Source: Natronogracilivirga saccharolytica (GTDB taxonomy: Bacteria; Bacteroidota; Rhodothermia; Balneolales; Natronogracilivirgulaceae). Taken from it: a DNA stretch of 64,000 nucleotides. The DNA is taken from contig NZ_JAFIDN010000005.1 of assembly GCF_017921895.1 (NCBI RefSeq), positions 124,001 to 188,000 of the forward strand, read 5' to 3'. Shown one piece after another: positions 1 to 64,000 of this stretch (within the stretch, counting starts at the first letter, position 1; the number at the start of each line of letters is the position of its first letter). The position numbers and the translations under genes were made by a program. The notes under the pieces were generated by a model, which did not search any database, was not told the origin of the DNA, and saw nothing but the letters and a program-made list of their open reading frames with translations.

Positions 1-375
1 AAACTGTGGGAGTCACGGCCCGATTTGTGCTGCCACATCCGGAAAGTACTGCCGCTGCAAAATTTTCTGAAGGATAAAAAGGCGTGGTTCACCGGAATTC
101 GCCGCGATCAGTCTCCGACCCGCAAAAACACACCCGTTCTGCAATGGGATGAAAACCTTGAAGTGATCAAAGTCAGTCCGCTAGCCACATGGACGGAGGA
201 TGAGGTCTGGTCTTACATCCGGATTAATGAACTGCCTTACAATGAGCTGCACGACAAGGGGTATCCCAGCATCGGCTGCTGGCCCTGCACACGGGCGGTC
301 AAAGAGGGCGAGGATTTGCGCGCCGGCCGCTGGTCGGATATCTCAAAAACCGAATGCGGTATTCACTCAAGGTGA
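1..375 (+). CDS. cysH: Phosphoadenylyl/adenylyl-sulfate reductase, C-terminal part (cut by window edge)
   Basis: The reading frame is open from base 1, so the gene begins before the window; 124 codons are visible. CysH reduces activated sulfate (APS or PAPS) to sulfite in the cytoplasm. The visible part has the CC pair (LCCHIRK, codons 10-11), a CWPC motif near nt 277-290 and the C-terminal ECGIH with the redox-active Cys. In this family the CC...CxxC pattern binds a 4Fe-4S cluster and marks the APS-using bacterial/plant type, so APS is the likelier substrate. It lies 6 bp before a siroheme gene, which fits because sulfite reductase needs siroheme. The N-terminus cannot be judged. Confidence 0.93.
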   Translation, partial: KLWESRPDLCCHIRKVLPLQNFLKDKKAWFTGIRRDQSPTRKNTPVLQWDENLEVIKVSPLATWTEDEVWSYIRINELPYNELHDKGYPSIGCWPCTRAVKEGEDLRAGRWSDISKTECGIHSR

Positions 376-381
376 CCTGAT

Positions 382-1107
382 ATGTCTTTTTACCCCGTTT
401 TTCTGACGCGGCTGCACGAGAATAAAGTTGTGCTATTGGGCGGAGATGAAGAGGCCGAGCGCAAAACTGCCGAACTGATTTCCTTTGGAGCCCGCGTACA
501 TGTCATCAGCTCCGAAATTACAGGCCAGATGCAGAGTTGGTACGAAGATGGTGCTTTTGAATGGACGCCGAGAGAGTACAAATTTGGTGATCTTGAAGGT
601 GCCGGTTTTGTTGTGGCGGCCGAGTATACAAACCGTGTTGCCGCTGAAGCGGCGCAGGAAGCCGGCAAGCGAAATTTGCTGATTAATGTGATGGATAATA
701 TTCCGCTGTCGAATTCGGCTTTCGGATCGGTGGTGTGTCAGGGCAAACTGACGGTTTCATTTTCAACCAACGGGCTGGCGCCGGCGCTGGCCGTCCGGCT
801 GAAGGAACGATTTCAGCAGGAGCTGGATGATGCCTACGGGGAGTTTCTGGCACTCTCAGAGACCATTCGCCCGGCCATCATGGAAACCATCACAGACGGT
901 GAGATCCGCAAAAAAAAATGGTATGACTGGGTCGATTCCGAAACGATAACTCTGCTTCGTGAGGGAAACCGGGAAAAAGCCCTGGATGTGACCGAATCGA
1001 TCTGGGGAAGCAGGATCATGTTGCGCTCGGGGCTCAGAAAAAACAAAGGGTTTCTGGGCTATCTCCGCGATACCTTCCGGGATTGGCTGCGGTTAGAAAA
1101 AATGTAA
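382..1107 (+). CDS. Precorrin-2 dehydrogenase / sirohydrochlorin ferrochelatase (CysG N-terminal/Met8 type)
   Basis: The 241-residue protein resembles the N-terminal half of CysG and yeast Met8: an N-terminal Rossmann fold (LLGGDEEAERK, residues 19-29) for NAD-dependent oxidation of precorrin-2, then the dimerisation/chelatase region. It makes siroheme, the cofactor of sulfite and nitrite reductases. The methyltransferase half of CysG is absent, so uroporphyrinogen methylation must be encoded elsewhere. The ATG start follows cysH by 6 bp, so the two are probably cotranscribed. A strong hairpin terminator follows directly. Whether both activities are present cannot be told from sequence alone. 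Confidence 0.9.
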   Translation: MSFYPVFLTRLHENKVVLLGGDEEAERKTAELISFGARVHVISSEITGQMQSWYEDGAFEWTPREYKFGDLEGAGFVVAAEYTNRVAAEAAQEAGKRNLLINVMDNIPLSNSAFGSVVCQGKLTVSFSTNGLAPALAVRLKERFQQELDDAYGEFLALSETIRPAIMETITDGEIRKKKWYDWVDSETITLLREGNREKALDVTESIWGSRIMLRSGLRKNKGFLGYLRDTFRDWLRLEKM

Positions 1108-1141
1108 GCGGAGACCCCAGTCCTATAAGGTCTCCGCTTTT
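1107..1141. terminator. Rho-independent terminator after the cysH-siroheme unit
   Basis: A perfect 9-bp stem (GCGGAGACC at 1108-1116 with GGTCTCCGC at 1129-1137) is followed by a T run. The other side is A-rich, so it could also stop transcripts of cysNC arriving from the minus strand. Confidence 0.85.
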
Positions 1142-1273
1142 GGTCCGGATGCGGCTTCGGACTCTCTCTTATTCGTAATGCAATGATTTGTAAAACAACC
1201 TTCCTTCATTTTCACAATTATTATTACCACAACCTTTTTTCCACCGCAAACAGATTGCAGCCCGCAATCAACC

Positions 1274-3202
1274 TCAGATTATTCCGGTCTGTTTCAGGAT
1301 GTGATCCACCGCCTGTTCTGCTGACAGCCTGTCGGTGTCCACCGAAATCACATGCTTGCCCTCCGGCGCCTCATGGCCGGCATCATAGCCTGTCAGTGAT
1401 GCCATTTTGCCTTCCCTGGCTTTTCGGTACAGGCCTTTCGGATCCCGCTCCTGAAGCGTTTCCGGCGCACAATGCACATAAACCTCACTGAACCGGCCTT
1501 CGGGATGCAACCCCCTGACGGCATCGCGGTCGGCACGATATGGCGATACAAATGAACAGATAACCACATCGCCATGCTCAAAAAAAAGTCTTGCCACCTC
1601 ACCGACCCTCCTGATGTTTTCCTTCCGGTCAGCCGGAGAAAATCCGAGATCCCGGTTCAAACCGTGGCGGACCTGGTCTCCGTCAAGCAGCATGGTACGC
1701 TTGCCCTGCTCCCACAACCGCCGCTCAAGTTCCCCGGCTATGGTCGTTTTGCCTGCCCCGGATGCCCCCGTAAGCCATATCACATGTGCAGAGTGGCCAT
1801 TGCGCTGTTCCCGTTCCACCCGCGGAATATTCCACGGCTCCCAGGTCACATCGGGACTTTTCTCCTCAGGCACATCCAGTGCGGATGAGCTCGTGTTCCG
1901 TATCATTCCTGCCCCGACAGTCACATTGTCGGCGGGGTCAATCAGAATAAAACTTCCGGTGGCATTATTGAGCTTGTAAGCGTCAAAAAAGAGCGGCGTT
2001 GAAGTTTCGATGGTTACCCTGCCAATCTCATTCAGCTCCAGGCGGTCCGCATCCTCACGGTGCAGCGAATCCACATTGATGCGGTACCGGATATTTTCTA
2101 TGACCGCCTGCGTACTGCGCGATGTGTGCATCAGCACATACGGCTTGCCGGACTCCAGCGCCGCTTTGTTCATCCAGCTGACCGTAGCCTCAAATTTTGT
2201 TTTAATTTCGGGGACATTGTTTTTCCGGACAATCATGTCTCCCCTGCTGATGTCGATTTCATCCGCAGTCTGCAGCACCACCGATTCACCGGTATTAGCC
2301 GCATTGCCCGGCCCGTCGGTTGTTTCAACTCCCGTTATCCGTGTTTGTTCCTTTGAAGGCAAGATGACCACCTCCTCCCCCGCCCGGATTCTTCCGGAAA
2401 CCACACGACCCGCAAATCCACGGAAATCCTGATCCGGCCGGATCACATACTGTACCGGAAAGCGGAAGTCCTCTGAATTTTTCCGCGATCCCATGTTCAC
2501 ATGTTCAAGGTGGTGCAGAAGCGTCGGTCCCTGATACCAAGGCATCGCATCGGTACTGTTGACAATATTGTCGCCCTTCAGAGCCGACATCGGGATGAAC
2601 GTGATATCATCCACATCCAGATTATCAGCAAACTCCCTGAAATCACGGACAATCTCATCGAACCGCTGCTCTCTGTATCCCACCAGGTCCATTTTGTTTA
2701 CAGCCACTACCAGATGGGGAATCTGCAGCAATGACGAAAGAAACGCATGCCTGCGGCTTTGGGTAAGCACACCCTTGCGGGCATCGATCAGGATAATCGC
2801 CAAGTCAGCTGTGGATGCCCCGGTCACCATGTTGCGTGTATACTGTTCATGTCCGGGTGTATCGGCGATGATGAACTTCCGCTTCGGTGTTGCAAAATAG
2901 CGATAGGCCACATCGATGGTGATGCCCTGCTCCCGCTCGGCCCGGAGACCGTCGGTCAGCAACGCAAGATTGACGCGCTCCTCGCCGCGGCTTTGGGTCG
3001 TTGTCTCCAGCGCCTCCCACTGATCCTCGAAAATGGATTTGCTGTCATACAGCAGCCGGCCTATCAGCGTGCTTTTTCCGTCATCTACGCTTCCCGCAGT
3101 GGTAAAACGGAGCAGATCCATGTTGAGCCAGGCCTCGTCCACACCGGATTCGGGCTTTACCGAGGCTTGTGTTGTGTTGTTATTGAATAATTTCCTGGTC
3201 AC
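1274..3202 (-). CDS. cysNC: Bifunctional sulfate adenylyltransferase subunit 1 / adenylylsulfate kinase
   Basis: This 642-residue fusion has a CysN GTPase at the N-terminus (G1 GSVDDGKST near residue 37, DTPGHEQY, NKMD), beta-barrel domains in the middle and a CysC kinase from about residue 465 (P-loop GASGAGKTT). CysN drives APS formation by CysD using GTP hydrolysis; CysC phosphorylates APS to PAPS. It starts 66 bp after cysD, in the same direction. The kinase domain means the cell can make PAPS, even though the neighbouring reductase looks like the APS type, so PAPS may serve sulfation or both routes may be used. Confidence 0.95.
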   Translation of the reverse strand: MTRKLFNNNTTQASVKPESGVDEAWLNMDLLRFTTAGSVDDGKSTLIGRLLYDSKSIFEDQWEALETTTQSRGEERVNLALLTDGLRAEREQGITIDVAYRYFATPKRKFIIADTPGHEQYTRNMVTGASTADLAIILIDARKGVLTQSRRHAFLSSLLQIPHLVVAVNKMDLVGYREQRFDEIVRDFREFADNLDVDDITFIPMSALKGDNIVNSTDAMPWYQGPTLLHHLEHVNMGSRKNSEDFRFPVQYVIRPDQDFRGFAGRVVSGRIRAGEEVVILPSKEQTRITGVETTDGPGNAANTGESVVLQTADEIDISRGDMIVRKNNVPEIKTKFEATVSWMNKAALESGKPYVLMHTSRSTQAVIENIRYRINVDSLHREDADRLELNEIGRVTIETSTPLFFDAYKLNNATGSFILIDPADNVTVGAGMIRNTSSSALDVPEEKSPDVTWEPWNIPRVEREQRNGHSAHVIWLTGASGAGKTTIAGELERRLWEQGKRTMLLDGDQVRHGLNRDLGFSPADRKENIRRVGEVARLFFEHGDVVICSFVSPYRADRDAVRGLHPEGRFSEVYVHCAPETLQERDPKGLYRKAREGKMASLTGYDAGHEAPEGKHVISVDTDRLSAEQAVDHILKQTGII

Positions 3203-3268
3203 GAGATTTTCTGTCTTTTTATAGATTTAATTTTGACGGTTGAGTGTGTCGGTTGAGAGCGTCGTCCT

Positions 3269-4225
3269 TCAGAAATATCCGAGCTTCTTGCGATCTTCCA
3301 TGGCAGCCTCGGAACGTTTGTCGTCATGCCGGTTGCCCCGCTCTGTAACCCGCGCCGCAGCCACTTCGGCAATAATCTCTTCCATGCTGGATGCCTTCGA
3401 AAGTACCGCCCCGGTGCAGGTTGCATCCCCGATAGTCCGGAACCGCACCACTTTCTCCTCGGCTTTCTCATCCGGATATTTTTCTATGAAGCGGTTATCG
3501 TCAAGCCATGTCCCGCGGCGGTTGAATACGCTGCGTTTATGTGAGAAATAGATAGATGGGATCGGGATTTTTTCCGAGGCGATATACTGCCAGACGTCCA
3601 TTTCCGTCCAGTTGCTCAGCGGAAATACCCGGAAATGCTCCCCCGGATTCTTCCTGCCGTTGAACAGGCTCCAGAGCTCGGGGCGCTGATTTTTGGGATC
3701 CCATTGCCCGAATGCATCCCGGTGAGAGAAAAAGCGTTCTTTTGCCCTGGCTTTTTCCTCATCCCGGCGGCCGCCGCCAAGGGCGCAGTCCACATTGTGC
3801 TCCTTTAATGTATCGAGCAGCGTAACGGTCTGAAGCGCGTTCCGGCTGGCTTCCGGTCCGGTTTCCTCCTTGACACGCCCCTTCCGGATACTCTCTTCCA
3901 CACTTCCGACTATCAGACGTGCATCCGTCCGTTCGACCAGCTCATCCCGGAACAGGATGGTCTCTTCAAAATTATGACCGGTGTCAATGTGTATCAGCGG
4001 GAATGGGAAGCGGGCCGGACGAAAAGCTTTTTGCGCCAGGTGCACCATCACGATGGAGTCTTTTCCACCCGAAAACATCAATGCGGGACGCTCAAATTGC
4101 GCCGCAACCTCGCGCATGATGAACACCGCCTCTTCTTCGATCATGTTCAGGTGCGATCGCCTGTTTCTGCTGCGGTGACCGTTTGTGTTCACTTTTACCT
4201 CTTTTTCCAAAGAATCCGTATTCAT
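3269..4225 (-). CDS. cysD: Sulfate adenylyltransferase subunit 2
   Basis: The 318-residue protein is the catalytic subunit of heterodimeric ATP sulfurylase and makes APS from sulfate and ATP. The PP-loop motif SGGKDS is present near residue 53, followed by HIDTGHNFEE. The C-terminal RFRTIGDATCTG segment and the Arg/Lys-rich tail are typical of CysD. The length is close to the usual 300, with about 20 extra residues at the N-terminus. It sits between a SLC13-type permease (99 bp upstream) and cysNC, forming a probable uptake-and-activation operon for sulfate. Confidence 0.96.
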   Translation of the reverse strand: MNTDSLEKEVKVNTNGHRSRNRRSHLNMIEEEAVFIMREVAAQFERPALMFSGGKDSIVMVHLAQKAFRPARFPFPLIHIDTGHNFEETILFRDELVERTDARLIVGSVEESIRKGRVKEETGPEASRNALQTVTLLDTLKEHNVDCALGGGRRDEEKARAKERFFSHRDAFGQWDPKNQRPELWSLFNGRKNPGEHFRVFPLSNWTEMDVWQYIASEKIPIPSIYFSHKRSVFNRRGTWLDDNRFIEKYPDEKAEEKVVRFRTIGDATCTGAVLSKASSMEEIIAEVAAARVTERGNRHDDKRSEAAMEDRKKLGYF

Positions 4226-4324
4226 TTATACTGCGATTTGATTATTTGATTTTGTTGCAAATGGTGTGTGTATTGAAAATATCTCTGCAGTTCCCGGGAG
4301 AAGCGTGATATGCATCCGCCAGAA

Positions 4325-5749
4325 TTACATCCATAAAAGTGTCACTGTTGTCAGTGTAATCGCCATGAGGATCATGGAAACCGGCAAACCCGCTTTGAAA
4401 TAGTCGGTAAACCGGTAACCGCCGGGCTTCATAACCATCAGATTGGTCTGATATCCGACCGGTGACAAAAAGCTGGCAGATGCCGCTACCGCCACAATCA
4501 CACCGACGGCCTGCGGATCTATTCCGAGAGATGCGGCTGCCGAAATCCCGATCGGAACCATCAGTACCGCAGCGGCATTGTTGGTGATCAGCTCCGTAAG
4601 CAGATTGGTCATCAAATAGATGCTGAACAGTACAAACAGAAAACCGTAACCCGATGTGACATCGATTACGGATGACGCGATTCCTTCAGCAAGACCGGTG
4701 TTTTCGATAGCTGCTCCGATGCCAAGGGCCGATGCTATGACAACCAGGACCGAAAACTGTACCGAACCGGCTACTTCCCTCAGCGGCAGGATACCCGTTG
4801 TTATCATGACAGCAGCCGCTGCCAGTACGGAAATATGAGCCGGAAGGATGCCGGAAACCGGCAATGCTATCATCATCGCAAGTATCAATGCCGTCAGCCG
4901 GGCCTTTGCCGGTGAGCTTTTTACCTTCACATCATCTTCCGGCGGTGGCAGCCTGGCAGTTTCTCGCGGAGAAAACGTGTGATGTGATGCGGTGAATCCG
5001 CCCATGACATAAACCCCGCTGGGCCAGTGCGTGCTGACACCCGGCTCAAACGTTTGAGCTGCGTTCCTTCCGGCGTAGACACCGCTTGGCGCTGATGCGC
5101 CTGCCGGCCATGCTGCTGCCGGGGCCGGCCGGTCAGGCAGAAAACGGTGTCCGATAACTGCAAACCAAAGGATGATCAGTAAAGTGGCAGGAAGGGCTAT
5201 CCAGACAAGCTGGAAAAAATGAAACGGTGCCGCACCACGCTCCAGCAGCATCCCGGATACGATAAGATTGGTGGACGTGCCAACCAGTGTGATCATACCA
5301 CCTGTAATGGCGGCATAGGACAGCGGAATCAACAGTTTCGAAACCGAAATTCCCCTTTTTTCCGCCCAGTCCTTGAGCTGTGGCGTAAGTATGGCTACCA
5401 CAGGTGTATTGTTCAGGAATGAGGAAAAGAACGATGTCGTAGTCATGATGCGAAACAGCATGCCTCCAATACCACTTTTCTCCCTCATAAGAATGTCTTC
5501 AAGCGAAGACAAAAGCCCTGATTTCCGAACACCCGCAGCAACAGCAAAAAGAGCCCCGACCGTAATGACAACCGTATGTGTGAATCCGGCCATGGCATCA
5601 GATGGTTTGATGACACCCGGAACCAGCAGTGCCAGCAATGCAGATAAAAAAAGATGCTCGGTCCGGTAACGTCCCTGCAGCAACAGCACCAATAATGCTG
5701 ATATGACCAGTATGGTCCAGATGGATTTATACTCTAAACTTTCCGGCAT
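4325..5749 (-). CDS. SLC13/DASS-family permease, probable sulfate transporter
   Basis: This 474-residue polytopic membrane protein has the two-halved SLC13/ArsB-like layout: hydrophobic helices over residues 10-205 and 285-474, with family signatures such as LNNTPVVAI and TSTNLIVSG in the first half and LITNNAAAVLM in the second. Relatives in bacteria and algae (SAC1-like) carry two TrkA_C domains in the central loop and are near 590 residues. Here the loop (about 212-290) is short, Pro/Ala/Gly-rich and contains PSGVY twice, with no recognisable TrkA_C. Its place directly upstream of cysD supports sulfate as substrate, but that is inference. Confidence 0.8.
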   Translation of the reverse strand: MPESLEYKSIWTILVISALLVLLLQGRYRTEHLFLSALLALLVPGVIKPSDAMAGFTHTVVITVGALFAVAAGVRKSGLLSSLEDILMREKSGIGGMLFRIMTTTSFFSSFLNNTPVVAILTPQLKDWAEKRGISVSKLLIPLSYAAITGGMITLVGTSTNLIVSGMLLERGAAPFHFFQLVWIALPATLLIILWFAVIGHRFLPDRPAPAAAWPAGASAPSGVYAGRNAAQTFEPGVSTHWPSGVYVMGGFTASHHTFSPRETARLPPPEDDVKVKSSPAKARLTALILAMMIALPVSGILPAHISVLAAAAVMITTGILPLREVAGSVQFSVLVVIASALGIGAAIENTGLAEGIASSVIDVTSGYGFLFVLFSIYLMTNLLTELITNNAAAVLMVPIGISAAASLGIDPQAVGVIVAVAASASFLSPVGYQTNLMVMKPGGYRFTDYFKAGLPVSMILMAITLTTVTLLWM

Positions 5750-5811
5750 GGAGTGCTATGTAAAAAAGTGGGTTTGGATAGATTTTGCCACGGAATTGAT
5801 TACAAAAGGGT

Positions 5812-5825
5812 GGGGTTGCAACCCC
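5812..5825. promoter_or_regulatory. Perfect 14-bp palindrome upstream of the permease-cysD-cysNC operon
   Basis: GGGGTTGCAACCCC is a perfect palindrome lying 63-76 bp before the permease start on the minus strand. Its position suits an operator for the sulfate operon. No regulator gene is adjacent, so this is only a candidate. Confidence 0.3.
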
Positions 5826-5883
5826 GGCAATGTGGCATTGGTCAGACCTGCGGCAGGCTAAATGTCCGTCAGTCAGAACAAAA

Positions 5884-5916
5884 AAAAGCCTGCAACCGGG
5901 ATGGCAGCAGGCTTTT
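5884..5916 (-). terminator. Rho-independent terminator of the short unit at 5.9-6.1 kb
   Basis: Read on the minus strand, a 10-bp stem (GCAGGCTTTT at 5907-5916 with its complement at 5884-5893) ends in a run of T. It lies 26 bp after the stop of the small cysteine-rich ORF and closes a unit of about 190 nt. Confidence 0.75.
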
Positions 5917-5941
5917 GTGAAATTCGTTCTGTAATACGGAC

Positions 5942-6031
5942 TCAACACATACAACAACCACTGCCATTGATCAAAGGCTTCATACAGCACATACACATAC
6001 AGTTACTGGAGCTGGTTGATGTGGTTGTCAT
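5942..6031 (-). CDS. Possible 29-residue cysteine-rich peptide (or sRNA)
   Basis: An ATG-started ORF of 29 codons encodes a Thr/Ser-rich head and a tail with seven cysteines (pattern CxCxCC then CCxC). I do not recognise it. It lies between an excellent Bacteroidetes-type promoter (6078-6109) and a Rho-independent terminator (5884-5916), with nothing else between them, so the region is very likely transcribed as an independent short RNA. There is no clear Shine-Dalgarno sequence. The RNA can also fold: CACAT and CAACCA near the start of the ORF can pair with TGGTTG and ATGTG near its end, so a non-coding RNA is an equal alternative. Metal binding by the cysteines is speculation. Confidence 0.4.
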   Translation of the reverse strand: MTTTSTSSSNCMCMCCMKPLINGSGCCMC

Positions 6032-6077
6032 GGTTGGAAAGTGTCGTGTGATTCTACAGTTTTTTAATGTAATGTGA

Positions 6078-6109
6078 CAAATATAAAACGTCGCCGGACA
6101 TAAGTCAAA
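6078..6109 (-). promoter_or_regulatory. Bacteroidetes-type promoter for the short unit
   Basis: On the minus strand TTTGAC (6109-6104) and TATATTTG (6085-6078) are separated by 18 nt. Both match the -33 TTTG and -7 TAnnTTTG elements described for Bacteroidetes promoters. Transcription should start near 6072. Confidence 0.65.
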
Positions 6110-6158
6110 TAATATTTTCAACATGCAAACAGCGGCCGGCAAATAATCTGATTTATTG

Positions 6159-7796
6159 CTAAAACAGCCGTGCCGATCCGCCTCTCCTCGGGTCGCCGGC
6201 CCCGTGAAACCCGGACGGGCCATACATCACGGAATGAGTCCCCCCGAAAAACAGATTCGATCCGCTCCACAGCTTGTGATCAGGCCACTCCTTTACGACG
6301 CGGGCAAGCACATCCCGGTCAAATCCGTATTCCACCGACAGAAAATCTTTCTCACAGTGTATGCGCGGTCTGGTTACCGCGTCTTCGACTGACATTCCGT
6401 GATCAATGATGTTCAGCAGGACCTGCAAAATTGCGGTTCGTATTCTGTTGGAACCTCCTGAGCCAAGCGCAATGACCGATCCGTCGGGACGATTGAGTAT
6501 CGCCGGGGCCATCATGGAGGTAATGCGCGTATTTTCCGGCCATTTGTGAAATCCGTCCGGATGCAGATCCTCCTCGCCCAGCATGTTGTTCAGCATGACA
6601 CCGGATCCCGGCAATATCCGGCCGCATCCCTCCCCGTTGCTCGTGGTCAGGGCTGCCGTGTTCCCGTCGCTGTCCATAATACTGATATGTGTGGTTCCGC
6701 CATATTTTCGGGCATAATTCCGGATCTGATCCTGAAAGCGGCGCAGGTAATCGGGATCCAGGAAACCGGCATCAGGCAGATTCCGGTCTGCAAGCCTGTC
6801 CAGCCGCGCCATATCGGTCAGTTGCTGCACCCTGGCAAGATGAAGCAGGTGCCCCGGCGACCCGTATGGCATTCCCGCCATATCCACCTCTTCCATAAGC
6901 TTGAGAGCAAAGGCAATTAACGTCCCGCCGGAACTCGGTGCCGGATTGATCGCCAGCCGGCTGTTCCTGTAAGCGACTTCAAGCGGTCGGCGCCGGAAAA
7001 CTTCATAATTTTCGAGATCCTCAGCGGTTACCTGTCCCCCGAGATCTCTGCTCAGACGGGCGATACTCTGAGCCACCTCGCCACAGTAGAAAAAGTCATC
7101 CCCTTCAGCCGCCAACTCTTCCAGAAAATCGGCAAGCTCGGGTTGAAAGAGCACATCACCTTCTTCAACCAGTTTAGCCTTATTTTCAGAAGCTCCTTTA
7201 TCTTTCAGCCCGACCGCCTCATGCGTCTCACTACCAATGCCGGGTTTTCCGTTACTTCCCTTTTCCCTGTTTTCCCCGGGCTTGCCGTAAACCCGAAGTG
7301 CTTCCTCCGAAGCCCGGAACACCGGACTGACAATATCGATGATATACGACTGGAAATGATTCATGACCACGCCCTTCCTGGCCATTTCAATCGCAGGCTC
7401 GGCAAGCCGTTTCATCGGCATCGAACACAGATCCCGGTGCACCGCAAACAGGCCTTTCACCGTTCCCGGAGTGGCAAAGGCGCCCATCCCGATATGAAAC
7501 TCCTGCATGGTCTCCCCGAAATCCGCCGAAATCGGATAAAATTCGATTTCTTCCGGATTCCTGTGCCTGAGAGGCGTCTGCGTGAAAAAATCGTACAGCA
7601 TCTGGCTTCCGCCGGATGTCTGTGTAAGCAGGAAACCGCCCCCGCCGGCAGATGACAACACCGGCTCGGTTACGCAAGCTGCCAGGTGCCCGGCAACAAC
7701 AGCATCAAACGCATTTCCGCCGCTTTTCAATATTTCTCCGGCCGCCCGGATGGTCAGGTCGTGTCCTGCCGCAACTACACCCTTGCCGTCACTCAT
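6159..7796 (-). CDS. ggt: Gamma-glutamyltransferase family protein
   Basis: The protein of about 545 residues belongs to the N-terminal nucleophile hydrolases that cleave or transfer gamma-glutamyl groups, for example from glutathione. The autocleavage site and nucleophile lie at GGTTHISI, followed by NTAALTTSNGEG; the GSGGSNRIRTA motif is also present. The start is placed at ATG 7796; a TTG two codons earlier is possible. Unusually, there is no signal peptide: the family fold begins at once (GVVAAGHDLTIRAAGE), so the enzyme may be cytoplasmic. A hydrophilic Gly/Lys/Glu-rich insertion occupies about residues 175-215. The strict substrate is uncertain. Confidence 0.88.
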   Translation of the reverse strand: MSDGKGVVAAGHDLTIRAAGEILKSGGNAFDAVVAGHLAACVTEPVLSSAGGGGFLLTQTSGGSQMLYDFFTQTPLRHRNPEEIEFYPISADFGETMQEFHIGMGAFATPGTVKGLFAVHRDLCSMPMKRLAEPAIEMARKGVVMNHFQSYIIDIVSPVFRASEEALRVYGKPGENREKGSNGKPGIGSETHEAVGLKDKGASENKAKLVEEGDVLFQPELADFLEELAAEGDDFFYCGEVAQSIARLSRDLGGQVTAEDLENYEVFRRRPLEVAYRNSRLAINPAPSSGGTLIAFALKLMEEVDMAGMPYGSPGHLLHLARVQQLTDMARLDRLADRNLPDAGFLDPDYLRRFQDQIRNYARKYGGTTHISIMDSDGNTAALTTSNGEGCGRILPGSGVMLNNMLGEEDLHPDGFHKWPENTRITSMMAPAILNRPDGSVIALGSGGSNRIRTAILQVLLNIIDHGMSVEDAVTRPRIHCEKDFLSVEYGFDRDVLARVVKEWPDHKLWSGSNLFFGGTHSVMYGPSGFHGAGDPRRGGSARLF

Positions 7797-7860
7797 TTGC
7801 AAAATTCCGTTACCTGTCTGATTTAATTCTTTAAGACAGTAGATACGAAAATTTCATCTT

Positions 7861-7980
7861 ATTGCAAGAGCATCATCCGTTGCTGAAACATCATTTGCTG
7901 CAGAATCATCATCTATTGCAAAAGCATCATCTTCAGCTGCTGCAAAAGCATCATTTTCCGCTATTGCAAAAGCATCATCT
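7861..7980 (-). repeat. Tandem copies of the 3' end of the GH3/T9SS gene
   Basis: Three copies of a 24-bp unit (starting at 7915, 7939 and 7963; core TTGCAAAAGCATCAT on +) and more degenerate copies back to 7861 are seen. In the gene direction each unit repeats the final codons of the glycosidase (MMLLQ plus stop), in the same frame. It looks like slippage or unequal duplication at the end of the sorting-signal domain. Confidence 0.75.
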
Positions 7981-9382
7981 TCCGGGTGATTCGCTTGTCA
8001 CCGGTTTCAAGCCGGTAAAGATAGACCCCTGATGAAAGACCGTCGGCACGAAAATCGTAGCTGTGCATCCCCGAACCGTGTGATCCGCTGGCCAGCTGAT
8101 GTATTTTCCGTCCCTGGATGTCGTAGACGTTCAGTGTGACATGCTGCTGCCGGGAAAGCTCAAAGGTGATCCTGGTAGATGAGTTGAACGGATTGGGATA
8201 ATTACCGAGATGGAATTCATCGGGCACATCGCCTGCATCCGCAAGTTGATCCGCGGACGTCGGAAGCTGATCTTCTTTCATTTGCATGATGCGCTGCCAG
8301 GACGTCTCGATGGTGCTCCGCTCAATAGTTCCTTCATCGACCTGCTCCTCAACATAATCGACGATCTGCCGGACAAGCGACTCATCCTCATAGTAATTTC
8401 CTGTATAAAGCAGGATATCTATACCCGCGTTGATCGCCAGCCTGACCGACTCAAAGAACCCGTAATATTCCTGAATTGCCGCCATGAACATCCCGTCGGA
8501 GATAATAACCCCGTCAAACCCCATATCATCACGCAGTTTGCCGGTGAGTGTTTTTCCGGACAGCGTGGCCGGATACTCGGAATCGAAATCCGAATGGTAG
8601 AGGTGACCGGGCATGATCATCCCGGAGTACCCCTGATCAATCAGCTCCTGATACGGAACAAGCTCTTTCTCTTTCCAGGTATCGCTGATATCGGTAAAAT
8701 CTAAGTGGGAATCTTCAGTGGCGCTGCCGTGTCCCGGAAAATGCTTCAGGGCTGTAATGATATCCTTCTGGTTAAACTCGTCAATAAACCATCCCGCGTG
8801 ATCGGCAACGATATATGGATCGTCCGAAAAACTGCGGTTCAACCTTCCGATGGCCGGACTGTCCGGATTCACATTGACATCCACTACCGGTGCAAGATTG
8901 ATATTGACCCCGCCGTCACGTAGCCATCCGGACATTTCTTGCGCCTGATCCCTTGTAACCCACTCAGAATCCATCTCACCAAGCTCTTCGGGTGTATAGG
9001 TGGATGAAAATCCATTATCCTCATTCAGCCGGGCAATGCGTCCGCCCTCCTGGTCGATGGAGATAAACAGCGGCACATCCGCCTCACGCTGCAGATCGCC
9101 GGTAAGGCGGCGCAAGCTCTGCGGACTGTCAACATTGTAGGCCAGCAAAATTACCCCGCCAAGGTTCCGTTATGCGATATCCGTCTGCAGTGTTTCGGTG
9201 ACTTCGGTCCCCGAACCGAATCCCACCATCAGCATTTGTCCGATCATGGCACGCAGACCGGGGTCTTCTTGTGTGTAGTCTGATGAGGCGTTACGTTCGT
9301 TAAAGGAGATTCCGGCGTAAGCTGAAACAGTAACGAGAAGAAAAGCTGCCGTCAGCAGCATGATTTTGCAAATAAAGCGCAT
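7961..9382 (-). pseudogene. GH3 beta-N-acetylhexosaminidase-like protein with T9SS sorting domain, interrupted by an in-frame stop
   Basis: Read from ATG 9382 the frame gives a signal peptide (residues 1-24, ending SAYAG), then the GH3 N-terminus IGQMLMVGF, a TAA at 9170-9172, and in the same frame RNLGGVILLAYN and the rest of the domain. Family members carry an ordinary residue where the stop is; GAA to TAA would explain it. Downstream are DQEGGRIARL, the KHFPGHG...DSH motif and the nucleophile segment ISDGMFM. A C-terminal domain with NYPNPFN, VYDIQGRK and SGVYLYRL (last ~85 residues) is a T9SS sorting signal, so the product would be exported. NagZ-like enzymes release N-acetylglucosamine from cell-wall or chitin fragments. 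It could be a recent pseudogene, a readthrough gene or a sequencing error. Confidence 0.8.
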
Positions 9383-9557
9383 GTGTAATTTTTTCTGTGG
9401 GAGATTCCGGACAGAAGACGGAGGTCGGGCGGCCAGGCAGATGACAGTTTTGTCAGAAGCGGTTGCCAGATTTTTAAATGTCCCTGTAATAAGCAGTTGG
9501 CAATATAGAATAAATAATGCTTTTCCGACAGCTTGGGTTGATGAAAAGGCACATTGG

Positions 9558-12500
9558 TTATGACGGTGCCGCCTCGGTGTCCCTGTCCGGGTCGTACGAC
9601 AGATTGGGTGCCAGCCAGTTTTCGGCTTCTTCAAGAGTCATGTTCTTACGGCGGGCATAATCCGCAACCTGGTCTCTGCCGATTTCACCTACAGAAAAAT
9701 AATCAGCCCCGGGATGCGCAAAATAAAGTCCGGATACCGAGGAAGCCGGATACATGGCATAGCTTTCTGTAAGGGTAATTCCGGTTCTGGTAGTTGCTTC
9801 CAGCAATTCAAAAAGCGTCTGTTTTTCTGTGTGATCCGGATTGGCGGGATACCCCGGGGCCGGCCGGATGCCCTGGTAGACCTCTTTGATCAGATCCTTA
9901 TTGTCAAGCTGTTCGTCAGGAGCATAGGCCCAGATTTGCTTTCTTACTTTTTCGTGCAGCCATTCGGCTGCGGCTTCAGCCAGCCGGTCCGCGAGCGCCT
10001 TGAGCATGATGGCACCATATTCATCATGGTTCTCCCCGAGACGGGCAAGCGGCTCTTCTATTCCGTGACCGGCCGTCACGGCAAAACATCCGATGTAATC
10101 GGGCAGCCCGCTTTCTTTGGGTGCAATGTAATCAGCCAGAGATTTATTGGGCTGGCCGCCGCGTTTGCGTGTCTGCTGGCGCATCATCCGGAATACCGCT
10201 CGCACCTGCTCACGCGTATCATCGGTGTAGACCTCAATGTCCTCACCCGTGCTGTTCGCCGGAAAAAGCCCGCACACGGCACTGGTCTGCAGCCACTGTT
10301 CGCTGATGATCTTGTCCAGCATATGCTGGGCATCATCGAACAGTCGCCTGGCCTGTTCTCCGTATTTCGGGTCTTCAAAAATGGACGGATACTTTCCGCT
10401 GAGCTGCCAGGTGATAAAGAACGGCGTCCAGTCTATGTATTTTCTGAGAAGACCAATGTCCGGAGCTCCGGGATCCACGATTCCGGTCCGGTCCGGAACA
10501 GCCAAGTGCTGCTTATCCCAGGTAATTTTTGCCGCATTTTCCTTTGCCTCTCCGAAACTGATCAGCTTTTTGCTCCTGCTGCGGCCGGCATGACGGCTGC
10601 GCAGTTTTTCGTATTCTTCTTCTACACTTTGTGCATAATTCTCCCTCTCTGTATCAGAAAGGAGATTGCTGACCACCGGGACACTTCTGGAGGCATCGAG
10701 CACATGAATGACCGGACCGCTATAGTTGGGAGCAATTTTCACAGCCGTATGGATACGCGAAGTGGTGGCACCGCCAATGAGCAGCGGCAATGTAAATCCC
10801 TGATGCTCCATTTCCCTGGCAATGTTGACCATCTCGTCAAGCGACGGGGTGATCAGGCCGCTGAGGCCGATCACATCCACCTTCCGGCTTTTCGCCTCTT
10901 CCAGTATTTTTTGAGCCGGCACCATCACTCCCAGGTCAATCACCTCATAATTATTGCAACTGAGAACTACGCTGACAATATTTTTTCCAATGTCATGCAC
11001 ATCGCCTTTGACTGTTGCCAGCAGGACCTTTCCTTTGGGCCGGGAATCTTTATTCTTCCTTTTCTCCTCTTCAATGTACGGAATCAGCAAGGCTACCGCT
11101 TTTTTCATTACCCTGGCACTTTTGACTACCTGAGGCAGAAACATCTTGCCCTCGCCAAATAAATCCCCGACCACGTTCATTCCGTCCATCAGAGGGCCTT
11201 CAATGACCTCAAGGGCCTGATCACACTGCTTCCGGGCTTCCTCGGTATCTTCTTCTACGTAATCGACAATTCCCTTGAGCAGGGCATGCTCAAGTCGCTC
11301 AGCTACCGGCTTTTCGCGCCAGGCCTGCTTCTTTTCCGCGGACTCCTCCGGTTCTTCTTTGATTTTCTCTGCATAATCCACCAGTCTTTCCGTGGCATCC
11401 TCGCGTTTGTTGAACAACACATCCTCGACCTTCCCGAGCAGCTCTTCGGGGATCTGCTCGTATACTTCCAGCTGACCGGCATTCACAATCGCCATATCCA
11501 GTCCGGCACGGATGGCATGGTAGAGAAACGAACTGTGCATCGCCTCCCGGACTTTGTTATTTCCTCTGAAGGAAAAGGAGATATTGCTCAATCCGCCGCT
11601 GACTTTTGCCAGCGGGAGATTTTCCTTGATCCACCGGGTAGCTTCGATAAAATCGACAGCATAGTTGTTGTGCTCGGATATCCCGGTAGCCACAGTCAGG
11701 ATATTGGGATCAAAAATGATATCCTGGGCGGGAAAATTGATCTCTTCGGTCAGAAGCCGGTAGGCTCGCTCGCATATTTCTTTCCGGCGACCGAATGAAT
11801 CGGCCTGCCCTTTTTCGTCGAATGCCATTACTACAACAGCAGCGCCATAGTCACGAACCCTGGCGGCTTTTTCCAGAAAGTCGGCTTCCCCTTCTTTCAG
11901 ACTCAGCGAGTTGACAATTGATTTTCCCTGCAGGCACTGCAAACCGGCTTCCAGTACCGACCATTTGGACGAGTCAATCATAACCGGCACACGCGAAATA
12001 TCAGGCTCGGCAACAATAAGATGCAGAAACCGGGTCATGACCGCTTCCGAGTCGATCATCCCCTCATCCATGTTAATATCAATGATCTGCGCTCCGTTTT
12101 CAATCTGATCCCGGGCGACCGACAAGGCTTCCTCGTATTGTTCTTCCTTGATCAGCCGCTCAAATTTTTTGGATCCGGTGACATTGGTCCGCTCCCCAAT
12201 GTTGACAAAATTGGTTTCCGGCCGGATGACCACCGGTTCAAGTCCGCTGAGTCTGAGCCAGGGATCCTGATCCGGAATGCTCCTCGGATTGTGACGACCG
12301 GCTACTTCGGCAAAACGGGTAATGTGCTCCGGCGTTGTTCCGCAACACCCTCCTACTATGTTCAGCCAACCTTCATTAAGGTACTCATCCAGCCGGGCTG
12401 CCATAAATTGCGGAGTTTCGTCGTATCCGCCGAACTCGTTGGGCAGTCCGGCGTTGGGATAAAGCGATACGGGAACCGAAGCCACTTCTGCCAGTTCTTT

Positions 12501-13265
12501 TACAAACGGACGCATCTGGCCCGAACCCAGGGCGCAGTTCAATCCGACACTGATCAGATCAGGCATATGCGAGACCGATATCCAGAAGGCTTCGGTCGTC
12601 TGGCCAGAAAGGGTGCGCCCACTCTGATCCACAATGGTTCCTGAGATCATCACGGGAACCTTCTTCCCGGTTTTTCTGCGGTACTGCTGTATGGCGTACA
12701 GAGCCGCCTTGCAATTGAGCGTGTCAAAGATGGTCTCCACCAGCAGCACATCTGCCCCGCCATCAATCAGACCGGGAATCTGTCCGGCATAACACTCCAC
12801 CATATCCTGAAATGTGACGGCACGGTATCCGGGATCGTTGACATCAGGTGACAGCGACAGGGTCTGGTTGGTAGGACCTATCGCACCTGCAACGAACCGT
12901 GGCTTCTCCGGAGTTTTGTGTGTCCACTCATCGGCCGCACTTCGGGCCAGTCTGGCCGATTCATAGTTCAGCTCATAAACAAGATCTTCCAGCCCATAGT
13001 CTTTCTGGGATATAAGATTCGAGCTGAAGGTATTTGTCTCAACAATATCAGCTCCAGCATCTAAAAACTCGTCGTGAATACTGCTGATGATATCCGGTCT
13101 GGTAATGCTCAGAAGATCATTGTTTCCCTGAAGCTCACTGCTGTGGTCTGAAAACCGGTCGCCGCGAAAGTCATTCTCATTGAGCGAGTGCTTCTGAATC
13201 ATGGTCCCCATGGCACCGTCAAGTACCAGAATGCGATGCTGAAGAGCTTTTCGTAATGTTGTCAT
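9558..13265 (-). CDS. metH: Cobalamin-dependent methionine synthase
   Basis: At 1235 residues this is full-length MetH, which transfers a methyl group from 5-methyl-THF via cobalamin to homocysteine. Domains in order: homocysteine-binding (about 1-325, starting LDGAMGT, zinc ligands in NCALG and [10 protein letters not shown]), pterin-binding (about 345-620, with ERTNVTGS), cobalamin-binding (about 655-895, DVHDIGKN with the axial His near residue 758), and the SAM-binding activation domain (about 910-1235). It is divergent from the betaine methyltransferase genes across a 550-bp AT-rich spacer. Here it would regenerate methionine for betaine synthesis as well as for protein. Confidence 0.98.
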
Positions 13266-13815
13266 TTCTACAGTCAGTTTTTTTTAAGGGCGATACCTCT
13301 AAGTATACCACCAACATTTCTCAGGATTATTGCATGATTTTCTGCAATATTCTTCACCTAACATTTTTATCGACATTAATCATAATATATTTCTCTTAAT
13401 ATGCAAGTATTTTTTACATAACATTTCCTCTCACAAACGCCACCTTTCAAATCTGACGAAATATCGATCATAAAAAAGAATTATGTCAGCATTTTGAACA
13501 GATACCGCAATTGATATATTTAATTCTATCAATCTTTGTTATGTATAAATACAATAACTCCCGATAAAGCTTTTTTACGTACAATTTTTACATTATTTAC
13601 TTATAGTGAACAGGATTTTCCCCGATATTTTATTTGGATATTACCCAAAGAAAAATATCTTGTCAGGTAATGTTCCGAAAACGTACACTTTCGAATAAAA
13701 AAGGACTGAGGTGACAGGAACAAAATCAGCATGCCAGTGCTGCAATGAAGAGTTAATTCTGAGCCTTTCAGTACTTTAAATACTGGACTGTAAATCGCAA
13801 AACAAAAGCTTCGAC
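13266..13815. other. AT-rich divergent intergenic region between metH and the betaine genes
   Basis: I find no gene here. A promoter-like pair for the + strand is TTTG at 13493-13496 with TATATTTA at 13515-13522 (18 nt apart, one mismatch to TAnnTTTG); a second, weaker pair is TTGTCA at 13660 with TACACTTT at 13684. An imperfect hairpin lies at 13624-13659 (GATATTT with AAATATC, TTGG with CCAA). No known methionine or SAM riboswitch core was recognised by eye. Confidence 0.35.
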
Positions 13816-14616
13816 ATGTCACAAAAACAAAATTATGGCAGCGACCCGACAGCTGTCCGCCAAAGCGACCAATATCAACAAGAATATATCGAACAATTTG
13901 TAGAAAAATGGGATGCCCTGATTGACTGGGACAAACGCGGGGAAGGCGAAGGCAACTTCTTTATTGATGTACTCAGGCAGTGCGGGGCAAAAAAAGTACT
14001 GGACGTCGCCGCTGGCACCGGCTATCATTCGGTCAGACTGCTGGAGGCCGGTTTTGATGTTGTCAGCGCCGATGGAAGTCCGGAAATGCTGTACCGCGCT
14101 TTCGAAAATGCCAAAGCCAGAAATCAGATACTCAGAACAGTGCAGGCTGACTGGAGATGGCTTGGGAAAGACATCCACGAAAAATTCGATGCCGTCATCT
14201 GCCTGGGCAACTCATTTACACATCTGTTTTCCGAAAATGACCGCCGCAAGGCACTTGCTGAATTCTATTCCGTATTGAACCATGACGGTATTCTGATTCT
14301 GGATCAGCGAAATTATGACAGCATACTGGACTACGGATACTCCAACAAAGAGAAATACTACTATTGTGGTGATGAAGTACAGGCTGAACCGGAATATATC
14401 GATGAAGGCCTGGCCCGGTTCCGCTACCAGTTTGAAGGGGGCGCCGAATCCTACTACCTGAACATGTTTCCCTTGCGTCAGGAGTACACCTCCAAATTGA
14501 TGAAAGAAGTAGGATTTCAGCGGGTGGACACCTACGGAGACTTTCAGGAAACCTATCGCAGAAAAGATCCGGACTTTTTCATTCACATGGCAGAAAAGAA
14601 ATATCACAAGCAATAA
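13816..14616 (+). CDS. Glycine/sarcosine N-methyltransferase (betaine synthesis)
   Basis: The 266-residue class I SAM methyltransferase matches bacterial glycine sarcosine methyltransferases, which convert glycine to sarcosine and dimethylglycine using two SAM. Visible features: SAM motif I VLDVAAGTGYHS (about residues 61-72), the acidic end of motif II VSADGSPEML, and ICLGNSFTHL, a segment typical of glycine methyltransferases. The N-terminal YIEQFVEKWDALIDW and acidic surface fit halophilic homologues. The sarcosine/dimethylglycine enzyme follows 62 bp downstream. High salt is the expected inducer from the known biology; no operator is evident. Confidence 0.93.
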   Translation: MSQKQNYGSDPTAVRQSDQYQQEYIEQFVEKWDALIDWDKRGEGEGNFFIDVLRQCGAKKVLDVAAGTGYHSVRLLEAGFDVVSADGSPEMLYRAFENAKARNQILRTVQADWRWLGKDIHEKFDAVICLGNSFTHLFSENDRRKALAEFYSVLNHDGILILDQRNYDSILDYGYSNKEKYYYCGDEVQAEPEYIDEGLARFRYQFEGGAESYYLNMFPLRQEYTSKLMKEVGFQRVDTYGDFQETYRRKDPDFFIHMAEKKYHKQ

Positions 14617-14678
14617 TACGCCCCCATTCGGAACTGCCATTCATAAACTGCAAACAGAAATTTCACAGGAGCAAAACC

Positions 14679-15518
14679 ATGAGTAACGAAACATTAAACC
14701 CTGTAGATATCGCACGCGATTATTACAACAGCAGCGATGCCGATACCTTTTATGCTACCATATGGGGCGGTGAGGACATTCATGTCGGATTGTATGAATC
14801 GGAGAGCGACTCCATACCCGACGCAAGCCGCAGGACACAAAAGCGCATGACAGAGCAATTGCTGAACCGTCCTGATGCCTCCTCACGCATAATTGATCTT
14901 GGTTCCGGTTACGGCGGAACTGCCCGTTTTCTGGCCGGTCAATACGGATGCCGCGTGGCTGCGCTCAATCTCAGCGAAGTGGAAAATAACCGTGCCCGAA
15001 AATTGAACCGTGAGCAAAACCTTGACAATCTTGTTGATGTTATCGACGGGGATTATGCCGAAGTACCGTTCGATGACGAAAGTTTCGATCTCGTTTGGTC
15101 ACAGGATGCCCTGCTGCATAGTCCGGCACGTAAAAAAGTAATTGAAGAAGTCTCGCGGATTCTCAAGCCCGGTGGCGAATTTGTGTTCACCGACCCCATG
15201 CAGGCAGACAACTGTCCGGAAGGTGTATTGCAACCCATTTTTGACCGGATTCATCTCGAAAGTATGGGTTCACCCGGGTTTTACCGGGAAACTGCCGCTG
15301 AATTCGGCCTGAAAGAGATCGACTATCTGGAAATGACGGATCAACTGCAGCGACATTATTCAGCGGTACTTAAAAACACCGAAATGCAGGAAGATAAGCT
15401 GAGAGAACATGTCAGTCAGCAGTATTTGCAGAACATGAAAAAAGGACTGCAGCACTGGATTGATGGTGCTTCGAACGGATATCTCTCCTGGGGCATCATG
15501 CATTTCCAAAAACAATAA
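14679..15518 (+). CDS. Sarcosine/dimethylglycine N-methyltransferase (betaine synthesis)
   Basis: This 279-residue SAM methyltransferase completes betaine formation, methylating sarcosine and dimethylglycine to glycine betaine. The N-terminal NPVDIARDYYNSSDADTFY and WGGEDIHVGLY are characteristic of the family. SAM motif I is IIDLGSGYGGTARFL (about residues 67-81), and WSQDALLHSPARKKVIEEV corresponds to motifs IV/V. The strongly acidic N-terminus suggests a salt-adapted protein. It is read with the upstream glycine methyltransferase and followed by a hairpin terminator, so the pair may form the core transcript. Confidence 0.95.
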   Translation: MSNETLNPVDIARDYYNSSDADTFYATIWGGEDIHVGLYESESDSIPDASRRTQKRMTEQLLNRPDASSRIIDLGSGYGGTARFLAGQYGCRVAALNLSEVENNRARKLNREQNLDNLVDVIDGDYAEVPFDDESFDLVWSQDALLHSPARKKVIEEVSRILKPGGEFVFTDPMQADNCPEGVLQPIFDRIHLESMGSPGFYRETAAEFGLKEIDYLEMTDQLQRHYSAVLKNTEMQEDKLREHVSQQYLQNMKKGLQHWIDGASNGYLSWGIMHFQKQ

Positions 15519-15573
15519 CAATGCTGTTGCAACCTGAAAAATCGGGATTTTAAAAATTCTTACTTTCACACCG

Positions 15574-15600
15574 GAGTGCATCGGCAGATGCACTCTTTTT
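15574..15600 (+). terminator. Rho-independent terminator after the betaine methyltransferases
   Basis: A perfect 9-bp stem (GAGTGCATC at 15574-15582, GATGCACTC at 15587-15595) with a four-base loop is followed by TTTTT. The MTHFR-like gene starts 26 bp later, so this may attenuate rather than fully stop transcription into it. Confidence 0.8.
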
Positions 15601-15625
15601 GTGTAAGTCGAAATAAGAGCCTTTT

Positions 15626-16621
15626 ATGATTAGTAAAAAAATCACAACAATTTCTGCCGGAGAAAACCGGTGTCCGTTAATGATCGAAATATTGCCTCCG
15701 GAAAAGGGGCTTGAACAGGAACGCCTGAATGATCATGCCGCCTATCTGGAAATGCTCCGGGATAAGGTTGACATAGACATACTCAATATCCCGGAGATCC
15801 AGAATGAGTCTAAAAAAAGCGATAAAGGTAAAAGGACCAGCCCTTTTCGCCAAAGGATAGCTCCCAGGGAATGGGCACATAAACTTACTGAAATGGTTGA
15901 TGTTCCGGCCGTTATCAACAGAGTAATTGTCAAAGAAACTCCTGAAGATCAGGAAGAATGGCTTCTGGAAACCCATGAGCAATATGATATTCGCAATGTA
16001 GTTTTCGTAGGCGGAGAATCTCCGGAAATTGAATATCAGGGACCATCCGTTCCGGAAGGCAATGAGTTGGTAAAAAACGGACTCAACGACGGTAAACGGC
16101 ATTTCAATGATAAAGACAGATGTCCGCCTACCGATTTTTCTGTTGGTAATATTTGCATTCCCACACGAAATGAAGGAGATTTTTCCGAGGCGGAACGCAT
16201 GTTCTATAAATTCAGGACTGGTGCCGATTTCTTTACAACCCAGATCATTACGGAGTCAGCATCAGCAAAAAAGGTCATGAATGAATTCTCCGGGATGCTT
16301 CAAAAACACAACGTTTCCGAACCGCCTGTGATTTACTGGAGTTTTTCGCCCATATCATCTGAAAAAGATATCAATTTTCTGCGCTGGCTGGGTGTCTATA
16401 TCCCGGATGATCTGGAAGAGGAAATACTGGAAAGTGAAAACCCGGCAGCCAAATCAATCGCGCACATGGAACAGGTATGGCATGAATTGCTCGAAGAAAA
16501 CCTTCAGCTTCCGGTTCCGCTTTCGATGGGCAAGAATATTTCCGTAATGGGCAAAAGAAACTACCCGAATGCGGCGGCCCTGGCCCGGACACTGGACTCG
16601 GTTGCTGTAGCGCAAGATTAA
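15626..16621 (+). CDS. Divergent methylenetetrahydrofolate reductase-like protein
   Basis: The 331-residue protein has the look of a MetF-type TIM barrel: the N-terminal MIEILPPEKGLEQERL replaces the usual EFFPPK start, NVVFVGGESPE and GADFFTTQIITES match the folate/flavin barrel strands (the latter resembling GADFxxTQ of MTHFR), and PVIYWSFSPI follows. MTHFR makes 5-methyl-THF, the methyl donor of MetH. It lies between betaine methyltransferases and metK, a context that strongly suggests methyl supply. It is too diverged to be certain of FAD or NADH use, and the substrate could be a related one-carbon folate. Confidence 0.65.
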   Translation: MISKKITTISAGENRCPLMIEILPPEKGLEQERLNDHAAYLEMLRDKVDIDILNIPEIQNESKKSDKGKRTSPFRQRIAPREWAHKLTEMVDVPAVINRVIVKETPEDQEEWLLETHEQYDIRNVVFVGGESPEIEYQGPSVPEGNELVKNGLNDGKRHFNDKDRCPPTDFSVGNICIPTRNEGDFSEAERMFYKFRTGADFFTTQIITESASAKKVMNEFSGMLQKHNVSEPPVIYWSFSPISSEKDINFLRWLGVYIPDDLEEEILESENPAAKSIAHMEQVWHELLEENLQLPVPLSMGKNISVMGKRNYPNAAALARTLDSVAVAQD

Positions 16622-16675
16622 CTATAGCATGTTGCTGAGGTAAAGGCAGCCAGACTGTAAGGACTGTAGAAAATC

Positions 16676-16714
16676 AAGGCCGGACAAGATCATTTCTTGC
16701 CCGGCCTTTTATTT
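16676..16714. terminator. Bidirectional terminator between the MTHFR-like gene and metK
   Basis: AAGGCCGG-ACAAGA (from 16676) pairs with TCTTGCCCGGCCTT, followed by T-rich sequence. It sits between convergent genes and could serve both strands, although the minus-strand T run is weaker. Confidence 0.75.
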
Positions 16715-16852
16715 ATCCAGCCGTATCGTCCAGCCGTATTGCTGAATGAGCTGTGATGATGATTTCTTACCAGCATACGATACACGGCTTTTCAAACCGG
16801 CTTATTTTTTCAAACCGGCTGATCATGCTGATCATCATCCACTTTTAAAACG

Positions 16853-18028
16853 CTATTTCGCCAGCTCATGCAGCAGACTTTCCAGCTCTGCGACCTTATC
16901 TGTGTTCTCCCAGGGCAGTCCTTCCCGCCCGAAATGACCGTATGCAGCGGTTTGCTCATATATCGGCTGCTTAAGATCCAGAGAGTCGATGATGTCCTTT
17001 GGGCGAAGCGGAAACAGATCGCGAATGGCATCCGTGAGCTGACGATTTTCGATTTTGCCCGTCCCATAGGTATCCACCCAGATGGAAACCGGTTCGGATA
17101 TTCCTATAGCATAGGCCAGGCCAATCGAGCAGCGGTCAGCCAGGCCAGCAGCTACCACATTCTTGGCTACATACCGCGCGGCATAAGCAGCAGAACGGTC
17201 AACCTTTGAAGGATCCTTGCCGGAAAAGGCACCGCCGCCATGATAGGCACTTCCGCCATAGGTATCTACGATGATTTTCCGGCCTGTCAGTCCGGCATCT
17301 CCCTGCGGGCCGCCAATCACAAACCGGCCTGTCGGATTAACATGCAGGGTTATGTCCTCAAAATCGGTTAAATGCTCTGGTACAACCGGTTTGATTACAT
17401 GCTCCAGAAGTGCTTCACGTATGTCATCCAGTGTTACATCTTCATCGTGCTGTGTAGACAATACCACCGTATCAATACCGGTTGGCCTGCCGGTTTGTTC
17501 ATCATATTTTACCGTAACCTGTGATTTTCCGTCCGGACGCAGGAATGGCAATGTACCGTTTTTGCGCACTTCGGCCATTCTGCGGGTCAGCCTGTGTGCA
17601 AGCTGGATGGGCAACGGCATGAGCTCATCGGTCTCATTTACGGCGTAACCGAACATCATGCCCTGGTCACCTGCTCCCTGGTCTTTATCCTCACCCGTGC
17701 CTTCGTTAACCCCAAGGGCAATATCAGGTGATTGCTGGCCGATATTGTTCAGAATTGCACAGGTCTTGTAATCAAAACCCATTTCTGAACCCTCATAGCC
17801 TATTTCCCGGACTTTTCGGGTCACAATACCGGGTATGTCCAGGCTCGTTTTGGTAGTAATCTCGCCACCAACCAATACCAGACCGGTATTTACAAAAGTT
17901 TCACAAGCCACCCTTCCTTCCGGATCCTTTTTTAAAACGCTGTCCAATACAGCATCAGATATCTGATCTGCCATTTTGTCGGGATGACCCTCGGTTACTG
18001 ATTCGGATGTAAAAAGATACTCAGACAT
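16853..18028 (-). CDS. metK: S-adenosylmethionine synthetase
   Basis: MetK makes SAM from methionine and ATP in the cytoplasm. The start is placed at ATG 18028 ([18 protein letters not shown]), giving 391 residues, the normal size; an in-frame ATG three codons earlier is possible. Signatures present: [28 protein letters not shown] (nucleotide binding) and [19 protein letters not shown] (P-loop-like). It sits between an MTHFR-like gene and the adenosine-kinase/ahcY pair, matching the SAM demand of betaine synthesis. The upstream region holds a strongly structured leader, described separately. Confidence 0.97.
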
Positions 18029-18092
18029 GTTATACACCTCATTTTCCTTGTTATTAATTTGCGAAGTGATGCCATTATAATATAAAGCATAC

Positions 18093-18238
18093 CCCGCCGT
18101 AGCATGACATACACCAAGGCGGGTTCACGGACCGGCTGACTGATCCGAATGTGGCTCACTTTGCCAGTTTATTTCGGCACTACGTCCTGTTATGTGTTCT
18201 GTCGCTCTTTCTTTTTCTGATAAGAAAGTTATCAGCCG
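18093..18238 (-). promoter_or_regulatory. Structured 5' leader of metK, candidate riboswitch or attenuator
   Basis: Several helices can form in the metK leader. A long-range stem pairs 18133-18139 with 18232-18238 (CGGCTGA/TCAGCCG). Inside it are an imperfect stem (CCGAA 18145-18149 with TTCGG 18173-18177, plus TGGC/GCCA). A 7-bp hairpin (18217-18223 with 18229-18235) competes with the long-range stem for the same bases, which allows two states. A GC-rich hairpin (18093-18098 with 18118-18123) lies nearer the gene. I could not match it to the SAM-I core. The switch function is inferred only from position and pairing. Confidence 0.4.
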
Positions 18239-18261
18239 ATTTTATTTATTTCTTCTGGCTA

Positions 18262-18292
18262 CAAGTCTATCATTTTATATATAAAATCTCAA
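18262..18292 (-). promoter_or_regulatory. Candidate metK promoter
   Basis: On the minus strand TTG (18292-18290) and TAGACTTG (18269-18262) are 20 nt apart, one mismatch from TAnnTTTG. A start near 18256 would place the whole structured leader in the metK transcript. Confidence 0.35.
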
Positions 18293-18454
18293 CCAAAATA
18301 CGCGATTTATACTCTTTTTTTTAGTTTAATTTTAACAGAATATGAGCTTCATATTTAAAAGCGACATTATATCGTTTTAACCTTGGTTTTTTACATAAAA
18401 AGAAATATAGATTACATGGTTTAAAACCGTTTTTTTTTCTTTTTCTACCCGATT

Positions 18455-18483
18455 TTTGTCTTATTTACTGCTCATATATTTTG
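18455..18483 (+). promoter_or_regulatory. Candidate promoter for the PfkB kinase-ahcY pair
   Basis: TTTG (18455-18458) and TATATTTTG (18475-18483) resemble the Bacteroidetes -33 and -7 elements, 16 nt apart. A second -7 match, TATTTTTG, is at 18496-18503. Confidence 0.3.
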
Positions 18484-18572
18484 TGTTCAGAAGCATATTT
18501 TTGTAGTTTGTACAGAGAATAAATCAAACGGAATTTTTCATAATTTTTGTCATTAAATAATCCTTTTTTTTT

Positions 18573-19490
18573 ATGAGTGTTCTTATTGTTGGTTCAGTTG
18601 CGTATGACGGTATTGAAGCCCCCGCAGGAAAAGTGGACCGGATTCTTGGAGGGTCCGCTACGTATGCCTCAGTCGCCTCATCTTTTTTTACCAGCCCCGT
18701 TCGTCTTGTTGGAACGGCCGGCAATGATTTTGATGAACAGGATCTGCAGTTTTTAACGGATCACAATATCGATCTGGACGGGTTCAGGATCGACCAGAGC
18801 GGCAAGACATTTTTCTGGAAGGGCCGGTATCACAGCGACTTCAATAGCCGGGATACCCTGGACACTCAGCTGAATGTTTTCGAACATTTTGACCCTGTCA
18901 TTCCGGATTCCTGGAAAGACAGTTCCATTCTTTGCCTTGGAAATATTGAACCCTCACTGCAGCGAAACGTTCTCGATCAGGTCAGAAAACCACGCCTGAC
19001 TCTTCTGGATACTATGAACTTCTGGATTTCCGGTGCCCGTGAAGCACTGGAAGATGCGATATCACGTGTTGATATCGCAATTATCAACGATCAGGAAGCA
19101 AAAGAACTAACCGGAAAATCACAGCTTGCCGATTGTGCCAGGGAAATCCGGAAAATGGGTCCTTCCTATCTCATTATAAAGAAGGGGGAACACGGTGCGC
19201 AGCTTTATTCCGATGAGCTGCTTTTTACAGCACCGGCATTTCCCGTACCGGGTATTGTGGATCCAACCGGTGCCGGCGATACATTCATGGGAGCTTTTGC
19301 CGGATGGCTTGACCAGGCTGATACTCTGGATGAAAATACTCTGAGGGAAGCCGTAGCGTACGGCTCGGCCCTGGCCGCATTTTGCGTGGAAAAGTTTGGC
19401 CCCGGACGTTTTGCCGGACTTGATCGCAGCGAGATTGACAGCCGCTACGATGCACTCCGGGGTCTGAGCCGGATTCCGGGCAGATCATGA
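18573..19490 (+). CDS. PfkB-family carbohydrate kinase, probable adenosine kinase
   Basis: The 305-residue ribokinase-fold protein has the PfkB signatures GGSATYASVASSF (about 27-39) and DPTGAGDTFMGAF (about 230-242), including the catalytic Asp. PfkB kinases phosphorylate sugars or nucleosides. It lies 124 bp before ahcY in the same direction, in a cluster that consumes SAM, so clearing adenosine from S-adenosylhomocysteine hydrolysis is the likeliest role. That is context inference; ribokinase-like sugar specificity remains possible. Confidence 0.75.
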   Translation: MSVLIVGSVAYDGIEAPAGKVDRILGGSATYASVASSFFTSPVRLVGTAGNDFDEQDLQFLTDHNIDLDGFRIDQSGKTFFWKGRYHSDFNSRDTLDTQLNVFEHFDPVIPDSWKDSSILCLGNIEPSLQRNVLDQVRKPRLTLLDTMNFWISGAREALEDAISRVDIAIINDQEAKELTGKSQLADCAREIRKMGPSYLIIKKGEHGAQLYSDELLFTAPAFPVPGIVDPTGAGDTFMGAFAGWLDQADTLDENTLREAVAYGSALAAFCVEKFGPGRFAGLDRSEIDSRYDALRGLSRIPGRS

Positions 19491-19614
19491 ATGGCACATT
19501 GATCCGGTATTGTCATGAACGGTAGAAAAACCGGCCTGTCGCCATGCGGGTCGCAAAAAAAACGTTCACTTGAATTTTCAACTGTCTAACAGCAACCCAA
19601 AAATCTGACTATCT

Positions 19615-20925
19615 ATGACTGTAGTTAAAGAAAAAAAACTCCCCTATAAAGTAGCTGATATATCACTTCATGAATACGGACGTGAGGAAATTCGTCTGGC
19701 CGAAGCAGAAATGCCCGGTCTGATGGCCCTTCGCGAGGAGTTCGGACCGGAAAAACCACTAAAGGGAGCGCGCATTGCCGGATGTTTGCATATGACCATC
19801 CAGACCGCCGTGCTCATTGAAACACTAATTGAACTGGGTGCCAAAGTTCAGTGGTCTTCCTGCAATATTTACTCGACCCAGGATCATGCTGCCGCGGCAA
19901 TCGCAAAGGCCGGTGTACCGGTCTATGCCTGGAAAGGACTGACCGAAGAGGAGTATGACTGGTGTATTGAACAGACGCTGTTTTTCGATGACGGAAAGCC
20001 ACTGGACCTGATTCTGGATGATGGCGGCGACCTGACCAATATGGTTCTGGATCACTATCCTGAGCTGGCAAAAAACCTGCGTGGAATCTCCGAAGAGACA
20101 ACGACCGGTGTTTTGCGCCTGCACGACCGTGTGAAAGCCGGCACACTCCCGGTACCGGCAATCAACGTCAACGATTCGGTGACAAAATCAAAATTTGACA
20201 ATAAATATGGCTGCAAGGAATCGTGTGTTGATGCCATTCGCCGTGCCACCGATGTCATGATGGCCGGGAAAGTAGCTGTCGTTGCCGGTTACGGCGATGT
20301 GGGCAAAGGATCGGCAGCCTCACTGCGCGGAGCCGGTGCCAGAGTAATCGTCACTGAAATAGATCCGATCTGTGCGCTGCAGGCAGCCATGGACGGCTAT
20401 GAAGTCAAAAAGATGTCCGATGCGGTAGAAGAGGCCGATGTCGTTATTACCGCAACCGGAAACAAAGATGTGGTAACCGGTGAACACTTCTCCCGTATGA
20501 AAGACAAAACCATTGTGGGTAATATCGGTCACTTCGATAACGAAATTGACGTAGCCTGGCTCAAAAATAATTCCGCGGAAACCAATATCAAGCCACAGGT
20601 GGACTTGTTCCGCATGAACGATGATCGCGAGATTATTCTGCTGTCCCAGGGTCGCCTGATGAATCTGGGTAATGCCACGGGACACCCCAGCTTTGTCATG
20701 AGTAACAGCTTCACAAACCAGACACTGGCACAAATGGCATTATGGCAGCGTCCCGATGATTTCACCGTGGGCGTGCACGTACTGCCAAAAGATCTCGACG
20801 AAAAGGTAGCCCGCCTGCATCTGAAGAAGATCGGTGTGGAGCTTGACGAGCTTAATGACGAGCAATGTGAGTATATCGGCGTAGCGCCCGAAGGACCCTA
20901 CAAATCCGATGCGTACCGGTACTGA
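19615..20925 (+). CDS. ahcY: Adenosylhomocysteinase
   Basis: AhcY (436 residues) hydrolyses S-adenosylhomocysteine to homocysteine and adenosine with tightly bound NAD. Motifs: [15 protein letters not shown] (about residues 57-71), [13 protein letters not shown], the NAD-binding [18 protein letters not shown] (about 224-241) and the C-terminal ...KSDAYRY. SAH inhibits methyltransferases, so three turns of betaine methylation per glycine need active removal of it. The enzyme links the island's methyltransferases back to metH. A bidirectional terminator follows. Confidence 0.98.
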
Positions 20926-20943
20926 TAGCGGTACTCCGAAAAT

Positions 20944-20983
20944 AAAAAAGGCGAACCCAAATGAATGGATTCGCCTTTTTTTT
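20944..20983. terminator. Bidirectional terminator shared by ahcY and tRNA-Asn
   Basis: A stem AAAAAAGGCGAA (20944-20955) with TTCGCC plus T run (20970-20983) is symmetrical, with A and T runs on both sides. The minus-strand hairpin begins directly after the 3' end of the tRNA gene. Confidence 0.9.
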
Positions 20984-20984
20984 G

Positions 20985-21056
<72 letters not shown>

Positions 21057-21120
21057 GTGGCAGTTATGTCAAATCGTTAACTTCGTTTGACAGATAACAA
21101 ATATAAGAACGATGGTAACA

Positions 21121-21876
21121 TCAAGTCAAGTCCAAAACGCTGTCCGGATAAAAAACTTTCTGAAGAAAAAGTCCTCTTGCCGGAGCAAGGGCAATGTTAT
21201 CAATTTCCCGGCCCTCTTTCAAGTGAATTCTGAACCAATCGATATTTTTTTTCCCGATACCGACGGTGACCAGTCCTCCGACAAGTGATCTTACCATTGA
21301 GCGTAAAAAGCGGTTGGCCTGAAGCCGGATGACAACCACGGAATCGGATCCTGAAGTCATTTCCGCCTTGAAAACGGTACACCTGGTGTGGGGCAGGTCC
21401 GGTGTCTTCCTGGAAAAGCCGGCAAAGTCCATTTCACCCTGAAGCATGTGCAGACACTCACCCATCGCTTCCCACGCCATTCCGTCACCGGGATACCAGG
21501 CATACAGCCTCTTGAACGGATCAGGCCGAAGCAGCAGCTGATACCTGTACTCCCTCCATCCGGCATCAAAACGGGCGTGGAAATGCTCCGGCACCTCGCG
21601 AATGGCATGAATATAAAGATCATCATCCAGTATCCGGCCCAGACGATTGACCAGCCAGTCTTCTTCTACCGGTATGAACGTATCAAAATGTGCGCACTGA
21701 TGCAGGGCGTGTACACCCGCATCCGTCCGGCCGGACCCGTACAGGCGAATGTCTTCCTGAATAACTGTCTGCAGTGCCTGCTCTACTTCACCCTGTACCG
21801 TTCGGGTATCCGGCTGCTTCTGCCATCCCCTGTACTGTGTGCCGTCATAAGCAAGCTCAATGAGATATCTTGGCAT
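21121..21876 (-). CDS. truA: tRNA pseudouridine(38-40) synthase
   Basis: TruA (251 residues) isomerises uridines 38-40 in the tRNA anticodon arm. The catalytic Asp is in GSGRTDAGVHALHQ (about residues 47-60); the N-terminal LAYDGTQYRGWQKQ and the C-terminal FLRSMVRSLVGGLVTVG are family hallmarks. It lies downstream of the ccm genes and the DUF5683 gene on the same strand and just before tRNA-Asn. Confidence 0.96.
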   Translation of the reverse strand: MPRYLIELAYDGTQYRGWQKQPDTRTVQGEVEQALQTVIQEDIRLYGSGRTDAGVHALHQCAHFDTFIPVEEDWLVNRLGRILDDDLYIHAIREVPEHFHARFDAGWREYRYQLLLRPDPFKRLYAWYPGDGMAWEAMGECLHMLQGEMDFAGFSRKTPDLPHTRCTVFKAEMTSGSDSVVVIRLQANRFLRSMVRSLVGGLVTVGIGKKNIDWFRIHLKEGREIDNIALAPARGLFLQKVFYPDSVLDLT

Positions 21877-21926
21877 ATATCCGTATCATCGCCGGAACAA
21901 TCTCCGGCCGTGCAAATTTCCGGGCT

Positions 21927-22736
21927 TCAGAACGGAATGGCCAGCGTGGCCCGAAATCCCCGTCGTTCCGGACCAGGCGCGACGTATACCGAGGCATCCG
22001 TATTCACATAGTCCCTTGCCCTGTTGAATGCACTGATACCGCTCAAAACCCTGTTGACCACCATGATCGCACCCAGTGTGGGAAGCTGCTGGTCAAGATC
22101 ATCCCGCCGCGATCGCAGATCCCGGTATTCCTGTCGCTTCTCATCCGATTCCCACTCCCACCGGTAATCGGGATCATCCGGAAAAAGGCGGTCAAGGTTA
22201 CGGGTGCGCTCCTGAAAATCATTATGGGCTGACAGCGACAAATGGCTGCCCACGGCAAGCTCGAATGCCCGCCCGTGCTTCTGGATATCTACGCCGGAAT
22301 AGGCCCTGGCATGGGTGTACATGTTGTTTTCGATAACATTGGCATGCCGGCTGATGCCGAAATAAGCCGCAATCAATGCCACTTCCGCACCCAAATGATA
22401 TTGTCCCCTCCGCCAGTTATCGGAATCCACATAATAGTGCCCCCATCCCGGCATAATGAACGAACGCAGCAAGGCACCCCATTGCGACGGTGGCTCTCCG
22501 CCCGTATTGTCATTGTTCCAGCCTGAATCGCCGGGTCTTGTATCCGCTTCTCCTGCCGCGGCGGTAACATGATCACCGGACAGGGTGGCGGTCTTCAGCC
22601 CGGACGGGGTGGTTTCCTGACCGGAAAGCGAACTGGTTTCACCAGCGGTTTCGGCGGCATAAGCAACAGCCCCTGAAAGCACCATCAGCCAGATACATAC
22701 TCCTGCAGAAGCAATTGCGCTAAACCGAAATGTCAT
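21927..22736 (-). CDS. DUF5683-type envelope protein
   Basis: The protein of about 269 residues starts with a signal peptide or anchor (residues 1-28, ending VAYAAE) and a Ser/Thr/Gly-rich linker (about 30-80). The conserved part, ALLRSFIMPGWGHYYVDSD, then a hydrophobic segment with YFGISRHA, resembles the DUF5683 family common in Bacteroidota. No enzymatic residues can be assigned. The start is set at ATG 22736, although a GTG one codon earlier is possible. It lies 8 bp after the stop of ccmF, so it is cotranscribed with the cytochrome c maturation genes; a link to that process is unproven. Confidence 0.65.
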   Translation of the reverse strand: MTFRFSAIASAGVCIWLMVLSGAVAYAAETAGETSSLSGQETTPSGLKTATLSGDHVTAAAGEADTRPGDSGWNNDNTGGEPPSQWGALLRSFIMPGWGHYYVDSDNWRRGQYHLGAEVALIAAYFGISRHANVIENNMYTHARAYSGVDIQKHGRAFELAVGSHLSLSAHNDFQERTRNLDRLFPDDPDYRWEWESDEKRQEYRDLRSRRDDLDQQLPTLGAIMVVNRVLSGISAFNRARDYVNTDASVYVAPGPERRGFRATLAIPF

Positions 22737-22744
22737 CACTGTCC

Positions 22745-25474
22745 TTATTTATTTTTTGAGGATCTATCATCAATAATATTGTCTTCTTCCGGCTGACCAT
22801 TTCCGGATGAGCTGTTCGCCTTGTCATTCTGCTCACCATCCGGATCACTAAGAGACGGCTCAACCGGCTTACCGGACCGATCTTCAGATTCAGCTTCAGC
22901 TTCAGCTTCAGCTTCAAATTCGGATTCGGCTTTATCATCATCCCCGGATGCCTGTTCCCTGTCGCGTTTATCCTGCTGTTCCCGTTTCTTCTGATCAGCC
23001 CAGCGATATATAATAGAGATACTGAAACCGATCATCAACAAAAATGTTCCAAGCCAGACTACCGATATCATCAGCTTGTGCTCTGCCGCAAGCAGGATCC
23101 ATTCCCGTTCCGGAGCACCCTCAACGCCTGTCAGTTCGATTTCAATTTCATCGCTTTCGGGAAGAACTTCGAGAAAGCGGATGGATCCGTCAGCTATTCC
23201 AAGCTCCTCAGGCGGGTTTACGGCATACTGTGACTCACCGTCCGATGTGAGGACATACTCAGGCTGAAGTTCATGAGTCTCGCCGGTTTCACGGTGCACG
23301 AAGACAATGTCGGCCTTGACACCGATGATGCTTCCTTCTGGCAGCTCATCCTCATCAATATAAATGTAATCCCTGAAGTTCAGGGTGTACTCTCCGATCT
23401 CTACCGTGCCGCCGCGCGGGATACGTACCGTGGATTCGTCGGGATCATGCTCTGCCATTTCCGGACCCAGCTGATCGATGGACTGATGCTGATCAGGGTT
23501 TTCCTGCGCCATGCGTTCTATTTCCTGATCTACCAGATACGACCCGGCTACATACATGAAAATATCAGATAACCAGCCGCCGCGCACATCCACATCTACC
23601 GTCCACTCTACAGCTCCCGGCGATGAATTCGACAGCATCGGATAGACGGATGGCTTCATCACAAAGGATTCACCCGAATCCACATCTTCAAAAAGCACCT
23701 CATACTCCTGCTCGCCGGGCCGGTTGTGCTCTGTGATCTCGGCACCCTTGAACGTAACCATGTAACGTCCGTCAATAAGCTTCGGCTTGCCTTTCTCCAA
23801 CTCAACGAACTCGATCTCCTGATTCACACGAAATCCGTCATCATCAGTCACCTGTCCGGCAGCGACGGCCCGGTTATATTCACGGGTCTGGGCATCGACC
23901 ATGGGCCGGTCAAATGCCGATCCCAGGAAGCCGATCATCATTACCGCAAAGCCGATATGAGTGAACGTTCCGCCGACCCGCCGGGGATTTTTCCAAATGA
24001 GCTGCAGCATAACTTTCCCGTTTCCGGCAATGGCAAAGATACCGGCAAACAGGTAGATCATGTAGGCCAGGTTGGACATATCCGACAAAATGACAGCCGT
24101 AATGGTCACAACCGAGGCAATGAGTGTCGGGACAATCAGCGCTGAGGCCAGCGATTCGGCATCATGGCGTTTCCACCAGAGCATCTGGGTAATAACGGTC
24201 ATCAGACCGATGAGTATGCCGAATGGCAGCGTCCAGTTATTGTAAAACGTCTGGTCCGGCGGTGTGGGATTGTCTACAAAAAGGCGTCCAAGAACAGGTG
24301 AGCTGGTTCCCAGTATGATGACCAGCCCTGCGAGGAACAACACCATCGCACCGGCAAACATCATGAATTCGCGGCTGAGGAACGGTGATTCTTTCCCGGG
24401 TTTCGGCAGATCGCGGTAGCGGTATGCCAGCATGCCGACACCAATCGCCGCAACAACGAGCATGAAGAGCAACAGGTGGTTATACAGGCCGAGATCAACA
24501 AAACTGTGCACGGATGAATCGCCAAGAATGCCCGATCGTGTCAGAAAGGTCTGATATACTACTGTCACGTAAGCCAGTATGGCAAAAATGATGGACGCCT
24601 TGTGTGAACTGGCGTGTTTTTTCTGGATCAGCATGGCGTGGATTCCGGCGAGTCCGAATATCCACGGGACCAGTGAGGCGTTTTCGACCGGGTCCCATGC
24701 CCAGTAGCCTCCGAATGAAAGTGTGACGTATGCCCAGTATCCGCCCAGGAAAATGGCCGTTAGCAGGCAGAGGCTGGCACCCAGGGTCCAGGGCAGCGCT
24801 GCGTGAATCCACTCATGGTACTTGCGTTTCCAGAGACTGGACAGTGCAAAAGCATAGGGTACGGTCATCATCGCAAATCCGAGAAAAATCACCGGCGGGT
24901 GGATGATGATCCAGGGACTGCGAAGCAAATCATTGAGGCCGCTCCCTTCGGATGGCACAAAATCGGGATTGTTGCGGAATACCTGGGCGTCGGGCATTTC
25001 GGATGCCAGGGTTCGGAAAGGTGATGCCCCGAGGTCTCCCCATCCGGGAATCGGAAATCCCGAAACCATAGACAACAGAAATACCTGCGTCAGAGTCATG
25101 AAAAACATAACCGGGGCACGGTAGGTCGGTGTGGCCCAGCGGATGATGGCAAGTCCGACCAGAAAGGATGACAGAATCCACAACAACAGGCTGCCTTCCT
25201 GTCCGCTGTAAAATGCTGCCCAGAGATAGACATTCTGCAGGTCGGTACTGGTATAATTGTAGACGTAATAGTACTGGAACTGATGGGTGAAAATGAGATA
25301 GACCAGCAGTCCGGAAGCAAAAAACGTAAACGCCCCTTTCAGAAAGAAAATGGCATTGGCAATCGATTCGCTGTTTTCCCTGCCGTTACGCGCGGCGACG
25401 TAGTAAAACCAGGTGGCAAGGATGGAGCTGACAAATGCGAGGGAAAGAGTGGCTTGGCCGAGAATTCCAATCAT
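22745..25474 (-). CDS. ccmF: Cytochrome c maturation heme lyase CcmF
   Basis: CcmF (909 residues) ligates heme to apocytochrome c at the outer face of the inner membrane. It is strongly polytopic from residue 1; the WWD-like motif GGYWAWDPVENASLVPW is present near residue 245, with further helices to about 520. A large periplasmic domain (about 540-800) precedes a last helix (LISVVWLGTFLLMIGFSIS). The tail (about 835-909) is hydrophilic and acidic with an EA-rich run encoded by a hexamer repeat. Typical CcmF is nearer 650 residues, so the C-terminal region is enlarged. It follows ccmE with a 6-bp gap. Confidence 0.93.
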   Translation of the reverse strand: MIGILGQATLSLAFVSSILATWFYYVAARNGRENSESIANAIFFLKGAFTFFASGLLVYLIFTHQFQYYYVYNYTSTDLQNVYLWAAFYSGQEGSLLLWILSSFLVGLAIIRWATPTYRAPVMFFMTLTQVFLLSMVSGFPIPGWGDLGASPFRTLASEMPDAQVFRNNPDFVPSEGSGLNDLLRSPWIIIHPPVIFLGFAMMTVPYAFALSSLWKRKYHEWIHAALPWTLGASLCLLTAIFLGGYWAYVTLSFGGYWAWDPVENASLVPWIFGLAGIHAMLIQKKHASSHKASIIFAILAYVTVVYQTFLTRSGILGDSSVHSFVDLGLYNHLLLFMLVVAAIGVGMLAYRYRDLPKPGKESPFLSREFMMFAGAMVLFLAGLVIILGTSSPVLGRLFVDNPTPPDQTFYNNWTLPFGILIGLMTVITQMLWWKRHDAESLASALIVPTLIASVVTITAVILSDMSNLAYMIYLFAGIFAIAGNGKVMLQLIWKNPRRVGGTFTHIGFAVMMIGFLGSAFDRPMVDAQTREYNRAVAAGQVTDDDGFRVNQEIEFVELEKGKPKLIDGRYMVTFKGAEITEHNRPGEQEYEVLFEDVDSGESFVMKPSVYPMLSNSSPGAVEWTVDVDVRGGWLSDIFMYVAGSYLVDQEIERMAQENPDQHQSIDQLGPEMAEHDPDESTVRIPRGGTVEIGEYTLNFRDYIYIDEDELPEGSIIGVKADIVFVHRETGETHELQPEYVLTSDGESQYAVNPPEELGIADGSIRFLEVLPESDEIEIELTGVEGAPEREWILLAAEHKLMISVVWLGTFLLMIGFSISIIYRWADQKKREQQDKRDREQASGDDDKAESEFEAEAEAEAESEDRSGKPVEPSLSDPDGEQNDKANSSSGNGQPEEDNIIDDRSSKNK
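22882..22916 (-). repeat. Hexanucleotide microsatellite in ccmF
   Basis: Repeats of CTTCAG on the + strand (Glu-Ala codons in the gene direction) encode the acidic EA run near the CcmF C-terminus. The repeat number may vary between strains without shifting the frame. Confidence 0.7.
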
Positions 25475-25480
25475 GGGATC

Positions 25481-25876
25481 CTACTGAAGTTCAGAAAGTT
25501 CGGGACTGACAGCGTCATTGTATTTGGAAGGGCACTTGACGAGCATGTCATTGGATACAAAAGTATCGCCGCGCATTTCGCCAATAACTACGATCTGATC
25601 AGCCTGTTCAAAATTGTTGGGTTTGGGCCGCGGATAGGTAACGCGCCGTGAGTTCCCCGACTCATCTTTCATGTAAAAGTTGAACGTCATGGTTTCGGTA
25701 GAGAACGACGCCGGTTTGGAGTCATCCCAGATACCGACCACGTGAATCCGGTCACCGTTCATCTGAGACGCCTGCTCAAAATCAACATAAGAAGAGATGC
25801 TTTGACTGAAGTTGAACATCACCAGCGATGTAAACCCGATGATGCCGATAATTCCGAAAACAAGACGAGGACGCAT
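25481..25876 (-). CDS. ccmE: Cytochrome c maturation protein CcmE, CxxxY type
   Basis: CcmE (131 residues) is the membrane-anchored periplasmic heme chaperone. One N-terminal helix (about 6-24) is followed by an OB-fold domain with VVGIWDD and IVVIGEMRGDTFVSNDML. At the heme-attachment site, where classical CcmE has His in KHxxxY, this protein has LVKCPSKY, a CxxxY motif. CxxxY CcmE is known from some sulfate reducers and archaea, where Cys takes the place of the heme-binding His. It lies between ccmD and ccmF. Confidence 0.9.
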   Translation of the reverse strand: MRPRLVFGIIGIIGFTSLVMFNFSQSISSYVDFEQASQMNGDRIHVVGIWDDSKPASFSTETMTFNFYMKDESGNSRRVTYPRPKPNNFEQADQIVVIGEMRGDTFVSNDMLVKCPSKYNDAVSPELSELQ

Positions 25877-25915
25877 ATTTTTATTGACTGTGGGTCTGCA
25901 ATATATATTAAGATA

Positions 25916-26176
25916 TCACGAATTCTGCCTGGACTGCTTTTCCTCAAGCCGCTCAAGTTTCTTCTCGAGCCGTATCAGGTAGGCCACAAGAACAAACCAG
26001 ATTATAAGGCTGACTCCAAGTACTACAAATATAAGATTGTTTGATGCCATTGCCTGCATGAAAACATTCCCGTATTCGGGATCCTGAACTCCTTCCCACG
26101 TATCGCCGTAGGCGGCAGAGAGTGTGTCGGATACCGTGAATGCGAGGACGAATAACAGATGTATCAGAACGGTCAT
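25916..26176 (-). CDS. ccmD: Small membrane protein CcmD-like
   Basis: The 86-residue protein has an N-terminal hydrophobic signal-like helix (about 3-22), a single membrane helix (about 47-67, NLIFVVLGVSLIIWFVLVAYL) and a charged Lys/Glu coiled tail (RLEKKLERLEEKQ). This layout and its place between ccmC and ccmE fit CcmD, which helps release holo-CcmE from the CcmABC complex. Sequence identity to CcmD is low, as is normal for the family. Confidence 0.7.
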   Translation of the reverse strand: MTVLIHLLFVLAFTVSDTLSAAYGDTWEGVQDPEYGNVFMQAMASNNLIFVVLGVSLIIWFVLVAYLIRLEKKLERLEEKQSRQNS

Positions 26177-26218
26177 GAGAAAGAATTAATTTACGCTTAA
26201 ACGTTTAAAAATGCACGG

Positions 26219-26917
26219 TTATTCCGCAGATTTTTCCGGATTCGGAGGATTTTCAAAACTGCCGTCATGTGATTCCAGCATCAGATAGCGGTAGCGCAGC
26301 TGGATGATCCAGATTGCCAGGCCGATGAAGCCCAGTACGGCCGGATAGAAAACAAGGCGAAGTTCAGGCGCCGTCAGATCGCTGAATGCCGGATTTCCGT
26401 CAGCACCGGGATGAAGACTGGGAAGCTGACGGGGAATGACATAAAGCAAAAAAGGCACCGTAGTAGCAGCAAAAATGTTGTAGACGGCGGCCGTTTTGGC
26501 CCGCTTTTCCGGATCATCAAATGCAGATCTCAATATAAAATAGGCCACATATATCATCAGGGCCATGGCTGACAAATTCATTTTCGGTTCTGCGAATGTC
26601 CACCAGGTGCCCCAGGTGAATCGCGCCCACAATGAGCCGGTCAGCAGTCCGCAAATTCCGAAAAGAATTCCGATCATCGTTGCAGATTCGGCAAGGGCGT
26701 CCATCCGCATATTATTGCTTGCCAGATACCGGATACTGAAAATGAGTCCCCCGGCAAACACCACAGTCATCGCAAACCACATGGGCACATGGAAAAACAG
26801 GTTTCGGGAGGTCTCATGGAGGATGGGGATGTCAGGAACGGGCATCAGAAATCCCGCCGTGAGCACGGCTGTCATCCAGACAATAAGTATATACTTCCAG
26901 ACAGAAATTTTTGGCAT
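26219..26917 (-). CDS. ccmC: Heme exporter/lyase CcmC
   Basis: CcmC (232 residues, six predicted helices) loads heme onto CcmE. The tryptophan-rich motif appears as LWARFTWGTWWTFAEPKMN (about residues 98-116), with periplasmic His in LFFHVPMWFA and downstream. It is the first visible gene of the minus-strand unit ccmC-ccmD-ccmE-ccmF-DUF5683-truA. An exact -7 element TACATTTG occurs upstream at 27000-26993 on the minus strand but lacks a clear -33 partner. No ccmA or ccmB is present in the window. Confidence 0.93.
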   Translation of the reverse strand: MPKISVWKYILIVWMTAVLTAGFLMPVPDIPILHETSRNLFFHVPMWFAMTVVFAGGLIFSIRYLASNNMRMDALAESATMIGILFGICGLLTGSLWARFTWGTWWTFAEPKMNLSAMALMIYVAYFILRSAFDDPEKRAKTAAVYNIFAATTVPFLLYVIPRQLPSLHPGADGNPAFSDLTAPELRLVFYPAVLGFIGLAIWIIQLRYRYLMLESHDGSFENPPNPEKSAE

Positions 26918-27163
26918 CTGCTAAACAAGAACTGCAATTAGTGATCAGTGAACGCGATGTGCAATGACCGGCCGGCAAAATCCGGATAAGTCCAAATGTA
27001 ATAAAAACTCCGGATATTACCACGTATTTGCGAATGACATGGCGTTTGTATGTGTTTAATTTGACATCACAGTAACAACCGGCATGTACCGGAAATTCCG
27101 GAATGCTGAAAAATTCCACGGAAGCACAACTGCCGATTAGAGCGTAAATACATAAGGCCGAAT

Positions 27164-27688
27164 ATGCCGAAAGAAAAGCAAACTTACGACCTGCACCCCG
27201 ACTGGCGGCTTTATCTGGGCCGGTTTGCCCTGGGCGTACTGCTTGTTCCGCTGCTCGGGCTGGGAATATGGCTTATCTGGCACTACCGGAAAAAACTGAA
27301 TGCAACGGTCTATCGCATAAGCAATTCCGGCATCACCATTGAACGTAAAGATGACCGTGAAACGATAACTCTTGCTGATGTAACCGGATGCAAGGTACAT
27401 TGGTCTCCGCTGCTGAAACGATTCGGAATCGGCAGTATCGTTGTCTCCCACTCCACAGGATCAGCCGATATTACGGCCATATCTGACCCCGAACCCATTG
27501 CCACGCTCATTGAGGACGCTGCGGCATCGGAACGCGAGCGGATGAAGATCCGTGAAGAAGTGGAGAGAACCAAACCGCCCCACCCTTCCGGTACACTGGA
27601 CAAGAAAAATGAGCTGGTCGGACTCTGGCAGCAGGGCCTGATCTCCGAGAAAGACTATCAGCAGGAGCTCAGGAAATTTGAGTCCTGA
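27164..27688 (+). CDS. Membrane protein with bacterial PH-like and SHOCT domains
   Basis: The 174-residue protein has a hydrophobic segment at about 22-42, a beta-rich PH-like region (about 48-120, with YRISNSGITIERKDDRETITLADVTG split over strands) and a C-terminal SHOCT motif (ELVGLWQQGLISEKDYQQELRKF). SHOCT domains are short oligomerisation modules often found at protein ends. No enzyme activity is suggested. It is an isolated gene between ccmC and ilvD, transcribed alone. Confidence 0.65.
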   Translation: MPKEKQTYDLHPDWRLYLGRFALGVLLVPLLGLGIWLIWHYRKKLNATVYRISNSGITIERKDDRETITLADVTGCKVHWSPLLKRFGIGSIVVSHSTGSADITAISDPEPIATLIEDAAASERERMKIREEVERTKPPHPSGTLDKKNELVGLWQQGLISEKDYQQELRKFES

Positions 27689-27779
27689 AATCCCCTGGTG
27701 CTGCAACCACAGACTGCAGGTTGCTCTGGCATCCTGACATCATTAATCCCGCATACGAACAACGCCCGGGCCGGCCGTT

Positions 27780-29453
27780 TCAGGCGTCCGTCACACATCC
27801 CTGCGACGCCGAAGAAACATTACGGATATATTTGAACAAGGCTCCCCGCTTCGCTTTGTAAGCAGGCGGGTTCCAGTTCTTCCTGCGCCGGGCAATTTCC
27901 GCATCGGATATGTCCACTTCAATCCGGTTTTCAACGGCATCGATGCTGACGGTGTCACCATCCTCAACCAGTGCGATCAGTCCGCCTGTCTGGGCCTCGG
28001 GTGTGATATGACCGACCACAAATCCATGAGTACCACCTGAAAATCTGCCGTCCGTGATCAGAGCAACATCATTGCCGAGTCCGGCACCCATGATGGCTGA
28101 TGTCACCGAGAGCATTTCCCTCATGCCCGGTCCGCCTTTGGGACCTTCATAACGGATAATCACCACATCGCCCGACTGCACTTTTCCATCCGATATGCCC
28201 TGCAGCGACTCCTCCTCTGAGTTGAATACGCGGGCCGTTCCCTTGAAGTGAGTCCCCTCCTTTCCGGTAATTTTTGCAACAGCACCTTCTTCGGCAAGGT
28301 TTCCGTACAGAATGGAAAGATGCCCCGTCTTTTTGATGGGTTCGGAGACCGGTGAAATGATCGTTTGCCCCTCTTTCAGGCCTGGCAGTTCTTCCAGGTT
28401 TTCTTCCATTGTTTTTCCGGTTACCGTCAGGCAGTCACCGTGCAGGAAACCTTCTTTCAAAAGCAATTTCTGGACGGCCGGCACTCCTCCGACATCGTAC
28501 AGATCTTCCATCACAAATTTACCGCTTGGTTTCAGATCGGCCAGAAATGGTGTTTTGTCTGAAAAACGCTGGAAGTCATCAATATCAAGTTCCACACCTG
28601 CCGAGTGCGCCATGGCCAGCAGATGAAGCACGGCATTGGTCGACCCGCCCAGCGCGATTACCACGGTGATGGCGTTTTCGAAGGCTTTCCGGGTCAGGAT
28701 CTTGTCCGGCGTGAGCTCTTTCTCCAGCAGAGTCTTCATGGCGGCACCGGCACGCACGCACTCTTCGCGCTTGTCGTCGGATGTTGCGGGTATGGAAGAG
28801 CTGTAGGGAAGACTCAGTCCGATGGTCTCGATGGCCGATGCCATGGTATTGGCCGTGTACATGCCGCCGCAGGCGCCGGCACCCGGACAGGCATGCTTCA
28901 GCACATCATCCAGTTCATCTTCGTCGATTTTCTTTGTGACATACTGTCCCCAGGCTTCAAACGCCGAAACGATATCGAGTTTGTTGCTGTGGAAATTACC
29001 CGGGCGGATGGTCCCGCCATAAACCATAATTGACGGCCGGTTGAGCCGGGCCATTGCCATTACCGATCCCGGCATGTTCTTGTCGCATCCCGGCAGGGCG
29101 ATCACTCCGTCATACCACTGTGCTGCTGCGACTGTTTCGATGGAATCAGCGATGATATCACGAGACTGGAGGGAATACTTCATGCCGGTAGTACCCATGG
29201 ATATGCCGTCGCTCACTCCGATCGTGTGAAATACATATCCGATCATAGAGGCATCGACAACCCCGTTTTTCACCAGTTCAGCCAGTTCGTTGAGGTGCAT
29301 GTTGCACGGATTTCCATCCCATCCCATGCTGGCTATGCCAATTTGCGGCTTGTCAAAATCCTCCTCCTTCAGGCCGGTTGCGTAAAGCATGGCCCTGGAG
29401 CCGACCTGTGAGCGTACCTGGGTCAGTCGACTGCTGTATTTATTCAATTCCAT
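27780..29453 (-). CDS. ilvD: Dihydroxy-acid dehydratase
   Basis: IlvD dehydrates dihydroxyacids to 2-oxo acids in isoleucine and valine synthesis, using an Fe-S cluster. The start is set at ATG 29453 (MELNKYSS), giving 557 residues, the usual length. Cluster Cys ligands lie in [12 protein letters not shown] and [31 protein letters not shown] is the C-terminal signature. It is divergent from the ilvB-leuB operon, separated by about 740 bp that contain the operon promoter and leader. It completes the branched-chain pathway present here. Confidence 0.97.
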
Positions 29454-29525
29454 AATAATAATGTTTAAACCATTTATTTTCGGGTCGTGCCTGCAGGGTG
29501 CGGATAATGCCGGCACATAATTCAA

Positions 29526-29807
29526 AGACGCAATATGCTACCACATTCATGCCATATTCTCAAGATCAAAATACAAAATAGAATTACGAATTTTATATGA
29601 AGCCTTGATGGCTCTATGATGTTTTCAACGACAGCCATCATGAAATTACAGCAATATTTATTCAAAAAGCGCTTTCACAATCATATTTAATTGTGTTATT
29701 GCATGTTTTTCCCTTTTTATTTAAACCTGTTTTTCTATTTTGTCTTTTATTTTAAGTGCCAATCCGGCGGTATTTCGTATTTTTTCATTTTTTGCTTCTT
29801 CCTGCTG
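29526..29807. other. Intergenic region upstream of ilvD and the ilv promoter
   Basis: No gene is seen. It is AT-rich and contains an 8-bp perfect inverted repeat, TGATGGCT at 29606-29613 and AGCCATCA at 29633-29640, a possible operator shared by the divergent ilvD and ilvB units. Confidence 0.3.
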
Positions 29808-29837
29808 TTGACATAGGGCTTAAAAATCTTACCTTTA
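29808..29837 (+). promoter_or_regulatory. Promoter of the ilvB-leuB operon
   Basis: TTGACA (29808-29813) and TACCTTTA (29830-29837) are 16 nt apart, close to the Bacteroidetes consensus (one mismatch in the -7 element). A start near 29843 gives a leader of about 350 nt before ilvB. Confidence 0.55.
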
Positions 29838-29890
29838 GCAGGAGATTGTTCGATAAGAACATTCCCGTACAGATACTCCCGAATTTTTAC

Positions 29891-30079
29891 ATGAAACATA
29901 TTCAGACACATAACAGAGCCATTGCCATTCAGGCCGATTACCATCCGGCCGGCAGCGCACGACCTGCGTCAGAATCGGTTCTGCAGTCTGCTTTGATTTC
30001 CGTGTTTGCTTCCCTGGGACTATCTGTCGTCGGTGTCTCCATTCTTCTAATTATTGACCTAATTATTGGCATACTATAA
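29891..30079 (+). CDS. Ile/Leu/Val-rich leader peptide of the ilv-leu operon (candidate)
   Basis: A 62-codon ORF begins about 48 nt after the predicted transcription start. Its second half is crowded with Ile, Leu and Val codons (about 20 of the last 33), including CTA and ATA and a tandem 12-bp repeat coding LII-D/G. It ends 7 nt before a 10-bp perfect inverted repeat (30087-30096 with 30143-30152), and an alternative hairpin (30146-30160) shares bases with the right arm. This is what a leader peptide for attenuation by branched-chain amino acid supply would look like. A small membrane peptide is the alternative, because the same run is hydrophobic. Confidence 0.5.
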   Translation: MKHIQTHNRAIAIQADYHPAGSARPASESVLQSALISVFASLGLSVVGVSILLIIDLIIGIL

Positions 30080-30086
30080 CTCACTG

Positions 30087-30160
30087 CCAGAGGTCAATCT
30101 TTCGCCCGCCACATTTTGGACACTGAATCGGATAAAAGGAAATGACCTCTGGGAGAGAGG
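30087..30160 (+). promoter_or_regulatory. Competing hairpins of the ilv leader (attenuator-like)
   Basis: CCAGAGGTCA (30087-30096) pairs perfectly with TGACCTCTGG (30143-30152). CCTCT (30146-30150) can instead pair with AGAGG (30156-30160). No T run follows, so control might act on ilvB translation or through Rho rather than by intrinsic termination. Confidence 0.45.
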
Positions 30161-30196
30161 AACACTCAAAACCCTGTACCATATCCATCCGAAATC

Positions 30197-32032
30197 ATGA
30201 AACAGAGTAAAACATCTCCGGAACCCACACAGGAACAACAGACCAAAACAAGCACCCCGAAACATGCCGGCTCAGATCAGCCTGTCAGCCCTGATTCCTC
30301 TGAAAAAACCGGTGCTGAAAAGAAGGTAATGAGCGGCGGTGAAATCCTGATTCAGTCCCTGCTTGACCAGGGCGTGGACACCATATTCGGATATCCCGGA
30401 GGTGTGGTCCTGGGCGTATACGATATCCTTTTCAAAACTCCGGAGCTGCGCCACATTCTTGTACGGCACGAACAGGGTGGTACTCATGCCGCTGACGGAT
30501 ATGCCCGGGCAACCGGCAAGCCGGGCGTGATCCTGGCAACATCCGGACCCGGAGCGACCAACACGGTCACGGGTATTACCAATGCCATGATGGACTCCAT
30601 CCCCATGGTGGTACTGACCGGCCAGGTCCCCTCTACCCTCATCGGCAACGACGCTTTTCAGGAAGCTGATATCATAGGAATGACCCGTCCGGTGACCAAG
30701 CACAGTTTTCTTGTCAAAAAGACCGAAGACCTGGCCGACGCGATACGCGATGCGTTTTATATTGCCACTTCCGGCCGGCCCGGACCTGTTTTGATCGACC
30801 TCCCCAAGGATATGCTTTTCACCGAGGCTGAGTACGAGGCCCGGAAACCCCAGGTTTCCCTCCGCGGCTACAAGCCCCAAACCGAAGCCGCCTCGGAGCA
30901 GATCCGCAAGGCAGCAGAACTGATCGCTGTCGCCGAAAAGCCGCTGCTCTATGTCGGCGGAGGTGCCATCTCCAGTGATGCCCATAAAGAAGTCACTGAA
31001 ATGGCCAGGAAATGCAATATCCCGGTTACCACTACCCTGATGGGACTCGGCGCTTTCCCTGAATCGGACCCCTTGTCGCTCGGAATGCTGGGCATGCACG
31101 GAACCTGGTACGCCAACATGGCCATCCAGAAATGTGATGTCCTCATCGCCGTAGGTGCACGTTTCGATGACCGCGTAACCGGACGTGTGGACGGATTCTC
31201 ACCTCACTCGCGGAAAATCCACATCGACATCGACCCATCCTGTATCAACAAGAACGTCCATGCCGAAGTACCGGTGATCGGCGATGTCAAGCAGGTGCTC
31301 GGCGAGCTGATCGGACAGGTGGACCGCGTGGATACGACCGAATGGCTGCAGACCATCGACAAATGGCGCGAAGAACATCCGCTCCGATACGAGCCCCGCA
31401 ACAAGGAAATCGCCCCGCAGTACATGATCCAGGAGATTTCCGGGGTAACCGAAGGTGAGGCCATCATCTCCACCGATGTGGGTCAGCATCAGATGTGGGC
31501 GGCACAATACTACAAATTCAATCATCCCAAGTCATGGTTGTCCTCAGGCGGCCTCGGTACCATGGGATTCGGATTTCCCGCTGCCCTCGGCGCTGCCGTA
31601 GCACAGCCCGGCCGCGAAGTATGGTGCGTCACCGGTGACGGCGGCTTCCAGATGACATCCATGGAGCTGGCAACAGCCGTGGCCTACAACATCCCGGTCA
31701 AAATTGCCATCATGAACAATGGTTACCTCGGCATGGTGCGGCAATGGCAGGAAATGTTCTATGGCGGACGATATTCCCACTCCTTCCTCGAGGAAAGCAA
31801 CCCCGATTTCGTAAAAATGGCCGAAACGTACGGTGCCGTCGGCATGAGGGCAAAAACGACTGATGAACTTGCCGAAGTGCTCGAAAAAGCCCATGCCATC
31901 AAGGACCGCCCCGTTGTCATGGATATCTGGGTGAGCAAGGAAGAGTGCGTGTATCCCATGATCCCGCCGGGAAAGGCCGTGGATGAACTGGTAGACACCC
32001 CCTGGCCCGTCCAACCCAAAAACAAGAAATAA
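30197..32032 (+). CDS. ilvB: Acetolactate synthase, large (catalytic) subunit
   Basis: This TPP-dependent enzyme condenses pyruvate with pyruvate or 2-oxobutyrate, the first shared step of valine/isoleucine synthesis. Of 611 residues, the first ~44 are a low-complexity Ser/Thr/Pro/Gln/Lys stretch not found in most relatives; an ATG at 30329 ([11 protein letters not shown]) would give the normal start. The catalytic Glu lies in [17 protein letters not shown], and the TPP/Mg motif is [16 protein letters not shown]...NN. The small subunit follows 19 bp later. Confidence 0.97.
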
Positions 32033-32051
32033 CAATCCGCACAGGAGGATC

Positions 32052-32564
32052 ATGGAAGCAGCAGTAACCAAACAGAAAAAGCACACCATCTCCATGAAGG
32101 TGAATCACAACTTCAATGCGCTGGCCCGCATTGCCGGATTGTTTACCGGACGGGGATTCAACATCGACAGCATCAGCATCGGCGAAGCCGAAGAAGAAAA
32201 AATGGCCAGCTGCACCATCACCACGCACGGCGACGAGCGGATCATCGATCAGATCATCCTGCAGCTCGACAAACTGGTGGATGTGGTCAGTGTGGAAGAT
32301 CTGACATTCCTGCCTCATGTGGAACGCGAGCTGGCTCTGATCAAAGTGGTGTCGACGAAGGAAAAACAGTCTGAAATCATTCAGGTGGCCAATGTTTTTC
32401 GCGCCAAGGTGATCGATATCAGTCCGGAAAGTCTGACGGTCGAAATTACCGGACGCAAAGACAAGGTCGATGCAGCCATCGGCATGTTCGAGCCGTTCGG
32501 AATACGGCAGGTTGCCCGGACCGGAACGGTTGCCATGAAACGCGAATATCAGCCTAAAGAATGA
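32052..32564 (+). CDS. ilvN: Acetolactate synthase, small (regulatory) subunit
   Basis: The 170-residue protein has an N-terminal ACT domain (about 15-90, HNFNALARIAGLFTGRGFNIDSISIG) and the C-terminal small-subunit domain. It binds valine and tunes the activity of IlvB. It is adjacent to ilvB and 49 bp before ilvC. Confidence 0.95.
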   Translation: MEAAVTKQKKHTISMKVNHNFNALARIAGLFTGRGFNIDSISIGEAEEEKMASCTITTHGDERIIDQIILQLDKLVDVVSVEDLTFLPHVERELALIKVVSTKEKQSEIIQVANVFRAKVIDISPESLTVEITGRKDKVDAAIGMFEPFGIRQVARTGTVAMKREYQPKE

Positions 32565-32580
32565 ACTGTCACATTATTAA

Positions 32581-33603
<1,023 letters not shown>

Positions 33604-33616
33604 GACTGACTGATTC

Positions 33617-35209
33617 ATGGAAACCCGAACGATAGACCTGTTTGATACCACGCTGCGTGACGGCACCCAGGGTGAAGGCATTTCGCTTTCATCGGAAGAT
33701 AAAATGCGTATTGCCCGGCGTCTGGACCAGGCAGGCATTGATTACATCGAAGGTGGCTGGCCCGGGTCCAATCCAAAGGACCTGGATTTTTTCACTAAAG
33801 CCAGAGATCACAGGTTTGATCATGCCCGTCTTGTCGCATTCGGAAGCACCATGCGCTACGGCAATACGCCCGAAAAAGACCCCAACCTCATGGCGTTGGT
33901 TGAGGCCGGCACGCCTGCGGTCTCCATTTTCGGCAAAACCTGGCTGTTTCACGTACATCAGGCACTTGGTATTACCGATCGGGACAACCTGGATCTGATC
34001 CGGCAATCTGTTGCGTTCATGACAGCGCATGATAAAGAGGTGGTTTATGATGCAGAGCACTTCTTTGACGGGTACAAGGACAACCCGGACTATGCGCTGC
34101 AAACTCTGCAGCAAGCCGCACAGGCCGGCGCTTCGGCGCTGGTGTTGTGCGACACCAACGGCGGCACCCTGCCGCAGGAAGTCTCCGAGATCGTGCGGAC
34201 CGTCATCGGGCGGTTTCCGGACACGGTTATCGGAATTCATGCCCACAACGACGGGGAGCTGGCGGTAGCAAATACCCTGGCAGCTGTGGAAAGCGGATGC
34301 CGTCACGTTCAGGGAACCATCAACGGATACGGCGAGCGATGCGGCAACGTCAACCTCTGCTCGGTGATCCCGAATCTTCAGCTGAAGATGGGGTACGACT
34401 GCATCGATCCGGACAAAATGGCCAAAGTAACCAGCCTTTCGCACTATGTAAGCGAGGTAGCCAATGTCATGCCGTTTGATCATCAGGCCTTCGTCGGGAA
34501 AAGCGCCTTTGCTCACAAAGGCGGCATCCACGTCAGCGCCGTGATGAAAAACCCGTCCACATACGAGCATATTGAACCCGAGACCGTGGGCAACAAGCGC
34601 CGGGTACTGGTTTCCGACCTCTCGGGAAAAAGCAACATCCATTACAAGTCCGACGAACTCGGTATCGATCTGCTCTCCTACGGTGACAAGGTTCCCGAAA
34701 TCGTCGGAGCACTCAAGGATCTTGAAAACCAGGGATTTCAGTATGAGGCCGCCGAAGGCTCCCTGGACCTGCTCATACGCAAAATTACCGGTGAATGGCA
34801 GGATCTGTTCGAACTGAAGGGATTCCGGGTCATCATCGAAAAGAACGAGCGGGCGGAAGTCCGGTCAGAGGCAACCATCCGGCTGCTGGTCAACGGCGAG
34901 GAGGAACACACCGCCGCCGACGGCAACGGTCCGGTTCACGCACTGGACGCCGCCCTTCGCAAGGCGATCTGCAAATTTTATCCGGAAGTGGATCAGATGC
35001 AGCTTTCGGATTACAAAGTGCGGGTCCTCAATGAAAAAGACGGCACGGGTGCCAAAGTTCGCGTGCTGATCGATTCACAAAACAACGGAACAAGCTGGGG
35101 CACTGTCGGGGTCTCTGAAAATATCATAGAGGCCAGCTGGCAGGCGCTCATGGAAAGCATGGCGTATTACCTCCAGCAGCAAAAAATCACAACTGAAAAT
35201 CACTCATAA
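33617..35209 (+). CDS. cimA: Citramalate synthase
   Basis: The 530-residue HMG-CoA lyase-like enzyme condenses pyruvate with acetyl-CoA to citramalate, giving threonine-independent 2-oxobutyrate for isoleucine. The start of the barrel is [12 protein letters not shown]; CimA-type features are [22 protein letters not shown] and [14 protein letters not shown]-terminal regulatory domain of the LeuA dimer type (about 400-520) is retained, so feedback control by isoleucine is likely. It follows ilvC by 13 bp and precedes leuA by 2 bp. Confidence 0.93.
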
Positions 35210-35211
35210 CC

Positions 35212-36420
35212 ATGAAGAAACGAATCCATATCTTCGATACAACGCTCCGCGACGGTGAACAGGCTCCCGGATTCAGCATGAATCTGGACGAAAAAGTTCG
35301 GTTGGCCCGTCAGCTAGAGCTACTCGGTGCGGATGTGATCGAGGCCGGATTCCCTATCTCTTCCGAGGGCGATTTTCAGGCGGTGCGGGAAATTTCCCGG
35401 CAGGTTAAAAACTGTACTGTTGCCGGACTCTGCCGCGCGCGAAAGGGTGATATCGACCGTGCCTGGGAGGCATTGCAGCATGCCGAAAAACCGAGGATTC
35501 ACACGTTCATCGCCACCTCCGACATCCATATGGAGCACAAACTTAAGAAAAACCGAAGCGAGGTGATTGAAGATGCGGTCTGGGCTGTCGGCTACGCCAG
35601 CAGCCTGTGCGATGAGGTGGAGTTTTCGGCTGAAGATGCCACACGCAGCGACATCAACTTCCTCTGCGAGATCGTAGAGGCAGCTATTGACGCCGGAGCC
35701 AAAGTCATCAACATCCCCGATACTGTCGGCTATGCCGTCCCCTGGGAGTTCGGTGAGATGATCCGGACGCTGCGCGAGCGTGTACCCAATATCGACAAGG
35801 CCATTCTGAGCGTCCACTGCCACAATGACCTCGGCATGGGTGTGGCAAACTCGCTGATGGCCGTACGAAACGGTGCCCAGCAAATCGAGTGCACCATCAA
35901 CGGCATTGGTGAACGCGCCGGCAACGCGGCCCTGGAAGAGATCGTCATGGCCATGCAGACCCGCGGGCCCGAGTTTGAAGAGGAGATAACCATCAACACC
36001 AGGGAGATCTATCCTACCAGCAAAATGCTCTGCGAAATCACGGGCATGCAGGTGCAGGTCAACAAGGCGGTTGTCGGACTCAATGCCTTCGCCCACGAAG
36101 CCGGCATCCATCAGGACGGTGTGCTGAAAAATCCGCTCACCTACGAGATCATGACCCCGCAGTCGGTGGGCATCACCTCCAACAACATCGTCCTCGGGAA
36201 GCACTCCGGGCGGCGCGCGCTTAATGCGAGGATGGAAAAGCTCGGATACGAACTTTCAAAAGAACAAATGGATGAGGTCTATGAGGCTTTCATCTCCATC
36301 GCTGACAAAAAGAAAGTGGTCGTCGACGAAGACCTCATCGGAATAGCCCCGAACGGAGTCTCCCACATGAGCACCACCTTCGTAAAAGAAACCGTACAAG
36401 AATACTTAAACAGGCAGTAA
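35212..36420 (+). CDS. leuA: 2-isopropylmalate synthase, lacking the C-terminal regulatory domain
   Basis: The 402-residue enzyme condenses acetyl-CoA with 2-oxoisovalerate, the committed step of leucine synthesis. The catalytic barrel is complete: [28 protein letters not shown] and [15 protein letters not shown]. The protein ends after the linker subdomain (...[16 protein letters not shown]); the ~120-residue leucine-binding domain of classical ~510-residue LeuA is missing. The frame ends with a clean TAA 2 bp before leuC, so this is not an obvious truncation. Homocitrate synthase is a less likely reading given the leuCDB neighbours. Confidence 0.9.
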
Positions 36421-36422
36421 TC

Positions 36423-37748
36423 ATGGCAATGACCTTAACTGAAAAAATCCTGGCCAGGGCATCGGGCCGTTCTCACGTAGATGCCGGAGAAACCGTATGG
36501 GTTAACGTGGATGTGCTTTTGACGCACGACGTCTGCGGCCCGCCCACCATCGGCATCTTCAAGCGTGAATTCGGAGAGGATGCCCGCGTCTGGGACAAGG
36601 ACAAGGTGGTCATCATCCCCGATCACTACATCTTTACCAATGACAAGTACGCCAATCGAAATATTGATATCCTGCGTGCCTTTGCCGCCGATCAGGACCT
36701 GCCCCACTACTATGATGTGGGCACCGACCGGTACAAGGGCGTATGCCACACGGCCATGCCGGAAGAAGGATTCACCCGCCCGGGCGATGTGCTTTTCGGA
36801 ACCGACTCGCACACCTGTACCGCCGGGGCATTCGGACAATTTGCAACCGGAATCGGCAACACCGACGCCGGATTCATCATGGGCGCCGGCAAACTCTGGG
36901 TAAAAGTCCCGGAAACCATGAAGTTCATTTTCGAAGGCGAAATACCGCCCTACATCATGGCCAAGGACCTCATCCTGCAGATTATCGGTGATATCGGGGT
37001 GGATGGCGGCACCTATCGTGCCATGGAATTCGCCGGTGACGGCGTGATGAACATGGACATGGAAGGCCGGATGACCCTGACCAACATGGTGATCGAAGGC
37101 GGCGGCAAGAACGGGGTTGTCGAACCCGACGAAACAACGTTCGATTATGTGCGCCAGCGCACCGACTACGACTTCACCCCGATGTACAACGATCCGGATG
37201 CGAAGTATCACAGTGTTCGGACCTACAAAAGCTCCGAACTCGAACCGATGGTAGCCAAGCCGCATTCACCGGACAACAAGGCGACGGTGGGCGAAGTCAA
37301 AAACACCAAACTGACCCGCGCCTATATCGGCTCCTGCACCGGCGGGAAGCTCTCGGATTTCGAAGCCGCCGCGCGCATCATAAAAGGTCATGAAGTCGGC
37401 GTGGAAACGTATGTCGTACCGGCTACGACCAAAGTGCGCGACGATCTGAGGACAACGTATTACGAAGGGGAAACGCTCTGGGATATCTTCGTAAACGCCG
37501 GAGCCCGCATGGGCGAAGCCTCCTGCGCTGCCTGCCTGGGTGGCCCGGCCGACACATTCGGACGTATGCAGGGCGATGAGATCTGCATATCCACCACCAA
37601 CCGGAACTTCCCGGGGCGGATGGGATCGAAAAAAGCACAGGTCTATCTCGCATCTCCCTACACCGTAGCCGCCTCAGCGATTACAGGCAAAATTACCGAT
37701 CCGCGCGAATATTTGCCGGTGGACAGCACGGTAAAACAGCATGCCTGA
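36423..37748 (+). CDS. leuC: 3-isopropylmalate dehydratase large subunit
   Basis: The 441-residue aconitase-fold subunit carries the 4Fe-4S cluster: one Cys is in IGSCTGGKLSDFEAAA and the CxxC pair in SCAACLGGP. TDSHTCTAGAFGQFATGIG is the other active-site segment. Its size and sequence fit the shorter (archaeal/HACN-like) LeuC branch, rather than the ~466-residue E. coli type. It works with LeuD to isomerise isopropylmalate. Confidence 0.95.
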   Translation: MAMTLTEKILARASGRSHVDAGETVWVNVDVLLTHDVCGPPTIGIFKREFGEDARVWDKDKVVIIPDHYIFTNDKYANRNIDILRAFAADQDLPHYYDVGTDRYKGVCHTAMPEEGFTRPGDVLFGTDSHTCTAGAFGQFATGIGNTDAGFIMGAGKLWVKVPETMKFIFEGEIPPYIMAKDLILQIIGDIGVDGGTYRAMEFAGDGVMNMDMEGRMTLTNMVIEGGGKNGVVEPDETTFDYVRQRTDYDFTPMYNDPDAKYHSVRTYKSSELEPMVAKPHSPDNKATVGEVKNTKLTRAYIGSCTGGKLSDFEAAARIIKGHEVGVETYVVPATTKVRDDLRTTYYEGETLWDIFVNAGARMGEASCAACLGGPADTFGRMQGDEICISTTNRNFPGRMGSKKAQVYLASPYTVAASAITGKITDPREYLPVDSTVKQHA

Positions 37749-37815
37749 TGCGGTGGCCGCATAACCCCGCTACCCAACACATTCATAATCAAACGATTCG
37801 AAAAACAGCAACACA

Positions 37816-38373
37816 ATGAGTAAAATTATCAAAGGCAAGGCGTTTGTCGTTGGAAATGACATCGATACCGATCAGATCATCCCAGCCGAGCACCTGGTCT
37901 ACAGCCTCGAAGATCCTGAAGAAAAACGATTCTACGGACGCTATGCCCTGTCCGGCGTCCCGGACGACAAATCGGGCCTTCCGCAGGGCGGTATCCCTTT
38001 CACCGATCCCGACAAGTTTGAATCCGAATACAGCATCATCATCGGCGGGAAAAATTTCGGTTGCGGATCATCCCGCGAGCATGCCCCGTTCGCACTGCAG
38101 GTGGCAGGAGCGCAGGCAGTTGTCGCCACCGGCTACGCCAGGATCTTCTTCCGCAATGCCGTTGACGGCGGATTCATCATCCCCTATGAAAGCCACGATG
38201 ACCTGGTCGAAAACTTCTCGACCGGCGACGAGGCTGAAATCGACGGCGAACTCAACATCATTAAAAACCATACCACAGGCAAAAGTTACCCGCTGAAAAA
38301 ACTCGGGGATGTCGTTGATATCGTCGATGCCGGCGGTATTTTCAAATATGCTGCAAAACACGGGATGATATGA
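37816..38373 (+). CDS. leuD: 3-isopropylmalate dehydratase small subunit
   Basis: The 185-residue swivel-domain subunit has GNDIDTDQIIPAEHL near the N-terminus and the substrate-specificity loop followed by FGCGSSREHAPFALQ. It overlaps leuB by 4 bp (ATGA), which indicates translational coupling. Confidence 0.96.
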   Translation: MSKIIKGKAFVVGNDIDTDQIIPAEHLVYSLEDPEEKRFYGRYALSGVPDDKSGLPQGGIPFTDPDKFESEYSIIIGGKNFGCGSSREHAPFALQVAGAQAVVATGYARIFFRNAVDGGFIIPYESHDDLVENFSTGDEAEIDGELNIIKNHTTGKSYPLKKLGDVVDIVDAGGIFKYAAKHGMI

Positions 38374-39455
38374 GCAAGAAAGTAGTATTACTGCCGGGCG
38401 ACGGCATTGGTGCAGAAGTCGTAAGAGAAGCGGAAAAAATAATTGCTCATTTATCAGATCACTACGGAATCGGCATCGAAACCGAAACCCATCTTGTAGG
38501 TGGTGCGAGTCTGGATGCTCATGATATTCCGGTGAAGGATGAGGTTGTGGAAGCCTGCAAGTCAGCCGACGCCGTGCTGCTCGGTGCCGTAGGCGGCCCG
38601 AAATGGGATGACTACCCGTCAGACAAACGTCCGGAAAAAGCCCTGCTGCGGCTGCGCAAAGACCTCGGGCTGTTCAACAATCTGCGTCCGGTTACCGTTT
38701 TTTCCTCATTGAAAGACGCCTCCCCCCTTCGTCCTGAAGTTGTCGACGGCGTGGATCTGCTTGTCGTCCGGGAGCTTACCGGAGGACTCTATTTCGGAGA
38801 GCCAAAAGAGATAACAGAGGTAAACGGGGAAGAGACCGGTGTAGATACCATGCGCTACTCGGTGACGGAAATTGAACGAATAACCAGAGCCGCATTTGAT
38901 GCCGCACGAAAAAGACGCGGCAAGGTGACCTCTGTGGACAAGGCCAATATTCTGGCGACCTCCCAGCTTTGGCGGAAAACGGTAACCCGCATTGCCGCGG
39001 AGTACCCGGATGTAGAACTGGAGCACATGCTGGTCGATAACTGCGCGATGCAGCTCATCCGCAATCCGTCCGGTTTCGATGTCATCCTGACCGAAAACAT
39101 GTTCGGAGACATTTTGAGCGATGAGGCAGCCATGCTGACCGGGTCGATCGGCATGCTTCCGTCCGCAAGTCTGGGAGACGGCACCGGCATGTACGAACCC
39201 GTTCACGGATCTGCTCCCGATATTGCCGGGAAAGACATTGCGAATCCGCTGGCCACCCTGGCGTCGGTAGCACTGATGTTCCGTTTTTCGCTTGGTCACG
39301 AAAAAGCGGCATCCGACATCGAGGAAGCCATCAGTGCCGTGCTCAATGCGGGTTACAACTGCAAGGACATGAGCCGGCATGCCCGCCATGTGCTGTCGAC
39401 ATCCGAAATGGGAGACAAAATCCTGAGTGTCATCATTGAAAAGCAGGACGGCTGA
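38370..39455 (+). CDS. leuB: 3-isopropylmalate dehydrogenase
   Basis: This 361-residue NAD-dependent decarboxylating dehydrogenase shows LPGDGIGAEVV, VRELTGGLYFGEPKE (the leucine-pathway specific loop), DNCAMQLI and YEPVHGSAPDIAGKDIANPLA (NAD binding). It is the last gene of the eight-gene ilv-leu operon and makes the direct precursor of leucine. Confidence 0.97.
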   Translation: MSKKVVLLPGDGIGAEVVREAEKIIAHLSDHYGIGIETETHLVGGASLDAHDIPVKDEVVEACKSADAVLLGAVGGPKWDDYPSDKRPEKALLRLRKDLGLFNNLRPVTVFSSLKDASPLRPEVVDGVDLLVVRELTGGLYFGEPKEITEVNGEETGVDTMRYSVTEIERITRAAFDAARKRRGKVTSVDKANILATSQLWRKTVTRIAAEYPDVELEHMLVDNCAMQLIRNPSGFDVILTENMFGDILSDEAAMLTGSIGMLPSASLGDGTGMYEPVHGSAPDIAGKDIANPLATLASVALMFRFSLGHEKAASDIEEAISAVLNAGYNCKDMSRHARHVLSTSEMGDKILSVIIEKQDG

Positions 39456-39651
39456 CCCCGTCATTGAAAAATCAGAAGAAAACCTGAAACCGGATGCATC
39501 TTCAAATATGACAGCCCCCGGTTCAGACGTTCAGGATACGGTCATGCAAGGTATTCCATGTCAGTGAGTTTCATTATCACTGATAACGTGGTATTATTGT
39601 GGACATACCGGAAGACCGGAACATAAATCAGAAATCATTTGCGGAAAGATC

Positions 39652-40467
39652 ATGCTAAAGGATAAAAAAATCACGATCATCGGTGCGGGCAAAATGGGTG
39701 AGACACTGGCCAGCAGATTCTTGTCCACCGGCACACTCTCCAGGGACCAACTCTTTATTACGGCAAAACACGAATCGCGGGTCGCCTATTTCGATGAGAA
39801 ATTCGGCATCAAGGGATCAACAGACAACGCCGCCGCGGTAAAAAACGCCGATATTATTCTGTTATGCGTGAAGCCCCAGATCGCTCCGAAAGTCATTGAG
39901 CTAATCAGGGAATCCATCAACCAGGATCAGCTGGTGATATCCATTATGGCTGGTTATACGCTCGAACAGCTGCAAAAAGCGCTGGTCCTGCCCCTTCCGG
40001 TCATCCGGGCGATGCCCAATACACCCAGTGAAATCGGAGCCGGGATGACCGTGCTGGCATCCGGCAACCAAACCAACGGTGATCACATCGCATTTGCAAA
40101 AGCGCTGTTTGATACCGTCGGAGAAACCACCGTACTTGACGAAAAATATTTTGATGCCGTAACCGGATTAAGTGCCAGCGGACCGGCGTTCATCTACATG
40201 GTCATCGAAGCCCTGGCCGAGGGTGGCGTTAAATGCGGATTGCCCCGGGACGTCTCGACCACCCTCGTTACCCAGGCCTGCCTGGGAGCCGCCCGTATGG
40301 TCGCTGAAACCGGCCAGCATCCGGCCATCCTCAAAGATCATGTCACTACTCCGGCCGGATGTACCATTGACGGCCTGCTCAAACTTGAAGAAGGCGGACT
40401 GCGCGTGACCATGATCAAAGCGGTCGATGAGGCGGCAAGACGGGCCAAAGAGCTCGGCGGCGAATAA
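39652..40467 (+). CDS. proC: Pyrroline-5-carboxylate reductase
   Basis: ProC (271 residues) reduces pyrroline-5-carboxylate to proline with NAD(P)H. The Rossmann motif IIGAGKMGETLASRFL is at the N-terminus and RAMPNTPSEIGAG in the middle; the C-terminal SASGPAFIYMVIEAL and TTPAGCTIDGL form the active site. Proline is itself a compatible solute, in line with the betaine genes. A 196-bp gap from leuB includes a CAGTGA/TCACTG inverted repeat, so it is probably transcribed separately. Confidence 0.95.
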   Translation: MLKDKKITIIGAGKMGETLASRFLSTGTLSRDQLFITAKHESRVAYFDEKFGIKGSTDNAAAVKNADIILLCVKPQIAPKVIELIRESINQDQLVISIMAGYTLEQLQKALVLPLPVIRAMPNTPSEIGAGMTVLASGNQTNGDHIAFAKALFDTVGETTVLDEKYFDAVTGLSASGPAFIYMVIEALAEGGVKCGLPRDVSTTLVTQACLGAARMVAETGQHPAILKDHVTTPAGCTIDGLLKLEEGGLRVTMIKAVDEAARRAKELGGE

Positions 40468-41404
40468 TTCAGCCGGTCAAACAGGCACAGCAGCTGGCTG
40501 TTACTTACGCTGATGTCATGCCGTTTCCCAACTTCCCTGGTAGTCTTTTATCCGTTACGAACTGGCGGTTTTAAAAACTCCATTTACGGTTTAACCGGAC
40601 CCGTTGGACTCGCGCAGCTCCGATAAAAAGACACCCTGCCGTAGATTAGAAATTTCTAACTTGACTTAATCATATAAAACTTCGCAATCTATTTCGTAGT
40701 TATTCTGGTCCTCGGGCAATACTATTTTTCGCAATAACTGGCAATTAAGGGTTACTATGATTCCTGTGAACAGCAGCTCACCTTCATATTGCTTCACGTT
40801 CACATTCGTCTATGAAGTTGCATCAAGGATATCATATGATGATGGCGTCGCCTGAGCAAACCATTTTATACTCAGGCTGACGGTTGGGGAGATTTTCAAT
40901 AGTATATATGTCAAATACGGTCAGCCAGCGATGATTTTTGACAGGAATGTGATACTTCAGAGCGTGTTTACCGTATTTAATGCCAACTGACTTGCAGAAA
41001 AACTGCGTTTTAACAACCAGCAACTACTAACAAAAACAGGAGGAAAAAATCACTTTTTTAACCGATGGCCGGTAGTTCATTCCGGTTAACCCGGGCATAA
41101 GAGGCATCGCCAGAGTCCCTGCTTGGTCCTGATGACAAGCGCAAGTTTGCCGACTGACGACTCTACGATAACGGGCAGCGACAACTGCCCCTGCCTCCGC
41201 CAGCTCACCTCCGGAGGTATCCGGCCTGCCAAACCGCACTGCAGGATTACGTGCACCCGAAAAACAGAATTTGCCGAAATATGAAACCGGCAAAACAGCA
41301 GCAGCAAACAGCAACCTGTGCCAAAAGCAATTTGGCCGGACAAAAAAACCGGATTGTGGCCATGCCGCCACTCCGGATAATAATGAATCAAAACGGAGAT
41401 AATT
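40468..41404. other. 937-bp region without a confident gene, upstream of the curli locus
   Basis: The region holds hairpin repeat copy 1 (41104-41170) and an orphan minus-strand ORF (40832-41023, about 63 codons, no recognisable family, no clear start). The latter could be a gene remnant. A good Shine-Dalgarno sequence (GGAG) precedes the curlin gene at its right end. Confidence 0.4.
41104..41170. repeat. Hairpin-forming dispersed repeat, copy 1
   Basis: About 52 bp (41104-41155) match copy 2 at 44147-44199 at most positions. The left arm (41106-41117, ATCGCCAGAGTC) can pair with 41159-41169 (GACTCTACGAT) with a bulge. The loop contains the shared GCGCAAGTTTGCCGACT. Confidence 0.75.
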
Positions 41405-42232
41405 ATGAAACGGTATATAATGACAATATTGGCATTATTTTTCCTTGCCAATATGCTATACGCTCAAAGTAACGAAGCGACAATTAACCAAAAGAACGAC
41501 GGTCACCAAGCAAGCATCGAACAAGTTGGTAATATAAATGAGGCGGTAATTGATCAACTTGGTTACAATGACATTGCTGAAATAACCCAAGACGGTATCG
41601 ATAATTATGCAAATATATGGCAGGGAAATGAAGGTTATCATACCGGTACCACATGGAATGCAAGGTCATATGTGGACCAAGAGGGTAACGAGAACGTCGC
41701 TCTGGTAACACAGCGTCTTTGGACCGGTTCCCAGCGATCCAGATCCTTTATTAATCAAGATGGTGAGGAAAACCATGCCGAACAAGAACTGACCAACGGA
41801 GCGAGAGCAAATATCGACCAGTTGGGATCTTCCAATGAGGCTTATCAGTTCCTTAATACCAACTATAGAATCAATATAGGAGTAATTGACCAGGAAGGAG
41901 ACAACAACTGGGCCGAGCAAATACAAGGTTCATCAGACCTGACTACAAAAATATACCAGTTTGGTGATGATAATGAAGCAAAAAGTGACCAGTCAGGTAC
42001 CGGACATATGTCAAAAATTGCTCAGGGTGCCGAAGCTCATGATTGGCCTGCTATTGAAAGTTTCAGCAATTTTGCTGAAATCACGCAATCTGACTCTTAC
42101 AATACTGCTACCATAGGACAATGGGGAGATGGCAATGATGCCACAATAATGCAATCAGCAGATGACAATACAGCTAATGTATTCCAGTTCGGTGATGCCA
42201 ACACTGCAAATGTGACTCAGTCAGCTCAATAA
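41405..42232 (+). CDS. Curlin-repeat (CsgA/CsgB-like) protein 1
   Basis: The 275-residue protein has a signal peptide (residues 1-21, ending YAQ) and about ten curlin-type repeats with the pattern aI-x-Q-x-G-x-x-N-x-A, for example ASIEQVGNINEAVIDQLG and ATIGQWGDGNDATIMQ. Such repeats stack into beta-solenoid amyloid fibres on the outside of the cell. It is longer than E. coli CsgA (151 residues), and the repeat phase is broken by variable inserts (such as residues 75-110). Which protein is the nucleator and which the main fibre is not clear. Confidence 0.85.
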   Translation: MKRYIMTILALFFLANMLYAQSNEATINQKNDGHQASIEQVGNINEAVIDQLGYNDIAEITQDGIDNYANIWQGNEGYHTGTTWNARSYVDQEGNENVALVTQRLWTGSQRSRSFINQDGEENHAEQELTNGARANIDQLGSSNEAYQFLNTNYRINIGVIDQEGDNNWAEQIQGSSDLTTKIYQFGDDNEAKSDQSGTGHMSKIAQGAEAHDWPAIESFSNFAEITQSDSYNTATIGQWGDGNDATIMQSADDNTANVFQFGDANTANVTQSAQ

Positions 42233-42333
42233 TGTCAATAGCGTTTTTTCAGCATCAAAATCTGCTATGTGAAGTACAACTCAGTAACCGCTTCTGTAAA
42301 CAAAAACAAATCAACAAGTTAAGAGGTAAAGCC

Positions 42334-43413
42334 ATGAAACAATCAATTTTACTCGTATTCTTAATGATGTTGGCGACAAGTCTTACACTTGCGCAAAACA
42401 ACAACAGCTACATCAATCAAAGCGCTGACGGCAATAAAGCAACTGTCAGCCAGACAGGTGAGATCAATGACAGCAAAATCAATCAGACTACCGATGGACA
42501 CATGGCCGATGTCACGCAAGATGGCATCGAAAACATCAATATTTTGAATCAATTTGGTAACAACAGTTCAGAATATACACTTGTACAGGATGGAAATAAC
42601 AATTACTCACGTATCCGGCAAGGTCAGTTTGGTGGAAGTGAGGCTGATATCACCCAGGTAGGAGATCGCAACAGGCTCACAGGTACTGGTGGCCAGGCAA
42701 CCCAGGGTACACGAAATATTCTGGACCTTAACCAGGAAGGAGATGATCATACCGCTCATGTTTATCAGGATATGGCTGATCATGAATTATACATCGTTCA
42801 AATTGATCTTGAAAACTATGCGCGGGTACATCAGGATGCCAATAATGGAGCAATTGCTACACTTACGCAAGATGGAGTGCAGAACAGACTTTTTGTCCGG
42901 CAAAACGATTGGGGATATCATACCCTCACCTTTGTCCAGGAAGGCAATGATAATAAAGGTGAAACAACCCAGCTTGGCTATAACAACACAATGGATATAG
43001 CTCAATTAGGAAATAACAACCTTGTCAGCGTGGAGCAGGGCGGTGTTGATGGTGGTAATATCTTCATGCTTGAACAAGTCGGAAATGGTAACCAATTTGG
43101 TGAACAAGGCAACCCGTTCATGCAAGATGGCGATGGTAACATGGTTGTCGGCGTTATCAACCTAGATGGACTTGAACTTGATATGGGCAATCCCGCTGTC
43201 CAGGCTAACGGCGCAATTTTTGACACCGAAAGCAAACAAATTGGTGATAACCATATCATCGGATTAAGCCAGGGCGCCGGCGACTGGGCCTTAATTCAAC
43301 AGTTCGGTGGCGATGGAAATACAGCTTTATTATGTCAGGATGGCGGTGCACATGAGGCCGATATTATTCAGAATGGCAGCGGCAACACATCAGTCGTCAA
43401 ACAAAAGCAATAA
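42334..43413 (+). CDS. Curlin-repeat (CsgA/CsgB-like) protein 2
   Basis: Starting at ATG 42334, preceded by AGAGG, the 359-residue protein has a signal peptide (MKQSILLVFLMMLATSLTLAQ region, cleavage after AQ) and many curlin repeats such as ATVSQTGEINDSKINQ and MDIAQLGNNNLVSVEQGG. An in-frame extension back to 42232 is unlikely to be translated because it would bury the signal peptide. It is larger than protein 1. The C-terminus ends on a repeat-like SVVKQKQ. The two genes are 101 bp apart and probably form one unit. Confidence 0.85.
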   Translation: MKQSILLVFLMMLATSLTLAQNNNSYINQSADGNKATVSQTGEINDSKINQTTDGHMADVTQDGIENINILNQFGNNSSEYTLVQDGNNNYSRIRQGQFGGSEADITQVGDRNRLTGTGGQATQGTRNILDLNQEGDDHTAHVYQDMADHELYIVQIDLENYARVHQDANNGAIATLTQDGVQNRLFVRQNDWGYHTLTFVQEGNDNKGETTQLGYNNTMDIAQLGNNNLVSVEQGGVDGGNIFMLEQVGNGNQFGEQGNPFMQDGDGNMVVGVINLDGLELDMGNPAVQANGAIFDTESKQIGDNHIIGLSQGAGDWALIQQFGGDGNTALLCQDGGAHEADIIQNGSGNTSVVKQKQ

Positions 43414-43438
43414 CAAAACCATAATTATTAAATCCTAA

Positions 43439-43531
43439 AACATCATCGACCTGTTCCAGTTCGGTGACCGCCATTTCAGCACCATAACCCAGAGAGGTGA
43501 TAATAATACAGCAACAGTCATACAGCGTTAG
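43439..43531 (+). pseudogene. Remnant of a third curlin C-terminal repeat
   Basis: Directly after an in-frame TAA, 30 codons encode a curlin repeat pair (DLFQFGD..., TQRGDNNTATVIQR) closing with TAG. There is no start codon or signal peptide. It looks like the 3' end of a deleted or recombined curlin gene, and it lies just before the terminator of the locus. Confidence 0.7.
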
Positions 43532-43555
43532 AGTCTGAGCACTTTGCTCTGAGTA

Positions 43556-43604
43556 AGCAGCCAGGTTTTCGGTTGGTCACCTTTTTCCTGGCTGCTGTTT
43601 TTTT
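43556..43604 (+). terminator. Rho-independent terminator of the curlin unit
   Basis: AGCAGCCAGG (43556-43565) pairs perfectly with CCTGGCTGCT (43587-43596), followed by a G and a run of T. Confidence 0.85.
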
Positions 43605-43670
43605 GAGGTTGATCCAATAAAATCACATATTTTAGTGTTTATTGTAATTATATTCGTTCAAATTCCGACA

Positions 43671-44141
43671 ATGCCTATTATGACCACCACATTTTCCGGA
43701 CTATTTTCAGCCGGACGCTTGTCCGTCAAAGCTTTTTTTATTGCTGCATTAATGATGTTTGCAGCAGCAGTTTTTAACACGAACAGCAGTGATATGGCCA
43801 ATCCCCGCAATGATACCGGCAGTGCTGAATCCCCTGCGGTAGAGAGCCGCATCATCCTTGAAAAGTCGGACGACCAGCTCCGGATCTCCGGGAATGTTAC
43901 TTACAACGGCAGTGAACGCATGGATGCATCCTACCGGCTTGAGGTGCGGCGAAGCGGCGCATCGGGAACCACACAAACATCGCAATCCGGCAATATTACG
44001 CTTGAAAACGGAAAATCAGCGGGCATTTCCCGGACTTCAGTCAACATTCAGCAGGGAGATACCTGCCGGATCGATCTGGAAATCCACGATGAAAACGGGG
44101 AAAAGCTGAGTTCTTCAAGACTGGACTTTAAGGCGGAATAA
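43671..44141 (+). CDS. CsgH-like curli assembly modulator
   Basis: The protein (156 residues from ATG 43671; a further ATG at 43680 and a GTG at 43635 are possible) has a hydrophobic signal segment (about 15-40) and a beta-sandwich domain resembling CsgH: SYRLEVRRSGASGTTQTSQSG matches the conserved YRLxVxRxGxSGxSxxxQSG pattern, and IDLEIHDENGEKL the last strand. CsgH is described as a periplasmic inhibitor of premature curli amyloid formation. Its place next to two curlin genes supports this. The curli secretion genes (csgG, csgE, csgF) are not in the window. Confidence 0.7.
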   Translation: MPIMTTTFSGLFSAGRLSVKAFFIAALMMFAAAVFNTNSSDMANPRNDTGSAESPAVESRIILEKSDDQLRISGNVTYNGSERMDASYRLEVRRSGASGTTQTSQSGNITLENGKSAGISRTSVNIQQGDTCRIDLEIHDENGEKLSSSRLDFKAE

Positions 44142-44146
44142 AAAAA

Positions 44147-44221
44147 GCATCGCCAGAGTCCCTGCTTCATCCTGAGGACAAAGCGCAAGTTTGCCGACTT
44201 GGGTTTTGGATCTGACGATGC
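44147..44221. repeat. Hairpin-forming dispersed repeat, copy 2
   Basis: The ends form an 11-bp stem (44147-44157 with 44211-44221, one G-T pair) around a loop whose sequence is shared with copy 1. On the minus strand it is followed by seven T, so this copy could also act as terminator of the MFS gene. Confidence 0.75.
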
Positions 44222-44339
44222 TGAATGCAAAAAATGGAATGCCGTGTCGTTTTATTAATACAACGATTTCACTTTAATAAAATTTGCATAAAAATACAAA
44301 AAATGTTATAACGCACTGAGCACAAATGCGTAACATCTT

Positions 44340-45638
44340 CTATCGCTCTTCCAGCGCCACACTTTCCCGGACGTGATGCTGCACTGTCTGATCTGAATCC
44401 GTCCGTTGCCACCTCCTCTCTTTTTGTGCAATAAACGATAGCCAGAGAATCCCCGCAGCCACCAGTCCCGCAGCATATACCAGCATGGCCTGCTGCAATG
44501 TCAGCAAATCGAACTCCATGATCAGTGAAGCACCGGTCACCGAAAGCCCCTGGGATGTAGTGAACAGCAGCCATTCCGAACCAAAAATCCGGCCCCTGTA
44601 AGCATCGGGAGACCTTTTCTGCAGCAGCACGGTGCTCATCACCCAGTTCGCTCCGGATCCGCAATGGGCAAAAAACACAAGCAGCAGCATCAGCCAGATG
44701 ATCTCAATCGATCCGATTATAAGATAAAAGCTCCCTGCCGAGAGCATCGTCACGCCCATGAGTGTAACCCATTTTGTTTCGTCGCTGATAAAACGCCGAA
44801 CCAGGACAGGGCCCACTGCCGTCCCGAATCCGCGGCTGGCATACAGCATCCCAAGACCGATACTGCCCATCATCAGGATATCCTCGGAGACCAGGATCAG
44901 CATATACACCAGAGCGCCCAGAAAAAACGTAATGGTTCCCTTTGCCAGTGCCGGACGCAAAATGTGCGGATTGGCAAAAATATAGGCGTATCCGTCAAGG
45001 ATGCCCCGAATCGGATTCCGGAGCGATTCCAGGGTCTCTTCACTGCGCTCGTGCGGAATTGTGGCCCGGAAAATAAACCAGGTGGACATGATATATCCGA
45101 GTCCGTTGATCACAAAAACGGCATCTGTTCCAAACCAGGCGGTTGCCAATCCGCCGATGCCCATGCCGGTTGTGAATATGATACTCCAGGAAAGATTGGA
45201 AATGATATTAGCCTTGACCAGCTCTTCCGCACTGGTGATATTCGGGATGGATGCCTGCTTGGCTGGTTCAAAAACAGCGGCAAAACCCATCTGCATCGCC
45301 GTAAGCATATACACCAGCCACAGCATCGAAGGATCCCGGACAAAAAGGAAGCTCAGTACCACCGCTCCTCTTCCGAAATCGCACAACAGCATGAGCATCC
45401 TGCGGTCATATCGGTCGGCCAGAAACCCGGCAAAAGGGGACAGCGCAGCAAAGGCCAGGAATTTGACCACAATGACCATCCCCAGCAAAAACTCGGAATC
45501 CGAGTACTGAAGAATGATCGTAAAAACAGCGATGACTCCGAACCAGTCACCGAAATTGGATATAATCTGACTTAACCAGACCCTGCGGAACTGGTGATTG
45601 GTCTTCAGAAGGGTGATGTATGGCTTGAGTCTGTTCAA
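44340..45638 (-). CDS. MFS-type exporter
   Basis: A 432-residue major facilitator protein with about 12 helices. The loop 2-3 signature appears as [13 protein letters not shown] (about residues 60-72) and [13 protein letters not shown] is the corresponding loop in the second half. The overall pattern ([15 protein letters not shown] at the start) resembles the MefA/EntS-like drug or siderophore exporters. The substrate is unknown. The start is a TTG overlapping the dut stop by 4 bases (TTGA), so it is translationally coupled to dut. Confidence 0.85.
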
Positions 45639-46078
45639 TTACTTCCGGTACTTCCGAATCCGCCTTCGCCCCGAACGGTTTCCGGCAGCTCGCCGGCTTC
45701 AACGATTTCAGCCCTGGTAACAGGAGCAATGACCATTTGCGCAATTCGGTCGCCTCTGGATATCTCGTAGGGTTCCTGGCCAAGGTTGACCACAAGAACG
45801 CTCACCTCGCCGCGGTAATCGGCATCGATGGTTCCGGGGGTGTTCAGCATGGTAATACCGTGCCGCAAGGCAAGTCCGCTCCTCGGCCTGATCTGTGCCT
45901 CATACCCCGGCGGCAATGCCATCTGAAAACCCGTGGGCACAAGAGCGCGTTGTCCCGGCTTCAGGGTAAGCGGCTCATCAACAACCGCTCTGACATCCAT
46001 TCCCGCCGAATCCCGGGTGGCGTAATCCGGCAGCTCTATTGATTCTGCATGGGGCAGCTTTTTAAAAAATACTTTCAA
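45635..46078 (-). CDS. dut: dUTP diphosphatase
   Basis: The 147-residue trimeric dUTPase hydrolyses dUTP, supplying dUMP and keeping uracil out of DNA. Motifs: DSAGMDVRA (I), [11 protein letters not shown] (II), [11 protein letters not shown] (III), [10 protein letters not shown] (IV), and the C-terminal [10 protein letters not shown] (V) that closes over the site. A dCTP deaminase elsewhere in the window would feed dUTP to it. Confidence 0.97.
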
Positions 46079-46182
46079 AACAGGGTGTGAATTTTTGGTT
46101 TTTGAGTGCTGAAAAGAAAAGTTACTGTGTCGGCATGACAGGAAATGGTGGTGCAGTCCGTCCGGCCAATCGGGGATACCGT

Positions 46183-47109
46183 TTATTCGATGCGTTCGTA
46201 ATCTACCAGACGGACACGGACACTCCCGATCCAGACACTGGCGCGAGCCTCAAGAGGTATCCGGTACTTGTCGTCACGGTAATAACCGGTGAACTCTCCC
46301 GAAAAACCGAACGGTCCGTCAAAATCGGCAACGCCCTCGACCTGATAGGCATAAAACTCCTCACCAGGAAAGGCTTCGGACTCATACGGCTCTTTTTCAG
46401 AGGAAAATACCATCTCCATATCCGATCTGCCATGATCGATATAGACCGGATAGCTTTTTTCGGCATCGGTTCCTGCAAACAGTCTCGAGTAGTACATGGT
46501 TACCGGTCCGCCGTCAGCCGGACGATCCAGTTCCAGAGTATCAATGAGCTCTCCTTCCTCATAGCTCAGCGCCACCCCGTTTTCATAATCGAAGTCAAAC
46601 ACGTAGCGCTCGGGTTTTTCATCGTGAATATTATCGTGCCAGAATTTCAGGCTGTACGGGATGGTGTCATTATATGCCATCAGCGTATGAAAGTGCAGCT
46701 CGCGATATCCGATCAGCCATGCACTGTGGTTGGATACCATCTCGGTGACCATGTGTATGGCTTCAGTGCCGTCAACAAGCGTATCCTGTTTCAGGTATAC
46801 ATCGATATCACCGAGCCGGAACCTGCCGTAGCGGACTTCATACGAAAAGCGCTCTTTCAGATTCTTAAGATCATTGACCGAAGGCGGTCCGCTGCGGTCA
46901 GCATCTTCTTCCCCGGAAAGGCTGTCGTTTTCACTTTCTGAAGTGCTGCCATGTGCGCCTGCGGCCTCACTTCTTTCTTCAGAAAGTGCCGTGTTACCAG
47001 TGAAGCCGGCCGGCCCGGATTCCGTGCTGATCTCTCCGTGCCTGCCGCTCCACAGCAGGCCCGCCAGAATCATCAGCACCAGCAAACCGCCTGAAGAAAC
47101 AAGTCGCAT
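46183..47109 (-). CDS. DUF3108-type secreted protein
   Basis: The 308-residue protein has an N-terminal signal or anchor helix (about 5-22), a Ser/Glu/Gly-rich linker (about 25-78) and a beta-rich domain starting [19 protein letters not shown], which fits DUF3108. Family members are predicted periplasmic or outer-membrane-associated proteins with no agreed function. Its start shares one base with the stop of the upstream Spx/ArsC-like gene. Confidence 0.75.
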
Positions 47110-47459
47110 CAGAAGTCCTCCCCGAGAAATGAGGCAATCGCGTCCTGATCAAATCCTACCAGAACAGCCTCGCCTTTGCGCAATACCGGCCGCTTGATCA
47201 TGGTCTGATGCTCCAGGAGCACATCAAACAGATCATTGTCGGACAGCTGCTTGTCAGACAATCCCAGCATTTTCCATTTCCTTCCCTGCCGGTTGACCAG
47301 GGTATCCAGCCCTGCCTTCTTCACCAGACCGGCAAGTTCATTCGGCGTCAGCGGATCTTTTTTGACATCGCGGAAGGAGTAGCTGATTTCATTATTCTGA
47401 AGCCAGTCTTTCGTCTTTTTTATGGTATTGCAGTTTGTAATGCCAATTACTTCCAGCAT
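47109..47459 (-). CDS. ArsC/Spx-family thioredoxin-fold protein
   Basis: This 116-residue protein has the arsenate-reductase-like layout: GITNCNTIKKTKDWL places Cys at the active-site turn (residue 10), and MIKRPVLRKGEAVLVGF is the family's C-terminal Arg-containing segment. The CNTIKK form, without CxxC, is like YffB, a group without proven arsenate reductase activity. Function is therefore left open (redox or stress protein). Confidence 0.85.
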   Translation of the reverse strand: MLEVIGITNCNTIKKTKDWLQNNEISYSFRDVKKDPLTPNELAGLVKKAGLDTLVNRQGRKWKMLGLSDKQLSDNDLFDVLLEHQTMIKRPVLRKGEAVLVGFDQDAIASFLGEDF

Positions 47460-47630
47460 AATTCGTTATTTTAGGGTGTATACTCAGGCTTTATTTGTAT
47501 GAACAGCAATGAACGAATGTGTCGCATTGACTCAATTATTGCTATCATTGCTCGTTTCATCAGAAACCGGACAGTCTGACAACAGAATGACAATCGGTGG
47601 CCGAAAGGTTCCATCGAAACTATCCAGAAT

Positions 47631-48188
47631 ATGATCTCTGATTCAAAGACCAATATACGAAAACCCGCAGAGCTTCTTGTGTTTGCAGTAACAATCGGTA
47701 TGCTGATTTTCGCATCGGGATGCAGCCGCAGCGAGGATCAGGTGGAATTCGAGCGGGAAGCATTCCGCACTCCGGAAAATTATACCGAAACGACGCCAAG
47801 CGGCGAGGTCGTCAGCCGGGACGAAAGCGACTGGCAGATCGGTCCGATGTTTCAGGGTTTTGTAGAGGTGGAAGTTCCCGCCTTCCCCAACCCCACCCGA
47901 AGTGAAAATGTTCGCATTGAACTGCTGATCACGGGCGTGGGCACGGTCGACGGATTGCGCGCCGTTGGTTATTACGATATGTTCGATCAGAGGTCATACC
48001 GCGTATTGTATGAACATGACCGCTCCCCGCTTAACTTCGGACACATGACGTTCACCATAAACCCTGCTGATTTTGGCGTAAACCGAAGCTACAACGCCGC
48101 GCGTCAGGTCAATGACGGACTCCACCGGCTTTTCATTTATGACGGTCGTGACAATCTGATCACTTATGGTGACATTAAACTCAAATAG
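47631..48188 (+). CDS. Putative lipoprotein
   Basis: The 185-residue protein has a hydrophobic signal segment and lipobox FASGC (Cys at residue 31), so it should be lipid-anchored in the envelope. The mature part has a beta-rich FVEVEVPAFPNPTRSENVRIELLI stretch, reminiscent of the PNP segments of sorting or FlgD-like domains (split over strands). I do not recognise a family function. It stands 30 bp before a small winged-helix gene. Confidence 0.65.
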   Translation: MISDSKTNIRKPAELLVFAVTIGMLIFASGCSRSEDQVEFEREAFRTPENYTETTPSGEVVSRDESDWQIGPMFQGFVEVEVPAFPNPTRSENVRIELLITGVGTVDGLRAVGYYDMFDQRSYRVLYEHDRSPLNFGHMTFTINPADFGVNRSYNAARQVNDGLHRLFIYDGRDNLITYGDIKLK

Positions 48189-48218
48189 CTGACAGAAACG
48201 AAAAATATTCCGCCTGGC

Positions 48219-48485
48219 ATGTCCAAAGTAACCGAAACCCAGCAGACGATCCTCCGGCACCTGATCTATACGGAGCATTACAATTACATCCGCGAAGAGA
48301 CGGGGCTGGCCGTCGGAGTCATCCGCGATGACCTGATCACCCTGTCGCACCTGAACATGATTGAGATTTTTGAGGATCAGGACGGCACTGCAGGCAGAAA
48401 AATCCGCCATTTTGACAACGATCACCCTGAGTTGTTTCACTACCGCGCGACAAAATGGGGCCTTGACGCCATGAGCTCACGATAA
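48219..48485 (+). CDS. Small winged-helix-like protein
   Basis: The 88-residue protein resembles a single winged-helix domain: TETQQTILRHLIY, then EETGLAVGVIRDDLITLSHLNMIEIFED as the recognition-helix region, and a basic/aromatic wing. It is a likely DNA- or RNA-binding regulator but no family was recognised. It may be read with the upstream lipoprotein gene. Confidence 0.55.
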   Translation: MSKVTETQQTILRHLIYTEHYNYIREETGLAVGVIRDDLITLSHLNMIEIFEDQDGTAGRKIRHFDNDHPELFHYRATKWGLDAMSSR

Positions 48486-48649
48486 GGTCAGCCGCCTGAT
48501 CTGTTTTGCTGTTTCGGCTTCTTCCCTTTTGTCATTATTTTCTTTTGTGCCGATGATCCTGCCATGTTGCCGGTTGTACATCCCACTTCCTGCAATCACC
48601 GAACGGTCATCATCCATAACTCATTTTTTACACAAAAAACTTATTACTT

Positions 48650-49918
48650 TTGGACAAATTCTTGATAAAGGGAGGGCAACCTCTTAAAGGAAACATCGCC
48701 ATCAGCGGTTCGAAAAATGCCGCCTTGCCGCTCATGGCCGCCGGAATTCTTGCAGATGGTCCGGTCACCATTTCCAATATTCCCGGGCTGAATGATATTT
48801 ACACCTTCAACAATGTAGTCCGTGTAACCGGAACAAGGGTGACTTTTGATGAGGAAAAGCAATCCCTGAATGTCGATCCGGCCGGACTGTATCATTACGA
48901 GGCTCCCTACGATCTGGTAAGGAAAATGAGGGCATCTTTCTACATGACCGGAGCGCTTCTCGGAGCTGTCGGCTATGCGCGGGTTTCCCTTCCGGGCGGA
49001 TGCGCCTGGGGACCGCGTCCGGTCAACCTTCATCTGGAAGGATTCCGTGCGCTTGGAGCCAATATCGATATGGACGGCGGATATGTGATAGCAGAAGCTC
49101 CCGGCGGCAGGCTTCCGGGTGGTTCCTTTGAAATGAAACCGAGCAGTGTCGGGGCCACGGTGAACCTGGTACTGGCTGCGGTGCGGGCCAAAGGCACCTC
49201 GGTCATCCGCAATGCTGCCATGGAGCCTGATGTGGTGAACCTGTGTCACAATCTGAACAGGATCGGCGCGAAAATACACGGTGCGGGTACGCCTGTGCTT
49301 GAGATAGAAGGTGTTGAGAGCCTGTCCGGAGGTACGCTTGACAACATTCCGGACCGTATCGAGACCGGCACGTTCATGATTGCAGCGGCAATGATACCGG
49401 ACTCGGATGTGACACTGACCCGGACATCAAAAAAGGATCTGGGTTCATTTCCGGAAACATTTGCAAAAACCGGCGCATCGGTATCTTACAATGACAGCGA
49501 TATCCGTGTCAAGGCTCCCGACCGTCTGCCTCCCGTTTCCATTGAAACAACCATCTATCCGGGCTTTCCGACCGACCTGCAGGCGCAATGGGCAACCATG
49601 ATGACCGGTGCCGACGGGAAAACGACCGTTACCGATCATATCTACCCTGACCGGTTCAGCTATGTTCCTGAACTGGCACGGCTCGGAGCACAAATTGAGC
49701 GCCATGACAATACGGCTGTTATCAAGGGTCCGCAGCCTCTGAAGGGGGCGTCGGTGATGAGTACCGACCTCAGAGCCAGTGTGAGTCTTGTCATGGCCGG
49801 ACTGGCTGCCTCAGGCGAGACGGAGGTGCTGCGTGTCTACCATCTTGACCGGGGATATGAAACACTGGAAGACAAGCTTAATGCCGTTGGTGCCGATATA
49901 AAACGGGTTTCTGAGTAA
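48650..49918 (+). CDS. murA: UDP-N-acetylglucosamine 1-carboxyvinyltransferase
   Basis: MurA (422 residues) starts peptidoglycan synthesis by adding enolpyruvate to UDP-GlcNAc. The signature GNIAISGSKNAALPLMAA is near the N-terminus; the catalytic Cys is in LPGGCAWGPRPVNLH (residue ~110), so the enzyme should be of the fosfomycin-sensitive type. The start is TTG at 48650; the family's MDKFLIKGGQPL start matches it exactly and no ATG is available. Confidence 0.96.
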   Translation: MDKFLIKGGQPLKGNIAISGSKNAALPLMAAGILADGPVTISNIPGLNDIYTFNNVVRVTGTRVTFDEEKQSLNVDPAGLYHYEAPYDLVRKMRASFYMTGALLGAVGYARVSLPGGCAWGPRPVNLHLEGFRALGANIDMDGGYVIAEAPGGRLPGGSFEMKPSSVGATVNLVLAAVRAKGTSVIRNAAMEPDVVNLCHNLNRIGAKIHGAGTPVLEIEGVESLSGGTLDNIPDRIETGTFMIAAAMIPDSDVTLTRTSKKDLGSFPETFAKTGASVSYNDSDIRVKAPDRLPPVSIETTIYPGFPTDLQAQWATMMTGADGKTTVTDHIYPDRFSYVPELARLGAQIERHDNTAVIKGPQPLKGASVMSTDLRASVSLVMAGLAASGETEVLRVYHLDRGYETLEDKLNAVGADIKRVSE

Positions 49919-50465
49919 CCTTCAGTCTGTCCGGCATTAATCCGGTTTTTAAAAAAAAAGCGCCGCCCGGAACGGGATTATCCGAACCGGCGTCTTCATA
50001 CATTGTTCATACGCGGAATAATATCGACTGTCTTTATTCTTAATTTTACATTATATTGATGGTCAATGTATCGGTATTCTCAGTAAACACAAATTCCGTA
50101 GCCGGATTGTCGGTATTTTATACCGGCAGATGAAGTGTCCGGCACTTCCAAACCCGATACACTGTGTTTGCATACACGTTAATGAAATTTTGTACAGTTG
50201 AATCTTCCTGCAGATCTCTGATTGATTTGCACATTGCAGCCGGAGGCACATGCCAGAATCACGGCTGCCTCACAAGCAGGAAAGAAATAATGCGACTGTA
50301 GTTGAAATATCATTTTTTGAAATTTTCTTTATAAGCAGATTTGCATGTTCGAGTCAATAAACATTACGACATCAACTTTATTGAATGACAGAAATCCACT
50401 GACCTGCCCAATCAGAGATCTGGTTTTTGATTCCTGCATCGTCTGCTTATCAACCTGGAATCAAC
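49919..50465. other. Intergenic region between murA and the RNase E/G gene
   Basis: No gene is seen in about 550 bp. Two small hairpins occur, CGGTAT/ATACCG near 50115-50130 and AAGTG/CACTT near 50134-50150, and neither has a T run. Confidence 0.4.
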
Positions 50466-52817
50466 ATGAAAAACCAAATCATAATACACGCGGCGGCCAA
50501 CCAAACCCGTGTGGCTCTGATTGAAAATGGTGAATTAGCCCAACTTTTTATAGAATCCCCCGAAAACCAACGCACCGTTGGCAATATCTATCTCGCCGAA
50601 GTACACAAGGTGATGGCGGGCATTCGGGCTGCGTTCATCAATATGGGAACGCAGAAAGACGCGTTCCTCCATTTTTCAGATACCGGTGAGCATCTGGAAA
50701 ATTACCTGATCATGCTCAACGGCAAAGATGCCCTGCCTGACCGGTCGAAGCAGGAGGAGAAAGCCAAACAGATCAAAAACACCGGTAACGGCTCGGTCAC
50801 CGAAGAGCAGAACCGCATGGGCGCCCTGCTCGCACCCAAGCAAAAAGTGCTCGTCCAGATCGTAAAGGAACCCATTGGTTCCAAAGGCCCCCGTGTTTCG
50901 ACGAACATTACGGTAGCCGGACGGTTTCTGGTACTCATCCCCATGGGAGAATATGTGGCCGTTTCCAAACGGATACGCAGCCACAAAGAACGCCGGCGGC
51001 TGCGGTCGTGCATATCCTCCGTCCTGCCTGAAGGTTTCGGCGTTATTGTCAGAACACTGGCTGACGGGCAGACCGAAGAGGCACTTCACGAAGATCTCAA
51101 GGATGTGCTCGACAAATGGAACGCCATTCTCGAAAAACTCAAAGAAGCCAAGCCTCCGGCCCTTCTGCATCAGGATATGGACATGACCGAGAGTCTTGTG
51201 CGGGATCTGTTTGCCAAGGATTACAGCCGTATCCTAATCGATGACGCAAAGATTTTCCGGTCCATCAAGTCCTATATCTCCCGGGTTGCGCCGAATATGG
51301 TGCCCAATATTGAGCTTTACAAAGGGTCGGAGCACATTTTCGACTACATGAAAATTTCGCGGGATGTGGATTCGGTATTCAGTCCCCGCGTTAAAATGCC
51401 CAGCGGCGGATACCTGATCTTCGAGCAGACGGAGGCGATGTATGTGGTGGATGTCAACTCCGGTCGTTATGCTGCCAAGCGGGAGCAGGAAGAGAATTCG
51501 CTGAAAACAAATCTCGAGTCGGCCAGGGAAATTGCCAAACAGCTGCGGCTGAGGGATATAGGTGGTATCATTGTGGTCGACTTTATCGATTTGCGGGAGG
51601 ATTCAAACCGCAAAAAAGTGTATGATGAGCTGCGCCGGGAGTTCCGCAAGGACAGAGCCAAAACCAATGTTCTGCCCATGAGCGACTTCGGTCTGGTACA
51701 GATTACCCGGCAGCGCATCCGCCCGAGTGTGGTCAAGTCGGTCTCCAAGGTCTGTCCCATGTGCGGCGGATCCGGCAATATCGTATCCCAGAACACCGTG
51801 GTGGCCGACATCGAAGGATGGCTGACCAAGTTCAAGTACAATTACAAAGGCCACTATTCGCTGGATCTTCATCTGAACCCCTATCTGAAATCCATGATTC
51901 AGAAAGGATGGTTCAGTCAGAGAATCAAGTGGCTGTTTAGCTACCGCCTGAATATCAATATCCTGGGCGATGAAACGCTCTCAATGAACGACTACAAGTT
52001 CATGCTGCCCAATTCGGAAATCGACATCACCGATACAGTTCTGAATGATCAGCCGCTGGAGAAGGCCATAACGGAAACCGATCTGCGTATAGATGATTCA
52101 CGCGGTGAGAAAAAGAATGATGATCCGGGACTGGATTATTTCCAGAAAGACCAGAAAAAGGCAAAACCCTCCGGACAGGGCAGCGGTCGTCAGGGGCAGC
52201 GTAGTACTGGCAGTACAAAACCAGGAAGTCAAAAAGGCAAACCCCCTTCCTCGCGGCAAAGTGATAAAAAAAAGCAAGCCAGACAGGAACAGTCCGGAAA
52301 AGACCCGGTGGGTCCAAAAGGCAAGCAAAAGCCGGCTTCCGATTCAGTAAAATCAAAGGCAACGGACAGCAAACCGGCTGACAGCAAGGAAAAAAAAGAG
52401 CCGCAAACCGGGAAGCAGACCGGGAAAAAGACCGACGTACCGCAATCTGCGCCCAAAAGATCCGGCTCCAAAGCGAAGTATTATAAATCCAGCCGGGACG
52501 ACTCCGGTCAGGAAACGGCCTCTGAAAAGCCGGCAAAGCAGTCCGGGGCCCCTGCTGAAGACAAAGGGCAAAAGGAACAGCCGTCAAAAGATCAAGATGA
52601 TACTGCCGGACTGCCATCTGCCGTTGAGGTAGCAAGACAGCACCGACTCGAAAAAGAGAAAGAAGAGGCTGCGAAAAAAGAAGGAGAAACCGGAGGTGAT
52701 AAAGACTCCGCAGGAAGCAAAGATTCCGGTGAAAAAAAGACTTCTGAGCAGAATCAGGATAAACAAGAGACTGAAAACCAGACAGCTCCGAATGAAAGCG
52801 AAAAGTCAACCAAATAA
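50466..52817 (+). CDS. Ribonuclease E/G family protein
   Basis: From ATG 50466 the protein has 783 residues. It cleaves single-stranded RNA in rRNA processing and mRNA decay. Order: S1 domain (about 38-140, GNIYLAEVHKVMAGIRAAFINMG), RNase H-like and DNase-I-like catalytic parts with VVDVNSGRY and GGIIVVDFIDL (Mg ligands), and the Zn-link CPMCGGSG near residue 430. After about 545 comes a ~240-residue low-complexity Lys/Gln/Ser/Asp-rich tail, probably disordered. The core is RNase G-like in size, while the tail recalls RNase E scaffolds, but of a different make-up. Confidence 0.9.
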   Translation: MKNQIIIHAAANQTRVALIENGELAQLFIESPENQRTVGNIYLAEVHKVMAGIRAAFINMGTQKDAFLHFSDTGEHLENYLIMLNGKDALPDRSKQEEKAKQIKNTGNGSVTEEQNRMGALLAPKQKVLVQIVKEPIGSKGPRVSTNITVAGRFLVLIPMGEYVAVSKRIRSHKERRRLRSCISSVLPEGFGVIVRTLADGQTEEALHEDLKDVLDKWNAILEKLKEAKPPALLHQDMDMTESLVRDLFAKDYSRILIDDAKIFRSIKSYISRVAPNMVPNIELYKGSEHIFDYMKISRDVDSVFSPRVKMPSGGYLIFEQTEAMYVVDVNSGRYAAKREQEENSLKTNLESAREIAKQLRLRDIGGIIVVDFIDLREDSNRKKVYDELRREFRKDRAKTNVLPMSDFGLVQITRQRIRPSVVKSVSKVCPMCGGSGNIVSQNTVVADIEGWLTKFKYNYKGHYSLDLHLNPYLKSMIQKGWFSQRIKWLFSYRLNINILGDETLSMNDYKFMLPNSEIDITDTVLNDQPLEKAITETDLRIDDSRGEKKNDDPGLDYFQKDQKKAKPSGQGSGRQGQRSTGSTKPGSQKGKPPSSRQSDKKKQARQEQSGKDPVGPKGKQKPASDSVKSKATDSKPADSKEKKEPQTGKQTGKKTDVPQSAPKRSGSKAKYYKSSRDDSGQETASEKPAKQSGAPAEDKGQKEQPSKDQDDTAGLPSAVEVARQHRLEKEKEEAAKKEGETGGDKDSAGSKDSGEKKTSEQNQDKQETENQTAPNESEKSTK

Positions 52818-52832
52818 TCCAACGAAAACAGA

Positions 52833-53375
52833 ATGACATTTAACCTTGATGCAACCACCGTACTTGGCATTATTCATGACGGTAAAGCCTGCATCGGTGG
52901 CGACGGTCAGGCCACTTTGGACAAGGTAGTGATGAAGGCCAATGTCCAGAAAGTGCGCTTTCTCTACAACAAGCAGGTCCTTGCCGGTTTTGCCGGATCT
53001 ACCGCAGACGCTTTTACGCTCTTTGAACGTTTTGAAGATAAACTCAATCAGTACAACGGTACCATTGAACGGGCAGCTGTAGAGCTTGCCAAAGACTGGC
53101 GCAAGGATCGTTACCTGCGCAAACTCGAAGCCCTTCTGGCGGTCATGAACAAGGAGCGCGGACTCCTGATATCCGGACAGGGCGATGTCATCGAACCTGA
53201 CGACCACATCCTTTCCATTGGCAGCGGCGGATCGTACGCCCAGGCAGCGGCAAGGGCTCTCAAGCAAGATGCCCCGTCCCTGTCGGCAAGGGAAATGGTC
53301 GAAAAATCACTGAATATAGCTGCCGATATCTGCATCTACACCAATCACAATTTAACCCTGCTTGACCTTGAGTGA
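52833..53375 (+). CDS. hslV: ATP-dependent protease subunit HslV
   Basis: HslV (180 residues) is the proteasome-like peptidase of HslUV. The catalytic N-terminal Thr is expected at TTVLG (residue 8), so a seven-residue propeptide MTFNLDA must be removed; E. coli HslV carries only Met. GGDGQAT and [14 protein letters not shown] are family motifs. hslU overlaps its 3' end. Confidence 0.96.
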
Positions 53376-54792
53376 TCAGAATCTCATACAAAAGGAAAAC
53401 AGTCTGACCCCGCGCCAGATCGTCGAAGCGCTGGATACCTACATCATCGGACAAAGTGATGCCAAAAAATCTGTTGCCATAGCTCTCAGGAACCGGTGGC
53501 GCCGTCTGAATTCAGACGAATCCATCCGGGACGAAATCGTGCCGAACAATATCATCCTGATCGGCCCCACCGGCGTGGGAAAAACCGAAATTGCGCGGCG
53601 GCTCGCCAAACTTGCCAAAGCACCGTTTATCAAAGTTGAGGCTTCAAAGTTTACTGAAGTTGGTTATGTCGGGCGTGATGTCGAATCCATGATCCGTGAT
53701 CTCACGGATATTGCCGTTTCCATGGTAAAATCCGAAATGCAGCAGCGGGTAATGAAAAAAGCGGCTGAACAGGTGGAAGAACGCCTGCTTGACCTGCTCA
53801 TTCCCCCAATCCGGAAAACCTCCCGGGATAAAAAAACAGGTTTCGAGACCACAGACAGCTCATTTGATCCGGAAAGTGCAACGGATGATGAACTCAACCA
53901 CCGGACACGTGAGAAATTCCGCGAGAAACTCCGCAACGGCGATCTTGAAGACCGGAAAGTGGAAATCAACGTTCAGCCATCCGGACAGAATCCGATGATG
54001 CAGATTTTCGGGCCCGGCGGCATGGAAGAGATGGGGATGAACCTGCAGGATATGCTCGGCAGCCTGACCAAATCCCGCTCAAAAAAACGTCAGATGAAAA
54101 TCAGCGATGCCCGTCCCATCCTCCTTAACGAAGAGACCGAAAAACTGATTGATCACGATGCGGCAAACCAGGAGGCCATCGAGCGGGTCCAGAACTCCGG
54201 TATCGTATTTATTGATGAGATTGACAAGGTGGCCGGCGGCACGACAGGTGACGGCCGGAGCGGTCCGGATGTCAGCCGCCAGGGCGTTCAGCGCGACATG
54301 CTTCCCATAGTGGAAGGTTCGAATGTATCAACCAAGTACGGCATGGTCAAAACCGACCACATTCTTTTCATTGCATCGGGCGCATTTCATACCGCCAAGC
54401 CATCCGACCTGATTCCCGAACTTCAGGGGCGGTTTCCGATCCGTGTGGAAATGGATTCGCTCACCGAGGAGGATTTTTACAACATCCTGACCAGGCCCAA
54501 AAATGCCCTGACCAAGCAGTATATCGCCATGATGAAAAGCGAGGGTGTTGACCTTCAGTTCTCGGATGACGCCATACGCGAGATCGCCAAGGTGGGAGCC
54601 GAAGTAAATGCCGCCATCGAAAACATCGGAGCGCGCAGGCTTCACACCATCCTCTCTACTGTGCTTGAGGAACTGCAGTTTGCTATTCCTGATGATATCG
54701 GAAGCGGCAACATCACAATCGACAAGGAATACGTCGACCGGCAGCTTGAAAAACTTACCCGTGACAAGGATTTGAGCCATTATATACTTTGA
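53362..54792 (+). CDS. hslU: ATP-dependent protease ATPase subunit HslU
   Basis: HslU (about 476 residues) is the AAA+ unfoldase of HslUV. It has [17 protein letters not shown], Walker [30 protein letters not shown], an I-domain (about 110-240) and Walker [10 protein letters not shown]. The start lies inside hslV, at TTG 53362 or TTG 53368; there is no suitable ATG. The overlap indicates translational coupling of the two subunits. Confidence 0.96.
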
Positions 54793-54948
54793 TGAAAGTG
54801 GCTCAGACTGCTTCACGTATCAGCCTGAAATTTCATAACCCTGACGCAATAACAATGTTCCTGGAATGCCGTTACCTACTGTGTGCGTTATAGGAAACCA
54901 ATGGCTGGATTATCTGGTTGAAACAGCCTTTCTTTTTATTTATCCCGA

Positions 54949-56880
54949 ATGAACCGCAAGCAAGATAACCTGAGCATGACATTCAAACAGTTTGTAACCC
55001 CACCTCTGGTCTCTGCAATCATCCTGACACTGCTTTATCTGAGTGGTGTGGACCGTGTTGCCGCCATTGACAAAGACCATGAAACCAATCTCAGAAAATA
55101 CACTGAGGTTCAGCGTAAAATCATCGAAAATCACGTCGAGGAAACCAGCATTGACGAACTGTTCAAAAACAGTATGAAAGGCTTCGTCAGAAATATCGCT
55201 GACACCACGATGGATATTTCGGGAACACCGCTGGACACTACCTTTACGGATGTTGAAATCGGTTCAATCAGGGAATCATTCTCGAAATTCGAAAACGCCT
55301 ACATGTACCTCATGAACAATTCGGGTGAGGATGAAGACATGGTAGCGCTGGTTGAGCATTCCATCCGTGAAATGTTCCGTCCTCTTGATCCGCATTCGGT
55401 CTACATCAAGCCTGAAACCAGCGAAAGTATTCAGGAGGAGTTTTCCGGAAAATTCGAAGGCATAGGAATTCAGTTTCAGGTTATCGATGATACCATCACG
55501 GTTATTTCTGCGATTTCCAACGGACCCAGTGATCAGCTGGGCATTCAATCCGGTGACCGTATCGTAAAAATCGACGGCGATTCGGCTATCGGTTTCAGCG
55601 AACAGGATGTTGTCAGCAGCCTTCGCGGTCCCAAAGGATCGAAAGTAACCGTCGGCATTCAGCGTCCCGGCAACAATCAGCTGCTGGATTTTGAGATTAC
55701 ACGCGATGAGATTCCGTTGTATACACTCGACAGTTCATATATGCTGGATGATGAAACCGGTTATATCAGGATCAACCGATTTGCAGCCACGACACATGAG
55801 GAATTCACCGAGGCTATGAAGGACCTCCGGAATCAGGATATGGAGCGGCTCATCCTTGATCTGAGGGGCAATCCCGGCGGCTATCTGGAGCAGGCTGTAA
55901 GAATGACCAACGATTTCTTCCCGAGAGGAACCAAACTCGTTGCAACGGAGAGCAGACACGCCCGCTTCACCTCTGAATACAGAGCACGCTATGACGGTCC
56001 CTACCGTGATATCCCGCTTATTGTTCTTGTGAATGAAGGTTCCGCATCCGGAAGCGAAATTGTGAGCGGTGCTGTGCAGGATCATGACCGCGGACTTGTC
56101 GTTGGCCGGAGGACATTCGGCAAAGGCCTGGTTCAGCAGCAGTATGAGCTTGCCGACAAGAGCAACATCCGGATCACCATTTCCCGTTATCTCACACCTA
56201 GCGGACGTGAAATTCAAAAACCGTTCAAGGACGGACGCGAAAAATATCTCTATGAAATTTACTCCCGTGATGACAGCGCAAGTGGTGATGTGGATCAGTT
56301 CGTGGAGAATGTCCCCGACTCACTAAGATATAAAACTGCTTCCGGCAGAGAAGTTTACGGCGGCGGCGGCGTTGTGCCGGATCATATTGTTGATGTCGAC
56401 CGGTCCAATGAGCTTTTTGTACTTATGAGACGCAACAATGTCGGATCAACGTTTGTGCGCAACTATATAGACCGACAGGGCGATCAGTTCCGTTCCGACT
56501 GGAAAGACCGCTTCGGGGAATTCCGGAGTGATTTCAAATGGAGTGAAAATCAGCGTGACGACTTTGTCAGGCAGCTTTCCGACAATGGTCTCGTACTCGC
56601 TGACACAGTAACCACCGCACACTTTGATGACAACAAGCTTTACCTGAATGATTCGCTCCTTGAGGAACAGCTGGAAATTCCGCTTGGCTGGATGAAAGCC
56701 GACCTGGCACGTCAGGTCTGGGGCAACGAGTATTTCTATCCCGTAATCAATGATGAGGTGGATATGACGGTTAATATCGCATTAACGTTGTGGCCGGAAG
56801 TTCAGAAACTGCAGGTGATGCGCGATGAAAGCGAATCTTCGGGTGATATGCTTGACAATATCATTCCCCGCAGAAATTGA
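54949..56880 (+). CDS. S41-family C-terminal processing protease
   Basis: The 643-residue protease has an N-terminal membrane/signal helix (about 17-37), a helical region, a PDZ domain (about 160-250, FEGIGIQFQV...LGIQSGDRIVKIDG) and the S41 catalytic part with GSASGSE (Ser near residue 366) and TFGKGLVQ (Lys near 392). It is expected in the periplasm, trimming or degrading proteins from their C-termini. A C-terminal extension (about 490-643) is unassigned. It stands alone between hslU and rsmE. Confidence 0.9.
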   Translation: MNRKQDNLSMTFKQFVTPPLVSAIILTLLYLSGVDRVAAIDKDHETNLRKYTEVQRKIIENHVEETSIDELFKNSMKGFVRNIADTTMDISGTPLDTTFTDVEIGSIRESFSKFENAYMYLMNNSGEDEDMVALVEHSIREMFRPLDPHSVYIKPETSESIQEEFSGKFEGIGIQFQVIDDTITVISAISNGPSDQLGIQSGDRIVKIDGDSAIGFSEQDVVSSLRGPKGSKVTVGIQRPGNNQLLDFEITRDEIPLYTLDSSYMLDDETGYIRINRFAATTHEEFTEAMKDLRNQDMERLILDLRGNPGGYLEQAVRMTNDFFPRGTKLVATESRHARFTSEYRARYDGPYRDIPLIVLVNEGSASGSEIVSGAVQDHDRGLVVGRRTFGKGLVQQQYELADKSNIRITISRYLTPSGREIQKPFKDGREKYLYEIYSRDDSASGDVDQFVENVPDSLRYKTASGREVYGGGGVVPDHIVDVDRSNELFVLMRRNNVGSTFVRNYIDRQGDQFRSDWKDRFGEFRSDFKWSENQRDDFVRQLSDNGLVLADTVTTAHFDDNKLYLNDSLLEEQLEIPLGWMKADLARQVWGNEYFYPVINDEVDMTVNIALTLWPEVQKLQVMRDESESSGDMLDNIIPRRN

Positions 56881-57005
56881 CCTGCAGAAATCATGTCTTC
56901 CGGACAGACAAAAAGTCACCTTTAAAAGCATAAAAGCGGTCTTACCTGTTGCCCGCCCGGCCCGCTAAAGACCTGTAGCTGAATCGGTAACCGGTTGCCG
57001 GCTCG

Positions 57006-57707
57006 TTAAACTCCGGCAAGCGTCAATAAAGCACAGGCTGCCGTTTCTGTTCGCAGTCTGTTGCTGCCGAGGTTTACAAACTGTGCTGCCGAAGCAATAG
57101 CCTGATCCTTCTCTTTCCCGGAGAACCCTCCTTCCGGACCGACCATCAGCAAGGCGGGATTCCTGCCCGGGTGCCAATCCCGCGAAGTCACGCCCTCCGG
57201 ATCAGCCATGATCACGGTCCGGTTATCCCGGTATGCAGAAAGCACGTCATAAAAACTATCACGCTCCTCCCATACCGGCAGATGGCATCTCCTGCTTTGC
57301 TTCATGGCAGAAATGATGGTTTTTTCTATGCGGGCTGGCTTGACGGTCATCGTTCCGGAATGATCAGAATGGACCAGCACCAGCCGGGTGACCCCCAGCT
57401 CTACCGCCTTTTCGACAGCAAACTCCAGCCTGTCGCGCTGTCTTATCAGTCCCATTGCAAGAACCCGTTCCGGTCCGGCCGATATCTCCCGGGATTGCAC
57501 AATTTCACCCGCGGCCTTCTTTTTGTCCACGACTATCAGCTCCACATCCAGCAGTCTGCCGGTGCCATCCGTGGCCTGGACAAAATCTCCGGCCTGTTTG
57601 CGGAGTACTTTTCCGATGTGCCTGACTTCCTCCTCCGGAAACCACATCCTCTCTTCCCGGATATCCTCCGGAGGTATGTAAAACAAAAAATGCTCATCCA
57701 TGCTCAT
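57006..57707 (-). CDS. rsmE: 16S rRNA (uracil(1498)-N3)-methyltransferase
   Basis: RsmE (233 residues) methylates U1498 of 16S rRNA. The SPOUT trefoil knot is visible in VGPEGGFSGKEKDQA and LGSNRLRTETAACALL near the C-terminus; the N-terminal PUA-like domain contains HIGKVLRKQAGD. It is the last gene of the minus-strand run that begins with rfbA. ATG 57701 is an alternative start. Confidence 0.94.
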   Translation of the reverse strand: MSMDEHFLFYIPPEDIREERMWFPEEEVRHIGKVLRKQAGDFVQATDGTGRLLDVELIVVDKKKAAGEIVQSREISAGPERVLAMGLIRQRDRLEFAVEKAVELGVTRLVLVHSDHSGTMTVKPARIEKTIISAMKQSRRCHLPVWEERDSFYDVLSAYRDNRTVIMADPEGVTSRDWHPGRNPALLMVGPEGGFSGKEKDQAIASAAQFVNLGSNRLRTETAACALLTLAGV

Positions 57708-57774
57708 TCATCCCTTTTACTCAAAGCTGCATTACCTGATTGCGGCTGCCTGATGCCTGTTGCTGAAACCGACA

Positions 57775-59007
57775 TTATCTGCTGACCGCTGACTGATCCC
57801 TGAAATGTTTTCCAAGTTTAAGTGCCTGACCCTGATAATTACTCTTAAGGTCCTCACCATAAACATAATCCGGCAGCAGGGTGTTCGGTTCGAAAACCAT
57901 CCGGAAAAACGTCTGTCCGTCTTCCACCAGAAACGGCACGTCATGGGAACGGACTTCAAGAACCGCCCTGGCCCCGCCGTCCTCGATCGATCCGCCAAAT
58001 CCGCTGTCAAAAAAACCGGCATAATGCGTGCGCAGCTCTCCCGATCCGGTGTCATAGGGAACCATCTCGGCAGCAAGGTGTCTCGGAATGCGGCAACGCT
58101 CTTTCGATGCGAATATGTAGAAGGCCTCCGGCTCCAGAATCAGATAGTCATCTTTTTGCGCATAGATGGGATCCCAGAACTCCCTCACTTCATAATGGTC
58201 TGTCTTCTGCAGATCGATCAGATCACGGTGCTTTTTTGCCTTGTACCCGACAATCGCCCCTTCCGGTCCCTGAAGGCTCACCCGCATGAACAGTCCGTCC
58301 CTCACATTGAGGTCGTCAACAGGCAGCGCACTTCCGTTCTCATCAAACAGGATGGGATTCTGCAGGTGCGTATGAAGGATATCCTGGTCGCTGAGCAGAG
58401 CCTGCCCGTGACGGATACGCAGCTGATTGAGACGCTGGCCGGTCTGCACACGGACCGGAAACGACTTCGGCACCACCTCCAGGTAGAGACGACCGCTGTA
58501 ACCCTGGGCGATTTCCTCGAACCGGTGAGAATAGTCGGTGATCAGCCGGGTGAAAATATCCAGTCTCCCTGTGCTGCTCTTCGGATTGGCTTTGGCAGTG
58601 AGCGGTTCTTCAGTGATGATCGGGCCGTCGGGTTGCGAGTTCACCGGCAGGTGCAGCTCTTCAAGCAGCGGAATCAGATAGGTGCAGTTCTGTTCGAGTA
58701 CAGCTCCTTTTTTCAAATCGATGGTGTGCTGCGAGAGGCGGCGCATCTTGCTGACCACGGTTTCATTCTCCGGAAGAAAACTGCAGCGCACGCGGTACGC
58801 TTTCTCCCCGAGACGCAGATCCATGGAATTGGGCTGAAACTGATCATCGTGAATCGGATAGCGCGGATCAGATTTCAGCACACCGAATTCACGCAATTTC
58901 TTCAGCTGCTGAATGGGAAGGATGCCGCGGGTCCGGATGACCAGCCTGTCGCGGGAGGCGGATCTGCTGCCGGGTTGTCCGGTATCCTTTCGGTCATTAT
59001 TACTCAT
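57775..59007 (-). CDS. 2'-deoxycytidine 5'-triphosphate deaminase (double-domain Dcd type)
   Basis: From ATG 59007 the protein has 410 residues, about twice E. coli Dcd, with two dUTPase-fold halves: FQPNSMDLRLGEKAYRV in the first half and GGSIEDGGARAVLEVRSHDVP in the second. It converts dCTP to dUTP, which Dut then hydrolyses to dUMP for thymidylate. The start overlaps the stop of the EVE gene by 4 bases (ATGA). Confidence 0.85.
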   Translation of the reverse strand: MSNNDRKDTGQPGSRSASRDRLVIRTRGILPIQQLKKLREFGVLKSDPRYPIHDDQFQPNSMDLRLGEKAYRVRCSFLPENETVVSKMRRLSQHTIDLKKGAVLEQNCTYLIPLLEELHLPVNSQPDGPIITEEPLTAKANPKSSTGRLDIFTRLITDYSHRFEEIAQGYSGRLYLEVVPKSFPVRVQTGQRLNQLRIRHGQALLSDQDILHTHLQNPILFDENGSALPVDDLNVRDGLFMRVSLQGPEGAIVGYKAKKHRDLIDLQKTDHYEVREFWDPIYAQKDDYLILEPEAFYIFASKERCRIPRHLAAEMVPYDTGSGELRTHYAGFFDSGFGGSIEDGGARAVLEVRSHDVPFLVEDGQTFFRMVFEPNTLLPDYVYGEDLKSNYQGQALKLGKHFRDQSAVSR

Positions 59008-59483
59008 ATCGGATCTCTGCCGGCCAGTTCGTGAACAATATTCCACTCCTGCTCTGTTACCGGCTGAATCGACAACCGGCTGCCCTTTTTGATCAGCATC
59101 ATGTCCTCAAGTCCGGCTGTTTCCTTGATCTGCTCACGGGTTACCGGTGGATCAAACCTGGCAGTGAACTGCACATCGACCAGCATCCACCTCGGGTTCT
59201 CTTTTGTGCTTTTTGGATCAAAATACTTTGAGTCAGGGTCAAATTGAGTCGGGTCCGGATACGGTTCACTTGCCACATTCATTGTGCCGACCACAGCCAG
59301 CGGCTTTGCCCTTGAGTGATAGAAAAGTACACCATCGCCCGGCTGCATCTCATCCCTCATGAAATTCCGGGCCTGATAGTTGCGGATTCCGTCCCAGTGA
59401 ACGGTACTGTTTTCAGCTTTTATCAGATCATCTATGCTGAACTCATCAGGTTCAGACTTCATCAGCCAGAACTTTCTTGCCAT
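59004..59483 (-). CDS. EVE-domain protein
   Basis: The ATG at 59483 follows a good ribosome site (AAAGGAG) and gives 159 residues starting MARKFWLMKSEPDEFSIDDL. An EVE (PUA-like) domain covers almost the whole protein: WDGIRNYQARNFMRDEMQPGD, FYHSRAKP and RWMLVDVQF. EVE proteins bind modified bases in DNA or RNA; some act in defence or RNA processing, but the single-domain form is widespread and of uncertain role. The preceding gene is rfbB. Confidence 0.88.
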   Translation of the reverse strand: MARKFWLMKSEPDEFSIDDLIKAENSTVHWDGIRNYQARNFMRDEMQPGDGVLFYHSRAKPLAVVGTMNVASEPYPDPTQFDPDSKYFDPKSTKENPRWMLVDVQFTARFDPPVTREQIKETAGLEDMMLIKKGSRLSIQPVTEQEWNIVHELAGRDPI

Positions 59484-59500
59484 TGCTTCTCCTTTTGCAT

Positions 59501-60505
59501 TCAATTTTTCTTGTTACGATGGATATACCACCGGACTGTTTCCCTGAGCTGCTCATCAAACTGCATCAGGGGTTTCCAGCCCAGCTCTCTTTCGATTTTG
59601 CCCGGATCGATGGCGTACCGGAGGTCGTGTCCTGCCCTGTCTGTGACAAAGGTAATCAGGTTTTTGTAATCTCCATCCGGCCCTTCGCCTTTTTCCTCAT
59701 TGAGCAAATCACAAAGCAGCCTGACCAGATCAATATTTTTCCATTCATTATGTCCGCCAACGATATACGTCTCACCCTGCCTGCCGCTTTCGAAAACACT
59801 CTGAATAGCACGGCAGTGGTCGGTGACATACAGCCAGTCCCGCACATTTTCGCCCTTGCCGTAAACGGGTATCTCCTCGTGGTTCAGCGCTTTTCGGATA
59901 ACGGTCGGGATCAGCTTCTCATCGTGCTGATGGGGACCGAAATTATTGGAGCAGTTGGTGGTAACCACATTCATGTTAAACGTCTTGTGGTAAGACCGCA
60001 CCAGAAAATCACTCCCGGCTTTGGTCGCGGAATAGGGTGAATTGGGTGCATACGGCGTCTCTTCGTTAAACGTGCCCTCATCACCGAGGGAGCCGTAGAC
60101 TTCATCGGTTGAGACATGCAAAAACCGTTTGTCAGCGTATCCGTTGGGATCGGACAGCCACAGCTGGCGGCACTCTTCAAGTATATTGAAGGTTCCGACG
60201 ACATTCGACATCACAAATGGTTCGGGCCCCTTGATGGAATTGTCGACATGAGACTCTGCGGCCAGATGCATCACCCCGTCAGGCCTGAAATCATTGACGA
60301 TCTCCCGCACCGCATCGCGATTCACAAGATCCACTTTTTCGAAGCGGTAGGACGGATGATCCTCAACCGGTTCGAGAAACGAGAGATCGGATGCATATGT
60401 AAGCTTGTCGATATTCAGCAGCGTGATGTTCTGATTTTGCTGCATCAGATGAAGAACAAGATTTGACCCGATAAATCCTGCTCCGCCTGTTACCAATAAT
60501 CGCAT
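59501..60505 (-). CDS. rfbB: dTDP-glucose 4,6-dehydratase
   Basis: The 334-residue SDR enzyme makes dTDP-4-keto-6-deoxyglucose. The NAD motif GGAGFIGSNLVLH is at the N-terminus; catalytic Tyr and Lys are in YSATKAGSDFLVRSYHKTF, and STDEVYGSLGDEGTFNEET is the family signature. It is the second enzyme of dTDP-rhamnose synthesis. Confidence 0.96.
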   Translation of the reverse strand: MRLLVTGGAGFIGSNLVLHLMQQNQNITLLNIDKLTYASDLSFLEPVEDHPSYRFEKVDLVNRDAVREIVNDFRPDGVMHLAAESHVDNSIKGPEPFVMSNVVGTFNILEECRQLWLSDPNGYADKRFLHVSTDEVYGSLGDEGTFNEETPYAPNSPYSATKAGSDFLVRSYHKTFNMNVVTTNCSNNFGPHQHDEKLIPTVIRKALNHEEIPVYGKGENVRDWLYVTDHCRAIQSVFESGRQGETYIVGGHNEWKNIDLVRLLCDLLNEEKGEGPDGDYKNLITFVTDRAGHDLRYAIDPGKIERELGWKPLMQFDEQLRETVRWYIHRNKKN

Positions 60506-60586
60506 AGGAACTGATCGAATTAATTATGTTGGTACATGGAAATGTGATCCATTGTAAAGTACGGGACATCTGCTGCCGGCCGGATG

Positions 60587-60614
60587 CTGCTTCATGAGTG
60601 CTGCTTCATGAGTG
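60587..60614. repeat. Two tandem copies of a 14-bp sequence
   Basis: CTGCTTCATGAGTG occurs twice back to back between rfbB and rfbC, next to the end of rfbC. It is a small local duplication of no evident function. Confidence 0.6.
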
Positions 60615-60628
60615 CAGTTCCCGCAGTA

Positions 60629-61177
60629 CTATTCCGGCAGGTCCTGTTCTCCGATATCCGAAAGAAACGGAAGTTTTTGATCTTTTTCAGATAAAACAGG
60701 ATCCGCGTCCGGCCAGTCGATGTTGATATCGGGATCATCCCACCGGACCCCCCGCTCCCCGGCCGGATTATAATAGTCACTGCATTTATACATGAACGTG
60801 GCCTGTTCAGACAGCACAAAAAAACCGTGCGCAAACCCTTCCGGGATGTAGAGCATCTCGCGGTTTTTATACGACAGCACACAGCTTACATACTTCCCGA
60901 AATTGGGCGAGTTGCGGCGTATGTCGACGGCTACGTCCAGAATCTCTCCGGATGTCACCATAACAAGCTTTGCCTGCGGATTCAGAATCTGATAATGCAG
61001 CCCCCTGAGTGTGTTCCTTACCGATCCGGACAGGTTGTCCTGCACGAACGGTTTCCGGATGCCGGCCTGATTGTATTTGTTAAGCCGGAACGTCTCGGTA
61101 AAAAAACCGCGCTTGTCCTCAAAGACCCGCGGACGGATAATGATAACTTCTTCCAGTCGGGTAGGGATGAATTCCAT
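60629..61177 (-). CDS. rfbC: dTDP-4-dehydrorhamnose 3,5-epimerase
   Basis: RfbC (182 residues) epimerises C3 and C5 of the keto sugar. The cupin fold shows FVQDNLSGSVRNTLRGLHYQ (catalytic His) and YIPEGFAHGFFVLSEQATFMYKC (Tyr partner), split here over adjoining strands. It lies between rfbD and rfbB with 106- and 123-bp gaps. Confidence 0.95.
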   Translation of the reverse strand: MEFIPTRLEEVIIIRPRVFEDKRGFFTETFRLNKYNQAGIRKPFVQDNLSGSVRNTLRGLHYQILNPQAKLVMVTSGEILDVAVDIRRNSPNFGKYVSCVLSYKNREMLYIPEGFAHGFFVLSEQATFMYKCSDYYNPAGERGVRWDDPDINIDWPDADPVLSEKDQKLPFLSDIGEQDLPE

Positions 61178-61283
61178 GAATTGTGTTATTCAGAAACGTT
61201 TTGATGATTGATTACAGACATTTAGAAGAACTGCCTGCTGCCTGCTGCAAACATAGCGCAATTGTAATGGCCGGACAAGTTCA

Positions 61284-62234
61284 TTACCCGGTTTTTAGAG
61301 ATTTCAGAAGGATTTCGGTCTCCTGCTGCCATGGTAATAAACGATTACCCGGCAAACCGGACAAAGAGCCCGTATCAAGGAGTGACCATGCCGGTCTTTT
61401 CGCCCTGGTCGGAAATTCGGAGCTCGGGACCGGCACTACTTCCACGTTTTTTTTTGCAAGACTGAAAATCAGGCTGGCAAAATGGTACCATGTTGTTTCC
61501 CCCCGGGATGTGACATGCCATGTGTTTCTTGCTCCCTGCTCGAGCAGGACGAGCGTATTGTGGACCACAGGTGCAGTAAAAGTGGGAGTGCCAAACTGGT
61601 CATTCACAACGGTCAGCCGGTCCCGCTCTTCTGCGAGTCTGAGCATGGTATGGACAAAATTGCGGCCTGACTTTCCGCACAGCCATGATACACGCAGAAT
61701 AAGATGCGGTCCGCCGGCACTCCGGACCGCCTGTTCTCCCAGCCACTTTGTTCGTCCGTATGAATTGACCGGTTCGGGAGGAAAATCAACCGGATAACCC
61801 GCAGGATGTCGGACGCGGTCCTCCATCCTTCCGGGAAAAACATAATCCGTAGAGTAATGAACAAGCATACGGTCATCAGCAGCGCAGAGGGCGGCCAGAT
61901 GTCCGGCCGCATCCACGTTGATACTGCTGGCCGACTCTATTTCGTCTTCAGCCTGGTCAACTTTGGTATATGCCGTGCAGTTAATAACAACATCGGGGTC
62001 ATAATCCGACAGAGCCCGTTCCACCGCAGTTTTGTCGGTAATATCCAGCTCCTTCCTTGTAAGCCCGAGATAATCAGCCCCGGATCGCTCCATCCATTCC
62101 ACCCATTCGCTTCCCAGCTGTCCGCCTGCACCGAGAATCAGCCACCGCCTGTAGTGCTGCGGAGGCCTTGCAGGCTCCGGAACCTGCTGCGGTGACAGAT
62201 CTTCATTGCGCCCTTTCATCAGATCACCCACCAT
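61284..62234 (-). CDS. rfbD: dTDP-4-dehydrorhamnose reductase
   Basis: The 316-residue SDR enzyme reduces the last intermediate to dTDP-L-rhamnose. Motifs: LGAGGQLGSEWVEWM (about 33-47), YSTDYVFPG, and catalytic YGRTKWLGEQ. The first ~28 residues are an unusual Gln/Pro-rich lead; starts at ATG 62234 (overlapping rfbA) or 62219 both include most of it. rfbA and rfbD overlap by 11 bp, showing coupling. Confidence 0.92.
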   Translation of the reverse strand: MVGDLMKGRNEDLSPQQVPEPARPPQHYRRWLILGAGGQLGSEWVEWMERSGADYLGLTRKELDITDKTAVERALSDYDPDVVINCTAYTKVDQAEDEIESASSINVDAAGHLAALCAADDRMLVHYSTDYVFPGRMEDRVRHPAGYPVDFPPEPVNSYGRTKWLGEQAVRSAGGPHLILRVSWLCGKSGRNFVHTMLRLAEERDRLTVVNDQFGTPTFTAPVVHNTLVLLEQGARNTWHVTSRGETTWYHFASLIFSLAKKNVEVVPVPSSEFPTRAKRPAWSLLDTGSLSGLPGNRLLPWQQETEILLKSLKTG

Positions 62235-62937
62235 CAGTACGGTGCATCAATTCATTGGCGCGCCACAGTGACTGCGGGGTTCCGGCGTCGGTCCACCAGC
62301 CTTTCATGACGCTGTAGTACATCTTTCCTTCCCGGATGTAGTGGTTGTTGACGTCGGTGATTTCAAGTTCTCCACGGCCCGACGGCTTAAGAGTCCGGAT
62401 ATAGTCAAAAACCTTTGCATCGTACATGTATACTCCGGTGACGCAGAGGTTGGATTTCGGCTTTTCCGGCTTTTCCTCGATCCCGGCAATCCGGTCACCG
62501 TCCAGTTCAACCACGCCGTAACGCGTGGGATCCTCCACCTCTTTGAGCATAATCCCGGCGCCGGAACCGGGATAGGCCGCCATGGCAGCCGAAAGATCAT
62601 CCTCAAAAATATTGTCTCCCAGGATGACGGTCATGGTGTCACCTCCAGCAAAGTTTTCAGCCAGACCGAGCGCCTGGGCAATTCCGCCGGCTTCATCCTG
62701 AACCTTGTATGTAAAACGGCATCCGAATTCACGGCCTGAACCCAGGAGGCTGACGACATCGCCCATGTGTTCCGTTCCAGTTACAATCAGAATTTCCTCA
62801 ATCCCGGCGCCGGTGAGCTTCTCGATCGGATAATAGATCATGGGTTTGTTGCCGACCGGCAGCAGGTGCTTGTTTGTGACTTTGGTCAGCGGATACAAAC
62901 GAGAACCTGTTCCGCCCGCAAGTACAATACCTTTCAT
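62224..62937 (-). CDS. rfbA: Glucose-1-phosphate thymidylyltransferase
   Basis: The 237-residue nucleotidyltransferase makes dTDP-glucose, the first step to rhamnose. The signature GGTGSRLYPLTKVTNKHLLPV and KPMIYYPIEKL lie at the N-terminus, and ILGDNIFEDDL in the middle. It is shorter than E. coli RmlA (about 290), lacking the last helices, as in the short branch of the family. It opens the minus-strand rml unit; its 5' region is duplicated upstream. Confidence 0.9.
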   Translation of the reverse strand: MKGIVLAGGTGSRLYPLTKVTNKHLLPVGNKPMIYYPIEKLTGAGIEEILIVTGTEHMGDVVSLLGSGREFGCRFTYKVQDEAGGIAQALGLAENFAGGDTMTVILGDNIFEDDLSAAMAAYPGSGAGIMLKEVEDPTRYGVVELDGDRIAGIEEKPEKPKSNLCVTGVYMYDAKVFDYIRTLKPSGRGELEITDVNNHYIREGKMYYSVMKGWWTDAGTPQSLWRANELMHRTDGG

Positions 62938-63072
62938 GTGTTTAAATGTTTGGATTTATGTCGTCACATGTAATGTCATGACCGTATGTAATCATGCGCC
63001 TGTGTGTCCGGGCGCCGACCCGGTCATGTTCATTTCATCTGTTTAAAATTTTTGGATTTATATCGTCACATG
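62932..63072 (-). repeat. Tandemly duplicated rfbA leader and start region
   Basis: Two ~39-bp copies, 62932-62970 and 63033-63072 (101 bp apart), share TTTCAT, GTTTAAA, TTTGGATTTAT and TCGTCACATG. Copy 1 contains the rfbA start codon. In copy 2 the equivalent ATG opens a two-codon ORF (ATGAAATGA). A perfect 14-bp palindrome (ACTGTCATGACAGT, 63102-63115) lies just upstream. The rest of 62938-63284 shows no gene. Confidence 0.6.
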
Positions 63073-63284
63073 AACCGAAGGTCACCAAGTGAAATGCCAT
63101 GACTGTCATGACAGTTTCAATCACACGTTTGTGCAGCAGAGCCTATGCCCCGTCATGAGTTTTTCATAATACACTGTTCGTCAGATCTTAGATGTCGTCG
63201 TGATATTTCATGTCTGAAGTTATTCTGACGCACAATGGTTGTCCGCATAATAGGATATTCGCAGGAATACATAAAGCGGACGTG

Positions 63285-64000
63285 TCATATTTTTTCGGGC
63301 CGGGTCACCAGCAGCACAAGCCGGTCCTGATGGTCTGACAGGGCAAACAGGTGGGCATCATCGCCCATCTTCAGATTTAGTTTACGATAGAGCTGATCAA
63401 CAGTGTGCGGAAAACCACGCTGATGAATATGCACCCTCTCATAGCCCTGTTGTTTCAGCCGGGTTTTGACTTTGCGCGGTTTGAATTCCAGTATTTCTTC
63501 GATTTTGTACACCTTTCCGGGAAAGTCTGACGCAAGATGACTGCCGGTCAGGTAACCGGCATCGCGATGCAGCCTGCCGAGTCCGAACTGCACGGCAACC
63601 TGATCGATGAGTTTCATTTTATGCAGTGCAGGATCGGGATCGTAAAGCCACTCATCCGGCGGCATGATATCGGCGGCAGCCCGGTCGGCCTTGTCTGCGG
63701 GGCCGGTCACCCGGAATTTCTCATAACCCCGGCTGTCCAGCAGTACCACCTCCGGAACAGGACGGCTTAGTTCATGTTGATCATCCGGTTGCTCAGACTG
63801 ATCCTGATGCAGGCCCTGATGCTTTCCCTTCCGGACGCCATGATGCCCGATGCCCTCAACAAGCAACTCCTTGACCTCCCCTTCGACTGAAACGGCAACA
63901 ATCGTCCGGCATCCCTCAAACTCACGCCCGGCAAGGTTAGCATCCATCATCGGCGACAGTTTCACCAGATACCTGCTTCCCGCTGAGCGGATGAGATCCA
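63285..64000 (-). CDS. Class I SAM methyltransferase with THUMP-like domain, C-terminal part
   Basis: The frame is open to the window edge (64000), so the N-terminal methyltransferase part lies outside. The visible 238 codons include RYLVKLSPMMDAN, typical of the PG_1098-like family, and a C-terminal THUMP-like region (YERVHIHQRGFPHTVDQLYRKLNLKMGDD). The family is thought to act on RNA. A His/Gln/Asp-rich stretch (about 45-65 of the visible part) is a local insertion. Confidence 0.75.
   Translation of the reverse strand, partial: DLIRSAGSRYLVKLSPMMDANLAGREFEGCRTIVAVSVEGEVKELLVEGIGHHGVRKGKHQGLHQDQSEQPDDQHELSRPVPEVVLLDSRGYEKFRVTGPADKADRAAADIMPPDEWLYDPDPALHKMKLIDQVAVQFGLGRLHRDAGYLTGSHLASDFPGKVYKIEEILEFKPRKVKTRLKQQGYERVHIHQRGFPHTVDQLYRKLNLKMGDDAHLFALSDHQDRLVLLVTRPEKI

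Follow-up and report, generated by a model that had tools for sequence, protein, structure and literature searches.

A short Cys-codon ORF and the terminator that follows it probably act together (we put the likelihood at about 0.9) to attenuate transcription of the SLC13-cysD-cysNC operon for sulfate assimilation in Natronogracilivirga saccharolytica by a ribosome-mediated mechanism. This reading draws on sequence and comparison. The arrangement of its alternative pairings (1:2, 2:3 and 3:4, for regions numbered in order of transcription) is that of ribosome-mediated attenuation, with cysteine, and perhaps methionine, codons as the predicted regulatory codons. An earlier note on this DNA had proposed a Cys-rich micropeptide or a new small RNA; the evidence presented here favors the attenuator instead.

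The leader unit and its operon

The window, a stretch of 64,000 nucleotides, holds the leader unit and the operon on its minus strand (Table 1). The promoter pair proposed in the earlier note (6109-6078) was confirmed by sequence, with TTTG at 6109-6106 and TATATTTG at 6085-6078 separated by a 20-nt spacer. The same site was also scored by a promoter scanner, as TTGACT-17-TATATT, and it is the sole TTG-N17..22-TANNTTTG match 5′ of the leader unit; the 120 nt 3′ of the unit contain no TANNTTTG motif. The TTGAC..TANNTTTG layout also occurs 5′ of several homologous leaders. Transcription is predicted to start at about 6072-6068, ~40 nt from the leader ATG.

Table 1. Features of the leader unit and the downstream operon in the window
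Feature	Position	Strand	Basis or remark
Bacteroidota-type promoter, TTTG-N20-TATATTTG	6078..6109	minus	Consensus match, read from sequence
Leader peptide ORF, 29 codons, MTTTSTSSSNCMCMCCMKPLINGSGCCMC and stop	5942..6031	minus	ORF list; homologous Cys-cluster ORFs in relatives
Region 1, ATGACAACCAC, start codon and Thr codons	6021..6031	minus	MFE fold; pairing partners are region 2 and the bases on its 3′ side
Regulatory Cys codons of the leader ORF (predicted)	6001-5999, 5995-5993, 5989-5987, 5986-5984	minus	Three more Cys codons lie past region 2
Region 2, ATGGCAGTGG, within codons for N-GSG	5958..5967	minus	10/10 pairs with region 3; pairing kept across 41 homologs
Region 3, CTGCTGCCAT, terminator 5′ arm and loop, antiterminator partner of region 2	5901..5910	minus	Alignment and folds
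Intrinsic terminator (regions 3:4), 8-U tail	5880..5916	minus	Fold and conservation in homologs
SLC13/CitMHS-type anion transporter, first gene of the operon (regulation proposed)	4325..5749	minus	Pfam PF03600
cysD (sulfate adenylyltransferase small subunit)	3269..4225	minus	Pfam PF01507
cysNC (sulfate adenylyltransferase large subunit fused to APS kinase)	1274..3202	minus	Pfam PF00009 and PF01583

The leader ORF carries seven Cys in its last 19 residues, as had been stated, and its frame stays open 5′ to an ATG at 6223, which precedes the promoter. Cys-rich short ORFs are not rare by themselves (six pass the same filter on both strands of the 64-kb window); the signal rises above chance because of the combination of elements and their conservation, not because of the ORF alone. 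The terminator that had been noticed in the sequence is well supported: its arms, AAAAGCCTGC-13 nt-GCAGGCTTTTTTTT (5916-5880), lie in a 66-nt segment that folds at -21.6 kcal/mol with a z-score of -4.1 against shuffles. For the entire leader unit, the folding energy is -54.1 kcal/mol (z -2.9), which none of 200 shuffles equaled. The long-range complementarity across the ORF that had also been reported corresponds to the hairpin formed by regions 1 and 2.

The unit is not isolated, as had been thought. The leader sits between a consensus-matched promoter and the operon on the same strand, and the intrinsic terminator stands 5′ of the first structural gene. Since this promoter-ORF-terminator unit reads in the same direction as SLC13-cysD-cysNC and immediately precedes it, the unit constitutes the 5′ leader of this sulfate-assimilation operon. 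The suggested link to sulfur metabolism stands, and the homologs likewise precede sulfur genes. Upstream of the leader unit, ggt ends at 6159.

Two further sequence features were observed in the neighborhood. At 5825-5812 (minus strand), past the attenuator and before the start codon of SLC13, stands a perfect palindrome, GGGGTTGCAACCCC, followed by ACCCTTTTGT; judging from its sequence, it may be another, weak element of a terminator-like or processing kind. Imperfect repeats of TTGCAAAAGCATCATC occupy 7860-7990, just upstream of ggt.

Alternative RNA pairings and the proposed mechanism

Region 2, the part of the leader ORF that encodes GSG (GGYAGTGG), is complementary to region 3, which comprises the terminator's 5′ arm and loop. 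The resulting antiterminator (2:3) and the terminator (3:4) both use region 3 and are mutually exclusive. Across 41 sequences, 308 of 328 cells are paired between regions 2 and 3 in a covariance-model alignment fitted to the terminator only. Pairing reaches 95% in alignment A3 (all 42 rows), compared to 30-60% when the regions are slid by 1-3 columns. In 37 of 39 leaders, regions 2 and 3 give a best contiguous helix of 8-14 pairs; in G089 and G029 it has six, and in G093 it was found at another place. The pair adjoining the helix covaries (AU 19, UA 5, CG 3), and with this pair included the covariation score was reached by none of 500 shuffles. Owing to the small variation in region 2, the covariation signal of the core eight pairs alone is weak, with 8-146 of 500 in the shuffle controls. 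Two loci carry different yet complementary versions of regions 2 and 3, namely GGAGAGTGT/ACGCTCTCC in L147 and GATAGCGGG/CCCGCTATC in L178.

Region 2 encodes GSG in most leaders, KVVE or TVVD in four (G085, G087, G088 and G041), and is read as AAV in a second copy from the same genome (see below). As the reading frame shifts while the pairing is kept, it is the RNA pairing rather than the peptide that is conserved there. This bears on the possibility that the ORF is a small gene of its own for a functional Cys-rich micropeptide that binds metals or thiols, which we regard as very unlikely. Seven Cys in 29 codons, and the conservation of CMCC and GSGCC in the nearest family, would suit such a peptide; however, the Cys ORF lies directly before sulfur genes with a terminator at a near-fixed distance, many leaders of the other family have lost the C-terminal Cys, and related leaders before trpE have WWW. 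Even the N-terminal MTTT is accounted for by pairing with region 2.

A second predicted partner of region 2 is the beginning of the ORF or the bases that precede it; the resulting hairpin (1:2) encloses the Cys codons. Equivalent hairpins are predicted in nearly all homologous leaders; the corresponding segments have a mean z of -1.8, with z below -1.65 in 22 of 39. The truncated 1:2 segment of the window itself (z 0.14) is no better than shuffles, in contrast to the full unit. Many leaders of both families also keep a Pro codon (as MP or KP; 5977-5975 in the window) that follows the Cys/Met cluster and falls outside the Cys codons and regions 2-4.

We infer that the leader is translated, that ribosomes stall on it in response to the supply of charged tRNA, and that the operon is regulated in this way. 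Transcription would begin near 6070, and the 29-codon ORF would be translated while it is being made. When Cys-tRNA is sufficient, the ribosome would clear the Cys codons, reach the stop codon and cover region 2, so that region 3 would pair with region 4 and transcription would terminate at 5880. When charged Cys-tRNA, and possibly Met-tRNA, is short, the ribosome would stall in the CMCMCC cluster and displace region 1; the freed region 2 would then pair with region 3 as the antiterminator, and the polymerase would continue into the SLC13-cysD-cysNC operon. If the leader were not translated, hairpin 1:2 would occupy region 2 and the terminator would form.

The measured distances fit attenuation. 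The last Cys codon before region 2 lies 7-17 nt from it, and in seven leaders 8-16 nt separate the end of region 2 from the stop codon. At these distances, a ribosome stalled in the Cys cluster would leave region 2 free, and one that has reached the stop codon would cover it. In leaders with only 7-8 nt before region 2, stalling would be needed at an earlier Cys. Folds of the stalled state before region 4 exists give the 2:3 helix at -18 to -28 kcal/mol. The terminator alone folds at -18 to -26 kcal/mol and wins once region 4 is present in six of the seven leaders tested; in the RNA of the window, too, it is then the stable state. Because the terminator is stable once region 4 has been made, antitermination would have to be kinetic and co-transcriptional, as in trp.

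Homologous leaders in Balneolales

At cysD loci of the same family, a short ORF was found at the equivalent place (MTTTTAVHSCNFCMCCAMPVPSGSGCCMN, MTTTFSNTCFCQCMCCILPQWKGSGCCMR, MNLPAITAIRYNMHTAMCMCCMMPPTEGSGCCMC and others), and the cysD of the window is 76-86% identical to those of its relatives within the family. Nine family homologs have the Cys cluster, G[SG]G and the operon in common, and the distance from stop codon to terminator U-run is nearly constant among family homologs at 52-55 nt. Conservation of the Cys pattern and of the RNA helices in relatives, a check proposed in the earlier note, is evident, and the covariance search suggested alongside it recovered a second copy in the same genome and further copies in Balneolales.

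The covariance model (R1) was built from nine family leaders, that of the window included. In the genome of the window, it identified one further full-length copy with a strong score, a short way beyond the window at C5:122691-122804 (L017:6692-6805, plus strand), preceding cobA-cysH-cysG. This leader (...AKCMCCYIHLNMAAVVT, with GGCGGCGG as region 2) has no upstream ATG and probably starts at TTG, as read from its sequence. Weaker matches at C1:290744, C12:102375 and C3:240266 are confined to the 3′ part of the model and lack a Cys leader. The pattern TGYATGTGYTGY occurs at five sites in the genome; two are the attenuators and the other three lack such a Cys leader and terminator.

R1 was run on 129 Balneolales genomes, and 50 of the best matches were inspected together with their downstream genes. 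Forty-one lie directly upstream of sulfate- or sulfite-assimilation or rhodanese genes, with the gene sets SLC13-cysD-cysNC, cobA-cysH-cysG and rhodanese-sulfite reductase-cobA-cysH; an SLC13 gene comes after the leader in 10 of the loci inspected. For one of the 41, before a rhodanese gene (G019c), the ORF search gave none. Five of the 50 precede trpE-trpS-trpG-trpD, and the remaining four (G033, G039, G055 and G112) have neither a Cys nor a Trp leader and are followed by genes of no assigned kind.

This distribution also bears on the possibility that the terminated leader RNA, or its peptide, regulates other genes in trans. Such a role would be compatible with an attenuator, as termination would release an RNA of ~190 nt, and a trans role of a trp leader peptide is documented in Sinorhizobium (PMC7298713). 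As the explanation of the unit we consider it less probable still than a micropeptide, because conservation is concentrated in the cis elements (the Cys codons and regions 2, 3 and 4) and in operon synteny, and no sign of an independent locus was seen among the homologous loci examined. Control of the terminator by a metabolite-binding riboswitch (for example, for SAM) or a T-box is the least probable reading. The terminator does precede a sulfur operon, as in S-box systems, but Rfam 15 at gathering score gave only a tRNA in the window and nothing in five homologous loci, thus no riboswitch, T-box or known leader in either, and the conserved part consists of codons and alternative pairings rather than an aptamer-like domain.

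Outside the order, a broader model (R2) gave no matches in a phylum-wide search of 392 genomes drawn evenly with a completeness filter of 90, and most other Bacteroidota cysD loci that were scanned lack a Cys leader plus terminator. No similar DNA was found in a phage collection. Cys-rich leaders with terminators were nevertheless observed in other Bacteroidota, before cysC-cysD (L037:6242-6316 and L084:6147-6221) and before genes for a porin-like and a substrate-binding protein (L062:382-462); from their sequences, these are possibly independent Cys attenuators.

Codon specificity and relation to known attenuators

The Cys clusters of 39 leaders, which are related to one another, contain 157 Cys, 91 Met and 73 other codons. 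The two unrelated Cys leaders before cysC-cysD, MSFVVCTMCCCMTLL (L037) and MNSCCTMMCCMMCCI (L084), likewise mix Cys and Met. Met-tRNA may therefore be read as well as Cys-tRNA; alternatively, the Met codons could be neutral spacers within the clusters or serve as other start sites. In the trpE leaders of relatives, WWW replaces the Cys cluster in the same layout, and these leaders carry the same GGCAGTGG/CCCRCTGC core and are picked up by the same model. Ahead of trpE in the window's own genome (C4, about 170 kb; locus L208, minus strand) come a leader, MKSVTVHGNNWWWSVC, and a terminator; as read from the sequence, the 5′ arm of this terminator, CCCGCTTTC, is complementary to a region 2, GAGAGCGG, past the Trp codons. 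Thus, given this layout before trpE in the relatives and in the genome itself, an attenuation-type mechanism appears to be in use here. That the Cys leader is a dual Cys/Met attenuator, in which the regulatory codons have been exchanged on an RNA chassis that the trp attenuator of Balneolales also uses, is a tentative suggestion that we lean against.

The Balneolales leaders resemble attenuators of the trpL, hisL and thrL type in having a leader ORF with regulatory codons, 1:2, 2:3 and 3:4 hairpins, an intrinsic terminator and a biosynthetic operon downstream, but their codons are Cys, with many Met, and they stand before sulfate-assimilation operons. They share their RNA core with the Balneolales trp leaders, from which they differ in the Cys cluster and the downstream genes. 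Short ORFs with Cys codons have been predicted 5′ of cys operons in Mycobacterium and Propionibacterium, with no conserved terminator hairpin reported for the polycysteine ORFs of Mycobacterium (PMC1262725). The latter are called leaderless in the title of Canestrari et al. 2020 (cited in PMC9094748 and PMC13236596), a study cited for cysteine-responsive attenuation in mycobacteria (PMC9094748). Compared by description, these ORFs likewise place Cys codons 5′ of Cys biosynthesis genes, whereas the Balneolales leader, set against what the title and citing papers convey, has a strong conserved terminator, an antiterminator and ~40 nt before its ATG. The uORFC-8-2 motif, reported only in Rhodobacterales upstream of cysS and proposed to act by ribosome-mediated attenuation (PMC8632094), also combines tandem Cys codons in an upstream ORF with a terminator stem and U-run. 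We do not claim shared descent; the Balneolales leaders precede SLC13-cysD, SiR/cobA-cysH or rhodanese genes, not cysS.

A survey from 2010 (PMC2965389) presented a case from Firmicutes; until then, by its account, leader-peptide systems were known only from Proteobacteria and Actinobacteria. Our literature search, which left most subscription papers outside its reach, found no Cys attenuator of such a type in Bacteroidetes/Balneolota. The mechanism is classical; to judge from the searchable literature, neither the family nor its host group nor the mixed Cys/Met codons seem to have been described before.

The leader is probably a Cys-codon attenuator with a complete antiterminator and terminator, and as such would extend leader-peptide attenuation to Balneolales. 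It also cautions that Cys-rich “micropeptides” 5′ of sulfur genes can be leaders. For these organisms, whose leaders are without a match in Rfam, it offers a specific answer to how sulfate assimilation may be controlled, and one and the same RNA core is seen with Cys codons before sulfur operons and with Trp codons before trp operons.
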